This document shows, piece after piece, positions 1 to 64,000 of a stretch of 64,000 nucleotides of DNA. Where the stretch lies: assembly GCF_011089885.1 (NCBI RefSeq), contig NZ_JAANBD010000025.1, forward strand, positions 1 through 64,000, given 5' to 3'. Every line of letters starts with the position of its first letter. The first letter of the stretch is position 1. Made by a program: the position numbers and the translations under genes. The notes under the pieces were generated by a model, which was given only the letters and a program-made list of their open reading frames with translations, did not search any database and was not told the DNA's origin. Source of the stretch: Thioalkalivibrio sp. XN279. GTDB taxonomy: Bacteria > Pseudomonadota > Gammaproteobacteria > Steroidobacterales > XN24.

Positions 1-1490
1 CCGCGGTGTACTGCGTCTTCGCCGGCATGCCGGTGTCTGCGCAGCGTGCGCTGGTGATGACCGCCGTGGGGCTCGGGGCCTTGTTGTGCAGGCGTGGCGG
101 GTCCGTCCCTGCTGCGTTCGGGCTCGCCCTGGCGCTGGTGCTGGCAGCCGATCCCCTTGCGGTGCTCGATCCCGGGCTGTGGCTTTCTTTCGGTGCCGTC
201 GCCACCATCATCGCCGCAGTTGCCGGCCGCCGCGCCAGCCCGGGCCTGTTGCCCGCAGCGCTGCGTATCCAGGCAGCCCTGGCCGTGGGGATGCTGGTGT
301 GCACGGTGGCCTGGTTCGGTCGCGTCTCCCTGGTGGCGCCCTTCGCCAACCTGCTGGCCGTACCTTGGTTCAGCCTGTTCGTGGTGCCGCCGGCGCTGGC
401 GGGCGTGGTATTGAGCTGGGCATTGCCTCCGGCCGGCACTGCCGCATTGCTGTTCGCCGCCGAGGCCACGGCGCAGGGGCTGGCCGTGATCGAGCGCGTG
501 GCGGCGTGGCCGTGGGCGGCTCATGCCCCCGCGACGCCGTCCGCCGCGGCGTTGCTGCTGGCGGCCGTCGGGGCCGCGTGGAGCCTCGCGCCGCGGCCGG
601 CGCCGGCGCGCTGGTGCGCGGCCTTGCTGTTTGCGCCGCTGTTCCTGCCGGCGGCGCCACCCGTGGCGCCGGGGGGCTTCGAGCTGCGCGTGTTCGACAT
701 CGGTCACGGCCTGTCGGTACTGGTGCGCACGCGGGACCACGCGCTGCTGTATGACGCGGGCCCCGCCTGGCCGGGCGGAGACGCGGCAACCTGGAGCGTG
801 TTGCCGGCGTTGCGCGCGCTCGGTGTGCGTCGGCTCGATCTCATGGTGCTGAGCCACGGGCATGCGGACCATGCCGGCGGTGCGCCGACCGTGCAGGCGA
901 GATTCCCGGGGACGCCGGTCATGGGCGGGCATGGCACCGAGGCCGCGGCCGGCCGCCGTTGCCCGGCCGGCGCTTCATGGGCCTGGGACGGCGTGCGGTT
1001 CACGCTGCTGCACCCGGAGCCCGGTTTCCGCGGCGGCACCAACGACGGTTCCTGCGTGCTGCTGGTCGCCGGCGCCGGGGGCAGGGCGCTGCTCACCGGC
1101 GACATCGAGGCGCGCGGCGAGCGCGTCCTGCTCGGCCGGCGGGCCCGGCTGCCGGTGGACGTGGTCGTGGCGCCGCATCACGGCAGCAACACGTCCTCCG
1201 GTCCTGCGCTGGTGGCCGCGACGCGGCCGGCATGGGTGGTGTTCTCGACCAACTGGAAAAATCGCTGGGGATTCCCCAGCGCACCCGTGCTGGCGCGCTG
1301 GCAGTCAGCCGGTGCGACGCTGTTGTCGACCGAGCGTCATGGCGAGATTGTGCTGCGCTTCGATGCGGCCGGTCCGGCACCGCCGGCGCTGCGGCGACGG
1401 CAGGCCTGCCGGCCGTGGCTGGACTGCCCCGGCGACGACGTGCGCCGCGTCGCTGCACGCTCCGACGTGTCTCCGCGTCCGCAGCCCTGA
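1..1490 (+). CDS. comEC: ComEC/Rec2 DNA-uptake channel, 5' end outside window
   Basis: C-terminal part of the inner-membrane channel that passes single-stranded transforming DNA into the cytoplasm. The frame is open back to base 3, and the first methionine-capable codon (6) lies inside the conserved competence domain, so the true start is upstream of the window. The fragment opens with YCVFAGMPVSAQRAL, a signature loop of the family. About 200 residues of membrane helices follow, then a metallo-beta-lactamase-like domain with DIGHG (231-235 of the fragment), SHGHADHAGG (283-292), LLTGDIE and PHHGSNTS. It ends 49 nt before exbB, in the usual gammaproteobacterial order. The DVGQG motif of many relatives reads DIGHG here. 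Confidence 0.93.
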   Translation, partial: AVYCVFAGMPVSAQRALVMTAVGLGALLCRRGGSVPAAFGLALALVLAADPLAVLDPGLWLSFGAVATIIAAVAGRRASPGLLPAALRIQAALAVGMLVCTVAWFGRVSLVAPFANLLAVPWFSLFVVPPALAGVVLSWALPPAGTAALLFAAEATAQGLAVIERVAAWPWAAHAPATPSAAALLLAAVGAAWSLAPRPAPARWCAALLFAPLFLPAAPPVAPGGFELRVFDIGHGLSVLVRTRDHALLYDAGPAWPGGDAATWSVLPALRALGVRRLDLMVLSHGHADHAGGAPTVQARFPGTPVMGGHGTEAAAGRRCPAGASWAWDGVRFTLLHPEPGFRGGTNDGSCVLLVAGAGGRALLTGDIEARGERVLLGRRARLPVDVVVAPHHGSNTSSGPALVAATRPAWVVFSTNWKNRWGFPSAPVLARWQSAGATLLSTERHGEIVLRFDAAGPAPPALRRRQACRPWLDCPGDDVRRVAARSDVSPRPQP

Positions 1491-1539
1491 GCAGCCTGAT
1501 GCGGTATCATCCGCGGCAGTCCTGAGGTCGCGAGACGCC

Positions 1540-2163
1540 ATGATCGAAATCATCCGCGCCGGCGGGTGGCTCATGCTGCCCATCATCCTGTGCTCCATCA
1601 TCGCCGTGGCCATCACGATCGAGCGCGTCTGGACCCTGCAGCGACGGCGCGTGCTGCCCAAGGACCTCGCCACCCGGGTCTGGGAATGGGCGCGGGACCG
1701 CCAGCTCGACCAGAAGCACCTCGACATCCTCGCCGCCAACTCGCCGATGGGGCAGGTGCTGGCCGCCGGGCTGGCCAGTCGCGGCCAGGCACGGGACGTG
1801 CTCAAGGAAAAGGTCCAGGACACCGGGCGCCACGTGGTGCACGAGCTGGAGCGCTATCTCAACACCCTCGGCACGATCGCCGCCGTCACGCCGCTGCTCG
1901 GCCTGCTCGGCACGGTGATCGGCATGGTGAAGGTGTTCACCGCCATCACCACCGCGGGCGTCGGTAACCCGGGTGTCCTGGCGGGCGGAATTTCGGAGGC
2001 CCTGATCACGACGGCGGCCGGCCTGTCGGTCGCCATTCCCTCGCTGATCGCATATCGCTACCTGCGCGGTCGCGTGGACGCCCTGGTGGTGGAGATCGAG
2101 AAGGAAGCGATGAAACTGATCGACGCCCTGCACCGGTCGGGCCAGCGGGAGGGCGCCGCCTGA
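1540..2163 (+). CDS. exbB: MotA/TolQ/ExbB-family proton channel protein
   Basis: A 207-residue ExbB/TolQ-type inner-membrane protein that, with ExbD, turns proton-motive force into mechanical work on an outer-membrane or envelope partner. Three membrane segments are visible: near residues 8-25 (WLMLPIILCSIIAVAITIE), in the LLGLLGTVIGMVKVF segment, and in the ITTAAGLSVAIPSLIAYRYL segment. The start ATG has a GAGGT Shine-Dalgarno about 11 nt upstream. The stop overlaps the exbD start by one base, as expected for stoichiometric co-translation. In this locus the pair is not next to tonB or a receptor, so its partner cannot be read from the sequence. Confidence 0.9.
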   Translation: MIEIIRAGGWLMLPIILCSIIAVAITIERVWTLQRRRVLPKDLATRVWEWARDRQLDQKHLDILAANSPMGQVLAAGLASRGQARDVLKEKVQDTGRHVVHELERYLNTLGTIAAVTPLLGLLGTVIGMVKVFTAITTAGVGNPGVLAGGISEALITTAAGLSVAIPSLIAYRYLRGRVDALVVEIEKEAMKLIDALHRSGQREGAA

Positions 2164-2579
2164 TGGACCTGCGCACCCGCCCGCGCGAGGACCCGGAGAT
2201 CAACCTCACCTCGTTGATCGACGTGGTCCTGTTGCTGCTGGTGTTCTTCATGGTGTCGACCAGCTTCCTCAAGGCCACCGAGGTGCGCCTGCAGCTGCCC
2301 CAGGCCGAGGCGCTGCCGCGGGAGGAGCCGGCGCGGGAGATCGAGATCATCGTCACTGCCTCGGGCGATTATTTCGTCGACGGCCAGGAACTGGTGAACC
2401 GCCGGCCGGAGACGCTGCAGCGGGCCTTGCAGCGCGTCGCCGGCGAGGGCCGCGAGCTGCCCGTGACCATCCGTGCGGATGCACGCGCCAGCCACCAGTC
2501 CGTGGTGACGGCCATGGACATCGTCGGCCGCCTCGGCTTTCGCGAGATCCTCATCGCCACGGTCAGCGAACCCGAGTGA
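2163..2579 (+). CDS. exbD: ExbD/TolR biopolymer transport protein
   Basis: A 138-residue ExbD/TolR protein: a short cytoplasmic N-terminus with INLTSLIDVVLLLLVFFMV, the single transmembrane helix carrying the conserved proton-binding aspartate (D in LIDVV), then a periplasmic domain of about 95 residues. It partners the ExbB encoded just upstream; the two genes overlap at TGATG. Its stop also overlaps the GTG start of msbA by three bases, so exbB, exbD and msbA are probably translated from one message. Whether this pair serves TonB, Tol or another envelope process is not decided by the sequence. Confidence 0.9.
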   Translation: MDLRTRPREDPEINLTSLIDVVLLLLVFFMVSTSFLKATEVRLQLPQAEALPREEPAREIEIIVTASGDYFVDGQELVNRRPETLQRALQRVAGEGRELPVTIRADARASHQSVVTAMDIVGRLGFREILIATVSEPE

Positions 2580-4360
2580 AGACGTCCGCGGAGCAGGTCC
2601 AGGTCGACGAGGCGGGCAAGGTGTACCGCCGGTTGTGGAGCTACTCCGGTGCCTACCGCGCGATGTTCGCTGCCGCGATCCTTGCCATGGCGGTTTACGC
2701 CGGCAGCCAGACGGCTTTCGTCTACATCACCAAGCTGGTGACCGACCAGAGTTTCGTCGAGCGGGACATGCAGTTCATACGCTGGGTGCCCTTCATGATC
2801 CTCGGCGTTTTCTTCATCCGCGGTATCGCCGATTACGTTGCCACCTATTCCATGAGCTGGGTGGGGCGCCAGGTGATCAAGCGCATGCGCGAGGAGGTGT
2901 TCGCCAAGTTCCTCGCGCTGCCGACGCGCTTCTACGACCAGAGCTCTTCCGGCGCCTTGCTGTCGCGCCTCACTTTCAACATCGAGCAGGTCGCACAGGC
3001 CGCCAGCCAGGTGCTCACGACGCTGTTCAAGGATCTGCTCACCATCGTCGGCCTGGTGATCTACATGTTCTGGGTCAGCCCGCGGCTGTCGCTGTTCGTG
3101 CTCGTGGTGGGGCCGCTGATCGGCTTGATCATCCGCGGCCTGTCGAAGCGCTTCCGGCGCTACAGCACCCGCATACAGAATTCCATGGGCGATGTGACGC
3201 AGGCCGCCGAGCAGGTGCTCGAGGCGCACAAGGTGGTGAAGGTCTTCAACGGCGAGGCCCAGGAAATCGAGGGTTTCGAGCGGGTCAACGAGAAGAACCG
3301 GCGCCTGAACATGAAGCTGGCGGCGGCCAAGGCGGCCAGCGGCCCGATCATCCAGCTGGTGGCGGCCATCGGCCTGTCCTCGGTGGTCTTCGTGGCGACG
3401 CGCGACGACCTGTCCGGCGGCATGAGCGTGGGCGAGTTCGTCTCTTTCATCGGCGCGATGCTCCTGATCATGGCGCCGCTCAAGCACCTCACCAACATCA
3501 ACGGCCCGCTGCAGCAGGGTATTGCGGCCGGCCAGAGTATCTTCGAGTTGCTGGATGCGCCGGCCGAGGACGCAGGCGGGGCGCGCCGCGTCGAGCGTGC
3601 GCGCGGCGAGCTGGAGTTCCGCGACGTGAATTTCCTCTACCAGGAGGAAAAGGGCGCCGTGCTGCGCGACATCCAGCTGCGCGTGGCCCCGGGCGAGCGG
3701 CTCGCCATCGTCGGTCGCTCCGGCAGCGGCAAGAGCACCCTGGTGAGCCTGATCCCGCGCTTCTACGACCCCACGGCCGGCGCGGTGCTCCTCGACGGGC
3801 ATGACCTGCGCGAATACCGGCGCGACGACCTGCGGCGGCAGGTGAGCCTGGTGAGCCAGGACGTGAAGCTGTTCGACGACACCATCCGCGCCAACATTGC
3901 CTACGGGGCCATGCGCGATGCGAGCCCAGAGGAGATCGAGCAGGCGGCCCGTGCGGCGCACGTGTTGGAATTCACGGAGCGGTTCCCGGAAGGGCTCGAG
4001 ACCCAGGTGGGCGACCGCGGCGTCACCCTGTCGGGCGGCCAGCGCCAGCGCGTCGCAATCGCCCGCGCGCTGTTGAAGAACGCCCCGGTGCTGATTCTCG
4101 ACGAGGCGACCTCGGCGCTGGACACGGAATCCGAGCGGCACATCCAGCAGGCGCTCGAGGTCCTGATGGAGAATCGCACCACCCTCGTGATCGCGCATCG
4201 ACTCTCCACCATCGAGAACGCCGACCGGATCGTGGTCATGGACCATGGCCGTATCGTGGAGATGGGGAGTCATGCCGAGCTGATGGCGCGCGACGGCGCG
4301 TACTCCGCCCTCCACCGCATGCAGTTCGCCGGCGAGGCGGGTGACCGGGCCGACGCGTGA
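2576..4360 (+). CDS. msbA: Lipid A ABC flippase MsbA
   Basis: A 594-residue half-transporter that, as a homodimer, flips lipid A-core across the inner membrane. Residues 1-330 form the six-helix ABC exporter membrane domain. The ATPase domain has Walker A GRSGSGKST (380-388), the signature LSGGQ (485-489), and Walker B VLILDE (505-510), followed by ATSALD and the H-loop in IAHRLST. The length is normal. The start is GTG inside the stop of exbD (GTGA overlap), and the stop likewise overlaps the GTG start of lpxK. The direct neighbours lpxK and kdsB confirm lipid A/LPS assignment over a generic exporter. Confidence 0.95.
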   Translation: MKTSAEQVQVDEAGKVYRRLWSYSGAYRAMFAAAILAMAVYAGSQTAFVYITKLVTDQSFVERDMQFIRWVPFMILGVFFIRGIADYVATYSMSWVGRQVIKRMREEVFAKFLALPTRFYDQSSSGALLSRLTFNIEQVAQAASQVLTTLFKDLLTIVGLVIYMFWVSPRLSLFVLVVGPLIGLIIRGLSKRFRRYSTRIQNSMGDVTQAAEQVLEAHKVVKVFNGEAQEIEGFERVNEKNRRLNMKLAAAKAASGPIIQLVAAIGLSSVVFVATRDDLSGGMSVGEFVSFIGAMLLIMAPLKHLTNINGPLQQGIAAGQSIFELLDAPAEDAGGARRVERARGELEFRDVNFLYQEEKGAVLRDIQLRVAPGERLAIVGRSGSGKSTLVSLIPRFYDPTAGAVLLDGHDLREYRRDDLRRQVSLVSQDVKLFDDTIRANIAYGAMRDASPEEIEQAARAAHVLEFTERFPEGLETQVGDRGVTLSGGQRQRVAIARALLKNAPVLILDEATSALDTESERHIQQALEVLMENRTTLVIAHRLSTIENADRIVVMDHGRIVEMGSHAELMARDGAYSALHRMQFAGEAGDRADA

Positions 4361-5364
4361 GCCGGGTGGAGCAACGCTTGCTGGAGGCCTGGTACCAGGG
4401 CGGGCCGGTGCCCTGGTGGGCAGCGGCGCTGGAGCCCGCTTATCGCCTGGTCGCCGCCATGCGCCGCAGCGCCTACCGTCGTGGCTGGAAGCGCTCCGGG
4501 CACCCGGGCCGTCCCGTCATCGTCATCGGCAACCTCACGGCAGGCGGCGCCGGCAAGACACCGCTGGCCATCTGGCTGCTGCAGGCCCTGGCGCGCAACG
4601 GCCGGCGTCCGGCCCTGGTGAGCCGCGGCTACGGTGGGGCCGAGCCCGCTGTGCCCCATCGCGTGGCAGCGAGCGACCCGCCCGGGCTGGCGGGAGATGA
4701 GCCCCTGCTGGTGCTGCGTGAGACGGGGGTCCCGGTGTGGGTGTGCCGCGATCGCCTCGCCGCCGCGCGCGCCGCCGTGGCGGACGGGGCCGACGTGATC
4801 GTCGCGGATGATGGCCTGCAGCACTACCGGCTGCGGCGCGACTTCGAGATCGTGGTGGTGGACGCGCAGCGCGGCTTCGGCAACGGCCGGCGCCTGCCCG
4901 CGGGCCCGTTGCGCGAGTCCGTCGAACGCCTGGCGGGGGTCGACGCAGTGGTGTGTAACGGCAGCGGACCGCATTGCCCCGCGGGGTCCCTGCGCATGAC
5001 CTTGTCCGGCAGCGAAGCGGTGCGGCTCGACGGCGGCGCGCGGCGCGCGCTGGCATCCTTCGCCGGCGGACCGGTGCACGCGGTGGCCGGTATCGGGCAC
5101 CCTGAGCGGTTCTTCGCCTTGCTGGAAGCACAGGGCCTGCAGGTGCAGCGCCATCCCTTGCCGGATCACGGCGAGGTTCCGCCCGGGGCGCTGGCGCCGG
5201 CCGACGGGCGGCCGGTGCTCATGACCTCGAAGGACGCCATGCGCTGCCGCGGCAGCGCAGCCGCCGCAGCCGCCTGGGAGGTCCCGGTGGCCGCGACGCT
5301 GCAGGACGGCGGTGCGCCGCTCCTGGCGCGACTGGCAACCTGCCTCGCCTTGAGCGAAGCTTGA
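4357..5364 (+). CDS. lpxK: Tetraacyldisaccharide 4'-kinase
   Basis: A 335-residue inner-membrane kinase that phosphorylates the 4' position of the lipid A disaccharide precursor. The P-loop VIVIGNLTAGGAGKTP spans about residues 54-69 and is the LpxK form of Walker A. The motif VIVADDGLQHYRLRRD, with the catalytic Asp pair and the DGLQH signature, is intact. The N-terminus (about 30 residues, WYQGGPVPWWAAALEP) is the membrane-associating region. The GTG start overlaps the msbA stop and gives a family-typical length. The C-terminal region differs strongly from other LpxK proteins, which is usual. Confidence 0.94.
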   Translation: MSRVEQRLLEAWYQGGPVPWWAAALEPAYRLVAAMRRSAYRRGWKRSGHPGRPVIVIGNLTAGGAGKTPLAIWLLQALARNGRRPALVSRGYGGAEPAVPHRVAASDPPGLAGDEPLLVLRETGVPVWVCRDRLAAARAAVADGADVIVADDGLQHYRLRRDFEIVVVDAQRGFGNGRRLPAGPLRESVERLAGVDAVVCNGSGPHCPAGSLRMTLSGSEAVRLDGGARRALASFAGGPVHAVAGIGHPERFFALLEAQGLQVQRHPLPDHGEVPPGALAPADGRPVLMTSKDAMRCRGSAAAAAAWEVPVAATLQDGGAPLLARLATCLALSEA

Positions 5365-5368
5365 GCGC

Positions 5369-5563
5369 ATGGATCACGGGCTACTGGATATCCTGGCCTG
5401 CCCCATCTGCAAGGGGCCGCTGCTCTATCGCCGCGAGCAGCAGGAGCTCGTATGCCGCGGCGACCGGCTCGCCTGGCCGCTGCGGGACGGCGTGCCCTGC
5501 CTGCGCGTGGCGGACGCGCGCGAAATCTCCCAGCCGGAACTGCTGGCGATGGAGCGGCGGTGA
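5369..5563 (+). CDS. ycaR: Trm112-family small zinc-ribbon-like protein (YcaR)
   Basis: A 64-residue protein of the Trm112/UPF0434 family, which lies between lpxK and kdsB in many Gammaproteobacteria. The first half has LLDILACPICKGPL with a CxxC pair; the second cysteine pair found in some members is not complete here (only VCRG and VPCLR remain). Bacterial members have no settled biochemical role; eukaryotic and archaeal Trm112 activates methyltransferases. The ATG lies 4 nt after the lpxK stop, and its TGA overlaps the GTG start of kdsB. Confidence 0.85.
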   Translation: MDHGLLDILACPICKGPLLYRREQQELVCRGDRLAWPLRDGVPCLRVADAREISQPELLAMERR

Positions 5564-6336
5564 GCGGTTTTCATGTCGTCATCCCGGCCCGCTACGCGTC
5601 GGTACGGCTGCCTGCCAAGCCGCTGGCACGGATTGCCGGGCGGCCGATGATCCAGTGGGTTTGGGAGCGCGCCCGCGCGGCCGGGGCGGAATCGGTCACC
5701 GTGGCGACGGATCACGCTGCCATCGCCAGCGCCTGCGAGGCGTTCGGCGCCGAGGTGTGCATCACGGACGCTGCCCATGCCAGCGGCACCGACCGCATTG
5801 CTGAGGTGGCTGCGCGGCGTGGTTGGGACGAATCGCTGGTGGTGGTCAACGTGCAGGGCGATGAGCCGCTGTTGCCGCCCGCGCTGGTGGTGCAGGTGGC
5901 CGAGTTGCTGCGCCTGCAACCGGAGGCAGACATGGCCACGCTCGGGACACCCATCCACGACCTGGCCGAGTACCTCGATCCGAATGTCGTGAAGCTCGTG
6001 GCCGCGGCCGACGGCCGCGCCCTGTATTTCAGCCGCGCGCCGATTCCCTGGCATCGCGACGGAGCGCCGTCCGGCCTTGGCTCACAGCAGCACTGCGCGG
6101 GGGCGCTGCGACACCTCGGGCTGTATGGCTATCGCGTCGGGGCGCTGCAACGCCTGGCGGCCACGCCGCCGTGCCATCTCGAGCAGGTCGAGCGCCTCGA
6201 GCAGCTGCGGGCCTTGTGGCTGGGGATGCGCATACAGGTCGACACGGCGCTGGAGGTGCCGCCCGCGGGTATCGATACGCCCGAGGATCTCGACCGGGTC
6301 AACCGCCTGCTGGCGACGGGTCCTCCGGCAGCTTGA
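5560..6336 (+). CDS. kdsB: 3-deoxy-manno-octulosonate cytidylyltransferase (CMP-Kdo synthetase)
   Basis: A 258-residue cytosolic enzyme that activates Kdo with CTP for transfer onto lipid A. It begins SGFHVVIPARYASVRLPAKPL, the family's nucleotide-binding start, and keeps VVNVQGDEPLLPP and a final GIDTPEDLDRVN. The start is the GTG inside the ycaR stop (GTGA). An upstream in-frame codon at 5452 would add 36 residues that do not belong to the family. The 3' end runs 38 nt into the convergent gene on the minus strand, so transcripts of the two genes overlap. Confidence 0.94.
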   Translation: MSGFHVVIPARYASVRLPAKPLARIAGRPMIQWVWERARAAGAESVTVATDHAAIASACEAFGAEVCITDAAHASGTDRIAEVAARRGWDESLVVVNVQGDEPLLPPALVVQVAELLRLQPEADMATLGTPIHDLAEYLDPNVVKLVAAADGRALYFSRAPIPWHRDGAPSGLGSQQHCAGALRHLGLYGYRVGALQRLAATPPCHLEQVERLEQLRALWLGMRIQVDTALEVPPAGIDTPEDLDRVNRLLATGPPAA

Positions 6337-6586
6337 CCAGCCGCATTTCCGCGGACAGGGAGCAACCGTCCGGTCCGAACACCGGCAGCTCGTAAAGCTG
6401 GGGCGCGTGGCGCATCGGCTTGCCGAAGTTGTCTGCCTGGATCACCGGCGCCGCATCTGCCGGCCTGAGCACGAGCACCGGCGGGTCGGACAGCAGGTCC
6501 AGTACCGTGCATCGCATCCCCTGGTAATTCACTTCCCGGCCCACGAAGGGCGCCAGCCGCGCCAGGATTTCACTGCTCGTGTTCAC
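6299..6586 (-). CDS. Conserved small protein of unknown function
   Basis: About 95 residues, no membrane segment, signal or motif that I recognise. The N-terminal half is a compact alpha/beta-like sequence (SSEILARLAPFVGREV, then CTVLDLLSDPPVLVLRP), which could be a small beta-barrel or binding fold. It is convergent with kdsB and overlaps its last 38 bases. The start is uncertain: GTG at 6586 begins directly at the part that looks conserved, while GTG at 6607 adds seven residues; neither has a clear ribosome-binding site. Third-position GC fits a real gene. Confidence 0.6.
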   Translation of the reverse strand: MNTSSEILARLAPFVGREVNYQGMRCTVLDLLSDPPVLVLRPADAAPVIQADNFGKPMRHAPQLYELPVFGPDGCSLSAEMRLVKLPEDPSPAGG

Positions 6587-6690
6587 CCGTGCATCATAGC
6601 CTGACACGGGTCACGGTATCAGCGCGGCCGGTGTGATTAGGATGAGCGTATCGCCATGGAAAAGGCCGCCTGCGGGCGGGGACACGAGAC

Positions 6691-7188
6691 ATGACATCGC
6701 AAATGGACCGTCCGGAACACTCGGTGCTGTTTGTCTGCCTCGGAAACATCTGCCGGTCGCCTACGGCGGAAGGTGTGTTCCGACACCTGGCGCGTGAAGC
6801 CGGGCTGGAAGAGCGCATTCGCATCGACTCCGCCGGCACCGGCGGTTACCACATTGGCGCGCCGCCCGATGCGCGCGCGATGGCTGCGGCGCAGGCGCGC
6901 GGTTACGACCTGGCGGCAATCCGCGCGCGCAAGATCGCGCCGGAGGATTTCGAGCAATTCAACCTGATCCTGGCCATGGACGAGGACAACCTCGTGCATT
7001 TGCGCGGGATCGCGCCGGAGACCAGCCGCGCCCGACTCGGGCTGCTGCTGGACTACGCGCCGGGCCGACAGGAACGCGAGGTGCCCGACCCGTACTACGG
7101 CGGCCGCAATGGCTTCGAGCAGGTGCTCGACCTTGTGAACGAGGCCTGCGCCGGGCTCCTCGAGGAGCTCCGGCGCAACCTGCCCTAG
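6691..7188 (+). CDS. Low-molecular-weight protein-tyrosine phosphatase
   Basis: A 165-residue cytosolic phosphatase. The P-loop [10 protein letters not shown] near residues 16-25 has the CX5R(S/T) nucleophile motif, and the general-acid motif DPYYGG lies near residue 130. Such enzymes either control tyrosine kinases of polysaccharide export (Wzb/Etp type) or act more broadly; no kinase or export gene is next to it, so a housekeeping role is as likely. The start is ATG at 6691; ATG at 6703 is also possible. It is convergent with rne, separated by 4 nt. Confidence 0.92.
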
Positions 7189-7192
7189 GGCC

Positions 7193-9829
7193 TCACCCTT
7201 CCCGCGGCGGCTCAGGCCTCGGCTCAGGCCTCGGCTCGGGCTTCGGCTCGGGCTTCGGCTCGGGCTTCGGCTCGGGCTTCGGCTCGGGCTTCGGCTCGGG
7301 CTTCGGCTCGGGCTTCGGCTCGGGCTTGGGCTCAGGCCTCGGCTCAGGCCTCGGCTCAGGCTTCGGCTCAGGCTTCGGCTCAGGCTTCGGCTCAGGCTTC
7401 GGCTCAGGCTTCGGCTCAGGCTTCGGCTCAGGCTTCGGCTCAGGCTTCGGCTCGGGCTTCGGCTCAGGCCTCGGCTCGGGGGCCACGGCAACAGGCGTGC
7501 CGGGCACCGGCGCCTTCATGGGGAGCGACTGTTGCCTGGGCGTTTCGGGTGCCTTGTCGGCCGGGGATGGTTGGGCGGCACCAGCCGGCTGGTCGCCCGG
7601 CGCCGGCTTTTCCGCACGCCCGGAGGTGTCATTCCCCCCGGCACCTGGCCCCGCATCGCCTTCAGCGTGGGTTGATTGCTGCTGAGCGCCGTCCTGGCGC
7701 GACTTGCCACGACCGCCGCGGCGGCGCCGACGGCGCTTACTCGTCGACTGGCCGCCGCCGCCATCCTGCGCCGCGCCCTTGTCCTGTCCCTCGGGCTGCG
7801 TCTGCGGCTGGGGCTGGGGCTGGGGCTGGGCTTGGGACTGCGGCTGCGACGGCTGCTCGGCCGCTTCGCGCTTGTCCGCACGACCTTCCTTTTCGCGCTC
7901 GCGATCCTTGTCGCGCTGCTGTCCCTGGCGCTGGCGTTCGTCGCGCCGGCCCTCGCCGCCCTGGTCGCTGCGGTCACGGCTCCGAGTGCGCTTGTTGCCG
8001 TCGGGCTTCTGCCGCTCACCGCGGCGGCGGCGCGTGTCATCGCGCTGCTGCGGCTTGCGCCCGGGCTCGGACCTGCGTGCAGGTTTGGGCTTGCGCTCTG
8101 GCTCATCCGCCTGCGGCTTGCTCGCGCCAAGGCTGTTGAACCAGGCCGCGATCCTGGCCCACAGGCCGGGTCGCGATGGCTCGCTCGGCTCGCTGCGCTG
8201 TGGCGTCGGCGCCGGCGTGGCGGGCACGATGCCGGATACCGCCGGCTGCTCCGGGGCGCGGCGGGGCTTGAGCCCCGGGGTCGTGCTGTCCACCGCCTCG
8301 GCTTCGCTCGGCGGCATCTGGTAGCTGATACCGGAGTTCTCCGGCAGCGCCACCGCATCGTCCCGAACGCGCCGGATGAAGAACTTCGGCGACTCGAGCT
8401 GCTGGCGCGGCACCACGATGATCTGCACTTCGTCGCGCTGCTCGATCTCGCCCAGCCACTCGCGCTTCTCGTTCAGCAGGTAGGTGCCGACATCCACAGG
8501 CACTTCCGTGATGATGCGCGAGCTGCGCTCCTTGCGGGCTTCCTCGCCGATGAGCCGCAGGATGGACAGGGAGAGGGACTCCACGCTGCGGATGGCACCC
8601 CAGCCCTGGCAGCGCGGACAGGTGATGTGGCTCGACTCGCCCAGCGAGGGGCGCAGGCGCTGGCGCGACATTTCCAGCAGGCCGAAGCGCGAGATGCGGC
8701 CGATCTGGATGCGCGCACGGTCCATCTTGACCGCGTCGCGCAGGCGGTTCTCAACCTCGCGCTGGTTGCGCTGCGGTCCCATGTCGATGAAGTCGATGAC
8801 GATCAGGCCGCCGAGGTCGCGGATGCGCAGCTGGCGTGCGATCTCGTCGGCCGCCTCCAGGTTGGTGTTGAGCGCCGTGGTCTCGATGTCCTCGCCCTTG
8901 GTGGCGCGCGCGGAGTTGATGTCGATGGACAGCAGCGCCTCGGTGTGGTCGATGACGATGCTGCCGCCGGACGGCAGCTCGACCATGTGCGAATAGGCGC
9001 TCTCGATCTGGCTCTCGATCTGGAAGCGCGTGAACAGGGGGACCGGGTCGTCGTAGCGCTTGAGCTTGCGCAGGTTGTGCGGCATCACCCGTTCCATGAA
9101 CAGGCGCGCTTCCTCGAAGACATCCTCGTCATCGACCAGGATCTCGCCGATCTCGGCCGAGAAATGGTCGCGCAGGGCGCGCAGGATGGCGTTGCTTTCC
9201 TGGTAGATGAGGAACGGTGCCGGGCGTTCCACTGCGGTCCGCTTAATGGCCTCCCAGACCTGCAGCAGCGTGTCCAGGTCCCACTGCAGTTCCTCGAGGC
9301 TGCGGCCGACGCCGGCCGTGCGCACGATGGCGCCCATGCCGTCGGGCACTTCCAGGCCTTCCATGGCTTCGCGCACCGCCTCGCGGTCGTCGCCCTGGAT
9401 GCGGCGCGACACGCCGCCGGCCTTGGGATTGTTGGGCATCAGCACGAGGAAGCGGCCGGCCAGGCTGAGGTAGGTGGTGAGGGCGGCGCCCTTGTTGCCG
9501 CGCTCGTCCTTTTCCACCTGCACGACGATTTCCTGGCCTTCGCGCAGTGCCTCGCGGATGTTGACGCGGCCGCCGTTGCGGTCGGCGTCGCCGACGAAGT
9601 ACTCCGGCGAAATTTCTTTCAGCGGGAGAAAGCCGTGCCGGTCGGCGCCGAAATCGACGAAGGCGGCCTCCAGGCTGGGCTCGAGACGCGTGATGCGTCC
9701 CTTGTAGATGTTCGCCTTACGCTGCTCGCGCGAGGGAATCTCGATATCGAGGTCGTAGAGCTTCTGGCCGTCGACGACGGCCACGCGCAACTCTTCGCGT
9801 TGAGTTGCGTTCACCAGCATTCTTTTCAT
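7193..9829 (-). CDS. rne: Ribonuclease E
   Basis: An 878-residue endoribonuclease for mRNA decay and rRNA/tRNA processing. The catalytic half begins [10 protein letters not shown], has an S1 RNA-binding domain (about residues 35-120), the two catalytic aspartate segments ([12 protein letters not shown] and [10 protein letters not shown]), and the zinc-link CPRCQGWG. The C-terminal half (from about residue 550) is a disordered, charged scaffold rich in RRR and RDR, as expected for RNA and degradosome-partner binding. It ends in 22 tandem copies of a 4-residue PEPK/PEPR unit encoded by a 12-bp repeat. The start at 9829 matches the family; an upstream in-frame extension does not. Confidence 0.96.
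7211..7474. repeat. 12-bp tandem repeat, 22 copies, in the rne 3' end
   Basis: Exactly 264 bp of 12-bp units. On the plus strand the unit is CTCAGGCCTCGG, CTCGGGCTTCGG or CTCAGGCTTCGG, coding PEPR or PEPK on the minus strand. The order is two CTCAGGCCTCGG, seven CTCGGGCTTCGG, one CTCGGGCTTGGG, two CTCAGGCCTCGG, eight CTCAGGCTTCGG, one CTCGGGCTTCGG, one CTCAGGCCTCGG. The two-plus-eight layout repeats once, so a 120-bp higher-order unit seems to have duplicated. The repeat stays in frame and ends nine codons before the end of rne. Confidence 0.97.
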
Positions 9830-10252
9830 TAATCTTGACTCGCTGATCGGGGTCGGCCACACATCCACCTTTTCCGGAGGAGCGTGTCGTGGCGCGGGGC
9901 AGGTGGGGGCACGGCGCAACGGTCCCGGCAGATGTCGGGATGCGCAGCCAAGCGATCAGGACCCAAGTCAGAATGCCGGTCATGTCGTCCGTGCCGGTCA
10001 CCGCCCGCGGCCTGCTGTGCGCTCCTCGCGCCTGGTGACCCGGATTCGGGGCCAGGGTGGGCGCTGCGGCCGAGCGATGGGAAGAAACCTGTTGCATGCC
10101 GGTCAACGAATGCTTCGCGACCGGCCCGTATCCAGGGCCCGCGACTCACCTCACGACGCCTTAGCGTCGAGCAGTGCACGCGGTCCATGGCGTACTATAG
10201 CAACCGCCCGAGCCCCCAGCAATCGCTAAGCCCCTGAATCCGGGAGGAGAAT
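9830..10252 (-). other. Long rne leader / rne-rluC divergent region
   Basis: 423 bp without a plausible gene between the divergent rne and rluC starts. The open frames here lack family features or ribosome-binding sites and I treat them as chance. From the candidate rne promoter (10194-10222) the message would carry an untranslated leader of about 355 nt. The leader is GC-rich and contains several short inverted repeats, but I could not fold it. The rluC side holds only its Shine-Dalgarno. Confidence 0.6.
10194..10222 (-). promoter_or_regulatory. Candidate sigma-70 promoter of rne
   Basis: Read leftwards: -35 TTGCTG (10222-10217), a 17-bp spacer, and -10 TATAGT (10199-10194), which matches the TATAAT consensus at five of six positions. 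Transcription would start near 10187, about 357 nt before the rne ATG. The -35 is weak. I saw no better site closer to the gene. Confidence 0.45.
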
Positions 10253-11215
10253 TTGGCTTCGTCATCGAGTCCCGTGCGTCCCGCGGTGGAATACGTCGAG
10301 ATTACGGCGGAGGCAGCCGGCCAGCGGCTGGACAATTTCCTCGTCACCCGGCTCAAGGGGGTGCCCAAGTCCCATGTGTACCGGCTGCTGCGCAAGGGGG
10401 AGGTGCGGGTCAACAAGGGCCGTGCGAAGCCGGAATATCGGCTGGCAGCCGGTGACGTCGTGCGCCTGCCCCCGGTGCGACGCCCCGGGCCGGAGCAGGC
10501 TTCGCCGCGGGGACGGGCGGCCGGCCTCCGGCTCGAGACTGCCATCCTGCACGAGGACGAGCGGCTCATCGTGCTCGACAAGCCTGCGGGCATCGCGGTG
10601 CACGGTGGCAGCGGTCTCTCCCACGGGGTCATCGAGGCGCTGCGGGCGGCCCGTCCGGATGCGCCCTACCTCGAACTCGTGCACCGGCTCGACCGCGAGA
10701 CCAGCGGCTGCCTTCTCGTTGCCAAGCGCCGCAGCGCCCTGCGGGCCTTGCACGAGCTGTTGCGCAACGGCCAGATCGAGAAGCGCTATCTCGCGCTGGT
10801 GCAGGGCCGCTGGGACCTGGGCCAGGTCAAGCTCGAAGACCGCCTGCGCAAGACGATCCGCGGCGGCGAGCGCGTGGTGACGGTGGACGAGAGCGGCAAG
10901 GCCGCGGCGAGCATTTTTCGTCCGGTGGAGATCCGCAACATCGCCAGCCTGCTGGAAGTGCACATCATGACCGGCCGTACGCACCAGATCCGGGTGCAGG
11001 CTGCTGAGGCGGGCCATCCGCTGGCCGGGGACGAGCGTTATGGCGACCGCGAGTTCAACCGGCTCATGAAGACGCTCGGCCTGGAGCGGCTGTTCCTGCA
11101 TGCAGCGTCCATCGGCTGGGAAGATCCGGCCAGCGGCGAGTGGCGCATGTACTCGGCGCCGTTGCCGGATGACCTGCGCGCCGTGCTGTCCCGCCTGGAG
11201 GCTCGTGGTGGCTGA
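10253..11215 (+). CDS. rluC: 23S rRNA pseudouridine synthase RluC
   Basis: A 320-residue RluA-family enzyme; RluC makes pseudouridines 955, 2504 and 2580 of 23S rRNA. It has an N-terminal S4 RNA-binding domain (GQRLDNFLVTRLKGVPKSHVYRLLRKGEVRVN) and a catalytic domain with HRLDRETSG carrying the nucleophilic aspartate. TGRTHQIRVQ and LHA near the end are also diagnostic. The start is TTG, supported by a strong Shine-Dalgarno GGGAGGAG at 10242-10249 ending 3 nt before it. It is divergent from rne, the standard order, and probably co-transcribed with the HAD gene after it. Confidence 0.94.
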   Translation: MASSSSPVRPAVEYVEITAEAAGQRLDNFLVTRLKGVPKSHVYRLLRKGEVRVNKGRAKPEYRLAAGDVVRLPPVRRPGPEQASPRGRAAGLRLETAILHEDERLIVLDKPAGIAVHGGSGLSHGVIEALRAARPDAPYLELVHRLDRETSGCLLVAKRRSALRALHELLRNGQIEKRYLALVQGRWDLGQVKLEDRLRKTIRGGERVVTVDESGKAAASIFRPVEIRNIASLLEVHIMTGRTHQIRVQAAEAGHPLAGDERYGDREFNRLMKTLGLERLFLHAASIGWEDPASGEWRMYSAPLPDDLRAVLSRLEARGG

Positions 11216-11858
11216 GCCGCGCCGGCTGGTGGTGTTCGACTGGGACGGCACGCTGATGGATTCCACCGGCCAGATCGTGGCCGCCGCCATGGCGACCATC
11301 AGCGACCTTGGCCTGCCGGAGCGTTCGCCGGACGCCGTGCGCGACATCATCGGCCTCGGCTTGCGCGAAGGCTGGCACCGGTTGTTCCCGGAGCTCGACG
11401 CCGCCGGTTTCGCCGCTTTCGTCGATGCTTACCGGGAGCGCTTCCTGTCGCCGGCTTTCCAGACGGCGCGCCTGTTCGAGCGCGCTGCGGAGGTGGTGGA
11501 GGAACTCGCGGGGCGTGGGCTGGTGCTGGCCGTGGCCACCGGGAAGAGTCGGCGCGGGCTGGACCGGGACCTGGTGGCCACCGGCCTCGGCCGCTTCATG
11601 GCGGCGTCGCGCACCGCGGAAGAGACACGCTCGAAGCCCGATCCCGCCATGTTGCTGGAGCTGATGAAAGGCACCGGCGCCGCGCCCGAGACCACCGTGA
11701 TGGTGGGTGACACGGAATGGGACCTGGAAATGGCGCGCCGCGCCGGCGTCCGCGCGGTGGCGGCGGGCTACGGCGCCCATGCGCCGGAGCGGCTGCAGCG
11801 TTATGCGCCTTTGGCGTGCATGGACAGCATTGCGGCGTTGCCCACCCTGCTCACCTGA
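11208..11858 (+). CDS. HAD-superfamily phosphatase (Gph-like)
   Basis: A 216-residue subfamily IA haloacid dehalogenase-like phosphatase. Motif I is VFDWDGTLMDST at the N-terminus with the nucleophilic and acid/base aspartates. Motif III is the lysine in SKPDP, and motif IV is MVGDTEWDLEMARRAG. A helical cap lies between motifs I and II. Relatives act on phosphoglycolate or sugar phosphates; the substrate cannot be told. The start is GTG at 11208 (or 11205), overlapping the rluC stop, which gives a normal length; earlier in-frame codons are inside rluC. Confidence 0.88.
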   Translation: MAEPRRLVVFDWDGTLMDSTGQIVAAAMATISDLGLPERSPDAVRDIIGLGLREGWHRLFPELDAAGFAAFVDAYRERFLSPAFQTARLFERAAEVVEELAGRGLVLAVATGKSRRGLDRDLVATGLGRFMAASRTAEETRSKPDPAMLLELMKGTGAAPETTVMVGDTEWDLEMARRAGVRAVAAGYGAHAPERLQRYAPLACMDSIAALPTLLT

Positions 11859-11862
11859 GCGT

Positions 11863-12468
11863 TCAGATGACCTCGACGCCGAGCCGGCGCAAGGCCTGCG
11901 CCACCCAGATCAAGGGCAGCCCGATCAGGCCGGTGGGGTCCTGGCTGTCGATGCGCTCGAACAGGGCGATTCCGAGCCCCTCGGCGCGGAAGCTGCCGGC
12001 GCAATCCAGCGGGCGCTCGACCTCGACATAGCGCCGGATTTCCCCGGCTTCCAGCGGGCGGAAGACGACGCGGGTGATGTCGATGTGTTCTTCGGGCTCA
12101 TCCGCGCGGCCGGGCGCGAGGATGCACACGCCGGTGAGAAACTCGACGTGGCGGCCGGCGGAGCGTGCCAGTTGGGCCATGGCCTCGTCCGCATTACCCG
12201 GCTTGCCGAGGATATCGTCGCCCCGAACCGCGACCTGGTCCGAGCCGATCACGATGGCGTCCGTTGCGGTGCTGGCGACGGCCTGGGCCTTGCTCCGCGC
12301 CAGGCGCATCACCAGGTCAGCAGGCGATTCCCCGCGCCGCGGCGTCTCATCGATGTCGGCGCTGCGCTGGCGGAAGGGCAGCCCGAGCCGTTCCAGCAGC
12401 GCCCGACGATAGGGCGAGGCGGAGGCGAGTACCAGTTCGGGCTTGGCAGCGGAAGATGAGGTGCTCAT
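11863..12468 (-). CDS. yceF: Maf/YceF-type nucleoside triphosphate pyrophosphatase
   Basis: A 201-residue Maf-family housecleaning enzyme. It hydrolyses non-canonical nucleotides; the YceF branch prefers 7-methyl-GTP. Visible signatures are LVLASASPYRRALLERLGLPF at the N-terminus, a following DIDETP, ARSKAQAV, and VIGSDQVAV. The synteny with yceD-rpmF-plsX-fabH supports the YceF branch. The ATG at 12468 matches the family start; the longer frame to 12504 has no support. It is divergent from yceD with 95 nt between them. Confidence 0.9.
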   Translation of the reverse strand: MSTSSSAAKPELVLASASPYRRALLERLGLPFRQRSADIDETPRRGESPADLVMRLARSKAQAVASTATDAIVIGSDQVAVRGDDILGKPGNADEAMAQLARSAGRHVEFLTGVCILAPGRADEPEEHIDITRVVFRPLEAGEIRRYVEVERPLDCAGSFRAEGLGIALFERIDSQDPTGLIGLPLIWVAQALRRLGVEVI

Positions 12469-12563
12469 GTGCGCCAGACTATATCGGCCGGGCTTCCGCC
12501 GCAAAACCTCCCTGCTTTCAGGGCTTTGACAGGAAAGTGGGGGACAGATATTCTAGCCGGCTT

Positions 12564-13097
12564 ATGTCTGCCGAGCTGGACCGTCTGCTTGAGCCTGCCG
12601 GGCTGGCCGCGAAGGGCTGGCGCTGGGCGGGGGAGACGCCGTTGGCGCAATGGCCGCGACTGGCAGCGGTCGATGCCGTCGGCGCCGAGGCGGGCCATGA
12701 TGTGACGCTCGAGTTGTCATGGCGGGAAGACGAGCACGGCGTGCCCATGCTCGAGGCCGAGCTGGCATGGCGCGTGAATGCGACCTGCCAGCGCTGCCTG
12801 GAAGAGATGGAACTGGCCTTGCGGGCCAGCTCGCGACTCTTCTTCGGAACGCAGGCGCAGCTCGACGCCAGCATGGCCGGTGCGGGGTTCGAGCCGTGCG
12901 AACTGGAGCCCGGCACGACGTTGCGACAGCTGCTGGAAGACGAATTGCTGCTCACGCTACCGGCGTTCCCGGCGCATGAGCAGGCTGAGGAATGCGGCGC
13001 GCTGGCGAAAAAGCTGGCGCAACTTGAGCCCGATAACGACGGGCAGAGCGGATCGAGCCCCTTTGCGGTGCTCGCTGAACTGAAGCGCAAGAACTGA
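12564..13097 (+). CDS. yceD: YceD (DUF177), 23S rRNA accumulation protein
   Basis: A 177-residue YceD/DUF177 protein, the gene typically placed before rpmF and needed for 23S rRNA accumulation. It has a beta-rich N-terminal half, the central [10 protein letters not shown] motif with a CxxC pair typical of the family, and an acidic C-terminus ending [11 protein letters not shown], which fits the common C-terminal signature (PFAVLAxLK). The ATG at 12564 follows the divergent maf promoter region. The stop is 19 nt before rpmF, so the two are probably one transcript. Confidence 0.9.
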
Positions 13098-13116
13098 CAG
13101 ACGGAGCATCGCCACC

Positions 13117-13308
13117 ATGGCTGTACAACAGAATCGGAAGAGCTCTTCCAAGCGCGACATGCGGCGTTCGCACGATGCCCTCGGCACGCCGACGGTGTCG
13201 GTCGACCCCACCAGCGGCGAAACCCATCGGCGTCACCACGTGACGGCCGACGGTTTTTATCGCGGCAAGAAGGTGATCCAGACGGCTGCGGTACCGGACG
13301 AGGAATAG
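13117..13308 (+). CDS. rpmF: 50S ribosomal protein L32
   Basis: A 63-residue ribosomal protein of the large subunit. The start [20 protein letters not shown] is diagnostic for L32; the [15 protein letters not shown] segment is the conserved C-terminal core. It is of the zinc-free type, lacking the cysteine pairs of C+ paralogs. It sits between yceD and plsX in the usual rpmF-plsX-fabH operon, which couples ribosome and fatty acid synthesis. Confidence 0.97.
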
Positions 13309-13361
13309 CACAGCGGCGTCCGCGCGGCTGATTGCCGCGCAAGACGCGCTGGCACCTCACC

Positions 13362-14384
13362 ATGCCCGAGGCGCTGACCATAGCGATCGACGCCATGGGT
13401 GGCGACAGTGCGCCGTCCGTGCCTGTCGGCGCGACGCTGTCCCTGCTGCGGCGCCAACCTCGTCTCCATGCCATCCTGGTCGGCCCGCCTGACCAGATCG
13501 AGCCATTGCTGCAGCATCGCTCCGCGGCGCTGCGCGAGCGCGTCACCGTCGCGCCGGCGAGCCAGGTGGTGGCCATGGACGAGCCGCCCGGTGATGCCCT
13601 GCGGCGCAAGAAAGACTCTTCCATGCGCGTGGCCATCAACCTGGTCAAGGAAGGCAGTGCGCAGGCCTGTGTCAGTGCGGGGAACACCGGCGCGCTGATG
13701 GCCACCGCGAAATTCGTGCTCAAGACGCTGCCCGGGGTGGACCGCCCGGCGATCATTTCCGCCATCCCCGCGCTGGGTGGCCAGACACTCATGCTGGACC
13801 TCGGGGCCAACGCGATCTGCACCGCCCGGCAACTCTGCGAGTTCGCCGTCATGGGCGACATCGTGGCCTGCGACATGCACGCCGTGGAGAAGCCGCGGAT
13901 CGGGCTGCTCAACATCGGCACCGAGGACATCAAGGGCAACCCCACGCTCAAGCAGGCGCACCAGTGGCTGCGCCGCAGCGACCTGAATTACCAGGGCTTC
14001 GTCGAGGGCACGGACATCATGTCGGGTCGCGTCGACGTGGTGGTGACGGACGGGTTCACCGGCAACGTGGCGCTGAAGACCATCGAGGGCACGGCGCGCA
14101 TGCTGTCCCAGGTGACGCGCGAAGAGATCCGCCGCAGCATTCTCAGCCGGGCCATGGCGCTCGGTGCAGCGCCGCTGTTTCGCTCCCTTGCAGCAAGAGT
14201 CGACCCGCGCCGCTACAATGGAGCCAGCTTCGTCGGCCTGCAGGGCATCGTCATCAAGAGCCACGGCGGCGCCGACGAGACCGCGTTCGCCACCGCAATC
14301 GAAACCGCGGTGCTCGAAGTCGAGCAGGGCGTCCCGACGCGCATCGGCCAGGTGATGGCCGCGCAGTCCTTCGGCGAGGAGTGA
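13362..14384 (+). CDS. plsX: Phosphate acyltransferase PlsX
   Basis: A 340-residue enzyme that converts acyl-ACP to acyl-phosphate for phospholipid synthesis. [15 protein letters not shown] at the N-terminus is the family signature, followed by [23 protein letters not shown] and [23 protein letters not shown]. The start is ATG at 13362; a TTG at 13332 would add ten residues without family support. The stop is 2 nt before the fabH GTG, and the GGCGAGGA at the end of plsX serves as its ribosome-binding site. Confidence 0.94.
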
Positions 14385-14386
14385 TA

Positions 14387-15352
14387 GTGATCTATTCGCG
14401 CATCATCGGCACCGGCCGCTATCTTCCCGAGAAGGTGCTGACCAATGCCGACCTCGAGAAGATGGTCGACACCAGCGACGAATGGATCCGCTCGCGCAGC
14501 GGGATCGAGCGGCGCCACATCGCGGTCGAGGGCGAAGGCACCACGGACCTGTGCGAGCACGCCGCCCGCGCAGCCATCGAGGCGGCCGGCATCGAACCGG
14601 GTGAGATCGACCTGATCGTGGTCGGAACCACGACCCCCGACCAGGTGTTCCCCAACGCCGGCGTGCTGCTGCAGGCGCGACTGGGCATTCACGGCTGCCC
14701 CGCGTTCAGCCTGGAGGCGGCATGCACCGGCTTCATCTACGCGCTGGCGGTGGCCGACAAGTTCATCCAGACCGGCGCCGCGAAGACGGCGCTGGTCGTC
14801 GGCGCCGAAACGATCAGTCGCATCGTGGACTGGACGGACCGGGCTACCGCCGTGCTGTTCGGCGACGGTGCCGGCGCCGTGGTGCTGCGCGCCGATACGG
14901 CGCCCGGTGTCGTCTCCACCCACCTGCACGCTGACGGGCAGTACCGGGACCTGCTGTATTTTCCCTCGGGCGTGGGTAACGGCATGAAGCCCGTGGGCGG
15001 CGAGAACGCCATCCAGATGAAGGGCAACGAGGTGTTCAAGGTGGCCGTGAACACCCTCGGCCGGATCGTGGACGAGACCCTGGAGGCGAACGGCCTGCAG
15101 AAGCAGGACATCGACTGGCTGATCCCGCACCAGGCCAACATCCGCATCATCCAGGCGACGGCCAAGAAGCTGGAGCTCCCCATGGAGCGGGTCGTCGTCA
15201 CGGTGCAGGAGACCGGCAACACCTCGGCGGCCTCGGTACCGATGGCCCTGGACGTGGCAGTGCGCGACGGCCGCATCAGGAGCGGCGACCTGCTGCTGCT
15301 GGAGGCTTTCGGCGGCGGCTTTACCTGGGGCTCAGCCCTGGTACGCTGGTAA
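14387..15352 (+). CDS. fabH: Beta-ketoacyl-ACP synthase III
   Basis: A 321-residue enzyme that starts fatty acid synthesis by condensing acetyl-CoA with malonyl-ACP. The catalytic triad is intact: C113 in EAACTGF, H248 in PHQANIRI and N278 in ETGNTSAAS. It starts [19 protein letters not shown], the expected N-terminus, at GTG 14387; a GTG two codons upstream is also in frame. The last 21 bases overlap the convergent DUF2878 gene. No acpP, fabD or fabG follows, unlike in enterobacteria, so the fab cluster is split here. Confidence 0.95.
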
Positions 15353-15898
15353 GCGCGGACGCGCTAGCGCAGCCGTCAGCCACATCAACGCTGGCAGGGC
15401 CACCGCCCAGCACAGGCCGACCGCAACGCCGTAGAACCAGCCCGGCACCGCCAGTTCCACCGCGCCGATCCGGGCGCCTACCCAGTACGAGAACCCCCCG
15501 CCGAGAAGTCCGAAGACGGACGCCAGGGCCGGCCGCGGCCGCAGCCACGCCAGGGAGTGGCCGAGCGTGAGGGCGAAGGCGGCCCATAACGTGACCAGCC
15601 AGATCGGGGCGAAGTAGGGGGACGGCCAGCCGGCCGCATAGCTCAGCGCGCCGGACAGCGACCAGGCGCTGTCGATGAGGATGCCGGCGAGCGCAAACAC
15701 GGTCATGGCGGCGACATCGTAGCGCCGCTGCGTCGAGATGCGCAGTTGCAGGACGGCAAAGGCGGCCAGGGCCAGCGGGCCGGCCCAGGCCAGTCCCGCT
15801 GCGGCCCCGAACACCGTGGCCGCCCAGACGATGTTGAAGGCGACGGCATTGAAGACGGTCGGCAGCCAGGGCGAAGCGGTCAGTCGTGGCGTGTTCAT
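15332..15898 (-). CDS. DUF2878 integral membrane protein
   Basis: A 188-residue polytopic protein with about six hydrophobic segments and almost no soluble loops. The sequence ([17 protein letters not shown] at the start, and the middle [13 protein letters not shown]) fits the DUF2878 family, which has no known function. It is convergent with fabH (21-bp overlap) and divergent from ppa, 65 nt apart. Nothing around it suggests a partner. Confidence 0.75.
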
Positions 15899-15963
15899 GT
15901 AAGCTATTTCGGTTAGTGCCGCGGCACGGATTCGCGGCGCGTTACCCAGAGGTTTCCGACAGC

Positions 15964-16653
15964 ATGAACGACAAAGACCGCTCCGCCCAGTTTCACAGCT
16001 GGCGGCCCCACCCCTGGCATGGCCTGGCCCCGGGTCCCAACCCGCCGCTGGAGGTCCGGGCCTACATCGAGATCACGCCCTTCGACCTGGTGAAGTACGA
16101 AGTGGACAAGGAGTCCGGTTACACCATCGTCGATCGTCCGCAGCGCACGTCGGCGGCGCCGCCGGTGCTGTACGGCTTTATCCCGCAGACCTACTGCGAC
16201 GAGCGCGTGCGCAAGCTGACGCCGGGCGCCAAGCGTGCCGACGGCGACCCGCTGGACATCTGCGTGATCAGCGAGCGCCAGATCGAGCGGGGCGACATCC
16301 TGCTGAACTCCCGCGTCATCGGCGGCATCCAGATGATCGACGGCGGCGAGGCGGACGACAAGATCATCGCCGTGCTGCGCAACGACTACATCTGGAGCGA
16401 GGCGCACGACATCAAGGACCTGCCCGACGTGCTGATCCAGCGCCTGCAACACTACTTCAGCACTTACAAGATGGGCGCGAACATGACCTCCGGGGTCGAG
16501 ATCACCGCCACCTACGGTCGCGACCATGCCGCCAGGGTGGTGACTGCCGCGATCGAGGATTACACGGACGTGTTCGGTCCCAGCCAGCGTGCCTGGGAGC
16601 AGCTCGAGGAGCGCATGCTGCTGGATAACGTTGAGGCGCAGGGCAAGGGCTGA
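15964..16653 (+). CDS. ppa: Inorganic pyrophosphatase (family I)
   Basis: A 229-residue soluble pyrophosphatase. The family signature DGDPLDICV carries metal-binding aspartates, and [11 protein letters not shown] and [17 protein letters not shown] form other parts of the active site. It is longer than the 175-residue E. coli enzyme, with extra N-terminal ([11 protein letters not shown]) and C-terminal segments; this longer variant is found in several bacterial groups. The ATG at 15964 has GAGG about 10 nt upstream; the longer in-frame extension to 15886 would overlap the divergent gene. Confidence 0.9.
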
Positions 16654-16672
16654 GACACCGGCGGCGGGGCGC

Positions 16673-17440
16673 TCAGCGGTGCAACTCGTCGTAGAGCGCC
16701 TCGAACTCCGCGGTCAGCTTGTGGCGCGGCGCGAGATGTATCAGCGGCAGGCATTGCTCGTGTGACTCGCGCATCTTGACGCTGGACGACAGCAGGGTGT
16801 CGAGCACCGGCAGTCCCTCGTCGCGCAACTCGTCTACCAGGCGCTGCGGCAGGTTGGCGCGGGACAGGAACTGGTTGATCACGATCCCTTCCAGCTTCAG
16901 GTCCGGGTTGTGGTCGGCCCGCGTTTCCTCGAGATTGTCCATCAGGGTGTAGAGGGCGCGGCGCGAGAAATCGTCGCAGTCGAACGGGATCAGGCAACTG
17001 TCGGCGGCGATGAGCGCGGACAGCGTGTAGAAGTTGAATGCGGGCGGCGTATCGATGTAGATGGCGTCGAACTGTTCCGACAGGCGCAGCAGCAGTTCCT
17101 TCAGCTTGAAGATCTTGTGCTTCGACTCCAGCTTGGCCTGCAGCTCTGCCAGCTCAGGCGAGGAGGCCAGCACGTGCAGCCCGTCGAACTCCGTCGGCGT
17201 CAGGTAACGCAGGGGGTCGCGCGGCAGCAGCCGGATGGAGAGCGCGTCGTTGAAGAAGGCCGCGATGTCACTTTCCGCGGTCTCCCAGGCGTCGCCGAGC
17301 AGGTACTGGCTGGCGTTGCCCTGCGCATCGAGGTCCACCACCAGCGTATCGCGACCGCGCGCCGCACTGATGGCTGCGAGGTTCGCCGTGATGCTCGACT
17401 TGCCGACGCCGCCCTTCTGGTTGAAGACAACCCTTCGCAT
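16673..17440 (-). CDS. ParA-family ATPase (orphan)
   Basis: A 255-residue deviant-Walker ATPase: VFNQKGGVGKSSITANLAA at the N-terminus, then VVDLDAQGNAS and the Walker B YIDTPP. Relatives segregate plasmids, chromosomes or cellular machines by ATP-driven DNA or surface binding. There is no parB gene, and no parS-like site was noticed, so this is not the chromosomal parAB pair. The short upstream neighbour (DUF1232, 27 nt away, same strand) is its only likely operon partner. The cargo is unknown. Confidence 0.85.
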   Translation of the reverse strand: MRRVVFNQKGGVGKSSITANLAAISAARGRDTLVVDLDAQGNASQYLLGDAWETAESDIAAFFNDALSIRLLPRDPLRYLTPTEFDGLHVLASSPELAELQAKLESKHKIFKLKELLLRLSEQFDAIYIDTPPAFNFYTLSALIAADSCLIPFDCDDFSRRALYTLMDNLEETRADHNPDLKLEGIVINQFLSRANLPQRLVDELRDEGLPVLDTLLSSSVKMRESHEQCLPLIHLAPRHKLTAEFEALYDELHR

Positions 17441-17467
17441 GATCTCTCCGTGCGCAGCGTGCGGCGG

Positions 17468-18007
17468 CTAAAGTACGGGCGCGGGGTCTTTCTCGCGCCG
17501 GCGCGCCATGCGCTCCCGCAGCTGGTCGCGCCGGTCACCGAGCTTCCTGGCCCGCGTGGCCGGGTCCCGGCGCAGGCGGAAGCCGGAGTCGTACTTCTGG
17601 CGGAACTCGCAGAAATCCTGGTAGGCCTCGACCTCGTGGCGCAGGTCGCGGAAGGCAAGCTCGATCATGATCGCGTCGTCGAGCAGGCCGATGCCGGGGA
17701 TGTCGTCCGGAATCATGTCGTCGGGGTCGGAGAAATAGGCCAGCACCGCCAGCATGCGTTCGCGTTCGCCGCGCGTGAGGGGCCATTCCTTGTCTTCCAT
17801 CATGCCGATCATCGCCTGCAGGCGGTCGGTGCGCTCGCGCACGTAATTCGGCAACTTGCGGTTCTTCAGGTCCAGCAGCAGGGTGCGCGCGGCCTCGAGG
17901 ATGTCGTCGTCGTCCGTGTCCCGCACGGTATGCCGCGCCTTGCGCATGGCGTCGCGCATGTGCTTGACGTCCTTCGGGCTGAGTTCGATCGAGATCCTGA
18001 GGCTCAT
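17468..18007 (-). CDS. DUF1232 (YkvA-type) protein
   Basis: A 179-residue protein with a DUF1232 core, LAYFSDPDDMIPDDIPGIGLLDDAIMI in two pieces around residue 105-130, which is usually membrane-associated. Here the flanks are very charged (DTDDDDILEAARTLL before, and a basic RKLGDRRDQLRERMARRREK tail), so it may be soluble or peripheral. The function is unknown. It is upstream of the orphan ParA on the same strand and probably co-transcribed. The ATG at 18007 gives MSLRISIEL; the longer frame is not supported. Confidence 0.75.
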   Translation of the reverse strand: MSLRISIELSPKDVKHMRDAMRKARHTVRDTDDDDILEAARTLLLDLKNRKLPNYVRERTDRLQAMIGMMEDKEWPLTRGERERMLAVLAYFSDPDDMIPDDIPGIGLLDDAIMIELAFRDLRHEVEAYQDFCEFRQKYDSGFRLRRDPATRARKLGDRRDQLRERMARRREKDPAPVL

Positions 18008-18138
18008 GACGCGTCTCCCTGTGGGTGCAGGAAGCCTAAGGTTCGCTCGTCGGAGCGTCAACTGCTTGCTGGAAGGGGGGTATGCCGCAGCGGGGCCGCA
18101 GCGGTTAAAATGTCGCCACGACTTGTACTGGCTGCCGG

Positions 18139-19086
18139 ATGAAGAACTTGATCAAGACGCTGCGCTCAGTTGTGTTGCCCGCATGGCTGCTGCTTGCTGC
18201 CGTCCCTGTGGCGGCGGCGAGTTTCATCCTGCCGCCCGAAGGCGTGGATCTCGTCGGCGCCCCGAACTGGATGCACACGCGGCACGAGGACACGCTGCTC
18301 GACGTGGCGCGCGACTACAGCGTCGGCTACCACGAGCTGCAACGCGCAAACCAGGGCGTGGACACCTGGATCCCGGGCGGCGGCACCCGCGTCCTGCTGC
18401 CGACGCGCTACGTGCTGCCGCCGGGGCCGCGCGAGGGCATCATCATCAACCTGCCGGAATACCGGTTGTACTACTTCCCCAAGCCCGCCAAGGGTGAGCG
18501 CGCCGAGGTCCAGACCTATCCCATCAGCATCGGCAAGATGGACTGGAACACGCCGCTCGGCACGCACCGGATCATCGGCAAGCAGGAAAAGCCGTCCTGG
18601 TATCCGCCCGAGTCGATCCGCCAGGCGCGGGCCGAGCGCGGCGAAATCCTGCCCCGCGTGGTCCCGCCGGGCCCGGATAACCCGCTCGGCAACTACGCCA
18701 TGCGGCTCAACCTGACCTCGTACCTGATTCACGGCACCAACAATCCCGACGGCGTAGGGATGCGCGTGACCTCGGGCTGCATCCGCATGTTCCCCGAGCA
18801 TATCGAGCGGCTGTTTCCGCTGGTGCCGGTGGGCACGCCGGTGCGCATCATGAGCGAGCCGATCAAGGTCGGCTGGGCGGCGGACACGCTGTATGCGGAG
18901 GTGCATCCGCCGCTGGAAGAGGAGAGCGAATCGCAGCTGCGCATGCGCTTTACCAGCCTGCTGCGCGCCGCGGCCTACGAGCGTGGCGTGGAGATCGACT
19001 GGGCGCGGGCTGATGTCATCTTTGCGGCGGCGACCGGGGTGCCGACGGAGGTGCCGCTGCGGGAGCTGAGAGTGGCGACGCCGTAG
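18139..19086 (+). CDS. L,D-transpeptidase with LysM domain
   Basis: A 315-residue exported YkuD-family enzyme. Signal peptide residues 1-27 (cleavage after VAAA), LysM-like peptidoglycan-binding region about 46-92, catalytic domain about 98-235 with H198 in HGTNN and catalytic C214 in TSGCIRM. These enzymes make 3-3 cross-links or, in enterobacteria (ErfK/YbiS type), attach Braun lipoprotein to peptidoglycan. The next gene is an Lpp/OprI-like lipoprotein, convergent and sharing a terminator, which makes lipoprotein attachment an attractive but unproven role. The small lipoprotein ends in SMSK, with a terminal lysine as in Lpp. Confidence 0.9.
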   Translation: MKNLIKTLRSVVLPAWLLLAAVPVAAASFILPPEGVDLVGAPNWMHTRHEDTLLDVARDYSVGYHELQRANQGVDTWIPGGGTRVLLPTRYVLPPGPREGIIINLPEYRLYYFPKPAKGERAEVQTYPISIGKMDWNTPLGTHRIIGKQEKPSWYPPESIRQARAERGEILPRVVPPGPDNPLGNYAMRLNLTSYLIHGTNNPDGVGMRVTSGCIRMFPEHIERLFPLVPVGTPVRIMSEPIKVGWAADTLYAEVHPPLEEESESQLRMRFTSLLRAAAYERGVEIDWARADVIFAAATGVPTEVPLRELRVATP

Positions 19087-19118
19087 CGGAGCCTGTAGCG
19101 GAGCCCGTGGCGGAGCAA
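19083..19118. repeat. Three-copy 12-bp tandem repeat at the end of the L,D-transpeptidase gene
   Basis: GTAGCGGAGCCT, GTAGCGGAGCCC and GTGGCGGAGCAA follow each other directly, beginning at the stop codon of the transpeptidase gene. Only the first contains the stop. The later copies lie in the untranslated spacer before the terminator and have no evident function. Confidence 0.8.
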
Positions 19119-19131
19119 GGAATCCCGGGCA

Positions 19132-19166
19132 AGAAAAAAGGCCGCAGCAAGCTGCGGCCTTTTTTG
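19132..19166. terminator. Bidirectional rho-independent terminator
   Basis: GGCCGCAG and CTGCGGCC form an eight-pair stem (19140-19147, 19152-19159) with loop CAAG, flanked by an A-run on the left and seven Ts on the right. It ends both the transpeptidase (plus) and the lipoprotein gene (minus). Confidence 0.93.
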
Positions 19167-19182
19167 TGGGTGCGAACCCGTC

Positions 19183-19470
19183 TTACTTCGACATGGAGCG
19201 CTGGAACATCCGCTCGATGCGATCCGTGTTGGCAGCAGCAGCAGCCTGGGCTTCGCTGGCGGCCTGGGCGGCACGGTTGGCGGTGTTCTGCGCGTTGGTG
19301 GCGATGCGCTTGGCTTCCTCGGCACCGGCGGTGGCGGCACGCGCCTCGCTCAGGGCCTGCTCAGCAGTGGCGCGCACGGCGTCCAGCTGTTCGGAAGTCA
19401 CGGACGCACAGCCGCTGGTCACGCCGAGCGCGAGGATGGCGGCGCCGGCATACAGAAAATTCTTCTTCAT
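19183..19470 (-). CDS. Lpp/OprI-like alanine-zipper outer-membrane lipoprotein
   Basis: A 95-residue precursor. The lipoprotein signal is MKKNFLYAGAAILALGVTSGC, with acylated Cys 21; position -3 is T, slightly off the lipobox. The mature part is almost wholly an alanine-rich heptad coiled coil (ATAEQALSEARAATAGAEEA and later NTANRAAQAASEAQAAAA) that should form a trimeric helix spanning the periplasm. It ends RSMSK; the final lysine is the residue that Lpp uses for covalent attachment to peptidoglycan. It is convergent with an L,D-transpeptidase. ATG 19470 is preceded by AGGGG. Confidence 0.85.
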   Translation of the reverse strand: MKKNFLYAGAAILALGVTSGCASVTSEQLDAVRATAEQALSEARAATAGAEEAKRIATNAQNTANRAAQAASEAQAAAAANTDRIERMFQRSMSK

Positions 19471-19613
19471 GGATTGCAATCCCCTGGTAACTACGTTGGT
19501 TCTTAGCATGCTTGGTCTGCGGCGGAGTCGTTCCACCGCGCATATGCGCACCAATTAAGTTACATAACGCCGGCGACTAATACAAGCCGGAGCCTGGCTG
19601 CGGAAGACAGGGC

Positions 19614-19667
19614 TTGCCAGCTGTTGGGGGCTGTATATAATCCCAATACTGTCCATGAATACAGGTA
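19614..19667 (+). promoter_or_regulatory. lexA promoter with LexA (SOS) box
   Basis: -35 TTGCCA (19614-19619), a 16-bp spacer, and perfect -10 TATAAT (19636-19641). The expected start is near 19648, inside a canonical LexA box CTGT-N8-ACAG (19649-19664) with matching flanks TA and GTA. LexA binding would cover the start site, so lexA and the mutagenesis genes behind it are autorepressed and induced by DNA damage. Confidence 0.92.
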
Positions 19668-19674
19668 ACAGCCG

Positions 19675-20283
19675 ATGGTCGAGGGTCTCACTGCACGCCA
19701 GCGCCAGGTACTCGAACTGGTGCGAGAACACATCGAGGAATCAGGCATGCCGCCGACCCGGGCGGAGATCGCCACGGCGCTCGGCTTCCGTTCCGCCAAT
19801 GCCGCCGAGGAGCACCTGCGGGCGCTGGCCCGCAAGGGGGTGATCGAGCTTGTGCCCGGCGCCTCGCGTGGCATCCGCCTGAAGGACAGCGTCCAGGAAG
19901 GCGACAGCCTGCCGCTGGTCGGCCGCGTGGCTGCCGGCCGGCCGATCCTGGCCGAGGAGCACATCCAGGGGCGTTACCGGGTCGATCCGGCGCTGTTCCG
20001 GCCGCGTCCCCACTACCTGCTGCAGGTGCAGGGCATGAGCATGAAAGACGCCGGCATCTTCGACGGCGACCTGGTGGCGGTGCATCGCACGCCGGAGGTG
20101 CGCAGCCGCCAGATCGTGGTCGCGCGGCTTGAAGACGAGGTGACGGTGAAACGCTACCGCCAGGAGGGGAAGATCGTCTGGCTGCTGCCGGAGAACGCCG
20201 ATTTCGAGCCTATCCGCGTCGACCTCGACCGCCAGCCCATCGTCATCGAGGGCGTGGTGGTGGGCGTCGTGCGGCGCAGCTGA
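19675..20283 (+). CDS. lexA: LexA SOS repressor
   Basis: A 202-residue SOS repressor. The N-terminal winged helix ([20 protein letters not shown], then [13 protein letters not shown]) binds operators; the self-cleaving peptidase domain has the scissile A87-G88 in VGRVAAGRP, nucleophile S122 in QGMSMKD and lysine K159 in TVKRY. All are intact and offset by three from the E. coli numbers. Its own promoter has a perfect CTGT-N8-ACAG box. It heads a lexA-imuA-imuB-dnaE2 operon. Whether a second lexA exists elsewhere in the genome, as in pseudomonads, cannot be seen. Confidence 0.96.
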
Positions 20284-20304
20284 GGGCGCGGCAACCCTTG
20301 CATC

Positions 20305-20943
20305 ATGACCAAGACTGCGGTGCATGCACTCCTGGAGGACCCGCGTGTCTGGCGTGCCGGGCGCCGGGACGCGCGCTGGCCCGTCCTCTCCAGCGGTCAC
20401 CCGCAGCTCGATGCCTGGCTCCCCGGGGGTGGCTGGCCTGCCGGCCGCCTGACCGAGTTTGCCGTGGAGCGCTGGGGCAGCGGCGAGCTGGCGCTCCTCA
20501 TGCCGCTGCTGGCCCGGCTGTCGTCCGGGAGTGCGGACCGTAGCGGGCGCTGGATTGCCTGGATCGCGCCGCCCTTCCTGCCTTATGCCCCGGCGCTGGC
20601 GGCGGCCGGGCTCGAGCTGGCGCAGCAGCTGCTGGTGCGGCCTGCCCATGATGACGAGACCCTGTGGGCGGCCGAGCAGGCCCTGCGCTCGGGCAGCTGC
20701 GCGGTGGTATTGGCCTGGGTCCGGCATGCGGCCGGGACCTGCCTGCGTCGCCTCCAGCTGGCAGCCGAGGCCGGCGACACGCCGCTGCTGTTGTTCCGCC
20801 CTCCCGCCGCGCTGGCGACCCCGTCACCAGCGTCTTTGCGGCTGAGTATCGAAGCCGCCGCGCAAGGCGCCAGCCTGCGACTGCACAAGCACCAGGGGGG
20901 CGCGACCGGCACATTGCCGCTCGCTGCGCTGCAACCGCGATGA
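20305..20943 (+). CDS. imuA: ImuA, translesion synthesis accessory protein
   Basis: A 212-residue member of the ImuA (SulA/RecA-like) family in the ImuA-ImuB-DnaE2 mutasome. In the known cassette ImuA helps recruit the error-prone polymerase to damaged DNA. It resembles a RecA core: SSGHPQLDAWLPGGGWPAGRLTE reads like the RecA/ImuA P-loop start, but the Walker A lysine is absent, so ATP hydrolysis is doubtful. The stop overlaps the imuB start (ATGA). The 21 nt from lexA includes a weak ribosome-binding site. Confidence 0.88.
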   Translation: MTKTAVHALLEDPRVWRAGRRDARWPVLSSGHPQLDAWLPGGGWPAGRLTEFAVERWGSGELALLMPLLARLSSGSADRSGRWIAWIAPPFLPYAPALAAAGLELAQQLLVRPAHDDETLWAAEQALRSGSCAVVLAWVRHAAGTCLRRLQLAAEAGDTPLLLFRPPAALATPSPASLRLSIEAAAQGASLRLHKHQGGATGTLPLAALQPR

Positions 20944-22523
20944 GGCAGGCTGCCGCGCAGGCGCGCCCGGCAATGTCCGGGGCGCCGGATGCCCCGTCCG
21001 CATCTGCCGGTGATGACCGCGCTCGTCCTGCGCCGTTGTGGCTCTGTCTCGGCTTGCCGCGCCTGCCGCTGGAGGTGCGTGCAGCCGGTCGGGAAGCACA
21101 CGAGCCCTGCGTGCTGGTTGGCTCCGACGGCCGGGTGGTGCAGGCCGGCGAAGCGGCGGCAGAAGCGGGAGTCGCACCCGGATTGCCGCTCAATGCCGCC
21201 CTGGCGTTGTGCCCGGGGATGGTCGTGCTGGCGCGCGACGAGGCGGCGGAAGCGGCGGCGCTGGCGCGCCTCGCGGCCTGGGCCGGGGCGTTCACTTCCA
21301 TGGTGAGCCTGGAACCGCCGGCGGCGCTGCTGCTGGAGGTGCGCGGCAGCCTGCGGCTGTTCGGCGGCCTGGAGCCGTTGCGGCATCGGCTGCGCCGGGC
21401 CCTGGCCCGGACCGGGCATGCGGGACGCGATGCCGTGGCGCCGACGCCGCTGGCGGCCTTGTGGCTGGCGCGCGCCGGCGAGCGGGAGGCCGTCACCGAG
21501 CCGGCTGCGCTGGCCGGCCGGCTCGGGCGCCTGCGCCCCGCGGTCACTGCCTGGCCGCAGGCTACGCTGGAAAAGCTGCAGAGCCTCGGTGTCGAGACCC
21601 TGGCGGACTGCCTGCGCCTGCCCCGCGACGGCTTTGCGCGCCGCGTCGGCCGCGGCCCGCTGGCAGACCTCGACCGGGCACTGGGCCGCCTGGCCGATCC
21701 GCGTCCTGCCTTCCGCCTGCCGCCGCGTTACCGCGCCGAGGTGGAACTGGCGGCAGAGACGGGCGACACGGCCCGGCTGCAACAGGTGGCAGAGGGCCTG
21801 TTTGCGGAACTGGAAGGCTTCCTGCGCGCCTGCCAGCGCGCCGTCACCCGCATCGTGGTGCGCTTCCGGCACCTCGGCCGTGCGCCGAGCGCGCTGGGTA
21901 TCGGCCTGGCGGCGCCGGGGCTGGAGGCGGCCAGGTTCGGGGCGTTGTTCGCCGCACGCCTGGAGCGGCTGGCGCTGCCGGCACCGGTGATCGCGCTGTC
22001 GGTGGAGGCTGAGCCCGGCGAAGCGCTGATCCCCGTTCGCGTCGGATTGTTCGGCGACGAGCCCGGCAGCGAAGCCGGGCTGCAGCTGGTCGAGCGCCTG
22101 CGGGCACGACTCGGGCGCGAGGCGGTGCAGGGGCTGGCGCTGGGCGACGACCATCGTCCCGAGGCGTCCTGGGTGGTGCGGGAGCCGGGGTCGGGGGCCT
22201 GGCCGGCTGTGGACTCCCGCGCGGCTGCGGCGACGCGGGCGGGGGCGCTCGCGGCCGCCTTGCCGCGCGCCGCCAGGCCGAGCTGGCTGCTCGATCCGCC
22301 GCAGCGCCTGAGGAGTCGCGGTGGCCGACCCTGGCACGAGGGCGAACTGGTGCTGGAGCGCGGGCCTGAACGCATCGAGACCGGCTGGTGGGACGGGCAG
22401 GGGATCGCGCGCGACTACTGGGTGGCGCGGACGCCGGCCGGGGCGCGGCTGTGGGTGTTCCGACAACGGCCGGACGCGGCAGACGTCCGCCCGCAATGGT
22501 TCCTGCACGGGGTGTTCGGATGA
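20940..22523 (+). CDS. imuB: ImuB, Y-family-like mutasome hub
   Basis: A 527-residue Y-family polymerase homologue. In studied mutasomes ImuB is catalytically dead and links ImuA, DnaE2 and the beta clamp. The palm/finger (IMS) region is recognizable by [36 protein letters not shown] and [19 protein letters not shown], but the metal-binding carboxylates of active Y polymerases are not kept. A candidate but degenerate clamp-binding stretch is VGLFGDEPG near residue 365. ATG overlaps the imuA stop; the stop overlaps the dnaE2 start in the same way. Confidence 0.9.
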
Positions 22524-25500
22524 GCATGCCGCCGTATGCCGAGTTGCATTGCCTGTCGAACTTCAGTTTCCTGCGCGGCGCCTCCCACCCGGCCGAGCTG
22601 GTGGAGCGGGCGGCCGAGCTTGGCTACCGCGCCCTGGCCCTGACCGACGAGTGCTCGGTGGCCGGCGTGGTGCGGGCCTGGGAGGCGGCGCGCGAATGCG
22701 GGCTGAAGCTGATCATCGGCAGCGAGTTCCGGCTCGAGGACGGGCTGCGGCTGGTGCTGCTGGCGGCCGACCGCGAGGGCTATGGCCGCCTGTGCCGGCT
22801 CATCACGCGCGGCCGGCGCGCGGCGCCCAAGGGCGATTACCGGCTCAGCCGCGACGACCTGGTGGATGGCCAGGCCGGGGGGCCGCCCGGCTGCCTGGCG
22901 TTGTGGCTGCCGGGACAGGCGCCGGACGAGGACGAAGGTCGCTGGGTGGCGGCGCAGTTCCCCGGGCGGGCCTGGCTGGCAGTGGAGCTGTTTGCCGGTG
23001 GCGACGACGCCGCGCGGCTGGCTGCGCTCGAGGCGCTGGGTGAACGGCTCGGCCTGCCGCGCGTGGCGGCGGGCGACGTGCACATGCACGACCCGGCGCG
23101 TCGTCCACTTCAGGACCTGGTGACCGCCATCCGACTCAACACCCCACTGCACGCGCTCGGCCGGCGACTGTTTCCTAATGGCGAGCGTCACCTGCGCCCG
23201 CGCAACCGCCTGGCGCGGCTGTACCCGGCAGCACTGCTGGAAGAGAGCGTGGCCATCGCGGCACGCTGTGGCTTCACCCTCGACGAGCTCGACTGGCGTT
23301 ACCCGGCGGAGCTCGTCCCCGCCGGACAGACGCCGGCCTCCTGGCTGCGTCGACTGACGCGGGACGGCATGGCGCGACGCTGGCCCGGCGGCGCGCCGGA
23401 GACGGTGCGCCAGACCGTCGACCGCGAGCTGGCGCTGATCGAGGAACTCGGTTACGAGGCCTACTTCCTCACCGTGCACGACATCGTGCGGCACGCCCGC
23501 AGCCTGGGCATCCTGTGCCAGGGTCGCGGCTCCGCGGCGAACTCGGCAGTGTGCTTCTGCCTCGGTATCACCGAGGTGGATCCCGCACGCATGTCGGTGC
23601 TGTTCGAGCGGTTCATTTCCAAGGAGCGCAACGAGCCGCCGGACATCGACGTGGACTTCGAGCACGAGCGGCGCGAGGAAGTGATCCAGTACATCTACGC
23701 CAAGTACGGCCGCCACCGCGCCGCGCTGGCCGCCACCGTGATCCGCTACCGGCCGCGCAGCGCCCTGCGTGACGCCGGCAAGGCGCTCGGCCTGGCGCCG
23801 CTGCAGTACGACGCACTGGCGCGGGCCATGCGCTGGTGGGACGGCCGCGAGATCGCGCCGGAGCGGGTGCGCGACGCCGGCTTCGACCCGGACAACCCCG
23901 TGATCGCACGCGTGCTGGCGCTGGCGCGGCAGCTGGTCGGCAGCCCGCGTCACCTGTCCCAGCATGTCGGCGGCTTCGTCATCGCCGACGGCTGCCTGGA
24001 GGACCTGGTGCCGGTGGAGAACGCCGCCATGTCCGAGCGCACGGTGATCCAGTGGGACAAGGACGACCTCGACGCCGTCGGCATGATCAAGGTGGATGTG
24101 CTCGGGCTGGGCATGTTAAGCGCCATCCGCCGCAGCTTCGCGCTGGTCGAGAAGTTCTGCGGCCGGGGCTGGACTCTGGCCACCGTGCCGGCCGAGGACC
24201 CGGCGGTGTACGAGATGATCTCGGATGCCGACACCATGGGCGTGTTCCAGGTCGAGTCGCGCGCCCAGATGGCCATGCTGCCGCGCCTCAGGCCGCGCTG
24301 TTTCTACGACCTCGTGATCGAGATCGCCCTCATCCGCCCGGGGCCGATCCAGGGCGACATGGTGCATCCCTACCTGCGGCGCCGGAACGGCGAGGAGGCG
24401 GTGAGCTATCCCAGCGAGGAGGTGCGCCAGGTGCTGGAGCGGACGCTGGGCGTGCCCATCTTCCAGGAGCAGGTGATGCAGCTCGCCATCGTCGCGGCCG
24501 GCTTCAGCGCCGGCGAGGCCGACCAGCTGCGCCGCGCCATGGCCGCCTGGCGGCGCAAGGGCGGGCTGGGCCCCTTCGAAGAGCGTCTCATCGAGGGCAT
24601 GCGTGCGCGCGGCTACACCGCGGACTTCGCCCAGCGCATCTTCCGCCAGATCACCGGCTTCGGCGAATACGGCTTTCCCGAGTCCCATTCCGCCAGCTTC
24701 GCGCTCCTGGTCTACGTGTCCGCCTGGCTCAAGCGCCATGAGCCGGCGGCTTTCCTGTGCGCGCTCATCAACAGCCAGCCCATGGGCTTCTACGCGCCCT
24801 CGCAGCTGGTGCAGGACGCCCGGCGGCACGGCGTGGAAGTGCGGCCAGTCGACGTCGCCGCCAGCGACTGGGACTGCACCCTGGAGCCGGGCGAGGCCGG
24901 CCACGAGGAGCAGCCGGCGGCGCGGCTGGGAATGCGGCTGGTCGCGGAATTGTCCGCCGCCGGGGCGGCGCGGCTGGTGGCGGCGCGGCGCGAGCAGCCT
25001 TTCCAGGACGTGGACGACCTGGCGCGGCGGGCCCGGCTGGATCGCGGTGATCTCGGCGCGCTGGCGCGCGCCGGGGCGCTACGCGGGCTGTCCGGCCATC
25101 GCCATCGCGCCGCCTGGGCCGTGGCAGGGATCGAGGCGCCCCTGCCGCTGCTCGAGGAGGCGTCCATCCGCGAGGGGCTGCCGCTGCTCAGGGCGCCGAC
25201 CGAGGGCCGCGACATCGTCGCCGACTACCGCAGCACCGGCCTGACGCTGGGCCGCCATCCGCTGGCGCTGCTGCGTGAGCGGCTGGCCGAGGACGGCCTG
25301 GTGAGCACCGGCGAGCTGAATGCCGCGCCGCATGGCGCCTACGCCGCCTGCGCCGGCGTCGTCATCAACCGGCAGCGGCCCGGCAGCGCCAAGGGGGTGA
25401 TGTTCGTGACCCTGGAGGACGAGACCGGCCAGGCCAACATCGTGGTTTGGCAGCAGGTCTCCGAGGCCTGGCGCAAGCCGCTGCTCGGCGCGCGGCTCTT

Positions 25501-25618
25501 GGAAGTTGCGGGGCGGGTGCAGCGGGAAGGGCAGGTGGTGCACCTGGTGGCCGAGCGCATGCGCGATCGCAGTGCGCTGCTCGGGCAGCTCGACGTGCGC
25601 TCGCGGGACTTTCACTGA
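22520..25618 (+). CDS. dnaE2: Error-prone DNA polymerase DnaE2 (ImuC)
   Basis: A 1032-residue C-family polymerase of the SOS mutasome. The N-terminal PHP domain starts with [19 protein letters not shown] and includes [14 protein letters not shown]. The polymerase core has [15 protein letters not shown] with two catalytic aspartates, HVGGFVI and [21 protein letters not shown]-terminal OB-fold is seen in the [17 protein letters not shown] stretch. ATG at 22520 lies in the imuB stop (ATGA); ATG at 22526 is an alternative. It completes the lexA-imuA-imuB-dnaE2 operon, an inducible mutagenesis module. Confidence 0.94.
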
Positions 25619-25662
25619 CCGCGGCCGTGGCGCCTGCGCCGCGTCGCTGTCCCCGTGCCTGG

Positions 25663-25737
25663 CCGCGGCAGCGACCGCGCACGCTTCCCGCTTGGCTCAG
25701 ATGCCTGCGCGTGAGGCGTGCGCGTCCGCTGCCGCTG
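25663..25737 (-). repeat. Hairpin element HP1
   Basis: First of four dispersed hairpins with a common core. Read on the minus strand, the 25-nt apical core (25712-25688) opens with A and CGC, contains GGC-ATCTGA-GCC with GCA on its left and AA on its right, and closes with GCG and G. The arms at 25663-25687 and 25713-25737 pair at 21 of 25 positions. The stem sequence is unrelated to the other copies. It lies 45 nt after the dnaE2 stop and points away from blaI. Confidence 0.85.
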
Positions 25738-25841
25738 CATCGGGGCGCCTAAGCCGCCGCGTTGCATGGCCGCTGTCGTGGCTGTGCTGGCGGGCCAGGT
25801 TCAGTGAGCGGGCGGTGGTTGTGCTGTTAACAGCCCGCGGC

Positions 25842-25883
25842 TTGACAATCTCGATTACATTCGTAATCTGTAGGTAAGTTTAC
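25842..25883 (+). promoter_or_regulatory. Candidate blaI promoter with dyad operators
   Basis: -35 is a perfect TTGACA (25842-25847); a -10-like TAATCT sits at 25864-25869 (16-bp spacer). A perfect dyad GATTAC-ATTC-GTAATC (25853-25868) covers the spacer and -10, and a second, GTAA-GT-TTAC (25874-25883), lies just downstream. Both are plausible BlaI-type operators for autorepression. Another palindrome, GCTGTTAACAGC (25823-25834), sits upstream of the -35. Confidence 0.65.
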
Positions 25884-25897
25884 GGGTGTAATCAAAC

Positions 25898-26266
25898 ATG
25901 CAAATCAGTGAAGCGGAATCTGTGGTGATGCAGGCCCTTTGGCAGTCGAGCCCCTTGACGGCAGAAGACGTCTTCGCGGCGGTGGCGGAAGATCAGGACT
26001 GGCAGGTGCCGACAGTAAAGACCCTGCTCAATCGCTTACTCAAGAAGGGCGCGATCACCGCCAGGCGCGACGGCCGGCGGTTCCTTTACAGCCCCGTGCT
26101 GGACCGGGAGACATGGCTGGACCAGCAAAGCGAGAGCCTGCTTGACCGATTGTTTGGCGGACGGGTCGGGCCGATGGTTGCGCACTTCAGCGAGCGCGGC
26201 CGGCTGACGGAGAAAGACGTGGTGGAGCTGCGCCAAATCCTGGAGAAGTTGGATGACGGCAATTGA
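25898..26266 (+). CDS. blaI: BlaI/MecI/CopY-family repressor
   Basis: A 122-residue winged-helix repressor. Residues 1-70 hold the DNA-binding domain (ISEAESVVMQALWQSSPLTAEDV, then VPTVKTLLNRLLKKGAI, ARRDGRRFLYSP); the C-terminus is the dimerisation helix with the usual cleavage region. In studied systems a membrane M56 peptidase inactivates the repressor. That peptidase is encoded immediately downstream with a 14-bp overlap. Dyads overlapping its own promoter suggest autorepression. The target outside this operon is unknown; no beta-lactamase gene is nearby. Confidence 0.9.
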   Translation: MQISEAESVVMQALWQSSPLTAEDVFAAVAEDQDWQVPTVKTLLNRLLKKGAITARRDGRRFLYSPVLDRETWLDQQSESLLDRLFGGRVGPMVAHFSERGRLTEKDVVELRQILEKLDDGN

Positions 26267-27488
26267 GAGCTGGTCTCTGTTAGCGGAAATCACGTTGGCG
26301 ACATCAGTTGCCGTCCTACTGGTACTGGCGATGCGACGCCCTGTGCGCCATGCCTTCGGCGCGGGCGCGGCCTACGGGCTGTGGGCGATGGTGCCCGTGA
26401 TGCTGCTGGCAGCGCTTCTCCCAGCGGCAATCGAGCCGGTGCTTCCGCTACAGGGCGTGGCTGCCCCGGTACTGGATGCCATCACGCCGTCGGCATCCTC
26501 ACAGGATACGGGCACAGATGCCTTCGCTTGGATGCCCTGGGCTTGGGGCAGCGGCGTCATGACAATGCTCGCCATCCTGGGGTGGCAACAGCACCGTTTC
26601 TTGGCTGGCCTGGGCCCGCTGCGCCGGCGCCCGGATGGCCTCTACCAGAGCCTTGCGACGCGTGGTCTGCCCGCAGTGGTGGGCTGGCGGCCGCGCATCG
26701 TGCTGCCAGGTGATTTCGAACAGCGCTACAGCGCGGCGGAATGTGAGCTGGTACTGGCGCATGAGCGTGAACACCTGCGCCGCGGCGATCTCCCAGCCTG
26801 CCTGGTGGCCGCCCTGTTTTGCTGCCTGTTCTGGTTCAACCCCCTGATTCAGTTCGCCGCGCGCTGTTTCCGGCACGACCAGGAGCTGGCCTGCGACACC
26901 GGGGTGTTGCGCCGTTTCCCGAAGCATCGCCACACCTACGCCAAGGCCATGCTCAAGACCCAGCTTGCAAACCAGCCGCTGCCGCTCGGCTGTTACTGGT
27001 CCGGGTTCCATCTGATCAAGGAGCGCCTTGCCATGTTGTCCCGTCCTTTGCCTTCCCTGTCGCGCCGGCTCGGTGGCCTGGTCGCAGTCTCAGTCCTGGT
27101 GGTTTCCGCCGCCGCGGCCGCCTGGGCATCGCAGCCCGGTCATCCAGCTTTAGTGCCGCCCGGCAAGCTGTTGCTTGAACTGGCCATCCAGGTGGACGAA
27201 GAGCCCGTTCGCGACATCCGCGCCGTGGTGGTCCCCGGGGTGCCCTACGAAGAACGTTTCGACCATGCGGAGCAGTCCTGGTATACACGCTGGACCACCG
27301 TGCAGCTCGATGACGGAACCTTCGATCTCAGCGCGACGCTCGAGCGGGATGGCGAAGTTCTGGCGGAGCCGCGCATCGTTTTGCGCGACGAAGCCTCGAT
27401 CCATATCGGCAGGGAAACGGAGATCGGCGACTTCAATGGCTTGAGCATCTACCTCCGGATCAGTGCCGGCGCTCCGGCGGAGCCCTGA
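26253..27488 (+). CDS. BlaR1/MecR1-like M56 membrane metallopeptidase without penicillin-binding sensor
   Basis: A 411-residue membrane peptidase: helices near 10-27, 40-60, 97-113 and 183-200, then a last helix around 274-293. The zinc motif HEREH is at 170-174, and the ELACD (211-215) provides the third ligand. The cytoplasmic protease loop faces BlaI. Classical BlaR1 ends in a 250-residue penicillin-binding sensor with SxxK; here the periplasmic tail is only about 118 residues (294-411), beta-rich, with no SxxK, SxN or KTG motif. The signal sensed is therefore probably not a beta-lactam. ATG overlaps the blaI stop region. Confidence 0.85.
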   Translation: MTAIESWSLLAEITLATSVAVLLVLAMRRPVRHAFGAGAAYGLWAMVPVMLLAALLPAAIEPVLPLQGVAAPVLDAITPSASSQDTGTDAFAWMPWAWGSGVMTMLAILGWQQHRFLAGLGPLRRRPDGLYQSLATRGLPAVVGWRPRIVLPGDFEQRYSAAECELVLAHEREHLRRGDLPACLVAALFCCLFWFNPLIQFAARCFRHDQELACDTGVLRRFPKHRHTYAKAMLKTQLANQPLPLGCYWSGFHLIKERLAMLSRPLPSLSRRLGGLVAVSVLVVSAAAAAWASQPGHPALVPPGKLLLELAIQVDEEPVRDIRAVVVPGVPYEERFDHAEQSWYTRWTTVQLDDGTFDLSATLERDGEVLAEPRIVLRDEASIHIGRETEIGDFNGLSIYLRISAGAPAEP

Positions 27489-27494
27489 TCAGCA

Positions 27495-27563
27495 GGGCCG
27501 CGGACTCGTCATGTTCACTCGCAGGCATCTGAGCCAAGAGGGAACATGACGAGGTCGCAGCCC
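27495..27563 (+). repeat. Hairpin element HP2
   Basis: Second hairpin, beginning 7 nt after the BlaR1-like stop. The core (27517-27541) opens with A and CTC, contains GGC-ATCTGA-GCC with GCA left and AA right, and closes with GAG and G. The inner twelve pairs, CTCGTCATGTTC with GAACATGACGAG, are perfect. Pairing continues to 27495/27563 with two mismatches and one G-T. It faces opposite to HP1, so the pair brackets blaI-blaR1. Confidence 0.88.
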
Positions 27564-27620
27564 GGTCCCGGAGCGGTCGACCCGGCCTGCCCCGGCGCTG
27601 CACCGGTTCGCCCGGGCCCG

Positions 27621-27649
27621 GAAACGCAAACCGGGCCTCACGGCCCGGT
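27621..27649 (-). terminator. Rho-independent terminator of the small acidic gene
   Basis: Read leftwards, ACCGGGCC-GTGA-GGCCCGGT forms a perfect eight-pair stem (27649-27630), followed by TTTGCGTTT. It lies 37 nt after the stop of the gene at 27687-27911. HP2 (27495-27563) is just beyond it. Confidence 0.75.
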
Positions 27650-27686
27650 CTGCTGCGCAGGGTCTGCGGCCGGAGGCCGCGCGCCC

Positions 27687-27911
27687 TCACTCGAAATCGA
27701 AACTGTCCAGGTCGGCCAGTTCCTTGGCGGCCCGCTTCATCTCCATGTACTCCTCCACGCGCCGGCGCGCGTTCTCGCCGGCGTGCCGCGAGGAGGCGCT
27801 GGAGGGCAGGTCCTCAAGGAGGCCAGGGAAGTCCTCTTCTTCCATTTCATCCTCTTCACCATCGAAGGAGTCTTCGATGTCGTCGTTGGTGTCGTCGGTG
27901 TCCGTTTTCAT
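27687..27911 (-). CDS. Small acidic protein, PA3496-like
   Basis: A 74-residue protein with a very acidic N-terminal half (DTDDTNDD, then EEDEMEEEDFPG) and a charged helical C-terminus (ENARRRVEEYMEMKRAAKEL, ending in DSFDFE). This layout resembles the PA3496 family of small gammaproteobacterial proteins, described as putative envelope-integrity factors, but I base this only on pattern. No signal or membrane segment. ATG at 27911 is preferred; a TTG at 27935 would add eight residues. It stands alone, with its own terminator, between hairpins HP2 and HP3. Confidence 0.7.
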   Translation of the reverse strand: MKTDTDDTNDDIEDSFDGEEDEMEEEDFPGLLEDLPSSASSRHAGENARRRVEEYMEMKRAAKELADLDSFDFE

Positions 27912-28048
27912 AACTTCCGGCCAGGGACGGTCCAAAATGCCCCGCAGGGGGTCCTAGGGCGCGACATATACATCGACCTGCGCGCGGGGGCAATAGCCAA
28001 TTTCCAAATCCGCGCCGCCCGCCGTCGCCTGACCCGCCTTGCCCGGCC

Positions 28049-28122
28049 GCGCGCGGGACCCCGTGACGGCCCCTCTCGGTTAATGAGATGCCCTCGAGTG
28101 GCCGTCACGGGGTCCCGCGCGC
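28049..28122 (-). repeat. Hairpin element HP3, divergent core
   Basis: The most stable copy: arms 28049-28071 and 28100-28122 are a perfect 23-bp inverted repeat. Read on the minus strand, the 28-nt apex keeps the opening A and CTC, the GGCATCT and the closing GAG and G of the family. Its centre is changed and three bases longer (CATTAACC in place of GAGCC). The stem shares nothing with the other copies. Confidence 0.85.
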
Positions 28123-28298
28123 TACCGAGCCGGTTTCCGGTACCGCCGAGCGCGTTGTGACTGCAGGGGCTCGCGCCTCGTGGCGCCGGAGGGAGGCGGG
28201 CTGTGCCGCATGTCCGTGGCAACCGGGTCACCCCGACGTTGCTGGGCCTGCAGCCCGGAGAGCCCGACGGGGATGTGGCCTGCACGGCCTACGCAGCA

Positions 28299-28367
28299 GT
28301 GGCGGGACAGCGCATGTCTCACTCGCAGGCATCTGAGCCAAGAGGGAGGCATGCGCTGGTCCGCCAC
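28299..28367 (+). repeat. Hairpin element HP4
   Basis: Core 28321-28345 is base-for-base identical to that of HP2. Arms 28299-28320 and 28346-28367 pair at 19 of 22 positions (inner part CAGCGCATG-TCTC with GAG-GCATGCGCTG). One of the exceptions, T opposite G, would be a wobble pair in RNA. It lies 41 nt from the end of gspF. Confidence 0.87.
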
Positions 28368-28407
28368 GGTCCCGAAACGGGCGCGTCCTGTGCCGCACTC
28401 GGTCGGG

Positions 28408-29634
28408 TCAGGCAACGAGCTGGTTGAGCTGGAAGATGGGCAGCAGGATCGCCAGCACGATGGCCAGCACGATCACGCCCATGAACAGGATCAGCACCGG
28501 CTCCATGATCGAAAGCATGGCGCCGACGAGGCTGTCGACCTCGCGCTCCTGGTTGTCGGCTGCGCGCTCGAGCATGTTCTCCAGCTCGCCACTGGCCTCG
28601 CCGCTGGAGATCAGGTGCATGGTCATGGGCGGAAACAGGCGGCTGGCGCCCAGCGAGCGGCCGAGCGGCGCGCCCTCGCGCACGCGCACGGCGGTCTCTT
28701 CGATGGCCTCGCGCATGGGCACGTTGCCGACCACGTCGCCGGAGATGCGCAGCGCTTCCAGCACCGGCACGCCGCTGCCGGCAAGGATGCTCAGCGTGCG
28801 GGTGAAGCGGGCGGTGTTGATGCCGCGGGTGAGCCGGCCGACCAGGGGCAGCCGCAGCAGGAAGCGGTCCCAGCGCCGACGGAATTCGAGCCGGCGCAGC
28901 AGCCGCGAGAAAATGAACAGGCCGAGGGCAATGACCCCGAGCAGGACGAAGCCGTAGTCACGCAGGAAGTCGCTGCCGGCAATCATGGCGCGAGTCAGGC
29001 CCGGCAGTTCCTGGCCGGTGTTCTCGAACACGCCCACGACCTTGGGCACGACGTAGACGAGCAAGGCGCTGACGATGAAGATGGCCAGCGTTACCAGGAT
29101 CACGGGGTAGATCAGCGCGTGCGAAATACGCTGGCGGAGCTGCTGGCGGCTTTCGGTGTAGTCCGCGAGGCGCTCGAGCACGGGGTCGAGATGCCCCGAC
29201 TGCTCGCCCGCGGCGACGGTGGCGCGGTAGATCTCGGGGAAGGCCTGCGGGAATTCCCCCAGGCCCGACGCAAGGGTGTGGCCCTCCATCACCCGGGAAC
29301 GCACGCCGAGGATGATGCTTTTCAGCCGCGGCTTCTCGCTTTGCTGGCCCACGGCGAGCAAGGTTTCCTCCAGCGGCATGCCGGAACGCAGCAGGGTGGC
29401 CAGCTGGCGTGTCACCAGCGCGAGGTCGGCGGCGCTGATGCCGCGCCGCAGGCTGAGACCGGGCTTGCCGCTCGAGGCACTGCGCCGCTGGCGCTCCATG
29501 ACTTCGTTGACCTGCGTCGGCAGCAGGCCCCGGTCGCGCAGCAGCTGGCGCACCTGGCGCGGGGTGTCGCCCTCCAGCACGCCCTTGTGCTGGCGTCCGC
29601 CGCGGTCGACTGCGGTGTATTCGAATGCACCCAT
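28408..29634 (-). CDS. gspF: Type II secretion inner-membrane protein GspF
   Basis: A 408-residue polytopic platform protein of the type II secretion system. It begins GAFEYTAVDRGGRQHKGVLEGD, typical of GspF, and has two homologous GspF cytoplasmic domains (about 70-195 and 275-395), each with a QL.LLR/LRSG segment, separated and followed by membrane helices. It anchors the GspE ATPase, encoded upstream with 16 nt between. It is the last gene of a gspC-D-E-F set; the pseudopilin genes gspG-K do not follow. Confidence 0.95.
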   Translation of the reverse strand: MGAFEYTAVDRGGRQHKGVLEGDTPRQVRQLLRDRGLLPTQVNEVMERQRRSASSGKPGLSLRRGISAADLALVTRQLATLLRSGMPLEETLLAVGQQSEKPRLKSIILGVRSRVMEGHTLASGLGEFPQAFPEIYRATVAAGEQSGHLDPVLERLADYTESRQQLRQRISHALIYPVILVTLAIFIVSALLVYVVPKVVGVFENTGQELPGLTRAMIAGSDFLRDYGFVLLGVIALGLFIFSRLLRRLEFRRRWDRFLLRLPLVGRLTRGINTARFTRTLSILAGSGVPVLEALRISGDVVGNVPMREAIEETAVRVREGAPLGRSLGASRLFPPMTMHLISSGEASGELENMLERAADNQEREVDSLVGAMLSIMEPVLILFMGVIVLAIVLAILLPIFQLNQLVA

Positions 29635-29650
29635 GGGCGGGGAACGCGCC

Positions 29651-31198
29651 TCAGTCGTCGCGCGTCACGCGCACGACCTCTTCGAGGGTGGTGACGCCCT
29701 CGAGCACCTTGCGCACGCCGTCGTCGCGGATGCCCGGGCTGAGGGTGCGGGCGTAACGCTCCAGGGCCTGTTCGCTCTCGCCCTGGTGGATCATGGCCTG
29801 CAGGTGGTCGTCCACCGGGATGAGTTCGTAGATGCCGGTGCGGCCGCGATAGCCGCTGGCGTTGCATGCCGGGCAACCCACGGGGTGGTAAATGCGCTGG
29901 GCCGTGCCCGCTTCGATACCGAGGACCTTGCACTCGCTCTCGTTCGGCGGCGCGGGACGACGGCAGTCGGTGCACAGCACGCGCACCAGCCGCTGCGCCA
30001 TGACGCCGAGCAGGCTGGATGCGAGCAGGAAGGGCTCCACGCCCATGTCGCGCAGCCGCGCCACCGCGCCCACCGCGGTGTTGGTGTGCAGGGTCGAGAG
30101 CACGAGATGGCCGGTGAGAGAGGCCTGCACCGCGATCTCCGCGGTTTCCAGATCGCGGATTTCGCCGACCATCACCACGTCCGGGTCCTGGCGCAGGATG
30201 GCACGTAGCCCGCGCGCGAATGTCATGCCGACCTTGGTGTTCACCTGCGTCTGGCCGATGCCGTCGATGTAGTACTCGATCGGGTCCTCGACCGTCATGA
30301 TGTTGCGGCTGGTCTGGTTGATGCGCTCCAGGCCGGCGTAGAGCGATGTGGTCTTGCCGGAGCCGGTTGGGCCGGTGACCAGGATGATGCCGTGCGGCCG
30401 GTGGATCAGGTGATCCATCAGCTTCTCGGTCTGCGGGTCCATGCCGAGGCTGGACAGGTCGAGGCGGCCGGCCTGCTTGTCGAGGAGGCGCATGACCACC
30501 CGCTCGCCATGCCCCGAAGGGATGGTGGAAACGCGCACGTCGACGGCGCGGCCGGCGACCTTGAGCGAGATGCGGCCGTCCTGGGGCACGCGCTTCTCGG
30601 CGATGTCGAGCCGCGACATGACCTTGATGCGCGACACCACCAGCGGCGCTACTGCGCGCCGTGACTGCACCACCTCACGCAGCACGCCGTCGATGCGGAA
30701 GCGCACCACCAGCCGGTTCTCGAAAGGCTCGATGTGGATGTCGGAGGCATTCTCTTTCACCGCCTGGGTGAGGATCGCGTTGATGAGGCGGATGATCGGC
30801 GCATCGTCTTCGCTCTCGAGCAGGTCGGAAGGCTCAGGCAGGTCCTGCGCCACCTGCGACAGGTCGGTCTCGCTCTCCAGGCCCTCGGCCATCTGCATGG
30901 CTGCGTTGGAACCGCTCTCGTAAGCGCGGTTGAGCAACTGGTCGAACTCTTCCTCGCTGACCTCGCGCAGTTCCAGGGGCACGCGCGCGAAACGCCGCGC
31001 CTCGGCCAGGCTCAGGGCCTTCACGTTGGGGCGGCACACGGCCTGGCCGCGCTCGTCGCCCATTTCGGTGATCAGGATGCCGTGCCGCTTGGCGAAGGCG
31101 AAGGGCAACAGTCGGCCGCGACCACCCCGGGTGCGGGGAGCTGCCGGCTCGGGCGCCGGGCCGGCAGCAGCAGCCATTGCGTCGCTATCGGTTGCCAT
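29651..31198 (-). CDS. gspE: Type II secretion ATPase GspE
   Basis: A 515-residue secretion ATPase that powers pseudopilus assembly. An N-terminal GspL-binding domain (about 30-110) is followed by the ASDIHIEP signature, Walker [10 protein letters not shown] (276-284), an Asp box ([16 protein letters not shown]), Walker [14 protein letters not shown], and the zinc-binding CTDC...CPAC region ([17 protein letters not shown]). The first 30 residues are Ala/Pro-rich and unlike most relatives. The start ATG lies 2 nt after the gspD stop, so translation is coupled. Confidence 0.95.
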
Positions 31199-31200
31199 GC

Positions 31201-33285
31201 TCAGTCACGCGGCTCCGGCGGATTCTCGGTGCTGTCGTCTTCCTCGTCCTCGATCGGCTCGGGCGGGCGGTAGCCTGCGGAGGCAGGCTTGAGTTCCTCG
31301 ATTGTCGGCACCGCAGGCCGCTCCATGTTGCGGTTCAGGAACTGGTTGCCGCGCCCGGCGGCCTCCTGCTGCGCGTTCTGCATGAGGCGGTACTTGGCGT
31401 TCGTTTCCATGGAAGACTGCACGCCGTCGCGCAGGATCACCGGGCGTAGGAACACCATCAGCGTGCGCTTTTCGGTGGTGGCGCTCTGCGAGCGGAACAG
31501 GTGTCCAAGGATCGGGAGGTCGCCGAGCAGGGGCACTTTCTGCTCGGACTGGATCATGTCGTCCGACACCAGGCCGCCGAGCACCAGGATCTCGCCGTCC
31601 TCGATCAGGACGCGCTGGGTGATGGTGCGCTGGTTGGTGATGAGGTCCACGGCGCCGCCGACAGAGCCCGCGATATTCGAGGTCTCCAGCGAGACATTCA
31701 TCACGACCGCGTCGCCCTCGTTGATCTTGGGCGTGACTTTGAGTGTCAGGCCGACGTCCTTGCGCTCCACGGTCTGGAAGGGGTTCACCGAGCCCTGCGC
31801 CGCCCCGGTGTTGGTGAAGCTGCCGGTGACGAAAGGCACTTCCTGGCCGACCTTGATCTCCGCTTCCTCGTTGTCCATGGTCACGATGGACGGCGTCGAC
31901 AGGACATTGGTGTCGGAGTCGCTGAGGAGGGCCCGCAGCACCACGCCCCAGTTCGTGCCTGACTCGCTGTTGAGCCGCCCGCCGCCGAGCAGGATGCCCT
32001 GGGGCAGGTTGGCCACGGCCTGGCCGACGGCCGAGTCGCCAGCCAGTGCAGCGCCGGCCAGGTCGGCGATGCCGCCGGTGCCCAGCTTGGTGAGCCCAAT
32101 GATGTTGTTGTCGTTGCTGCCGTCCAGCGCCCAGGTGACCCCCAGTTCCGCGGCCCGGTTGTAGGACACTTCCGCGATGATCGCCTCGACCAGCACCTGG
32201 GCGCGGCGGATGTCGAGCCTGTCTATGACCATGCGCAGGCTGCGCATCACCTCGGCCGGGGCAGTGATCACCAGCGCATTGGTGCCGGGATCGGCCCAGA
32301 TCACCGCGTCCTCGCGGGCACGGTTCTGTGCGCCGCCGCCCGGGGCCGCGGCACCGTCTCCGCCCGTCGACATGGCGGCTGCGACCGCCTGGTCGCGCAG
32401 GCGGGTGGCCAGGTCCTCGGCGTCCGCGTAGCGCAGGTAGACGACCTGGGTGTTGCCGCCGTCTTCCAGCGGCGTGTCCAGGTGGGAAATGAGCACGCGC
32501 AAGCGCAGCCGCGCCATGTCGTCGCCGCTGATCAGCACGCTGTTGGTACGGTCGTCGGCAACCAGCCCGAGGGGCTTGCCGGTCTCGCCGCCGCTGCTCG
32601 CCTGTTGCAATGCCGTGACCACGCGTACCACGTCACCCGCGGAGGCGTGCTCCAGCGGGATGACCTCGATCTCGGCGTCCGCGCCATGATCGATGCGGTT
32701 GATGATGCGCAGCAGCCGGGTGACGTTGGCGGCGCGGTCGGAGATGATCAGCATGTTCGAGGCCTGGTGCGCCGCGAGGTGGCCGTACTGGGGAATCAGG
32801 GGCCGCAGGATCGGCACCAGCTGGGCCGCCCCCACGTTGCGCACCGTGATGACCTGGGTGACGATCTCGTCCGCGCCGCCCGGTGCGCCGGTCGCCGTTT
32901 CCAGCCCGGGGACCTGGCGGGCGTTGGCGTCCGGCAGGATCTTGATGAGGTCGCCGGCCGGCACCGCGACGTAGCCGTGCACCTCGAGGATGGAGAGGAA
33001 CGCCGCATAGAAAGCGTCCGGGCTCATGGGCTGCGACGACAGCAACGTCACCTGGGCCCGGACACGCGGATCGACGATGAAGTTGCGCCCCGTGATTGCG
33101 CTCACCGCCTCGACGATCTGGCGCAGGTCCGCCTCCTTGTAGTTCGGCGTGATGGTCGGCTCCTGCGCCGGCGCTGTCGCGGCGGCGAGGGCCAGCGCGA
33201 GGGCGCCGACCACGGCGAGGAGGCGGCGCCTGGTGCCGCCCGGACTGTTGAGAGTGTTCATCATGGCAATCCGCCGTGGGCTCAT
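31201..33285 (-). CDS. gspD: Type II secretion outer-membrane secretin GspD
   Basis: A 694-residue secretin. A signal sequence (about 1-40, [22 protein letters not shown]) is followed by N0-N3 domains ([26 protein letters not shown] is the N0 start) and the secretin pore domain with [30 protein letters not shown] (in parts) and [12 protein letters not shown]-like [14 protein letters not shown]. The C-terminal 60 residues are low in conservation and may be the S-domain for a pilotin. ATG at 33285 overlaps the gspC stop (ATGA); ATGs at 33264 and 33261 are nearer to the signal peptide and possible. Confidence 0.95.
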
Positions 33286-34232
33286 TCTGTGGGTGTCCCC
33301 TGGTTTTCCTGCAGGCTTTGCTGCAGGGCCGAGGTGTCGAGCGTCAGCATCTCAACCTGGCCGTTGCGATCTACGGTCAGGGTGACCGAAGTCGCCTCGG
33401 CAAGGCTGCGAAAAATTTCCATGCCGCGCGTGGGATCGTCCAGCGCCATGCCGTTGATCTGCGTGACCAGGTCGCCGGGCCTCAGGCCGAGCTGCGCGAA
33501 CTGCTGGCGCTGCCGCCCCGGGTAGACGCGGTAGCCCTGCTGGCGACCGTCCTTGAACACCGGCTGCGGCCGGATGATCTCGGTCAGGCTGGCCGGGTTC
33601 TGGCTCACGACTTCCTGGATGGTGGTCGCCCGGGTCGGGGCGGTCACCGGCGTCCGGCTTCGCGCCGGCGCGGCCGCACTGCGCGGCGCAGGGGCCTCGT
33701 CGCTGCGCGGCAGGCGCAGCGCCTCCAGCCTCCCGGCGCGGCGCAGCAGCACTCGATCCATGTAGACGGCGTGCAGCGTGGCGCCGCCAGGGACGGCATC
33801 ACCAACGAAATAGACTTTTTCCTCGCCGCCACGTTGGGCGATGATGGCCAGGGCGCGATCCTCGTCCGTCGCCGCGACGGTGCCCCGCAGCTCCAGGCTC
33901 AGCTGTGTATCGGGCGCGTCCTGCTGCTCGACCAGGGCCACTTCAGGCTGTTCCGCGCCCGGCACGCCGAACAGGTGCGCGTTGATGATGGTGTCTACGT
34001 TCACGCTGGAAGCGGGAGCGCTGCTCGTCGCGCGCGTGGCCGGCTGCACCGGCGGCAGCTCGGGCGTGGCTGGGCCGGGTACCAGCAACCAGGCGGCCTG
34101 GGCCAGCTGCCAGCCGATCAGGATGACCAGCAACAGCGACACCCAGCGCGGCAAGACGCGCGATGCCTCGGCCCAGAGCTGCGCCGGAGGCATGCGTGTC
34201 CACTGGTTCAGCCGGTCAGTTAAGGCAGCCAC
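33282..34232 (-). CDS. gspC: Type II secretion inner-membrane protein GspC
   Basis: A 316-residue bitopic protein that links the inner-membrane platform to the secretin. One helix near residues 30-50 (VSLLLVILIGWQLAQAAWLL), an HR domain around 95-190 (LSLELRGTVAATDEDRALAII), and a C-terminal PDZ-like domain with YRVYPGRQRQQFAQLGLRPGD and VTQINGM (about 240-310). The gene heads the gspC-D-E-F set and has a promoter-like sequence 60-90 nt upstream. It is divergent from clpS. Confidence 0.9.
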   Translation of the reverse strand: MAALTDRLNQWTRMPPAQLWAEASRVLPRWVSLLLVILIGWQLAQAAWLLVPGPATPELPPVQPATRATSSAPASSVNVDTIINAHLFGVPGAEQPEVALVEQQDAPDTQLSLELRGTVAATDEDRALAIIAQRGGEEKVYFVGDAVPGGATLHAVYMDRVLLRRAGRLEALRLPRSDEAPAPRSAAAPARSRTPVTAPTRATTIQEVVSQNPASLTEIIRPQPVFKDGRQQGYRVYPGRQRQQFAQLGLRPGDLVTQINGMALDDPTRGMEIFRSLAEATSVTLTVDRNGQVEMLTLDTSALQQSLQENQGTPTE

Positions 34233-34293
34233 GAGACCCCATCGTCTTCAACACCCCGGTTGCGCCCGCCCTGCGGAGCGCAGGCATCGCTCG

Positions 34294-34323
34294 ATAATAC
34301 GCGGTGGATGGAGCGAGGCTCAA
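34294..34323 (-). promoter_or_regulatory. Candidate promoter of gspCDEF
   Basis: Read leftwards: -35 TTGAGC (34323-34318), 18-bp spacer, -10 TATTAT (34299-34294; five of six). Transcription would start near 34287, about 55 nt before the gspC ATG. The spacing is slightly long; no operator-like dyad was seen. Confidence 0.45.
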
Positions 34324-34386
34324 GCAATTGGCCGTGCTTCCCTGGAACCGGGCCGGCGCTATCGTGGTTACCCGAAAGTCAAGGGG

Positions 34387-34415
34387 TTGTCAGCGTCGGC
34401 AGCCGTCCCTATAAA
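34387..34415 (+). promoter_or_regulatory. Strong candidate promoter of clpS-clpA
   Basis: -35 TTGTCA (34387-34392) and -10 TATAAA (34410-34415), both five of six, with an ideal 17-bp spacer. The expected start near 34422 is only about two bases before the ATG at 34424, which suggests a leaderless message unless translation begins at ATG 34457. Confidence 0.65.
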
Positions 34416-34423
34416 TGATGGTC

Positions 34424-34741
34424 ATGTCGGACCCGGGTGAAAAGCAGGATCGGGGCATGGCCCTCGAGGAGGCGCGGCCGCAGGTCAAGCGGCCGCCGCT
34501 GTTCCGCGTGGTGATGCTCAACGACGACTTCACGCCCATGGAATTCGTGGTCGAGGTGCTGGAAAAGTTCTTCGGCCTCGACCGCACGCGGGCCACGCGC
34601 ATCATGCTCGAGGTGCATACGCGTGGCCGCGGCGTTTGCGGCGTGTTTCCATACGACATCGCGGAGACCCGCGTGGTGCAGGTCACCGATTACGCCCGCC
34701 AGCATCAGCATCCGCTGATGTGCACGATGGAAGAGGCCTGA
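34424..34741 (+). CDS. clpS: ClpS, N-degron adaptor
   Basis: A 105-residue adaptor that delivers proteins with destabilising N-terminal residues to ClpAP. The core has [22 protein letters not shown], the acidic DD that binds the substrate amino group, and the closing [12 protein letters not shown]. Start choice: ATG 34415 lies inside the predicted -10 box; ATG 34424 ([11 protein letters not shown]) matches the length of the flexible N-terminus in relatives; ATG 34457 has an AGGAT ribosome-binding site but would cut that tail. The stop is 3 nt before clpA. Confidence 0.9.
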
Positions 34742-34744
34742 TAA

Positions 34745-37012
34745 ATGCTGAGCAGCGAACTGGAATTCTGTCTCAATGAGGCGTTCAGACGCGCCCGTGA
34801 GCAACGCCACGAGTTCATGACCGTGGAGCACCTGCTGCTGGCGCTGCTCGACGTGCCCGCGGCCATCGACATACTGAAGGCCTGCGGCGCCAACCTGACG
34901 CGGTTGCAGGACGAGTTGCGCGAGTTCATCGACGAGACGACCCCGCGCCTGGGTGAGAACGAGGAGCAGGACGTGCAGCCGACCCTGGGGTTCCAGCGCG
35001 TGCTGCAGCGGGCCGTGTTCCACGTCCAGTCGAGCGGGCGCAAGGAAGTCACCGCAGCCAACGTGCTGGTGGCCATTTTCGGCGAGAAGCAGTCGCATGC
35101 GGTCTACCTGCTCAGCCTGCAGGACGTTTCGCGCCTCGACGTCGTGAACTACATCTCGCATGGCCTCACCCGCGCCGGGGAGGAAGGCGAGGAGAAGCCT
35201 GAGAGCGTCGAGGCGGCCGAGGGCGAGAAGGATGCGGAGCCGGATGCGCTGGAGAAGTACGCCACCAACCTGAACAAGCTGGCGGCGGAGGGCAAGATCG
35301 ATCCGCTCATCGGGCGCCAGCTCGAGATCGAGCGCACCGTCGAGATCCTGTGCCGCCGGCGCAAGAACAACCCGCTCTACGTGGGCGAGGCCGGCGTCGG
35401 CAAGACCGCCCTGGCCGAGGGCCTGGCGCTGATGATCGAGGAAGGGCGGGTGCCGGACGTGCTCAACGACGCCGTCATCTACGCCCTGGACATGGGCACG
35501 CTCGTTGCCGGTACCAAGTATCGCGGCGATTTCGAAAAGCGCCTCAAGGCCGTGCTCGCCGCCCTGCGCAAGAACCCCGGCGCGATCCTGTTCATCGACG
35601 AGATCCACACCGTGATCGGGGCCGGGGCGGCCTCGGGCGGGGTGATGGACGCCTCGAACCTGATCAAGCCGGTGCTGGCCAACGGGCAGCTGCGCTGCAT
35701 CGGGTCGACCACCTACCAGGAATACCGCGGGATCTTCGAGAAGGACCACGCGCTGGCGCGGCGCTTCCAGAAGATCGATGTGTCGGAGCCGAGCGTCCCC
35801 GAGACGGTCGAGATCCTCAAGGGCCTGCAGTCGCGCTTCGAGGAGCACCACGGCGTCAAGTACAGCGAAGAGGCGATCAAGGCTGCGGCCGACCTTTCGG
35901 CGCGTCACATCAACGACCGTCACCTCCCGGACAAGGCCATCGACGTCATTGACGAGGCCGGCGCCAGCCTGCGCCTGCAGTCGCCGGACCCGGCCAGCGC
36001 GGTCGTGGATGTCGAGCTGATCGAGAGGATCGTCGCCAAGATGGCGCGCATACCGCCCAAGAGCGTGTCGGCCTCGGACAAGGACCTGCTCAAGAACCTG
36101 GAGCGCAACCTGAAGCTGGTCATCTACGGCCAGGACCAGGCCGTCGAAACCCTGTCTTCGGCGATCAAGATGGCGCGCTCCGGCCTGCGCGACGAGAACA
36201 AGCCGGTCGGCAGCTTCCTGTTCGCCGGCCCGACGGGCGTCGGCAAGACCGAGGTCACGCGGCAGCTGGCCATGGCGCTGGGCATCGAGCTGGTGCGCTT
36301 CGACATGTCCGAGTACATGGAGCGTCACACCGTGTCGCGCCTGATCGGCGCGCCGCCGGGCTATGTCGGCTTCGACCAGGGCGGCCTGCTGACGGAGGCC
36401 ATCTCCAAGTCGCCGCATTGCGTGCTGCTGCTCGACGAGATCGAAAAAGCGCACCCGGAAGTGTTCAACCTGCTGCTGCAGGTGATGGACCATGGCACGC
36501 TGACCGACAACAACGGCCGCAAGGCGGACTTCCGCAACGTCATCATCGTCATGACGACGAATGCCGGCGCCCAGGAGATGAGCCGTGCCAGCATCGGCTT
36601 CACCGAGCAGGACCACACCACCGACAGCATGGAGGCGATCAAGAAGCTGTTCTCGCCAGAGTTCCGCAATCGCCTCGACGGCATCATCGAGTTCACGGCG
36701 CTGGATCCGAAGACCATCAGCCGGGTCGTGGACAAGCTCGTGGTGGAGCTCGAGGCGCAGCTGCAGGACAAGCTGGTGACGCTGGAGCTGGACGACGATG
36801 CGCGCGAGTGGATCGCCGCCAAGGGCTACGACCCGAGGATGGGCGCGCGCCCGATGGCGCGTGTGATCCAGGAGCACATTAAGCGGCCGCTCGCCGAGGA
36901 ACTGCTGTTCGGCTCGCTGGTGGCAGGCGGGCACATCCGCGTGCGCCTGGATGCGGCGGCGGATCGGCTGGTGCTGGAGACCGAGGCGCTGGAGGCTGAG
37001 GAGACGGTCTAG
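34745..37012 (+). CDS. clpA: ClpA ATPase of the ClpAP protease
   Basis: A 755-residue hexameric unfoldase. An N-domain (MLSSELEFCLNEAFRRAREQ, about 1-145) binds ClpS. AAA modules follow with Walker A motifs GEAGVGKT (214-221) and GPTGVGKT (495-502); the IGSTTYQEYR and MTTNAGAQEM segments are also typical. The tail has no long insertion, matching ClpA rather than ClpB. It is co-transcribed with clpS and convergent with infA, 24 nt away. ClpP is not encoded in this window. Confidence 0.96.
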   Translation: MLSSELEFCLNEAFRRAREQRHEFMTVEHLLLALLDVPAAIDILKACGANLTRLQDELREFIDETTPRLGENEEQDVQPTLGFQRVLQRAVFHVQSSGRKEVTAANVLVAIFGEKQSHAVYLLSLQDVSRLDVVNYISHGLTRAGEEGEEKPESVEAAEGEKDAEPDALEKYATNLNKLAAEGKIDPLIGRQLEIERTVEILCRRRKNNPLYVGEAGVGKTALAEGLALMIEEGRVPDVLNDAVIYALDMGTLVAGTKYRGDFEKRLKAVLAALRKNPGAILFIDEIHTVIGAGAASGGVMDASNLIKPVLANGQLRCIGSTTYQEYRGIFEKDHALARRFQKIDVSEPSVPETVEILKGLQSRFEEHHGVKYSEEAIKAAADLSARHINDRHLPDKAIDVIDEAGASLRLQSPDPASAVVDVELIERIVAKMARIPPKSVSASDKDLLKNLERNLKLVIYGQDQAVETLSSAIKMARSGLRDENKPVGSFLFAGPTGVGKTEVTRQLAMALGIELVRFDMSEYMERHTVSRLIGAPPGYVGFDQGGLLTEAISKSPHCVLLLDEIEKAHPEVFNLLLQVMDHGTLTDNNGRKADFRNVIIVMTTNAGAQEMSRASIGFTEQDHTTDSMEAIKKLFSPEFRNRLDGIIEFTALDPKTISRVVDKLVVELEAQLQDKLVTLELDDDAREWIAAKGYDPRMGARPMARVIQEHIKRPLAEELLFGSLVAGGHIRVRLDAAADRLVLETEALEAEETV

Positions 37013-37036
37013 GCGCGAATTTGCGCCCCTGCGGGA

Positions 37037-37255
37037 TCAGCGGCCGCGGTAGACGATGCGGCCCTTGGACAGGTCGTAGGGCGTCAGCTCCACGGTGACC
37101 TTGTCGCCGGTGAGGATCCGGATGTAATGCTTGCGCATCTTCCCGGAGATGTGTGCGGTCACGATGTGGCCGTTGTCCAGTTCTACCCTGAACGTGGTGT
37201 TGGGCAGGGTCTCTACGACCTTGCCTTCCATCTGGATTGCGTCTTCCTTCGACAT
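37037..37255 (-). CDS. infA: Translation initiation factor IF-1
   Basis: A 72-residue OB-fold factor of the 30S A site. [19 protein letters not shown] starts it, and [17 protein letters not shown] ends it; both are near-invariant. The frame continues upstream to 37315 but the family start is at 37255. It is on the minus strand, downstream of aat with 61 nt between, in the clpA-infA-aat order typical of Gammaproteobacteria. Confidence 0.97.
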
Positions 37256-37316
37256 GCGGGGGTTAACTGCTCCGGTGCTGTGACCGCGCGCATTGTGCAG
37301 AAAGGCCGGCCCCATT

Positions 37317-38054
37317 TCAATGCGAGGCGGCCGGGGGCCTCACCTCGACCCGCTCGCGCGACCAGCAGTCCGGTCCCGGCGACGGCTCGGAAAGGCACTC
37401 CTCCAGCAGCGCCAGGAAGTCCCGCCGTGACAGGTTGCGTGCGCCCAGGCGGGCGAGATGGGCCGAGGGCAGCTGGCAGTCGATCATTCTCAGCCCGTGC
37501 GCCGGCAGCGCCGCGGCGAGGTGGACGAGGGCGATCTTGGACGCGTTGCTCACCCGGCTGAACATGGATTCGGCGAAGAATGCGCCGCCCAGGCTGACGC
37601 CGTACAGGCCGCCGACCAGCATGCCGTCGCGCCAGGTCTCCACGGAATGGGCATGGCCCAGCGCGTGGAGTCGCCCGTAGGCCGTCATCATCTCCGGGGT
37701 GATCCAGGTCCCCGGCTCCGGGTCGTCGAGACGGGCGCAGCCGCGGATCACGGCGCCGAAGTCGTTGTCGAACGAGGCCGTGAAGCTTCCCCGCGCCAGT
37801 TCGCGGCGCAAGCGGCGCGACACGTGGAGTTCTTGCGGCAGGATCACCGTGCGCGGGTCCGGCGACCACCAGAGTATCGGCTGGCCTTCTTCGTACCAGG
37901 GGAAAATGCCGCGGCGATAGGCCGCGAGCAGTCGCTGCGGCGAGAGATCGCCACCGGCGGCCAGGAGGCCGTTGGGTTCACGCAGGGCAGCTTGCGGCGG
38001 CGGGAAGGAGACCGGGCTGCCGGCCGGCCCCAGCCAGTGCAGGCCGCGGCTCAC
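37317..38054 (-). CDS. aat: Leucyl/phenylalanyl-tRNA-protein transferase
   Basis: A 245-residue enzyme that adds Leu or Phe from aminoacyl-tRNA to proteins with N-terminal Lys or Arg, marking them for ClpS-ClpAP. [23 protein letters not shown] and the following [21 protein letters not shown] are the family core, and [18 protein letters not shown] carries the active site. The start is GTG at 38054 ([10 protein letters not shown]), overlapping the stop of the upstream gene; the frame extends much further but that is shadow. It is near clpS and clpA, so the N-degron pathway is clustered. Confidence 0.94.
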
Positions 38055-39196
38055 GTGGCTCCCGCATCGCGGCGGAAGGGCAGGTGCTGCGCGGCTGCCT
38101 CGATGTAGGCTGCGACGTGCTGGCGCTCGCGGGCCAGCCATGCCTCCACAGCGCGGGCGAAGGCCGGGTGCGCCAGCCAGTGGGCGGACCAGGTCGGGAC
38201 CGGCCGGAAACCACGCCGCAGCTTGTGCTCGCCCTGGGCGCCGGGCTCGAAACGGTGGCAGCCCTCGGCCAGGGCGAGCTCGATCCCCTGGTAGAAACAG
38301 GTCTCGAAGTGCAGGCTGTGGTAGTCCTGCAGGCAGCCCCAGTAGCGCCCGTACAGCACGCCGCCGCCGAGGAAGAAGATTGCCGCAGCCACCGCCACGC
38401 CCTCCTTGCGCGCCAGCACCACGCGGATGTTCCCGGGCATGCGCTCCAGCAGGAGGGACCAGAACGCGGGCGGGAAGTAGGGCGCCATGCCCCGGCGCAG
38501 GAAGCTGGAGGCGTAGAAGTCGTAGACATCGTCCAGCAGGGTCCCGCCGATGTCTTCGCCGCGGAGCCACTCGAAGTGGATGCCGGCCTCCTGCACGCGG
38601 CGCCGCTCGCGACGGAATTTCTTCCGCTTCTCCGCGGTGAGCGCACCGAGGAAGCCCTCGAAATCGCCGTAGCCGTCGTCGAACCAGTGGAACTGGCAGT
38701 CCTGGCGCAGGCTCAGTCCGGCAGCGCCGAGGGCTTCGAGCTGGGGCTCGGCGGGCAGCAGCAGGTGGAGCGACGAGGCCCCGAGCTCGCCGGCCAGGCT
38801 GCGCGCGGCCTCCAGCAGCTGCACGGACGCCGCGGTCGTGTCAGCGGCCCCGGCGAGCAGCAAGCGCGGGCCGGGCACCGGCGTGAACGGCACTGCAGCC
38901 ACCAGCTTCGGGTAGTACTCGAGCCCGGCCTGGCGATAGGCGTCGGCCCACGCGAAGTCGAACACGAACTCGCCCCAGGAATGGTCTTTCAGGTACAGGG
39001 GCAAGGCGCCGAGCGGCCGGCCGCCGTCCTCCAGCAGGAGGTGCTGCGGATGCCAGCCGGTGTCGGGGCTTACCGCGCCGCTGCGCTCGAGGGCCTCGAG
39101 GTAGTCCCAGCGCAGGAAAGGATTGTCCGGCCCGGCAAGGCGGTCCCAGTCGGCGCGCGGGACCTCGGCCAGCGAGTGCAGGATGCGCAGCTGCAT
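38051..39196 (-). CDS. FemAB-like GNAT-fold acyltransferase (DUF482)
   Basis: A 381-residue protein of the DUF482/PF04339 FemAB-like group, with a duplicated GNAT fold. Features: NPFLRWDYLEALERSGAV near the N-terminus, LTAEKRKKFRRERRRV in the middle, and VLYGRYWGCLQDYHSLHFE with FEPGAQGEHKLRRGF near the C-terminus, which are typical for the family. Its acceptor is unknown; related Fem enzymes use aminoacyl-tRNA to build peptidoglycan bridges. In many Gammaproteobacteria the arginyl/leucyl-transferase Bpt lies beside aat; no such gene is here. The stop overlaps the aat start (GTGA), and trxB is 9 nt upstream. Confidence 0.82.
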   Translation of the reverse strand: MQLRILHSLAEVPRADWDRLAGPDNPFLRWDYLEALERSGAVSPDTGWHPQHLLLEDGGRPLGALPLYLKDHSWGEFVFDFAWADAYRQAGLEYYPKLVAAVPFTPVPGPRLLLAGAADTTAASVQLLEAARSLAGELGASSLHLLLPAEPQLEALGAAGLSLRQDCQFHWFDDGYGDFEGFLGALTAEKRKKFRRERRRVQEAGIHFEWLRGEDIGGTLLDDVYDFYASSFLRRGMAPYFPPAFWSLLLERMPGNIRVVLARKEGVAVAAAIFFLGGGVLYGRYWGCLQDYHSLHFETCFYQGIELALAEGCHRFEPGAQGEHKLRRGFRPVPTWSAHWLAHPAFARAVEAWLARERQHVAAYIEAAAQHLPFRRDAGAT

Positions 39197-39205
39197 GCCG
39201 GCGGC

Positions 39206-40225
<1,020 letters not shown>

Positions 40226-40298
40226 CTATGGTATGAGAAGCGACTGGCTCCGGCAAAGCGCGCCGGGCGGTCCGGGCCCGAGCATCCAGGAGTCAATC

Positions 40299-41357
40299 AT
40301 GCGTATCGGTGTGCCGCGCGAGATCAAGCCGCTGGAGGGCCGCGTCGGGCTCATTCCGGCCGCCTGTGCCGAGTTGGTGCGTGCAGGTCACGAGGTCTTC
40401 ATCGAGGCCTCGGCCGGAGTCAAGAGCGGTTATGCCGACCCCGCCTTCGAGGCGGTCGGCGTGCAAGTGCTGCCGGATGCGGCCGAGGTATACGGCCGCG
40501 CCGAGATGATCGTCAAGGTGAAGGAGCCGATCGAGGGGGACCTGGCCCTGCTGCGCAAGGACCATCTCCTGTTCTGCTACCTGCACCTGGCGGCCCTGCC
40601 GGCGCTGACCGAGCGCCTGTGCCAGATCGGCTGCACCGCGGTGGCGTTCGAGACTGTCGAGGACGAGCGCGGGCGGCTGCCGCTGCTCGCACCCATGAGC
40701 GACATCGCCGGGCGGCTGTCGATGCAGGTTGCGACCCACCTGCTGCACCAGCCCCAGGGCGGCAAGGGCATCCTGCTCGGCGGCGTGCCGGCGGCCAAGC
40801 GGGGCAAGGTCGTGGTGCTCGGCGGCGGCGTCGCCGGGAGCAACTCCGCGATCATCGCGGCCGGGCTCGGGGCCGAGGTCACGATCTTCGACATGGACCG
40901 CGACAAGCTGGTGGCGGCGCGCGCCATCGGGCCGAACGTGACCGGGCTGTACCCGCACACGCATGACGTCGCCGATGCCGTGGCGCAGGCGGACATCGTC
41001 GTCGGCTCGGTGCTGGTCACCGGCGAGCGCGCACCGCACGTGGTGAGCGCGGAGATGGTGCAGGCCATGCAGCCGGGCAGCGTGATTGCCGACATCTCGG
41101 TGGACCAGGGCGGTTGCGTCGAGACCACGCGCCCCACCACCTGGGAAGATCCCACCTACATCGAGCATGGCGTGGTGCATTTCACGGTGACGAACATGCC
41201 CGGCGCCGTGCCGCGCACTTCGTCCCAGGCCTTGTCGGCGGCGATTGCGCCGTATGCCATGCGGCTCGCGGCCGGCAACTGGCGCCAGGTGCCTTCCCTG
41301 CAGAAGGGTATCAACGTGGACGCCGGCGAGGTTGTCCACCCGGCGCTTTTCAAGTAG
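40299..41357 (+). CDS. ald: Alanine dehydrogenase
   Basis: A 352-residue NAD-dependent enzyme interconverting L-alanine and pyruvate plus ammonia. MRIGVPREIKPLEGRVGLIP is the family start. K in MIVKVKEP and H in FCYLHLA are catalytic. The Rossmann motif is VVLGGGVAGSNSA, and DISVDQGGCVET follows. It is about 20 residues shorter than many relatives. CAGGAG at 40287-40292 precedes the ATG. A TATAAT-like -10 lies at 40200-40205 without a good -35. It sits between trxB and ftsK, where enterobacteria have lrp. Confidence 0.93.
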   Translation: MRIGVPREIKPLEGRVGLIPAACAELVRAGHEVFIEASAGVKSGYADPAFEAVGVQVLPDAAEVYGRAEMIVKVKEPIEGDLALLRKDHLLFCYLHLAALPALTERLCQIGCTAVAFETVEDERGRLPLLAPMSDIAGRLSMQVATHLLHQPQGGKGILLGGVPAAKRGKVVVLGGGVAGSNSAIIAAGLGAEVTIFDMDRDKLVAARAIGPNVTGLYPHTHDVADAVAQADIVVGSVLVTGERAPHVVSAEMVQAMQPGSVIADISVDQGGCVETTRPTTWEDPTYIEHGVVHFTVTNMPGAVPRTSSQALSAAIAPYAMRLAAGNWRQVPSLQKGINVDAGEVVHPALFK

Positions 41358-41411
41358 CTTTAGAAAATAAAAACATATAGTTGCGTAATTTAATTCAAGT
41401 GGAATCAGCGA

Positions 41412-43712
41412 TTGAGCAAGGCGACTGAGACCAAGCCCAGCCTGATGGGCCTGTCCGTCGGGCGGGCGGCCCGGGAGGGTGCCTTGTGGATCGGCTGGGC
41501 GCTGGCGCTGATCCTGCTCTGGGCGCTGGCCAGTTACAGTCCGGCGGACCCGGGCTTTGCCTCCACCGGGGCGGGCGGCGAGATGAGCAACGCCGCCGGG
41601 CCGGCCGGCGCCTGGGTCTCGAGTTTTCTTTACGTCCTGTTCGGTCACCCGGCTTACCTGTTCCCGGTCCTGCTGGCGGGCGCGGGCTGGTTCATTTCCC
41701 GCGGCGGCTCGGCCGCCGACCTGCCGGAGAGCCGCGTGCTGGCACTGCGCGGCGGCGGGTTCCTGGTGACGCTGGCTGCGAGCTGTGGTCTCGCCACGCT
41801 GCATTTCGCCGGCAACGGCCTGCCCGAGACGGCAGGCGGGATCCTCGGCCAGCTGACCGGCCTCGGCCTCGCCGCGGTGCTCAGTTTCCTCGGCGCGACC
41901 TTGCTGCTTCTGGCGCTGTGGCTTGCCGGCGTGTCCCTGTTCACCGGCGTGTCCTGGCTCGCAGTCATGGACCGGGTCGGACGGCTGACGCTCGCCGCCG
42001 GGGCCGCCCTGCAACAGGGCATCGAGAACATTCGCGACCGGATCGCCGGGCGCAAGGCGGCACAGGCCCGGCAGGAATCGGTGGAGCGCAAGAAGCGCAG
42101 CGTGGTGCGCAAGGCGCCGCCGCGCATCGAGCCGGTGCTGGCGCCGGTCGAGAAGAGCGAGCGGGTGGAGAAGGAACGCCAGGTGCCGCTGTTCGAGACG
42201 CCGGCGCCGGGCGAGATCCCGCCGCTCGGCCTGCTGGACGAGGCGCCGCCGAAAGTGGGCGGCTACTCGGACGAGGCCCTCGAGGCCATGTCGCGCCTGG
42301 TGGAACTGAAGCTGCGCGATTTCGGCGTCGAGGTCGAGGTCGTGGCGGTCCATCCCGGGCCGGTGGTGACGCGCTTCGAGCTGGCCCCGGCGCCGGGCGT
42401 GAAGGTCAGCCAGATCAGCAATCTCGCCAAGGACCTGGCGCGGGCGCTGTCCGCGATCGCGGTGCGCGTGGTCGAGGTCATACCCGGCAAGCCGACGGTG
42501 GGCCTGGAGATTCCCAACGAGCGGCGCGAGCTGGTCACGCTCGGCGAAATCCTCACCTCGCGCGCCTACGACGAGATGAAGTCGCCGCTGGCGCTGGCGC
42601 TGGGCAAGGACATCGGCGGGGCACCGACGGTCGCGGACCTGGCGCGCATGCCCCACCTTTTGATCGCCGGCACCACCGGCTCGGGCAAGTCGGTGGCCAT
42701 CAACGCCATGGTGCTGTCGCTGCTCTACAAGGCCACGCCCGAACAGGTGCGGCTGATCATGGTGGACCCGAAGATGCTCGAGCTCTCGGTGTACGAGGGC
42801 ATCCCGCACCTGCTGTCGCCGGTGGTGACGGACATGAACGAGGCCGCCAACGCGCTGCGCTGGTGCGTGGCGGAGATGGAGCGGCGCTACCGCCTCATGG
42901 CCGCGCTCGCGGTGCGCAACATCGGTGGTTTCAACCGCAAGCTGAAAGAGGCCGAGCAGCGCGGCGAGCCGCTGCGGGATCCGCTGTTCAAGCCGGAAGA
43001 CCATATCGAGGGCACGGAGGCGCCGTTGCTGACCCCGCTGCCGTTCATCGTCGTGGTGATCGACGAGCTCGCCGACCTGATGATGGTGGTGGGCAAGAAA
43101 GTCGAGGAGCTGATCGCGCGCCTGGCGCAGAAAGCGCGCGCCTCGGGCATCCACCTCATCGTCGCCACGCAGCGGCCGTCGGTGGACGTGATCACCGGCC
43201 TGATCAAGGCCAACATTCCCTCGCGTATCGCCTTCCAGGTCTCCGCCAAGGTGGATTCCCGCACCATCCTCGACCAGATGGGCGCGGAGAGCCTGCTGGG
43301 TCATGGCGACATGTTGTTCCTGCCGCCCGGGACCGGCGTGCCGCAGCGCGTGCACGGCGCCTTCGTGTCGGATGCCGAGGTGCTGCGGGTGGTCAAGCAC
43401 CTCAAGGCGGCCGGGCCGCCGGTGTATCTCGACGAGGTGCTGGAAGGACCGTCCCAGCCTGTGCCGGGGCTGTCGCCCCAGGCCGGCGGCGGCATCATGG
43501 ACGACGGCGAGCAGGACCCGCTCTACGACGAGGCGGTGCGCATCGTCACCGAGACCCGCAAGGCCTCGATCTCGGGCGTGCAGCGGCGCCTCAAGATCGG
43601 CTACAACCGGGCCGCGCGCCTGGTCGAGACCATGGAGGAGGCCGGGCTGGTCGGGCCGCTGCAAACCAACGGCAGCCGCGAAGTGCTGGCGCCGCCGCCG
43701 CCGGAGGATTGA
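41412..43712 (+). CDS. ftsK: DNA translocase FtsK
   Basis: A 766-residue septum-linked DNA pump that clears the terminus and activates XerCD. The N-terminal membrane domain (about 20-185) has four helices. The linker is short (about 190-275). The motor has Walker [11 protein letters not shown] (about 420-429), [20 protein letters not shown]-type [12 protein letters not shown], and Walker [16 protein letters not shown]. The C-terminal winged-helix gamma domain ([20 protein letters not shown]) reads KOPS sites. The start is TTG at 41412 with only a weak ribosome site, in an unusually AT-rich 54-bp spacer after ald. Confidence 0.95.
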
Positions 43713-43765
43713 AGCGGGAGCTTTCCCGGCTCCGCGCGGTCGAATCGACAATGGACAGGATCAGC

Positions 43766-44446
43766 ATGATGCGTCGTTTTCCCTGCTTTGCATGCGCCGC
43801 ACTGGCGTTGCTCGCGGTGGCTGCCGCGTGGGCGCCCGCTGCGGCCCGCGCCCAGGACGTCCCCGGGACGGAGCAGCCTTCCCGTGCGCCGGAGTTGCTG
43901 CGAGCCTTTCTCGCCGAGACGGTCACGCTCGAGGCCGCTTTCAGCCAGGTGCTGCTGGAGGCTGACAGCCAGCACACCCAGGTCAGCACCGGGCGCTTCT
44001 ACCTGCATCGACCGCAGCGCTTCCGCTGGGACTACGAGGCCCCGGTGCCGCAACTGGTGGTGGCCGACGGGGAGAACCTCTGGCTCTACGATCCCGACCT
44101 CGAGCAGGCCACGATGCGCCGGCTCGACGATGGCCTGTCCAGCACGCCGGCGATGCTGTTGTCCGGCGACGGCTCGCTGGATGACTCTTTTCGCATCGGC
44201 GCTGCGTACCGCGAGGATGGCTTCGACTGGGTGGAGCTGGCGCCGCTCTCCGGCGAGGCCGATTTTGCCGGCGTGCGCGTGGGCTTCGTCGATGGGGTGC
44301 TGGCGTCGATGGAGCTGATCGACGCGCTGGGGCAGACGACCATCATCCGCTTCGAGGAGGTGGTGGTGAACGAGCCCCTGGACGCCGCCTTGTTCCAGTT
44401 CGTGCCGCCGCCGGGGGCTGACGTCATCCGCGACGCGGGATACTGA
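43766..44446 (+). CDS. lolA: Outer-membrane lipoprotein carrier LolA
   Basis: A 226-residue periplasmic chaperone that carries lipoproteins from LolCDE to LolB. The signal peptide is about 30 residues ([21 protein letters not shown]). The mature part has [43 protein letters not shown] (in parts), the typical LolA core, and [23 protein letters not shown] at 43766 has an AGGA 6 nt upstream; ATG at 43751 or 43769 are alternatives. It follows ftsK by 53 nt and its stop overlaps the next ATG. Confidence 0.93.
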
Positions 44447-44837
44447 TGATCGCCCGCCTGGTCATGGCCTGGCGCCTGCTCGCCTGGGGCATGGCGCTCG
44501 CGATCCTCGTCGGCAGCTTGTGGCCGAGCATGCCGTCCGTGGCCGGCGGAATCTCCGACAAGCTGCTGCATTTCCTCGCCTACGCGGCGCTGGCGCTGGT
44601 GTTTGCCGCGGCTTTCAGCCGTCGCCACTGGCTGGCCATCGCCCTGGGACTGGCCGTGTTCGGCGCCCTCATCGAGATGCTGCAGCACTGGCTGCCCGGC
44701 AGGCGCGCGGGGGAATGGATGGACCAGGCGTCGAACCTCGGCGGCATCGCGGTGGGGCTGACGCTCGCGCTGGCGGTGCCGCATCGCTGGCGCCGCAAGC
44801 TGGACCGCGTGCTCGGCCGTCCGGAGGGCGTGGCGTG

Positions 44838-44838
<1 letters not shown>
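44446..44838 (+). CDS. VanZ-like small membrane protein
   Basis: A 130-residue membrane protein with four predicted helices. [21 protein letters not shown] and [21 protein letters not shown] are the VanZ-like core (motif DKxxHFxAY, E..Q...PGR..E..D). The role is unknown; VanZ itself affects teicoplanin resistance, but most relatives have no link to glycopeptides. ATG overlaps the lolA stop (TGATG), and the stop overlaps the rarA start in the same way, so the cluster is co-translated. Confidence 0.8.
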
Positions 44839-48131
<3,293 letters not shown>

Positions 48132-48317
48132 GATGCTCCCGGTTTCCTGGCATGGGGCGTTCACCCCATTTAACACTGGCGTGGTGCAACTACCTTGATG
48201 ATAGGGGTGGATTTTACCCCTGGCCCCGCTCCGGTGGCCCAACGTGCAGCACATGGTCGCTGCCGGCAGTCCCACGGGGGTGGACGGACTGGATCTCGAG
48301 CCTCGAGGAGGCTGGCC

Positions 48318-49373
48318 ATGAACACATTCAAGCAGACAACGAGGAAACTGGTGCTGCTGAGCTGCGCCGCGCTCTTCAGCGCCATGGTGTGGGCAGCGCC
48401 CCCGGAGGGGGCGGGGGGTGGCGGCGGTAACCGGCCGCCAGGACATGGCGAGGAAACACAGGGCAATAATCTGTCGTTTCCGGCCCTTGCGGTAGACGGC
48501 TACCCGATCACCGCCATCGAGGGTGTGCAGCACACCGTGCCTTTCACGGGTCCTTACACGGGATTGAGCGTGGAAGAGATTGCCACATTGGAAGCCAGTG
48601 GCCCGTGGTACGCCCAGAAGACCGACGGCAACACCTGGCAGGCCGACTACCTGACGGACCAGACCGTCGAAGTCACCTACGTCGACTGGGGTGACGTCAT
48701 CGAGTCGGTCAACCCCAAGGTCGGACGGCCGTTCCGTGTTGAGGTACAGCTCTACAAGCTGCTCCACGAGTGGGCGGACTTTGATGGCACCAACGGCATG
48801 ACGGGCTACCTCATGGCCATGCTCGCGAATCCCAGCAGCCCTGACGAGGTGCAGGGTAACAACAAGGTCACATACAACGGTAACCTCGCCACGGTCGTGT
48901 CCAACCTGTGGAAGCTGCGGATCCAGAAGTGCGGCGATGCGATTCCGAGCCGTGAGGACAACGACCTGTACTGGAACGTAGACCGGTGGGTGTCACCCTC
49001 AATCACCTGCACGGACGAGCCGATCTCCTTCGCCGTCGAGCTGAACGTCGGCGGCAAGCTGATCTATGGCGCCTCGACGGGCGGCTGGAAGGTGAAGAGT
49101 GCGGGCTGGTATCGCATCACCTTCTACGGTCCGCCAGGCACCAACCTGAGCCTGAAGGATGCCGTCGTCGCCAACTACGACGACTTCAAGGCGGCACCGG
49201 AGCCGGTGCTTGCGGCTGAGGAGGATGAGACGGGTGCGGCGACGCCGGTGGTGGATAGCTTCAATAACATCAGCTACGTCGACGTCCTGGCAGTCGCCAG
49301 TGGCGGTGGCGGTGGTGGCGGCAAGCCGAAGGCGCCCAAGAGCAACAACGGCAAGAAGGGCCTGAACAAGTAG
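48318..49373 (+). CDS. Secreted protein of unknown function, Gly-rich termini
   Basis: A 351-residue exported protein I do not recognise. Signal peptide residues 1-27 (LVLLSCAALFSAMVWA). The mature N-terminus is PPEGAGGGGGNRPPGHGEE, the C-terminus ASGGGGGGGKPKAPKSNNG followed by KKGLNK, a Gly stretch and a basic tail. In between is a domain of about 280 residues rich in Tyr, Trp and Thr with only two cysteines (in KCGDAIP and ITCTDEP), likely a disulfide. It has an AGGAGG Shine-Dalgarno 6 nt before the ATG and its own terminator. No partner gene is adjacent. Confidence 0.75.
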   Translation: MNTFKQTTRKLVLLSCAALFSAMVWAAPPEGAGGGGGNRPPGHGEETQGNNLSFPALAVDGYPITAIEGVQHTVPFTGPYTGLSVEEIATLEASGPWYAQKTDGNTWQADYLTDQTVEVTYVDWGDVIESVNPKVGRPFRVEVQLYKLLHEWADFDGTNGMTGYLMAMLANPSSPDEVQGNNKVTYNGNLATVVSNLWKLRIQKCGDAIPSREDNDLYWNVDRWVSPSITCTDEPISFAVELNVGGKLIYGASTGGWKVKSAGWYRITFYGPPGTNLSLKDAVVANYDDFKAAPEPVLAAEEDETGAATPVVDSFNNISYVDVLAVASGGGGGGGKPKAPKSNNGKKGLNK

Positions 49374-49394
49374 CTTCGGCGCGCCATGACGCAA

Positions 49395-49432
49395 ACAAAA
49401 GGGGCGCACCCCGGAGGGTGCGCCCCTTCCTT
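49395..49432. terminator. Bidirectional rho-independent terminator
   Basis: GGGGCGCACCC (49401-49411) and GGGTGCGCCCC (49416-49426) form a perfect 11-pair stem with loop CGGA. CAAAA on the left gives a T-run to minus transcripts, TTCCTT on the right to plus ones. It ends both the secreted-protein gene and the BAX-inhibitor gene. Confidence 0.93.
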
Positions 49433-49449
49433 ATCGGGCACCCGAGCGC

Positions 49450-50121
49450 TTACTCGTCGCTGAACACGCCGAGCAGGTGCAGCAGGCTAGTGAACAGGTT
49501 GTAGATGCTCACGTACAGCGTGACGGTCGCCATGATGTAGTTGGTCTCGCCGCCGCGCACGATCTCGCTGGTCTGGTACAGGATCAACCCGCCCATGGCC
49601 AGCACGAACATGCCGGACACGGCCAGCGACAGCGTCGGCATGTTGAACAGCAGCGCCACGATGCCGAGGATGAAGGCGCCGAGGATGCCGACGAACAGGA
49701 AGCCGCCCATGAAGCTGAAGTCGCGCTTGCTCTTGATGGCGTAGGCAGACAGTCCGACGAACACCGCGCCGGTGGTACCGAGGGCGGTCATCACCACCTG
49801 GTTGCCGTTGGGCAGCATGGTCAGGTACAGGTTGATGATGGGACCCAGCGTCAGGCCCATGAACCCGGTCAGGGCGAACACGAACAGCAGGCCCATCGCG
49901 CTGTTGCGCGTCTTCATGGTCGCGAACAGCAGTCCGAAGTAACCCGCCAGGACGATGAAGGGATTCAGCGGCGGCATGTTGGTGAACATCGCGATGCCGG
50001 CCGTGAAAGCGCTGAACAGCAGCGTCGCGGCGAGCAACAGGTAGGTGTTCTTGAGGACCTTGTTGGTCTCGAGGACGCCCGGCTGGGCGATCGAGGTGTA
50101 GGTCGTACGGGCTGGCTCCAT
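49450..50121 (-). CDS. BAX inhibitor-1 family membrane protein (YccA-like)
   Basis: A 223-residue protein with seven helices (e.g. NTYLLLAATLLFSAFTAGI, then FIVLAGYFGLLFAT, ALGTTGAVFVGLSAYAI and GALILYQTSEIVRG-like GGLILYQTSEIVRGG). The ETNYIMATVTLYVSIYNLFTSLL end is typical of bacterial BI-1 proteins such as YccA. YccA modulates the FtsH protease. AGGAGAGG lies 9 nt before the ATG. It shares its terminator with the secreted-protein gene. Confidence 0.88.
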   Translation of the reverse strand: MEPARTTYTSIAQPGVLETNKVLKNTYLLLAATLLFSAFTAGIAMFTNMPPLNPFIVLAGYFGLLFATMKTRNSAMGLLFVFALTGFMGLTLGPIINLYLTMLPNGNQVVMTALGTTGAVFVGLSAYAIKSKRDFSFMGGFLFVGILGAFILGIVALLFNMPTLSLAVSGMFVLAMGGLILYQTSEIVRGGETNYIMATVTLYVSIYNLFTSLLHLLGVFSDE

Positions 50122-50295
50122 GGGGGTCGGCCTCTCCTGTCATGTTGGATGAAAACTGGACGCAGTCTAGCAGACCGCTGCCGGGCTCCGAAGTTCCGGG
50201 CGCCCGGCCGGAACTGGCCTCCACAGTCCGGACCGCGACGGGGTGGATTGTGGAGGATTCCACCATTGCCTGCCATACGTACCATAATCAGCCCC

Positions 50296-51462
50296 ATGGA
50301 CCACCGAGACCCCGTGCCCAGTCCAGACGTGACGCCGCCGAGCCAGGGCGGGCAGGTCGCCGCCGAGCTTGTGCCCGGCGCGGAGGACGGGGGCACATTG
50401 AGCGCCCGGGGTGAATGGGTCCTGGACAACGTCGAGCAGCTCAACGCAAGGGTCGATGCGTTGGCCAGCGGGGCCGGCAAGCTGGATGCCAGCGGTATCA
50501 CGCGGCTGGACGCCTCTGGCGCGCTGCTGCTGGAGCGCCTGTTGTGCCACACCGGCCAGGATGCGGCCGGCGCCGGGCTCAGCGGACAGTGGCGCGTGCT
50601 GTTCGAGGCCGTGGATACGGCCTGCGACGACACCCGGGCGCCGGCACCGGTCTACGAGCCCCCGTGGCGGCAGATTCTCGGGCGGATCGGCCGGGCCACC
50701 GTCGAAGTGGCCCAGAGCACGCGCGAGCTGCTTGGCTTCCTGGGAATCACCGTGCACCGCCTGGGCCGGACCGTGCTGCAGCCCAGGCGATTCAGGTTCA
50801 CCTCGACCGTGCACCACATGGAGGCGACCGGGCTGGATGCGGTGCCCCTGCTGATCCTGCTCAGCAGCCTGGTCGGCGCGGTGGTCGCGTACCTGGGCGC
50901 CACCGTGCTGCGCGACTTCGGCGCGGAACTGTTTGTCATCGACCTGGTGACTTTTGCCTTCGTGCGCGAATTTGGCGTGCTGCTGGCGGCCATCCTGCTG
51001 GCCGGGCGCACCTCCAGCGCGTTTTGCGCGCAGATCGGCATGATGAAGCTGCGCGAGGAGATCGATGCGATCCGCACCCTGGGTCTCGACGAGATCGAGG
51101 TGCTGGTCCTGCCGCGCCTGGTCGCCTTGCTCATCACGTTGCCGCTGCTGGCCTTCATCGCGACTCTCAGCGGCCTGTTCGGCGGGTTCGTGGTCTCGGT
51201 CGTGTCGCTGGACATCACCCCGAGCATGTTCCTGGACCGGCTGGAACAGACCATCACCCTGCGCCATTACCTGGTCGGCATGATCAAGGCGCCGATCTTT
51301 GCCGTAGTGATAGCGCTGATCGGCTGCATGGAAGGCCTGAGGGTCTCCGGCACCGCGCAGTCGGTAGGGGAGCACACCACCACGGCCGTGGTGCGCAGCC
51401 TGACGATGGTCATCATCCTGGATGCGATCGCCGCGATCTTCTTCATGGAGATCGGCTGGTGA
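50296..51462 (+). CDS. MlaE-type ABC permease with N-terminal STAS domain
   Basis: A 388-residue permease of an MCE lipid transporter. Residues about 35-115 form a STAS-like domain (WVLDNVEQLNARVDAL, then KLDASGITRLDASGALLLERL), the counterpart of the separate MlaB protein. From about 165 follows the MlaE permease: VGAVVAYLGATVLRDFGAELF, VREFGVLLAAILLAGRTSSAF, and EEIDAIRTLGLDEIEVLVLPR are diagnostic. It is the first of four overlapping genes. ATG at 50296; longer frames lie in the divergent gene. Confidence 0.9.
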   Translation: MDHRDPVPSPDVTPPSQGGQVAAELVPGAEDGGTLSARGEWVLDNVEQLNARVDALASGAGKLDASGITRLDASGALLLERLLCHTGQDAAGAGLSGQWRVLFEAVDTACDDTRAPAPVYEPPWRQILGRIGRATVEVAQSTRELLGFLGITVHRLGRTVLQPRRFRFTSTVHHMEATGLDAVPLLILLSSLVGAVVAYLGATVLRDFGAELFVIDLVTFAFVREFGVLLAAILLAGRTSSAFCAQIGMMKLREEIDAIRTLGLDEIEVLVLPRLVALLITLPLLAFIATLSGLFGGFVVSVVSLDITPSMFLDRLEQTITLRHYLVGMIKAPIFAVVIALIGCMEGLRVSGTAQSVGEHTTTAVVRSLTMVIILDAIAAIFFMEIGW

Positions 51463-52259
51463 GCGCGGCGGCCATGAAGCAGGACGCCGAAGCAGTGATT
51501 CGGGTGCGCGGGCTGGAGACCCGCTTCGGCGCGGACGTGATCCACCGCGCGCTGGACCTCGATGTCCACCGCGGCGAGATCCTGGGCGTGGTCGGCGGGT
51601 CGGGTACCGGCAAATCAGTGCTGATGCGTGCCATTCTCGGCCTCCTACGTCCCAGCGGCGGCTCCATCGAAGTGTTCGGACAGCGCCTCGAAGACACCGA
51701 GGACGCGCAACGGATCATGTCGCGCCGGGCCGGGGTCCTGTTCCAGGACGGCGCGTTGTTTTCCTCGCTGACCGTGCTCGAGAACGTCGAGCTGCCCCTG
51801 AAAACCCACCGGCCAGACATCTCCCGGCAACTGCGGCGCGACCTGGCGCGCTCCAAGATCCAGCTGTCCGGGCTGCCCGACTCGACCGGCGCGAAGATGC
51901 CCGCCGAGCTGTCCGGCGGCATGCGCAAGCGCGCAGCCCTGGCGCGGGCGCTGGCGCTGGAACCGGAGCTGCTGTTTCTCGACGAACCGACCGCCGGGCT
52001 GGATCCGATCGGCGCAGCGGATTTCGATCGCCTGTTGCACACGCTGCAGCGCGCCCTCGGCCTCACGGTGTTCCTGATCACCCACGACCTCGATACGCTT
52101 TACTCCATCTGCGACCGCGTGGCAGTGATCGCCGACGGCAAGATCCTGGCCGCCGCGCCGCTGGGCGAAATCGAAACACTCGAGCATGAATGGATAAGGG
52201 ACTACTTCCACGGGCCGCGCGCGCGCGCGGTCCGGGAACGCGAGCCTGCCACGAGCTGA
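51459..52259 (+). CDS. MlaF-type ABC ATPase
   Basis: A 266-residue ATPase of the MCE transporter. Walker A GGSGTGKSVL, the Q-loop FQDGALFSSLTVLENVELPL (a hallmark of the Mla/Mkl subfamily), signature ELSGGMRKRAALARAL, Walker B LLFLDEPTAGLDP and H-loop ITHD. The GTG at 51459 overlaps the permease stop (GTGA); ATG at 51474 is an alternative. The mlaD-type gene follows after 10 nt. Confidence 0.93.
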   Translation: MSAAAMKQDAEAVIRVRGLETRFGADVIHRALDLDVHRGEILGVVGGSGTGKSVLMRAILGLLRPSGGSIEVFGQRLEDTEDAQRIMSRRAGVLFQDGALFSSLTVLENVELPLKTHRPDISRQLRRDLARSKIQLSGLPDSTGAKMPAELSGGMRKRAALARALALEPELLFLDEPTAGLDPIGAADFDRLLHTLQRALGLTVFLITHDLDTLYSICDRVAVIADGKILAAAPLGEIETLEHEWIRDYFHGPRARAVREREPATS

Positions 52260-52269
52260 AGGACACGGT

Positions 52270-53235
52270 ATGGAAACAAGAGCCAATTACGTTGTCATCG
52301 GCGCATTCACCCTCGCCGCCGCAATCGCGGCGGTGGCGTTCGGCTTTTTCGCCGCGAACTACGCCGCCGACAGCGCGTGGAACAGGTACCAGGTCCTGTT
52401 CGAGGAATCGGTCATCGGCCTGTCTGACGGCAGCCCGGTGCTGTACAACGGCGTCAGCATCGGGCGCGTCACCGACATCGAGCTGGATCCCGCCGACATC
52501 CGCCAGGTGATCGTAACGATCGAGGTCGAGGCGGGTGTGCCCATACACAAGGACTCCGTGGCCACTATCCGGCTGACCGGGCTGACCGGCACTGCTGCGA
52601 TCCAGCTGAGCGGCGGGACTCCCGGCAGTCCGCTGCTGCCTCCGGGCATCGGAGAAGGACACCGTATCCGGGCGATGGCCTCGCCATTCACCCGGCTGCT
52701 GGAGTCCTCCGAAGGCATCACCGTGACCGCCAACAAGGTGGTCAAGCAGCTGGACGCATTGCTCAGCGACGCCAATATCCAGCGCATCGACAGGACGCTG
52801 GCCTCGCTGGAGCAGTTCAGCAGTTCGCTCGCGAGCCCGGACAGCGAACTGGCTCGCCTGATGGAGAACATGGCCGAGGCCAGCGAATCGCTGCCCGGGT
52901 TGCTGGTCGAGCTGCAGGCCACGACTGTGCGCTTCGAGGAAGTCCTTGCCGGTATCGACCAGGGCCTGCTCGAGGACCTGCCCGAGCTGAAAGAACGCCT
53001 CGGTGCCACACTGAGCAACCTCGAGTCGCTGTCCGGCCGCGTCGACAGCATCTTGGCGAGCAACCAGGGCGAGCTCAGCCGGATCGGCGGCGCCGGGATG
53101 CGCGAGATCGCGGGCAGCATGGAGTCCTTGCGAGGCCTGGTGCGCGACCTGTCCCAGCTCGTGCGCCAGATCGATAACGACCCCACGCGCTTCCTGAGCG
53201 GCGGCGAACGACCCGAGGAGTATCCGACCCGATGA
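52270..53235 (+). CDS. MCE-domain (MlaD-type) substrate-binding protein
   Basis: A 321-residue anchored periplasmic protein. One N-terminal helix (about 8-28), then a single MCE domain (YQVLFEESVIGLSDGSPVLYNGVSIGRVTDIEL, in parts, about 40-150), then a long helical tail to the end with coiled-coil-like segments. Such tails can form a hexameric channel across the periplasm; this tail of about 150 residues is longer than in MlaD. It binds lipid for the ABC transporter encoded upstream. Its stop overlaps the lipoprotein start (ATGA). Confidence 0.9.
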   Translation: METRANYVVIGAFTLAAAIAAVAFGFFAANYAADSAWNRYQVLFEESVIGLSDGSPVLYNGVSIGRVTDIELDPADIRQVIVTIEVEAGVPIHKDSVATIRLTGLTGTAAIQLSGGTPGSPLLPPGIGEGHRIRAMASPFTRLLESSEGITVTANKVVKQLDALLSDANIQRIDRTLASLEQFSSSLASPDSELARLMENMAEASESLPGLLVELQATTVRFEEVLAGIDQGLLEDLPELKERLGATLSNLESLSGRVDSILASNQGELSRIGGAGMREIAGSMESLRGLVRDLSQLVRQIDNDPTRFLSGGERPEEYPTR

Positions 53236-53867
53236 TCCCCGCTAACAGAAATCCCTGGACGTCTGCCGCGGCCGTGCTGGCGGCGGCGATGGTCGTGAGC
53301 GCCTGCTCCATCCTTCCTCGCAGCGACCCGGTGCAGCTGCTCGATCCCCGGCTAGCGGCGCCCGTCGAGGTGAGCGAAGGGCTGGAATGGACATTGAATG
53401 TGGCGCTGCCCGAGACCGACCCGGCACGCGACTCGACGCGGGTGCTGGTGCGCACCTTGGAAGGCCGGCTGCAGGTGCATCCCAGCGCGCGTTGGGTGGC
53501 CCCGGCGCCGGCGCTGTTGCGCACGTTGCTCGTTCGTTACTTGCGCGACGGCGGGATGCTATCCCAGGTGGGGGCAGGCGCGGGGGGCATGGACCGGACG
53601 CTGGCGCTGGACCTGCGGCATTTCGAGCTGAACGAGACCGCGGCCGGGCAGCTGGAAGCCCGGATCAGGATCGAGGCCCGCCTCTACGACGGCCGCGCTG
53701 CGACGCTGCTTGCGCGGCGGATGTTCGAGGCCCGGCAGCCGGCGCGCTCCGCACAAGCCAGTGATGTCCTGGCCGGGTTCGAGGCGGCGCTGGGCGAAAT
53801 CATCCCCGCGCTGGCGGGCTGGGTCACGGGTTACGTGCCGCCCGAAGAGGACGTGGCGCGGGAGTGA
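53232..53867 (+). CDS. ABC-type transport auxiliary lipoprotein (PqiC-like)
   Basis: A 211-residue lipoprotein. Lipobox VVSAC with Cys at about 25, then SILPRSDPVQLLDPRL and a domain of the ABC auxiliary lipoprotein family (PF03886, PqiC/YmbA). DRTLALDLRHFELNETAAGQLEARI and the ending ALGEIIPALAGWV are typical. It probably works in the outer membrane as the exit partner of the MCE system. No MlaC or MlaA gene is here, so this is a PqiC-type rather than Mla-type arrangement. Confidence 0.85.
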   Translation: MIPANRNPWTSAAAVLAAAMVVSACSILPRSDPVQLLDPRLAAPVEVSEGLEWTLNVALPETDPARDSTRVLVRTLEGRLQVHPSARWVAPAPALLRTLLVRYLRDGGMLSQVGAGAGGMDRTLALDLRHFELNETAAGQLEARIRIEARLYDGRAATLLARRMFEARQPARSAQASDVLAGFEAALGEIIPALAGWVTGYVPPEEDVARE

Positions 53868-54029
53868 TGGCGCAGGGGAGGGATGCGCCGCCCCTGCGGG
53901 ACGGCATCTCCGCCGGTTATTACTTCGAGGGCTCGACTCGCGCTTGCGCGAGGGCGTCGTTTTACGACGACGATCCGCATGACCGCTCGCTCGCGGGCGG
54001 CAATCCCTGGTCGGGTACGGGGTCGAATC

Positions 54030-54119
54030 TGGCGGAGAGGGAGGGATTCGAACCCTCGAAGGTGTCGCCACCTTGCCGGTTTTCAAGACCGGTGCATTCA
54101 ACCGCTCTGCCACCTCTCC
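54030..54119 (-). tRNA. tRNA-Ser(TGA)
   Basis: A class II tRNA on the minus strand. The acceptor stem GGAGAGG pairs with CCTCTCC; the discriminator is G73 and CCA is encoded. The anticodon stem-loop ACCGGTCTTGAAAACCGG has loop CTTGAAA, so anticodon TGA. The T arm GAGGGTTCGAATCCCTC is standard, and a long variable arm (AAGGTGGCGACACCTT) marks it as tRNA-Ser. Confidence 0.97.
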
Positions 54120-54244
54120 GAGGGGCGCATTGTCCATGGGCGCCGGGGGCGACCGCAAGCAACCGGCGGGCGCGGGCAGGCGATGGCTTGAATGGCCGCG
54201 TATGATGACGGAGAGTTTCTCATCGGACCGCAGCGCCAGAATCC

Positions 54245-54625
54245 ATGCAACAGATACGCATACAGCTACAGGGCCCCGGCGGGGGGCCGGGCAAGCCGCC
54301 CGGGCTGCTGGCCCGCATCTTGTTCAGCATCCTCGCGGTCATCCTGCTGGTGTCCGCGGCCTTCCTGGGGGCGATGTTCTTCCTCGCCGCGCTCGGTGTT
54401 TTCTTCGTCGTGTCGATCGTCGTCGCCGTGCGGCTGTGGTGGGCACGACGGCAGATCGAGGCGGCGATGCGCCGGGGCGAGGCGCCGGGACAGCGTCCTG
54501 GGCCGCAGGGTTCGGAGCCGCGGCAGCGCGGTCGCGACCGTAGTTCGACTGTCATCGACGGCGAATACCGTGTCATGAAAGAAGAGCGCGAGGACACGCG
54601 CGGGCGCGACGGCGAGGCACAGTGA
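54245..54625 (+). CDS. Small membrane protein of unknown function
   Basis: A 126-residue protein with two adjacent helices (about 23-45 and 47-65: RILFSILAVILLVSAAFLGA, MFFLAALGVFFVVSIVVAV), preceded by a Gly/Pro stretch and followed by a long charged, likely disordered cytoplasmic tail. The stretch STVIDGEYRVMKEE near the C-terminus is the only motif-like part, and I recall similar endings in other small proteobacterial membrane proteins without function. It ends 1 nt before the histidine phosphatase gene, so they are probably co-transcribed. Confidence 0.7.
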   Translation: MQQIRIQLQGPGGGPGKPPGLLARILFSILAVILLVSAAFLGAMFFLAALGVFFVVSIVVAVRLWWARRQIEAAMRRGEAPGQRPGPQGSEPRQRGRDRSSTVIDGEYRVMKEEREDTRGRDGEAQ

Positions 54626-54626
54626 C

Positions 54627-55175
54627 ATGGCGACGCTCAAGAAGGACCACCGGGGACTGAGACGGCGGCCGCTCTACACGCCGCTGGCCATCGTCATCGT
54701 CTCGGTACTGGCAGCGCTCCTGGTGGGCGCCTGGCTGGTCGCCTCGTGGGGCACCACCACCGTGGTGCTGGTGCGCCACGGTGAACGGATACAGCAGGAG
54801 GGCGACTCGCCCCTTTCGCCGGCCGGCGAGGCGCGCGCTGCGGCGCTGGCGCGGATGCTGCAAACGGCGGGCCTGGACGCCATCTATGTCACCCAGGCGC
54901 TGCGCACCCAACAAACGGCTGCGCCGACGGCGCAGGCCACCGGCCTGGAGCCGCGCGTTATCCCGGCGGATAATCACGGCAGGCTGCTGCGACGCCTGAA
55001 GTGGCGCCACCGCGGCGACGTGGTGCTGGTGGTGGGACACAGCAACACCGTGCCGCTGATTGCTGACGGGCTGGGGGCGCCGATCGACGTCATCGCGGCG
55101 GACGAGTATTCCGGCTTCTGGATCATCACGTACTCCCGGCTGCGCGGGACGAGACTGCTGGCGCTGCGGTACTAG
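54627..55175 (+). CDS. Membrane-anchored histidine phosphatase (phosphoglycerate mutase family)
   Basis: A 182-residue protein. One helix near residues 17-40 anchors it, then the catalytic domain starts TTTVVLVRHGERIQQEGDSPLSPAGEARA with the phosphoacceptor histidine in RHG. The second histidine is in VVVGHSNTVP. It is short, like SixA/Ais-type enzymes, but the N-terminal anchor is a distinction. Most similar proteins are hypothetical; the substrate is unknown, and localisation to either side of the membrane is not clear. The helix is preceded by basic residues (RGLRRR), which suggests an Nin orientation and a periplasmic catalytic domain. Confidence 0.82.
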   Translation: MATLKKDHRGLRRRPLYTPLAIVIVSVLAALLVGAWLVASWGTTTVVLVRHGERIQQEGDSPLSPAGEARAAALARMLQTAGLDAIYVTQALRTQQTAAPTAQATGLEPRVIPADNHGRLLRRLKWRHRGDVVLVVGHSNTVPLIADGLGAPIDVIAADEYSGFWIITYSRLRGTRLLALRY

Positions 55176-55177
55176 CC

Positions 55178-56545
55178 ATGCGCATGCCGCACACGCTCGC
55201 GCTCCTGTTCGCGATGATGCTGCTTGCGCTGGTGATGACCTGGACGCTGCCGCAGGGCGAGTTCGAGACAGCGCTGAACGCGCAGGGCAGGGCGGTGGTG
55301 GTGCCGGGCACTTTCACGCTCGCCGCGGAGCGCACCTGGCTGCCGCCCTGGGTGGTGTTCACGGCCGTGCCGCGGGCGCTGGCGGATGCCCAGGTGATCA
55401 TCTTCTTCCTGCTCATCGTCGGCGGCACCATCGCGGTGCTGCGGGCCACCGGCGCCATGGACGCGCTGCTCGGCGCCATCCTGCGGCGCATCGGCCACAG
55501 CCCGGGGCTGCTGATCGGCATCGGCCTGGCGCTGTTCGCGCTGGGCTCGGGGACGCTGGGCGTGTCCACCGAGTACATCCCTTTCGCCGCCATGCTGGTG
55601 GGCCTGTGCGTGGCAATGCGGCTGGACGCCATGACCGCCATGGGCATCATGATTGGCGGCTACTGCATCGGCTACGGCGTCGCCACCATCAATCCCTACA
55701 CCGTGCTGGTGGCCCAGGGCGTGGCGGACCTGCCGCCTGCCTCGGGGATCGGCTACCGCCTGGCGCTGTTCATCCCCTTCGTCGCCATCGGCGTGCATCA
55801 CACCTGGCGCTACGCGCAGCGGGTGCGGCGCTCACCGGAGGCCAGCCTGGTGGCCGGCGTGCCGGAGGCGCAGCCGGGCCCGCCCGCAGAGTACCCCGCC
55901 CTGGAGTCCCGGCACCTCGCCATCCTCGGGCTCACCGGGCTCGCCCTGGCAGGCATGGTCTACGGCATCCTCGTGCAGGGGTGGTACCTGGTCGAGGCCG
56001 GCGCGGTCTGGCTCGGGCTGGGGCTGGCGGCCGGGCTTATCGGCCGGCTCGGGGCCGACGCCACGGCGCGCCATTTTGCCTCCGGCGCGGCTGCGCTCGC
56101 GGTCGTGGCGCTGCTGGTCGGTTTCGCGCGCGGGATCGGGGTGATCCTCGAGGACGGCCGCGTGCTGCACACCATCGTGCACGGCATCTCGCTGCCCCTG
56201 CAGCAGCTTGGACCCGAGCTGTCCGCGGTGGGCATGATGCTGGTGCAGGCGGTGATCAACCTGTTCGTGCCCTCGGGCAGCGGCCAGGCCTTCGTCACCA
56301 TGCCGATCATGGCGCCGGTGGGGGATATCGTCGGCATAAGCCGCCAGGTGGCAGTGCTGGCGTTCCAGTTCGGCGACGGCTTCGCCAACCTGGTGGTGCC
56401 GACCAACGTGGTGCTGATGGCGATCCTCGGGGTCGTGGGCGTGCCCTACGATCGCTGGATGCGCTTCGCCTGGCCGCTGTTCCTGAAGCTGATGGCGGCC
56501 GGCGCGCTGGCGCTGGTGCTGGCGGTGCGGATCGGCTACGCCTGA
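55178..56545 (+). CDS. YfcC/DcuC-type transporter
   Basis: A 455-residue integral membrane transporter with about 11-12 helices. PQGEFE at the first loop, GTIAVLRATGAMDALLGAIL, the GSGTLGVSTEYIPFAAMLV segment and MMLVQAVINLFVPSGSGQAF are typical of the YfcC (PF03606) family. Members are linked to C4-dicarboxylate or amino-acid/arginine-ornithine exchange; the substrate is not decided. It is 2 nt after the histidine phosphatase gene. The 3' end overlaps the convergent hemG-like gene by 10 nt. Confidence 0.88.
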   Translation: MRMPHTLALLFAMMLLALVMTWTLPQGEFETALNAQGRAVVVPGTFTLAAERTWLPPWVVFTAVPRALADAQVIIFFLLIVGGTIAVLRATGAMDALLGAILRRIGHSPGLLIGIGLALFALGSGTLGVSTEYIPFAAMLVGLCVAMRLDAMTAMGIMIGGYCIGYGVATINPYTVLVAQGVADLPPASGIGYRLALFIPFVAIGVHHTWRYAQRVRRSPEASLVAGVPEAQPGPPAEYPALESRHLAILGLTGLALAGMVYGILVQGWYLVEAGAVWLGLGLAAGLIGRLGADATARHFASGAAALAVVALLVGFARGIGVILEDGRVLHTIVHGISLPLQQLGPELSAVGMMLVQAVINLFVPSGSGQAFVTMPIMAPVGDIVGISRQVAVLAFQFGDGFANLVVPTNVVLMAILGVVGVPYDRWMRFAWPLFLKLMAAGALALVLAVRIGYA

Positions 56546-57093
56546 GCCGGGGCCTTTTCAGCCAGGGCCAGCAGATGCCGACCGTAGCTCGCCACGTCGT
56601 CCCAGTCGGTGTAATCGATCACCGTGCTGCGGTCGGTGGGGCCGTGGGTGAACTTCATGATCATCTGGATCATGAGCGTGTCCAGCCAGCCCCACGAGGG
56701 GTAATCGACCTTGCCGGCGATGACCTTCAGGTCCTGCGGCTTCCACGGCGAGAACTCGAGGAACTTCTGCATGTAGCGGTTGCCCTCGACGGTGGATTTC
56801 TCCGGCGTGCGGGCGACCACTGATACGTTGAAGAAGCTGTTGGGCTTGCGGTCGAGCTCGGTCTTGTGGGCCGTGATGAAGTCGTACACCGACTTGTCGT
56901 AGGTGCCGTAGTACACAGGCGCGCCGAGCACGACGACGTCGTAGCGCCGCCAGTCCACGCCTTCCTTGTTCGCCTCGACGAGCCCCATCATGTCGGCCTT
57001 GCCGCCGGCCGTCTCGATGCTTTCGCAGATGTGCCGGGAGATGCGGGCGGTGTGGCCGCCCTTGCTCATGTAGAGCACCAGTACGGATGTCAT
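56536..57093 (-). CDS. hemG: Flavodoxin-domain protein, HemG-like protoporphyrinogen oxidase
   Basis: A 185-residue long-chain-flavodoxin protein. VLVLYMSKGGHTARISRHIC carries the FMN phosphate-binding loop, and DVVVLGAPVYYGTYDKSVYDFI and FFNVSVVARTPEKSTVEGNRYMQKFLE are close to HemG. HemG oxidises protoporphyrinogen IX with menaquinone or ubiquinone as acceptor in haem synthesis. ATG at 57093 gives the correct N-terminus. It is convergent with the YfcC gene and divergent from yjbQ. Confidence 0.85.
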   Translation of the reverse strand: MTSVLVLYMSKGGHTARISRHICESIETAGGKADMMGLVEANKEGVDWRRYDVVVLGAPVYYGTYDKSVYDFITAHKTELDRKPNSFFNVSVVARTPEKSTVEGNRYMQKFLEFSPWKPQDLKVIAGKVDYPSWGWLDTLMIQMIMKFTHGPTDRSTVIDYTDWDDVASYGRHLLALAEKAPAQA

Positions 57094-57223
57094 GACGGCT
57101 GCTCCAGGGTGTCGTATCGCTCCCATCCTGCACCGGCCGCAGGCACCTCGCCATGCGGGTTTTCCCAAGTGGCGGCTGCCGGGCGCTAAACTCTGGTCCT
57201 TCTTCACCAGCCCTGGAGCAGTC

Positions 57224-57640
57224 GTGGTTCAACAGCTCCGCTTCGAGGTCGCCACCCGCGGGCGCGGCACGCTCGACGTCACCACGCAGGTGGCAGACGC
57301 CGTGCGCCAGTCGGGCATCGCGACCGGCATCGCACACGTGTTCATTCACCACACCAGCGCCTCGCTGGTGATCACGGAGAATGCCGACCCAGCCGTGCAT
57401 CGCGACCTGGAGCGCGTGCTGGCGCGGCTGGCGCCCGACGGCGACCCGGCGTTCGAGCATGACGACGAGGGGCCGGACGACATGCCGGCGCATGTGCGCG
57501 CCATGCTCACCTGCACCAGCGTGTCGGTCCCGGTGACCTCGGGGCGCCTGGCGCTCGGCACCTGGCAGGGTATCTACCTGTACGAGCACCGCACAGCGCC
57601 GCACCGGCGGCGGATCACGGTCACGGTGCTCGGGAGTTGA
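57224..57640 (+). CDS. YjbQ-family protein (UPF0047)
   Basis: A 138-residue protein of the YjbQ/UPF0047 family. The signature HVFIHHTSASLVITENADPAV and the later PAHVRAMLTCTSVSVPV, GRLALGTWQGIYLYEHR are all present; conserved histidines suggest metal binding. E. coli YjbQ has thiamin phosphate synthase activity of low efficiency in vitro; the physiological role is unclear. The start is GTG at 57224 with GGAG 5 nt upstream. The stop overlaps the TTG of chrA. Confidence 0.9.
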   Translation: MVQQLRFEVATRGRGTLDVTTQVADAVRQSGIATGIAHVFIHHTSASLVITENADPAVHRDLERVLARLAPDGDPAFEHDDEGPDDMPAHVRAMLTCTSVSVPVTSGRLALGTWQGIYLYEHRTAPHRRRITVTVLGS

Positions 57641-58926
57641 GTGACGCGGCGCCGCCGTTCGCCGCAGCGCTGGGTGCCTGGGCGCGGATTGCGCTGCTTT
57701 CTTTTGGCGGGCCCGCGGCGCAGATCGCCGTGATGCATCGCGTGCTGGTGGAAGAGAAGGGGTGGGTCGACGAGCGCCGCTTCCTTAACGCGCTCAACTT
57801 CTGCATGTTGCTGCCGGGGCCGGAGGCCATGCAACTGGCCACTTATCTCGGCTGGATGACCCACGGCGTGCGCGGCGGCCTGGTTGCCGGGACTTTGTTC
57901 GTCCTGCCGGGATTCATCTCGATTCTCGCGCTTTCGTATGTCTACGTCCTGCTCGGTGATACGCCGGCTGTCGCAGCCATGCTGTTCGGACTCAAGGCGG
58001 CCGTGCTCGCCGTGGTGCTGGTGGCGCTGAACCAGCTGCGCCGGCGCGTGCTGCGTGACCGCGCCAGGCTCGTGCTGGCGCTGGCCGCCTTCGTGGCGAT
58101 GTTCTTTTTCCAGCTGCCGTTCCCGCTGGTCATCCTGGCGGCCGCGGGCTTCGGGCTGTGGCAGGCGCGACACCTGCGGGCGCCGGCCGGACCGGTCCCC
58201 GGTCCCGCGCAAGGGGCGCGGACCCTGGTGACGGCCGCGATCGGGCTGGCGGCCTGGCTGGTGCCCCTCGGCGCCCTGGCCTTGTGGCTCGGGCCGGCGC
58301 ATGTGCTGAGCCAGGTCGGGCTGTTCTTTAGCCAGGTCGCGGTGGTCAGCTTCGGCGGCGCCTATGCCGTGCTGGCCTACGTGGCACAACACGCTGTGGA
58401 GACCCAGGGCTGGCTCAGCCCGGTGGAAATGGTGGACGGGCTCGGGCTGGCGGAGACCACGCCGGGACCGCTGATCCAGGTGCTCCAGTTCGTGGCGTTC
58501 CTCGCGGCCTGGCGCGATGCGGCGCCCTTCGGCCCCGTGCTGGCCGGCTTGTTCGCCAGCATCGTCGCGACCTGGGCCACGTTCGTGCCGTGCTTTCTCT
58601 GGGTCTTCACGGGCGCTCCATGGGTCGAGCGCTTGTTGCACCAGCCGCGCGTATCCGGCGCCATGGCCGGCATCGGGGCGGCCGTCGTCGGCGCCGTGCT
58701 GAACCTGTCGGTGTGGTTCGCCTTGCACGTCCTGTTCCAGCGGCTCGATACGCTGCAGGCTGGGCCGGTGCGCCTGTTGCTCCCGGATCCCGCGAGCCTG
58801 GATATAAGGGCGCTGGTATTTGCGCTCGCCGCGCTGGTCCTGCTGGCGTGGCGCGGCTGGGGTCTTCTCACCGTGCTCGGCCTCGCCGTGGCGGCGGGCG
58901 TGATCCTCGAGGTGTCAGCCGCCTGA
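57637..58926 (+). CDS. chrA: Chromate transporter ChrA (long, two-domain)
   Basis: A 429-residue membrane protein with two homologous CHR domains. The first has RIALLSFGGPAAQIAVMHRVLVEEKGWVDERRFLNALNFCMLLPGPEAMQLATYLGW (in parts), and the second FFSQVAVVSFGGAYAVLAYVAQHAV with EMVDGLGLAETTPGPLIQVLQFVAFLAAW. The long form exports chromate. The start is TTG at 57637, overlapping the yjbQ stop. The last 12 bases overlap bcp. No regulatory chrB gene is here. Confidence 0.93.
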   Translation: MSDAAPPFAAALGAWARIALLSFGGPAAQIAVMHRVLVEEKGWVDERRFLNALNFCMLLPGPEAMQLATYLGWMTHGVRGGLVAGTLFVLPGFISILALSYVYVLLGDTPAVAAMLFGLKAAVLAVVLVALNQLRRRVLRDRARLVLALAAFVAMFFFQLPFPLVILAAAGFGLWQARHLRAPAGPVPGPAQGARTLVTAAIGLAAWLVPLGALALWLGPAHVLSQVGLFFSQVAVVSFGGAYAVLAYVAQHAVETQGWLSPVEMVDGLGLAETTPGPLIQVLQFVAFLAAWRDAAPFGPVLAGLFASIVATWATFVPCFLWVFTGAPWVERLLHQPRVSGAMAGIGAAVVGAVLNLSVWFALHVLFQRLDTLQAGPVRLLLPDPASLDIRALVFALAALVLLAWRGWGLLTVLGLAVAAGVILEVSAA

Positions 58927-59379
58927 CTTGCCCCCCGCCGCGACCGCGGCGCGGATGAATTCCTCGTGGCGGCCGACGCGCAGGTCCGCGAGGACCGCGT
59001 CCCGGATCACGCCGTCCGGGTCGATGAGGAAGGTGGCACGGCGCACGCCGATGCCGAGCGGGCCGTCGACGCCATAGGCCTGCACCGCCACCTTGTCGGG
59101 GTCGGCCACCAGGGTGAAGGGGAGGCCGTGCTTGTCGCGGAAGCGGGCGTGGCTGTCGGCGTCCTGAGGGCTGACGCCGACCACGCGCATCCCCGCCGCG
59201 GCGATCTCGTCGTGCATGTCGCGAATGGAGCAGGCTTCCTTGGTGCATCCGGGCGTGAAATCGGCCGGATAGAAATAAAGCACCACGGGTCCGTCCCCGA
59301 GCAGGGCATGCAAAGACACTTGGTTGCCGTCCTGGTCGGGCAGGGTGAAATCAGGGGCCTTGTCGCCGGCTTTCAGCAT
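58915..59379 (-). CDS. bcp: Peroxiredoxin Bcp (BCP/PrxQ)
   Basis: A 154-residue thiol peroxidase that reduces hydroperoxides with thioredoxin. Peroxidatic C45 and resolving C50 lie in PADFTPGCTKEAC, at the same numbers as E. coli Bcp. The motif YFYP-AD and the later PFTLVADPD are typical. It is on the minus strand, 2 nt after the GNAT gene stop. TrxB, which drives it through thioredoxin, is encoded at 39206. Confidence 0.94.
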   Translation of the reverse strand: MLKAGDKAPDFTLPDQDGNQVSLHALLGDGPVVLYFYPADFTPGCTKEACSIRDMHDEIAAAGMRVVGVSPQDADSHARFRDKHGLPFTLVADPDKVAVQAYGVDGPLGIGVRRATFLIDPDGVIRDAVLADLRVGRHEEFIRAAVAAGGKSGG

Positions 59380-59381
59380 CC

Positions 59382-59837
59382 TCAGTCTCCCGCGCCGGCC
59401 TCGAGCACGGTGTAACCGCTCTCGTGCATGCCGAGTTTCAGGTAAGTGGCGCGGGCGCGTTCATTACTCTTCAGCACGTAGAGGCGCACGGCACGGACGT
59501 CGTCGGTTGCGGCCAGCGCTTCGATGTGGCGGTACAGGCGCGAGAACACGCCGCAGCCGCGGAAGTCGGGATGCACGTAGACGCTCTGGATCCACCAGAT
59601 CCAGCCGTCGCGCCAGTCGCTCCATTCATAAGTGATCATGGTGGTGCCGACGATGCGACCATCCACCTCGGCGATGAAATAGCGGCCCTTGCCCACATCC
59701 TCGAGCAAGCGGCGCACCCCGGCACACAGGGTGTCCCAGTCGAGGTCTTTGTCCTCGGTCTCGGCCGCCAGGGCCCGGTTGAACTCGGCGATGGTCGCCC
59801 AGTCGGTGGCTTCGGCATTGCGTACGAGTATGTCCAT
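59382..59837 (-). CDS. GNAT-family N-acetyltransferase
   Basis: A 151-residue acetyltransferase. VRNAEATDWATIAEFNRALAAETEDKDLD opens the fold; the motif A/CoA loop is IQSVYVHPDFRGCGVFSRLYRHI (about residues 86-108), and LYVLKSNERARATYLKLGM forms motif B. The R-G-C-G-V replaces the usual Q/RxxGxG/A only slightly. Substrate unknown. It is first in a two-gene unit with bcp; the tRNA-Ala gene is divergent 24 nt away. Confidence 0.87.
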   Translation of the reverse strand: MDILVRNAEATDWATIAEFNRALAAETEDKDLDWDTLCAGVRRLLEDVGKGRYFIAEVDGRIVGTTMITYEWSDWRDGWIWWIQSVYVHPDFRGCGVFSRLYRHIEALAATDDVRAVRLYVLKSNERARATYLKLGMHESGYTVLEAGAGD

Positions 59838-59861
59838 GCAATAGAATTCCCGGCTTCGCGT

Positions 59862-59937
59862 GGGGCCGTAGCTCAGTTGGGAGAGCGCCTGGATCGCACC
59901 CAGGAGGTCGTCGGTTCGATTCCGATCGGCTCCACCA
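59862..59937 (+). tRNA. tRNA-Ala(CGC)
   Basis: 76 nt with encoded CCA. Acceptor GGGGCCG pairs with CGGCTCC, including the G3-U70 pair that is the alanine identity element. The anticodon stem CCTGG-CCAGG holds loop ATCGCAC, anticodon CGC. The D loop (AGCTCAGTTGGGAGAGC) and T arm (TCGGTTCGATTCCGA) are normal. Confidence 0.97.
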
Positions 59938-59959
59938 TCCCCCCGCTTCTGTGCACATC

Positions 59960-60973
59960 ATGCAGGATTCATCGGAAGGTACAACCCGCCAGGTCGCCAT
60001 GGTGGGATTCGATGGCTTTCAGCTGCTCGATGTGACGGGTCCGCTGGAAGTCTTCAGTTCCGCTTCCCGCCTGCTGCGGGCGCAGGGATATCGTGGTCCG
60101 GAGCCTTACCGCGTGGAGCTGCTTGCTGCCGCGCCGGGCCTGGTGCGCAGTTCGTCCGGTCTTGGGATTCATGCAGCACGGTCCTGGCGGGACCTGGATG
60201 CAGTGGACACCTTGCTCGTGGCCGGCGGCGGCGGGATCGCCGAGGCGCTCGACGACGCTGAGCTGGTGCAGTGGATTCGCGTGCAGGCGCCCCGGGCGCG
60301 ACGGTACGGCTCGGTATGCACCGGCGCGCTGCTGCTGGCGCGTGCCGGATTGCTCGAAGGGCGTCGCGCAACCACTCACTGGGCGGCCGTCGATGAGCTC
60401 GAGCGTCTCGAGCCGGCGCTGCGCCTGGTCCGCGACGTCGTGTTTGTGCGGGACGGACGCCTGTGGACTTCGGCCGGCGTGACTGCGGGCATGGACATGG
60501 CGTTGGCGATGGTGGGCGAGGACTGGGGGCGCAAGCTGGCGCTCGAGGTGGCACAGCAGCTGGTGATGTATATCAGTCGAGCGGGCGGGTCGGCGCAGCG
60601 CGGGCCGCCACTCGAGGTGCAGGTCCGGGCGCTGGAGAGCCGCTTCGCCCACCTGGCCACGCGGGTCCAGGAGCAGCCCGGAGCGAAATTGTCGGTGGAC
60701 ACGCTGGCGTCCTGGTGCGGGATGAGCCCGCGGCACTTCGCCCGTTGCTTCCGCAAAGAGATGGGCGTTACGCCGGCACAGTTTGTCGAAGGCGTCCGCT
60801 TCGAGGCGGCCTGCCAGGCGCTGGGTTCCACCGCTGCTCCAGTGAGCAAAATCGCTGCGCTGTGCGGCTTCGGCAGCTCCGAAACGCTGCGGCGCGTCTT
60901 CATGCGCCGGCTTGGCGTCACCCCTGGCATTTACCGGCGCCAACGCCTGGGCGCGGACGCCACTGCGGCCTGA
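59960..60973 (+). CDS. GlxA-family AraC-type regulator with DJ-1/PfpI domain
   Basis: A 337-residue transcription factor. Residues 10-190 form a DJ-1/PfpI-like sensor (VAMVGFDGFQLLDVTGPLEVF, then YGSVCTGALLLARAGLL and RATTHWAAVDEL), and 225-330 the two helix-turn-helix AraC DNA-binding domain (VDTLASWCGMSPRHFARCFRKEMGVTP and VSKIAALCGFGSSETLRRVF). It is the type called GlxA; relatives regulate catabolism (e.g. choline, carnitine or arginine). The target is not evident. ATG at 59960; GTG at 59951 is also in frame. It lies between two tRNA genes. Confidence 0.9.
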   Translation: MQDSSEGTTRQVAMVGFDGFQLLDVTGPLEVFSSASRLLRAQGYRGPEPYRVELLAAAPGLVRSSSGLGIHAARSWRDLDAVDTLLVAGGGGIAEALDDAELVQWIRVQAPRARRYGSVCTGALLLARAGLLEGRRATTHWAAVDELERLEPALRLVRDVVFVRDGRLWTSAGVTAGMDMALAMVGEDWGRKLALEVAQQLVMYISRAGGSAQRGPPLEVQVRALESRFAHLATRVQEQPGAKLSVDTLASWCGMSPRHFARCFRKEMGVTPAQFVEGVRFEAACQALGSTAAPVSKIAALCGFGSSETLRRVFMRRLGVTPGIYRRQRLGADATAA

Positions 60974-61026
60974 GCCCGGAAGGGGTTTGTGAGCCCGATG
61001 CATGGGCTGGCACAATACGTCGCCCC

Positions 61027-61102
61027 GCCCCGGTAGCTCAGGGGATAGAGCGACCGCCTCCTAAGCGGTAGGTCGCAGGTTCGATTCCTGCCCGGGGCGC
61101 CA
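61027..61102 (+). tRNA. tRNA-Arg(CCT)
   Basis: 76 nt, CCA encoded. Acceptor GCCCCGG pairs fully with CCGGGGC, discriminator G. The anticodon stem ACCGC-GCGGT has loop CTCCTAA, anticodon CCT, reading the rare AGG codon. The T arm GCAGGTTCGATTCCTGC is standard. No partial repeat of the 3' end was noticed nearby, so no integrated element at this often-used site. Confidence 0.97.
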
Positions 61103-61151
61103 ACTCCCCCCCGCGTGTGCTATTTTTTTGGCACACGAAGGGAGGACGCGC

Positions 61152-61766
61152 ATGCACAAGAGCGCAACCGTTGCGGCCATCGTTGCCGCTGTCCTGCTGT
61201 ATGGCCCGCCGGCCCCGGCGGCCGATCCACCCCCCAAGGCCGCACTTTGCGCCGCGTGTCACGGCGAGGCAGCGCCGAGTCCCTACGCGGGTGTGCCCAC
61301 CATCCACGGCCAGCCGGCTACGGCGCTGGAAAACGCCCTGTACGATTTCCGGGCGACGATCCGGCCCTGCCGCAAGCCGGAATGCAGCCCGGGGCAGTCG
61401 TGTCCTGAACTGGATTTCTGTGCCATCGTCCGCGACTTGTCGGACGAAGAAATTGCCGCCCTTGCGGCGTGGTATGCATCGCAACCTTATGCGCCGCTGC
61501 CGCAGGACTGGAATCCCGCACTGGCAGCGCGCGGCCAGGCCCTGCATGCGGCCCACTGCGAGAGCTGTCACAGCGGCGGCGGCCTGAGCCCGGACAACCA
61601 GGCCACGATCCTGCGCGGGCAGCCAAAGTCGTACCTGCATGTCGCTATTCGCGACTTCCGGCACGATCGTCGTATCGCAGTGGCGGAGATGGACGCCATG
61701 ATCCGCGAGCTGTCCGAGGAGGATATCGCGGCCCTGGTGGAGTTCTACGCGCGCCCGGTGCAGTGA
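61152..61766 (+). CDS. Periplasmic di-haem cytochrome c with four-cysteine insert (copy 1)
   Basis: A 204-residue exported cytochrome. Signal peptide about 1-24 (VAAIVAAVLLYGPPAPA). Haem sites CAACH (33-37) and CESCH (136-140) define two domains like cytochrome c4. Between them sit four more cysteines at 73, 78, 84 and 90 in the pattern C-x4-C-x5-C-x5-C. The first domain has no methionine after its haem motif, so its distal ligand must be other; the second has M180 and M183. The Shine-Dalgarno GGAGGAC is clear. A homologous gene follows after 40 nt. Confidence 0.87.
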   Translation: MHKSATVAAIVAAVLLYGPPAPAADPPPKAALCAACHGEAAPSPYAGVPTIHGQPATALENALYDFRATIRPCRKPECSPGQSCPELDFCAIVRDLSDEEIAALAAWYASQPYAPLPQDWNPALAARGQALHAAHCESCHSGGGLSPDNQATILRGQPKSYLHVAIRDFRHDRRIAVAEMDAMIRELSEEDIAALVEFYARPVQ

Positions 61767-61806
61767 CCGTTATGCTCCGGCACGACTGGCCGCCGAGGGA
61801 GAAATC

Positions 61807-62460
61807 ATGATCAAGAGAATCGTGTTGCTGGCCCTCGTCCTCGCTTCGCCCGCCGCCGGCGCGGAGGAGGCTGCTGCTCAGGCGGACGCCGCGGCACAGG
61901 CGCCAGGCATGGTCGGCTTCTGCGCTGTGTGTCACGGCGAGACCGGTCCGAGCCCGTTCCCTGACGTCCCGACCATTCACGGACTGCCGCACGGCGTGAT
62001 CGAGAATGCGCTGTTCAGCTACGCCCGCGGGATGCGCCCGTGCCGGCTCACCGCCTGCAGCGAAAGCGGCGCGTGCCCGGGCATGACCATGTGCGATATC
62101 GCTGCCGGCATGAATCACGATGTCCGGGACGAGCTGGCGGAGTGGTACGGCCAGCAACCCTTCCCCGCGCACCAGGACCCGTACGACCCCGAGCTGGCCG
62201 CCGTCGGTCGCAAGCTGCACGACGAGCACTGTGAAATCTGCCATACCAACCTGGGCTCGGACCCCGTCGACGATGCGAGCATGTTGCGCGGACAACGCAA
62301 GGTTTACCTGCGCACCGCCCTCGAAGACGTGCACCAGGGCCGGCGCGTGTTCGGGCTGGCAGCGATGGAAGAATTGATCAAGGGCATGTCTGCACAGGAG
62401 CTGGACGCGCTTGCGGAGTTCTATTCCGGCCCGGCGGCCTACCCGTTGGCGGAGGAATAG
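61807..62460 (+). CDS. Periplasmic di-haem cytochrome c with four-cysteine insert (copy 2)
   Basis: A 217-residue paralogue of the preceding gene. Signal peptide about 1-19 (ending PAAGA), followed by an Ala-rich linker. Haem sites CAVCH (39-43) and CEICH (142-146). Extra cysteines at 79, 84, 90 and 96 repeat exactly the C-x4-C-x5-C-x5-C spacing of copy 1. Unlike copy 1, domain one has methionines (M93, M95, M102) that could ligate haem; domain two has M187 and M194. AGGGAG precedes the ATG. The two probably form a tandem electron-transfer pair. Confidence 0.87.
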   Translation: MIKRIVLLALVLASPAAGAEEAAAQADAAAQAPGMVGFCAVCHGETGPSPFPDVPTIHGLPHGVIENALFSYARGMRPCRLTACSESGACPGMTMCDIAAGMNHDVRDELAEWYGQQPFPAHQDPYDPELAAVGRKLHDEHCEICHTNLGSDPVDDASMLRGQRKVYLRTALEDVHQGRRVFGLAAMEELIKGMSAQELDALAEFYSGPAAYPLAEE

Positions 62461-62468
62461 GGTCCCGC

Positions 62469-63875
62469 ATGCGGTTGAGCTTCCACGGGGCGGTCGGCGG
62501 GGTCACAGGCAGTTGTTACCTCCTGGAGTGCGCCGGCCGCCGCGTGCTGCTGGAATGCGGACTGGTGCAGGGCGGGCGCGAGGCCGAGCAACTCAATCGC
62601 GCACCCTTCCCGGTGCCGGCCGAGTCGCTGGACGCGGTCGTCCTGAGCCATGCCCACATCGACCACTCCGGGCGCCTGCCCCTGCTGGTGCAGCAGGGAT
62701 TCAGCGGACGCATCTACGCGCAACGAGCCACCACGGACCTCTGCGACATCATGCTGCGGGACGCAGCATACCTGCAGGAAAAAGACGCCGAGACAGAGAA
62801 CCGCAAGCGCGCGCGCAAGGGGCTGCCGCCGCTGCCGCCGCTGTACGACACGCGTGACGCGGAAAAGACGCTGCAGCATTTCGAGTCCCTCGACTACGGC
62901 GAGATCGTGGCAGTGGCGCCCGGCATCCGGCTCCGGCTCCGGGATGCGGGCCACATTCTGGGCTCGGCCATCGTGGAGCTGTGGGTGAGCGAGGATGACG
63001 CCACGCGCAAGGTGGTGTTCTCCGGCGACCTGGGCTTGCGCGACGCCCCGATCCTGCGCGACCCGGAGTTGGTGCATGAGGCCGATGCCGTACTGCTCGA
63101 GTCCACCTACGGCGATCGGCGGCATCGTTCGCGGGAAGAAAGCCTGCAGGAGATGGGTGAGATCTTTGCGCGCGCGCATGCGGACGGCGGCAACATCCTC
63201 ATCCCCGCCTTCGCGGTGGGCCGCACCCAGGAACTGCTTTACCTTTTTATGCGTCATTTCGACGCCTGGGGGCTGAAGCACTGGCGCGTGTGCCTGGACA
63301 GTCCCATGGCGATTCGCGCCACCGAGGTCTACGCCAGTCACGTGGGCCTCCACGACGCAGACGCGGTCGCCTTGTGGCGCGGGCAGGGTGACGGCCTTGC
63401 CGGCCGGCTCGAATTCATTCGCACGCCGCAGCAGTCGCGCGCCTTGAACAAGGTGCGTTCAGGCCTCGTCATCGTCGCCGCCAGCGGCATGTGCGAAGGC
63501 GGTCGCATCCGCCACCACCTGAAGAACCAGCTCTGGCGGCCGCGCTGCCACGTGGTGATCGTCGGCTACCAGGCGCGTGGCACCACCGGGCGCCAGCTGG
63601 TCGACGGCAACGCCTACGTCTCCCTGTGGGGCGAGGCCATCCGCGTGAAAGCCCAGGTCCACACCATCGGGGGATTCTCGGCGCACGCCGACCAAGAGGG
63701 GCTGGTGGACTGGTACCGGGGCTTCCACCACCGGCCGCCAGTGTGGCTGGTGCACGGCGAGGACGATGCCAGGGCGGCCCTGGCGCAGCGCCTGCAGCAG
63801 GTCACAGGGGCCAGGGTGCGGGTGCCGCAGCTCGGCGACGTGCTGGAGCTCGGGGAGCTGCCGGGCCGCGGCTAG
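62469..63875 (+). CDS. Metallo-beta-lactamase/beta-CASP nuclease (CPSF73-like)
   Basis: A 468-residue protein of the beta-CASP RNA-processing group. MBL motifs: VVLSHAHIDHSGRLP near 57-72, HILGSAIVEL, FSGDLG. Then the beta-CASP domain (about 200-390: VLLESTYGDRRH, IPAFAVGRTQELLYLF, LVIVAASGMCEGGRIRHHL) and a C-terminal segment with HTIGGFSAHADQEGL and VHGEDDA. All catalytic histidines appear. Bacterial members of this type (YsH/TTHA0252-like) are ribonucleases; the cellular target is unknown. It begins 8 nt after the second cytochrome. Confidence 0.9.
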   Translation: MRLSFHGAVGGVTGSCYLLECAGRRVLLECGLVQGGREAEQLNRAPFPVPAESLDAVVLSHAHIDHSGRLPLLVQQGFSGRIYAQRATTDLCDIMLRDAAYLQEKDAETENRKRARKGLPPLPPLYDTRDAEKTLQHFESLDYGEIVAVAPGIRLRLRDAGHILGSAIVELWVSEDDATRKVVFSGDLGLRDAPILRDPELVHEADAVLLESTYGDRRHRSREESLQEMGEIFARAHADGGNILIPAFAVGRTQELLYLFMRHFDAWGLKHWRVCLDSPMAIRATEVYASHVGLHDADAVALWRGQGDGLAGRLEFIRTPQQSRALNKVRSGLVIVAASGMCEGGRIRHHLKNQLWRPRCHVVIVGYQARGTTGRQLVDGNAYVSLWGEAIRVKAQVHTIGGFSAHADQEGLVDWYRGFHHRPPVWLVHGEDDARAALAQRLQQVTGARVRVPQLGDVLELGELPGRG

Positions 63876-64000
63876 AGCTGCTTGTCCTCCAGCCGGAGCG
63901 TGCCGATCTGGCGGTCATCGCGCCAGTGTTCCAACTGCACGAAATGGAACACCAGCAATGGCGCCGACCACCCGTCGAGCCACTCGGAGTCCGTGCCAAG
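63872..64000 (-). CDS. C-terminal end of an unidentified gene
   Basis: Last 42 codons of a minus-strand gene that continues beyond the window. The end reads EWLDGWSAPLLVFHFVQLEH, then WRDDRQIGTLRLEDKQL. The stop shares bases with the stop of the beta-CASP gene (TAG on one strand is CTA on the other), so the two are convergent and overlap by four bases. Too little is visible to name it. An overlapping 65-residue frame at 63802-63999 is a shadow. Confidence 0.5.
   Translation of the reverse strand, partial: LGTDSEWLDGWSAPLLVFHFVQLEHWRDDRQIGTLRLEDKQL

Follow-up and report, generated by a model that had tools for sequence, protein, structure and literature searches.

MITEs are conserved along their length and carry inverted repeats of the transposase type at their ends. 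REPs have stems of 6-13 bp and tiny loops, are conserved in sequence, and travel with RAYT genes (PMC3733652). REPINs keep 16-mer ends around a variable middle, and compensatory changes have been reported in this variable part (PMC3116915). Template switching between inverted repeats homogenises the two arms and can invert the spacer between them (PMC8604942), and it has been proposed to create and maintain perfect, compensated hairpin stems (PMC8794818). Here we analysed a stretch of 64,000 nucleotides of the Thioalkalivibrio sp. XN279 genome (the window), in which four hairpins, HP1 to HP4, probably represent a dispersed, extragenic repeat family of the REP/BIME-like kind with an undescribed structural type, that of long hairpins with an apical core, mostly set in inverted pairs. 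A literature search, with most subscription journals outside its coverage, found no published description of such an element.

All four hairpins are present where a first, sequence-only reading of this DNA had placed them, and each folds far better than shuffled DNA, with z scores for DNA folding against dinucleotide shuffles of -4.4 (HP1), -5.8 (HP2), -9.4 (HP3), and -6.5 (HP4) and 0 of 200 shuffles folding as well. HP1 (25659-25741, minus strand, core 25688-25712; covariance-model match of 91.2 bits) lies 47 bp past the 3′ end of a dnaE2-like polymerase gene (22520-25618, plus strand). HP2 (27488-27570, plus strand, core 27517-27541; 86.6 bits) is immediately 3′ of an M56/BlaR1-like gene, which together with a BlaI-like gene occupies the interval between HP1 and HP2 (25898-27488, plus strand). 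HP3 (28043-28128, minus strand, core 28072-28099; 81.1 bits) and HP4 (28292-28374, plus strand, core 28321-28345; 86.4 bits) form a two-hairpin unit (28043-28374), an inverted pair whose 5′ feet stand face to face with about 164 bp between them, and HP4 is 40 bp from the 3′ end of a gspF-like gene on the minus strand (28408-29634). The gene names were read from the sequence. The layout of the HP3-HP4 unit is the standard one of the family and is repeated at about 24 loci of the XN279 genome.

An apical core of 25-28 nt was found in all four hairpins, as the sequence-only reading had it, and HP2 and HP4 have the same 25-nt core. HP1, HP2, and HP4 carry a 25-nt core of type A, A-CTC-GCA-GGCATCTGAGCC-AA-GAG-G, in which HP1 differs from the other two by compensated changes in the CTC/GAG triplet; HP3 has a different core of 28 nt, type B, A-CTC-GA-GGGCATCTCATTAACC-GA-GAG-G, on a perfect stem of 23 bp. 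The stems do change freely and stay paired, but they are not entirely without common sequence: those of HP1, HP2, and HP4 have retained a GGAC...GGTC block, which lies some 13 bp below the core and contains one G.T and one A.G mismatch. Over the family, the core measures 24-28 nt and takes the general form GAGCG-(about 14 nt, usually TAAGANTTC)-AGCGA, with G.A mismatches around two G-C pairs. In an alignment of 44 copies, two G.A mismatches stand in tandem, G14.A40 and A15.G39, next to the pairs G16-C38 and C17-G37, and G18 is opposite A36; core B has the same design, with GG/CC replacing GC/GC. The pair 16-38 varies from G-C through G-U to A-U, and therefore even the core covaries. The stems, 23-26 bp in the genus, are not conserved in sequence. 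In most copies of the genus, the stem is preceded by GCAG or GTAG, a G[CT]AG foot that is not evident in the copies of Woeseiaceae and of the G077 genome.

The family extends well beyond these four copies, contrary to the outcome by which the sequence-only reading would have been refuted, with about 61 hairpins in the 3.13-Mb XN279 genome according to the first and second covariance models taken together. The first model, built from 11 copies, had 22-25 matches in this genome, and the second was built from other core variants among those matches; a pattern search of the same genome recovered further cores, which fold alike. Among 59 relatives, the first model matched two genomes only, both of the same genus, and with the second model the sister species Thioalkalivibrio sp. 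XN8 (G001) has about 40 copies and the G002 genome about 15 hairpins. The same core was found in Woeseiaceae metagenome genomes by a pattern scan of public genomes. A third, core-centred model matched 13 of 396 genomes of the order, distributed patchily over four families, and among 369 genomes of the class it gave one other genome, a weak match from the same order; these wide searches scored the best candidates only, under strict filters, and do not prove absence elsewhere. A palindrome with 76-bp arms at a contig end of the G116 genome (L230) was left out of account, as it may be an error of the assembly. The two-hairpin unit had no match in phage or plasmid collections and the core had none in viral contigs, and an origin from phages or plasmids was rejected on this basis.

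The conserved apex on variable but paired stems, as described in the sequence-only reading, is supported, and the hairpins are a family and not chance. In the 11 copies, two-sided changes occur at 22 of the 29 pairs. Pairing holds in 93.4% of cells and falls to 66.3% on shuffling; the covariation score of 0.69 compares with 0.19 for shuffled copies and no more than 0.18 on sliding. In a further covariation analysis, the corresponding values are 14 of 15 pairs, 95.9% against 64.3%, and 0.87 against 0.23. In the distant G077 genome, which belongs to another family, the arms are 26-58 bp long with 303 of 316 pairs (96%) of the Watson-Crick type, and the arms of different copies are nearly unrelated (identity in register of 0.37 against 0.29 expected by composition).

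Stem mismatches, oriented by the core, are asymmetric between strands: 101 hairpins contain 151 G.T against 20 A.C, and 181 A.G, G.G, and G.A against 15 pyrimidine.pyrimidine mismatches. Conserved mismatches inside the stem, around positions 3, 16-17, and 23-24, account for part of this bias, which persists at the remaining, otherwise well-paired positions (61 G.T against 12 A.C). A folded strand can accommodate G.T and purine pairs but not their complements, A.C and C.T. Because the G.T and purine mismatches sit on the GAGCG...AGCGA strand, this is the strand whose fold was kept. One strand folds, the one bearing GAGCG...AGCGA, which fits RNA or single-stranded DNA.

Wherever two hairpins occur together, at about 24 XN279 loci, the minus-strand hairpin is on the left and the plus-strand hairpin on the right, so that they form an outward-facing inverted pair with about 60-260 bp between the two, a spacer that is non-coding in nearly all cases. 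In four of the two-hairpin units, homology runs through the spacer and covers about 400 bp, with some of these units oppositely oriented. None of the 61 hairpins is inside a called gene. Classified by their flanking genes, 23 of 37 loci are convergent, 14 tandem (including one pair), and none divergent, and a further locus, where the contig ends, could not be classified. Among the other gaps of 80 bp or more at these loci, 4% are convergent and 52% divergent. The convergent excess has a P of about 1e-22, a value obtained for loci chosen around the hairpins and with gene calls from a simple script of our own, and the other XN279 genome-wide statistics rest likewise on the retrieved loci and these gene calls. 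The hairpins are placed mainly just 3′ of genes, and promoter regions are without them.

HP1, HP2, and HP4 are kept in place in XN8, where the orthologs of HP2 and HP4 each have a compensated T-A to G-C change, and HP3 is missing at its XN8 orthologous site. At other orthologous sites, the occupants have been replaced, a turnover at fixed sites: hairpins at orthologous sites have a similarity of 0.69-0.80, and those at different loci within one species 0.90-0.96. In one comparison (L145 with L065), the 24-nt core in XN279 is the exact reverse complement of the XN8 core, with both arms unchanged, and in another (L137 with L182) the flanks are collinear but the two-hairpin unit between them is inverted as a whole. 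The sequence-only reading had also considered an element inserting into palindromes. This idea is not supported by the comparison of a 141-bp palindrome of G077 with its relatives G033, G134, and G081, whose orthologous empty sites are short intergenic regions containing neither arm. Therefore, either G077 acquired this palindrome in one piece or the others lost it in one piece. Insertion into a pre-existing palindrome was rejected for this reason, as was an origin of one arm as a copy of a flank of the host. A target-site duplication could not be defined, given how far the empty sites have diverged.

The explanation that we favor for this REP/BIME-like family is that most hairpins come in inverted pairs, the 5′ feet toward each other, and that such a pair spreads and turns over as one unit of about 230-400 bp. 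The core on the folded strand would be recognised by some enzyme or factor, and template switching during replication would recopy each arm from the other, so that stems drift yet stay paired; the stem sequence would be free because of this recopying. The arms are probably kept identical by template switching of the DNA, a process that agrees with the perfect pairing of the long arms and with the core that is inverted exactly. In the direct comparison of orthologs within the genus, however, one-sided changes outnumber two-sided ones, in a count that includes pairs beyond the stem; we therefore rejected this comparison as a proof of template switching, and arm recopying within the genus is an inference. 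The hairpins probably act at gene 3′ ends, where they may form a barrier or a stabiliser at the ends of transcripts, or they may merely be tolerated there. Accounting for both the 3′ placement and the avoidance of promoters, either a role at transcript 3′ ends or selection against insertion elsewhere would suffice. Against the favored explanation, no mobilising enzyme was found in the search for Y1 genes given below, no target-site duplication could be defined, and selection for a folded RNA could also yield compensated stems. More tentatively, with somewhat less than an even chance, the hairpins could be a selfish or domesticated class of DNA hairpin defined by its tip alone, the core on one folded strand being recognised by some factor and the arms, rewritten continually by template switching or captured anew for each copy, having no sequence conservation.

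It is also possible, if rather unlikely, that the hairpins are a structured RNA, in which the GAGCG...AGCGA strand is transcribed as the 3′ untranslated end of the mRNA of the adjacent gene and a protein bound to the apex stops transcription or protects the 3′ end; at convergent pairs, each message would meet the reversed hairpin first and then the correctly oriented one. The massive covariation, the strand-specific tolerance of G.T and purine.purine mismatches, the strict 3′-end placement without copies in promoter regions, and the keeping of sites between species despite the replacement of their occupants are all consistent with an RNA. However, the orientation of the hairpins to the genes is inconsistent in tandem contexts (10 of 20 each way), and near-perfect Watson-Crick arms of 34-58 bp go beyond what selection on an RNA needs. 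As the sequence-only reading had anticipated, no Rfam family was matched at or above its gathering score, the window giving tRNAs only and the related hairpins giving microRNA models far below the cut-offs. The same reading was also right that these are not simple terminators: the stems are followed by no T-run, there are 0 terminator-like sites in positions 25500-28500, and we rejected an intrinsic terminator accordingly. With only about 37 loci, they are not a general terminator either. As to its suggestion of a structured RNA, the mismatch asymmetry shows one folded strand but does not tell RNA from single-stranded DNA, and the inversions are dynamics at the level of DNA.

An improbable alternative is that the hairpins are the ends of a single-strand DNA transposon of the IS200/IS605 or RAYT type, and therefore true REPs, with a Y1 HUH transposase cutting beside the hairpin. 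The G[CT]AG foot that adjoins the stem in copies of the genus is reminiscent of GTAG, the tag of REPs (PMC3733652), the inverted doublets and the 3′-end location are REP-like, and a single folded strand is as expected of a single-strand DNA substrate. Yet PF01797 has no match in the XN279 genome, which has the most copies; at the loci examined, no core hairpin lies near the Y1 genes of XN8, G002, G077, G269, G669, and others, and those of XN8 adjoin their own GGGGACTGTCCCC palindromes. In addition, the foot is not evident in the copies of Woeseiaceae or G077, and the short stems of REPs are conserved in sequence (PMC3733652). We thus rejected a RAYT or Y1 enzyme as the mobiliser after searching 15 genomes, as it is absent from XN279 and never beside the hairpins, and no mobilising enzyme was found by this search. 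Least probable are mobile units of a composite or cassette-like kind, with cargo genes bounded by two hairpins: HP1 (minus) and HP2 (plus) do face each other around the BlaI/BlaR1-like pair, and where XN279 has one hairpin pair, G002 has two, with an extra ACR3-like gene between them. However, XN8 also has HP1 and HP2 together with the genes that they enclose, so that no movement as a unit is seen and these genes are not evidently mobile cargo; a cargo-bearing composite around them was rejected for this reason. In addition, nearly all pairs enclose their short non-coding spacer only.

From a broader perspective, only about 24 nt of an element of 75-130 nt are conserved, and such families are thus easily missed when repeats are sought by sequence similarity. 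If the class defined by its tip alone is real, it would be a repeat family invisible to ordinary similarity searches and found only by structure-aware ones. If the arms are kept paired by template switching, these hairpins would record, in nature and on a large scale, a mutation process that has been studied mainly in reporter and rRNA genes, and they would caution against taking massive covariation as proof of a functional RNA. Should the folded strand instead act as an RNA or as a single-strand DNA substrate, there would be a recognising factor still to discover.

Among the known systems, the hairpins are filed with the REP/BIME kind by appearance and location but are kept out of the GTAG REP family, because two of its defining features were tested and are lacking here. 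Similar to the REP/BIME GTAG superfamily (PMC3733652), they are many extragenic palindromes, occur as inverted doublets at the 3′ ends of convergent or tandem genes, and have, in most copies of the genus though not evidently in those of Woeseiaceae and G077, a G[CT]AG foot. However, their stems of 23-58 bp exceed the 6-13 bp of REPs, an apical core of 24-28 nt is conserved in place of a loop of 2-3 bp, the stem sequence is free but paired, and no associated RAYT was found. With REPINs (PMC3116915) they share a dispersed unit of two inverted palindromes, of which there are about 24 pairs here, but REPINs keep their ends and vary in the middle, whereas here the apex is kept, the stem varies, and the two hairpins fold separately; the sequence-only reading had recognised no REP, and neither published design, REP or REPIN, describes them. 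An integron attC site, with its R' and R'' core sites and a nearby integrase, was discounted from a reading of the sequence alone. The TIR families beside TIRYT genes, with their GGGGWSAS motif (PMC3733652), are likewise long self-complementary repeats and some are dimers, but the XN279 copies are without GGGGWSAS, have a conserved apex, and enclose no transposase gene. MITEs with long hairpins (NEMIS, ERIC, and others; PMC3733652) are also small, non-coding, dispersed, and able to fold, the difference being that here the apex alone is conserved. Finally, quasipalindrome correction and template-switch hairpins (PMC8794818, PMC8604942) resemble these elements in the homogenisation of arms into perfect, compensated stems and in the exact inversion of a spacer, but those papers describe a mutation process at scattered sites, whereas the hairpins described here are a dispersed family with a conserved core.

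Genome G002, of the same genus, carries an extra ACR3-like transporter gene that is flanked by two two-hairpin units, each an inverted pair of core hairpins (locus L173, 2292-5218), whereas at that site the window's own genome has one such unit (L077). At another G002 locus, L174 (3181-6205), a single site holds two hairpin pairs and one more lone hairpin; the intervals between these groups measure 1.6 kb and 0.9 kb, and no gene was called in either. In genome G116, a 76-bp perfect palindrome encloses a core and extends to the contig end (L230, 3357-3535); this palindrome could be an assembly fold-back.

Hairpins and palindromes of other kinds were also observed. Between HP2, a core hairpin of the window, and a small acidic ORF lies a short ordinary G+C-rich hairpin, ACCGGGCCTCACGGCCCGGT (window 27628-27652), which is conserved in the sister species Thioalkalivibrio sp. 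XN8. In G077, from another family of the same order, there are palindromes of a second family, GGGGACAGTGACCCTAATT..., whose loops vary (L220 7189-7288; L257 964-1075; L258 909-999; L259 939-1016), and the GTCGCGGCTCGCGCCGCTCCTACA hairpins arranged in a tandem array in G071 (L252 1564-2127) are an unrelated repeat. Finally, GGGGACTGTCCCC palindromes adjoin both Y1/RAYT-type genes of XN8 (L165 2222-2291; L166 5491-5536), and they are of the GGGGWSAS type known for TIRYT genes (PMC3733652).
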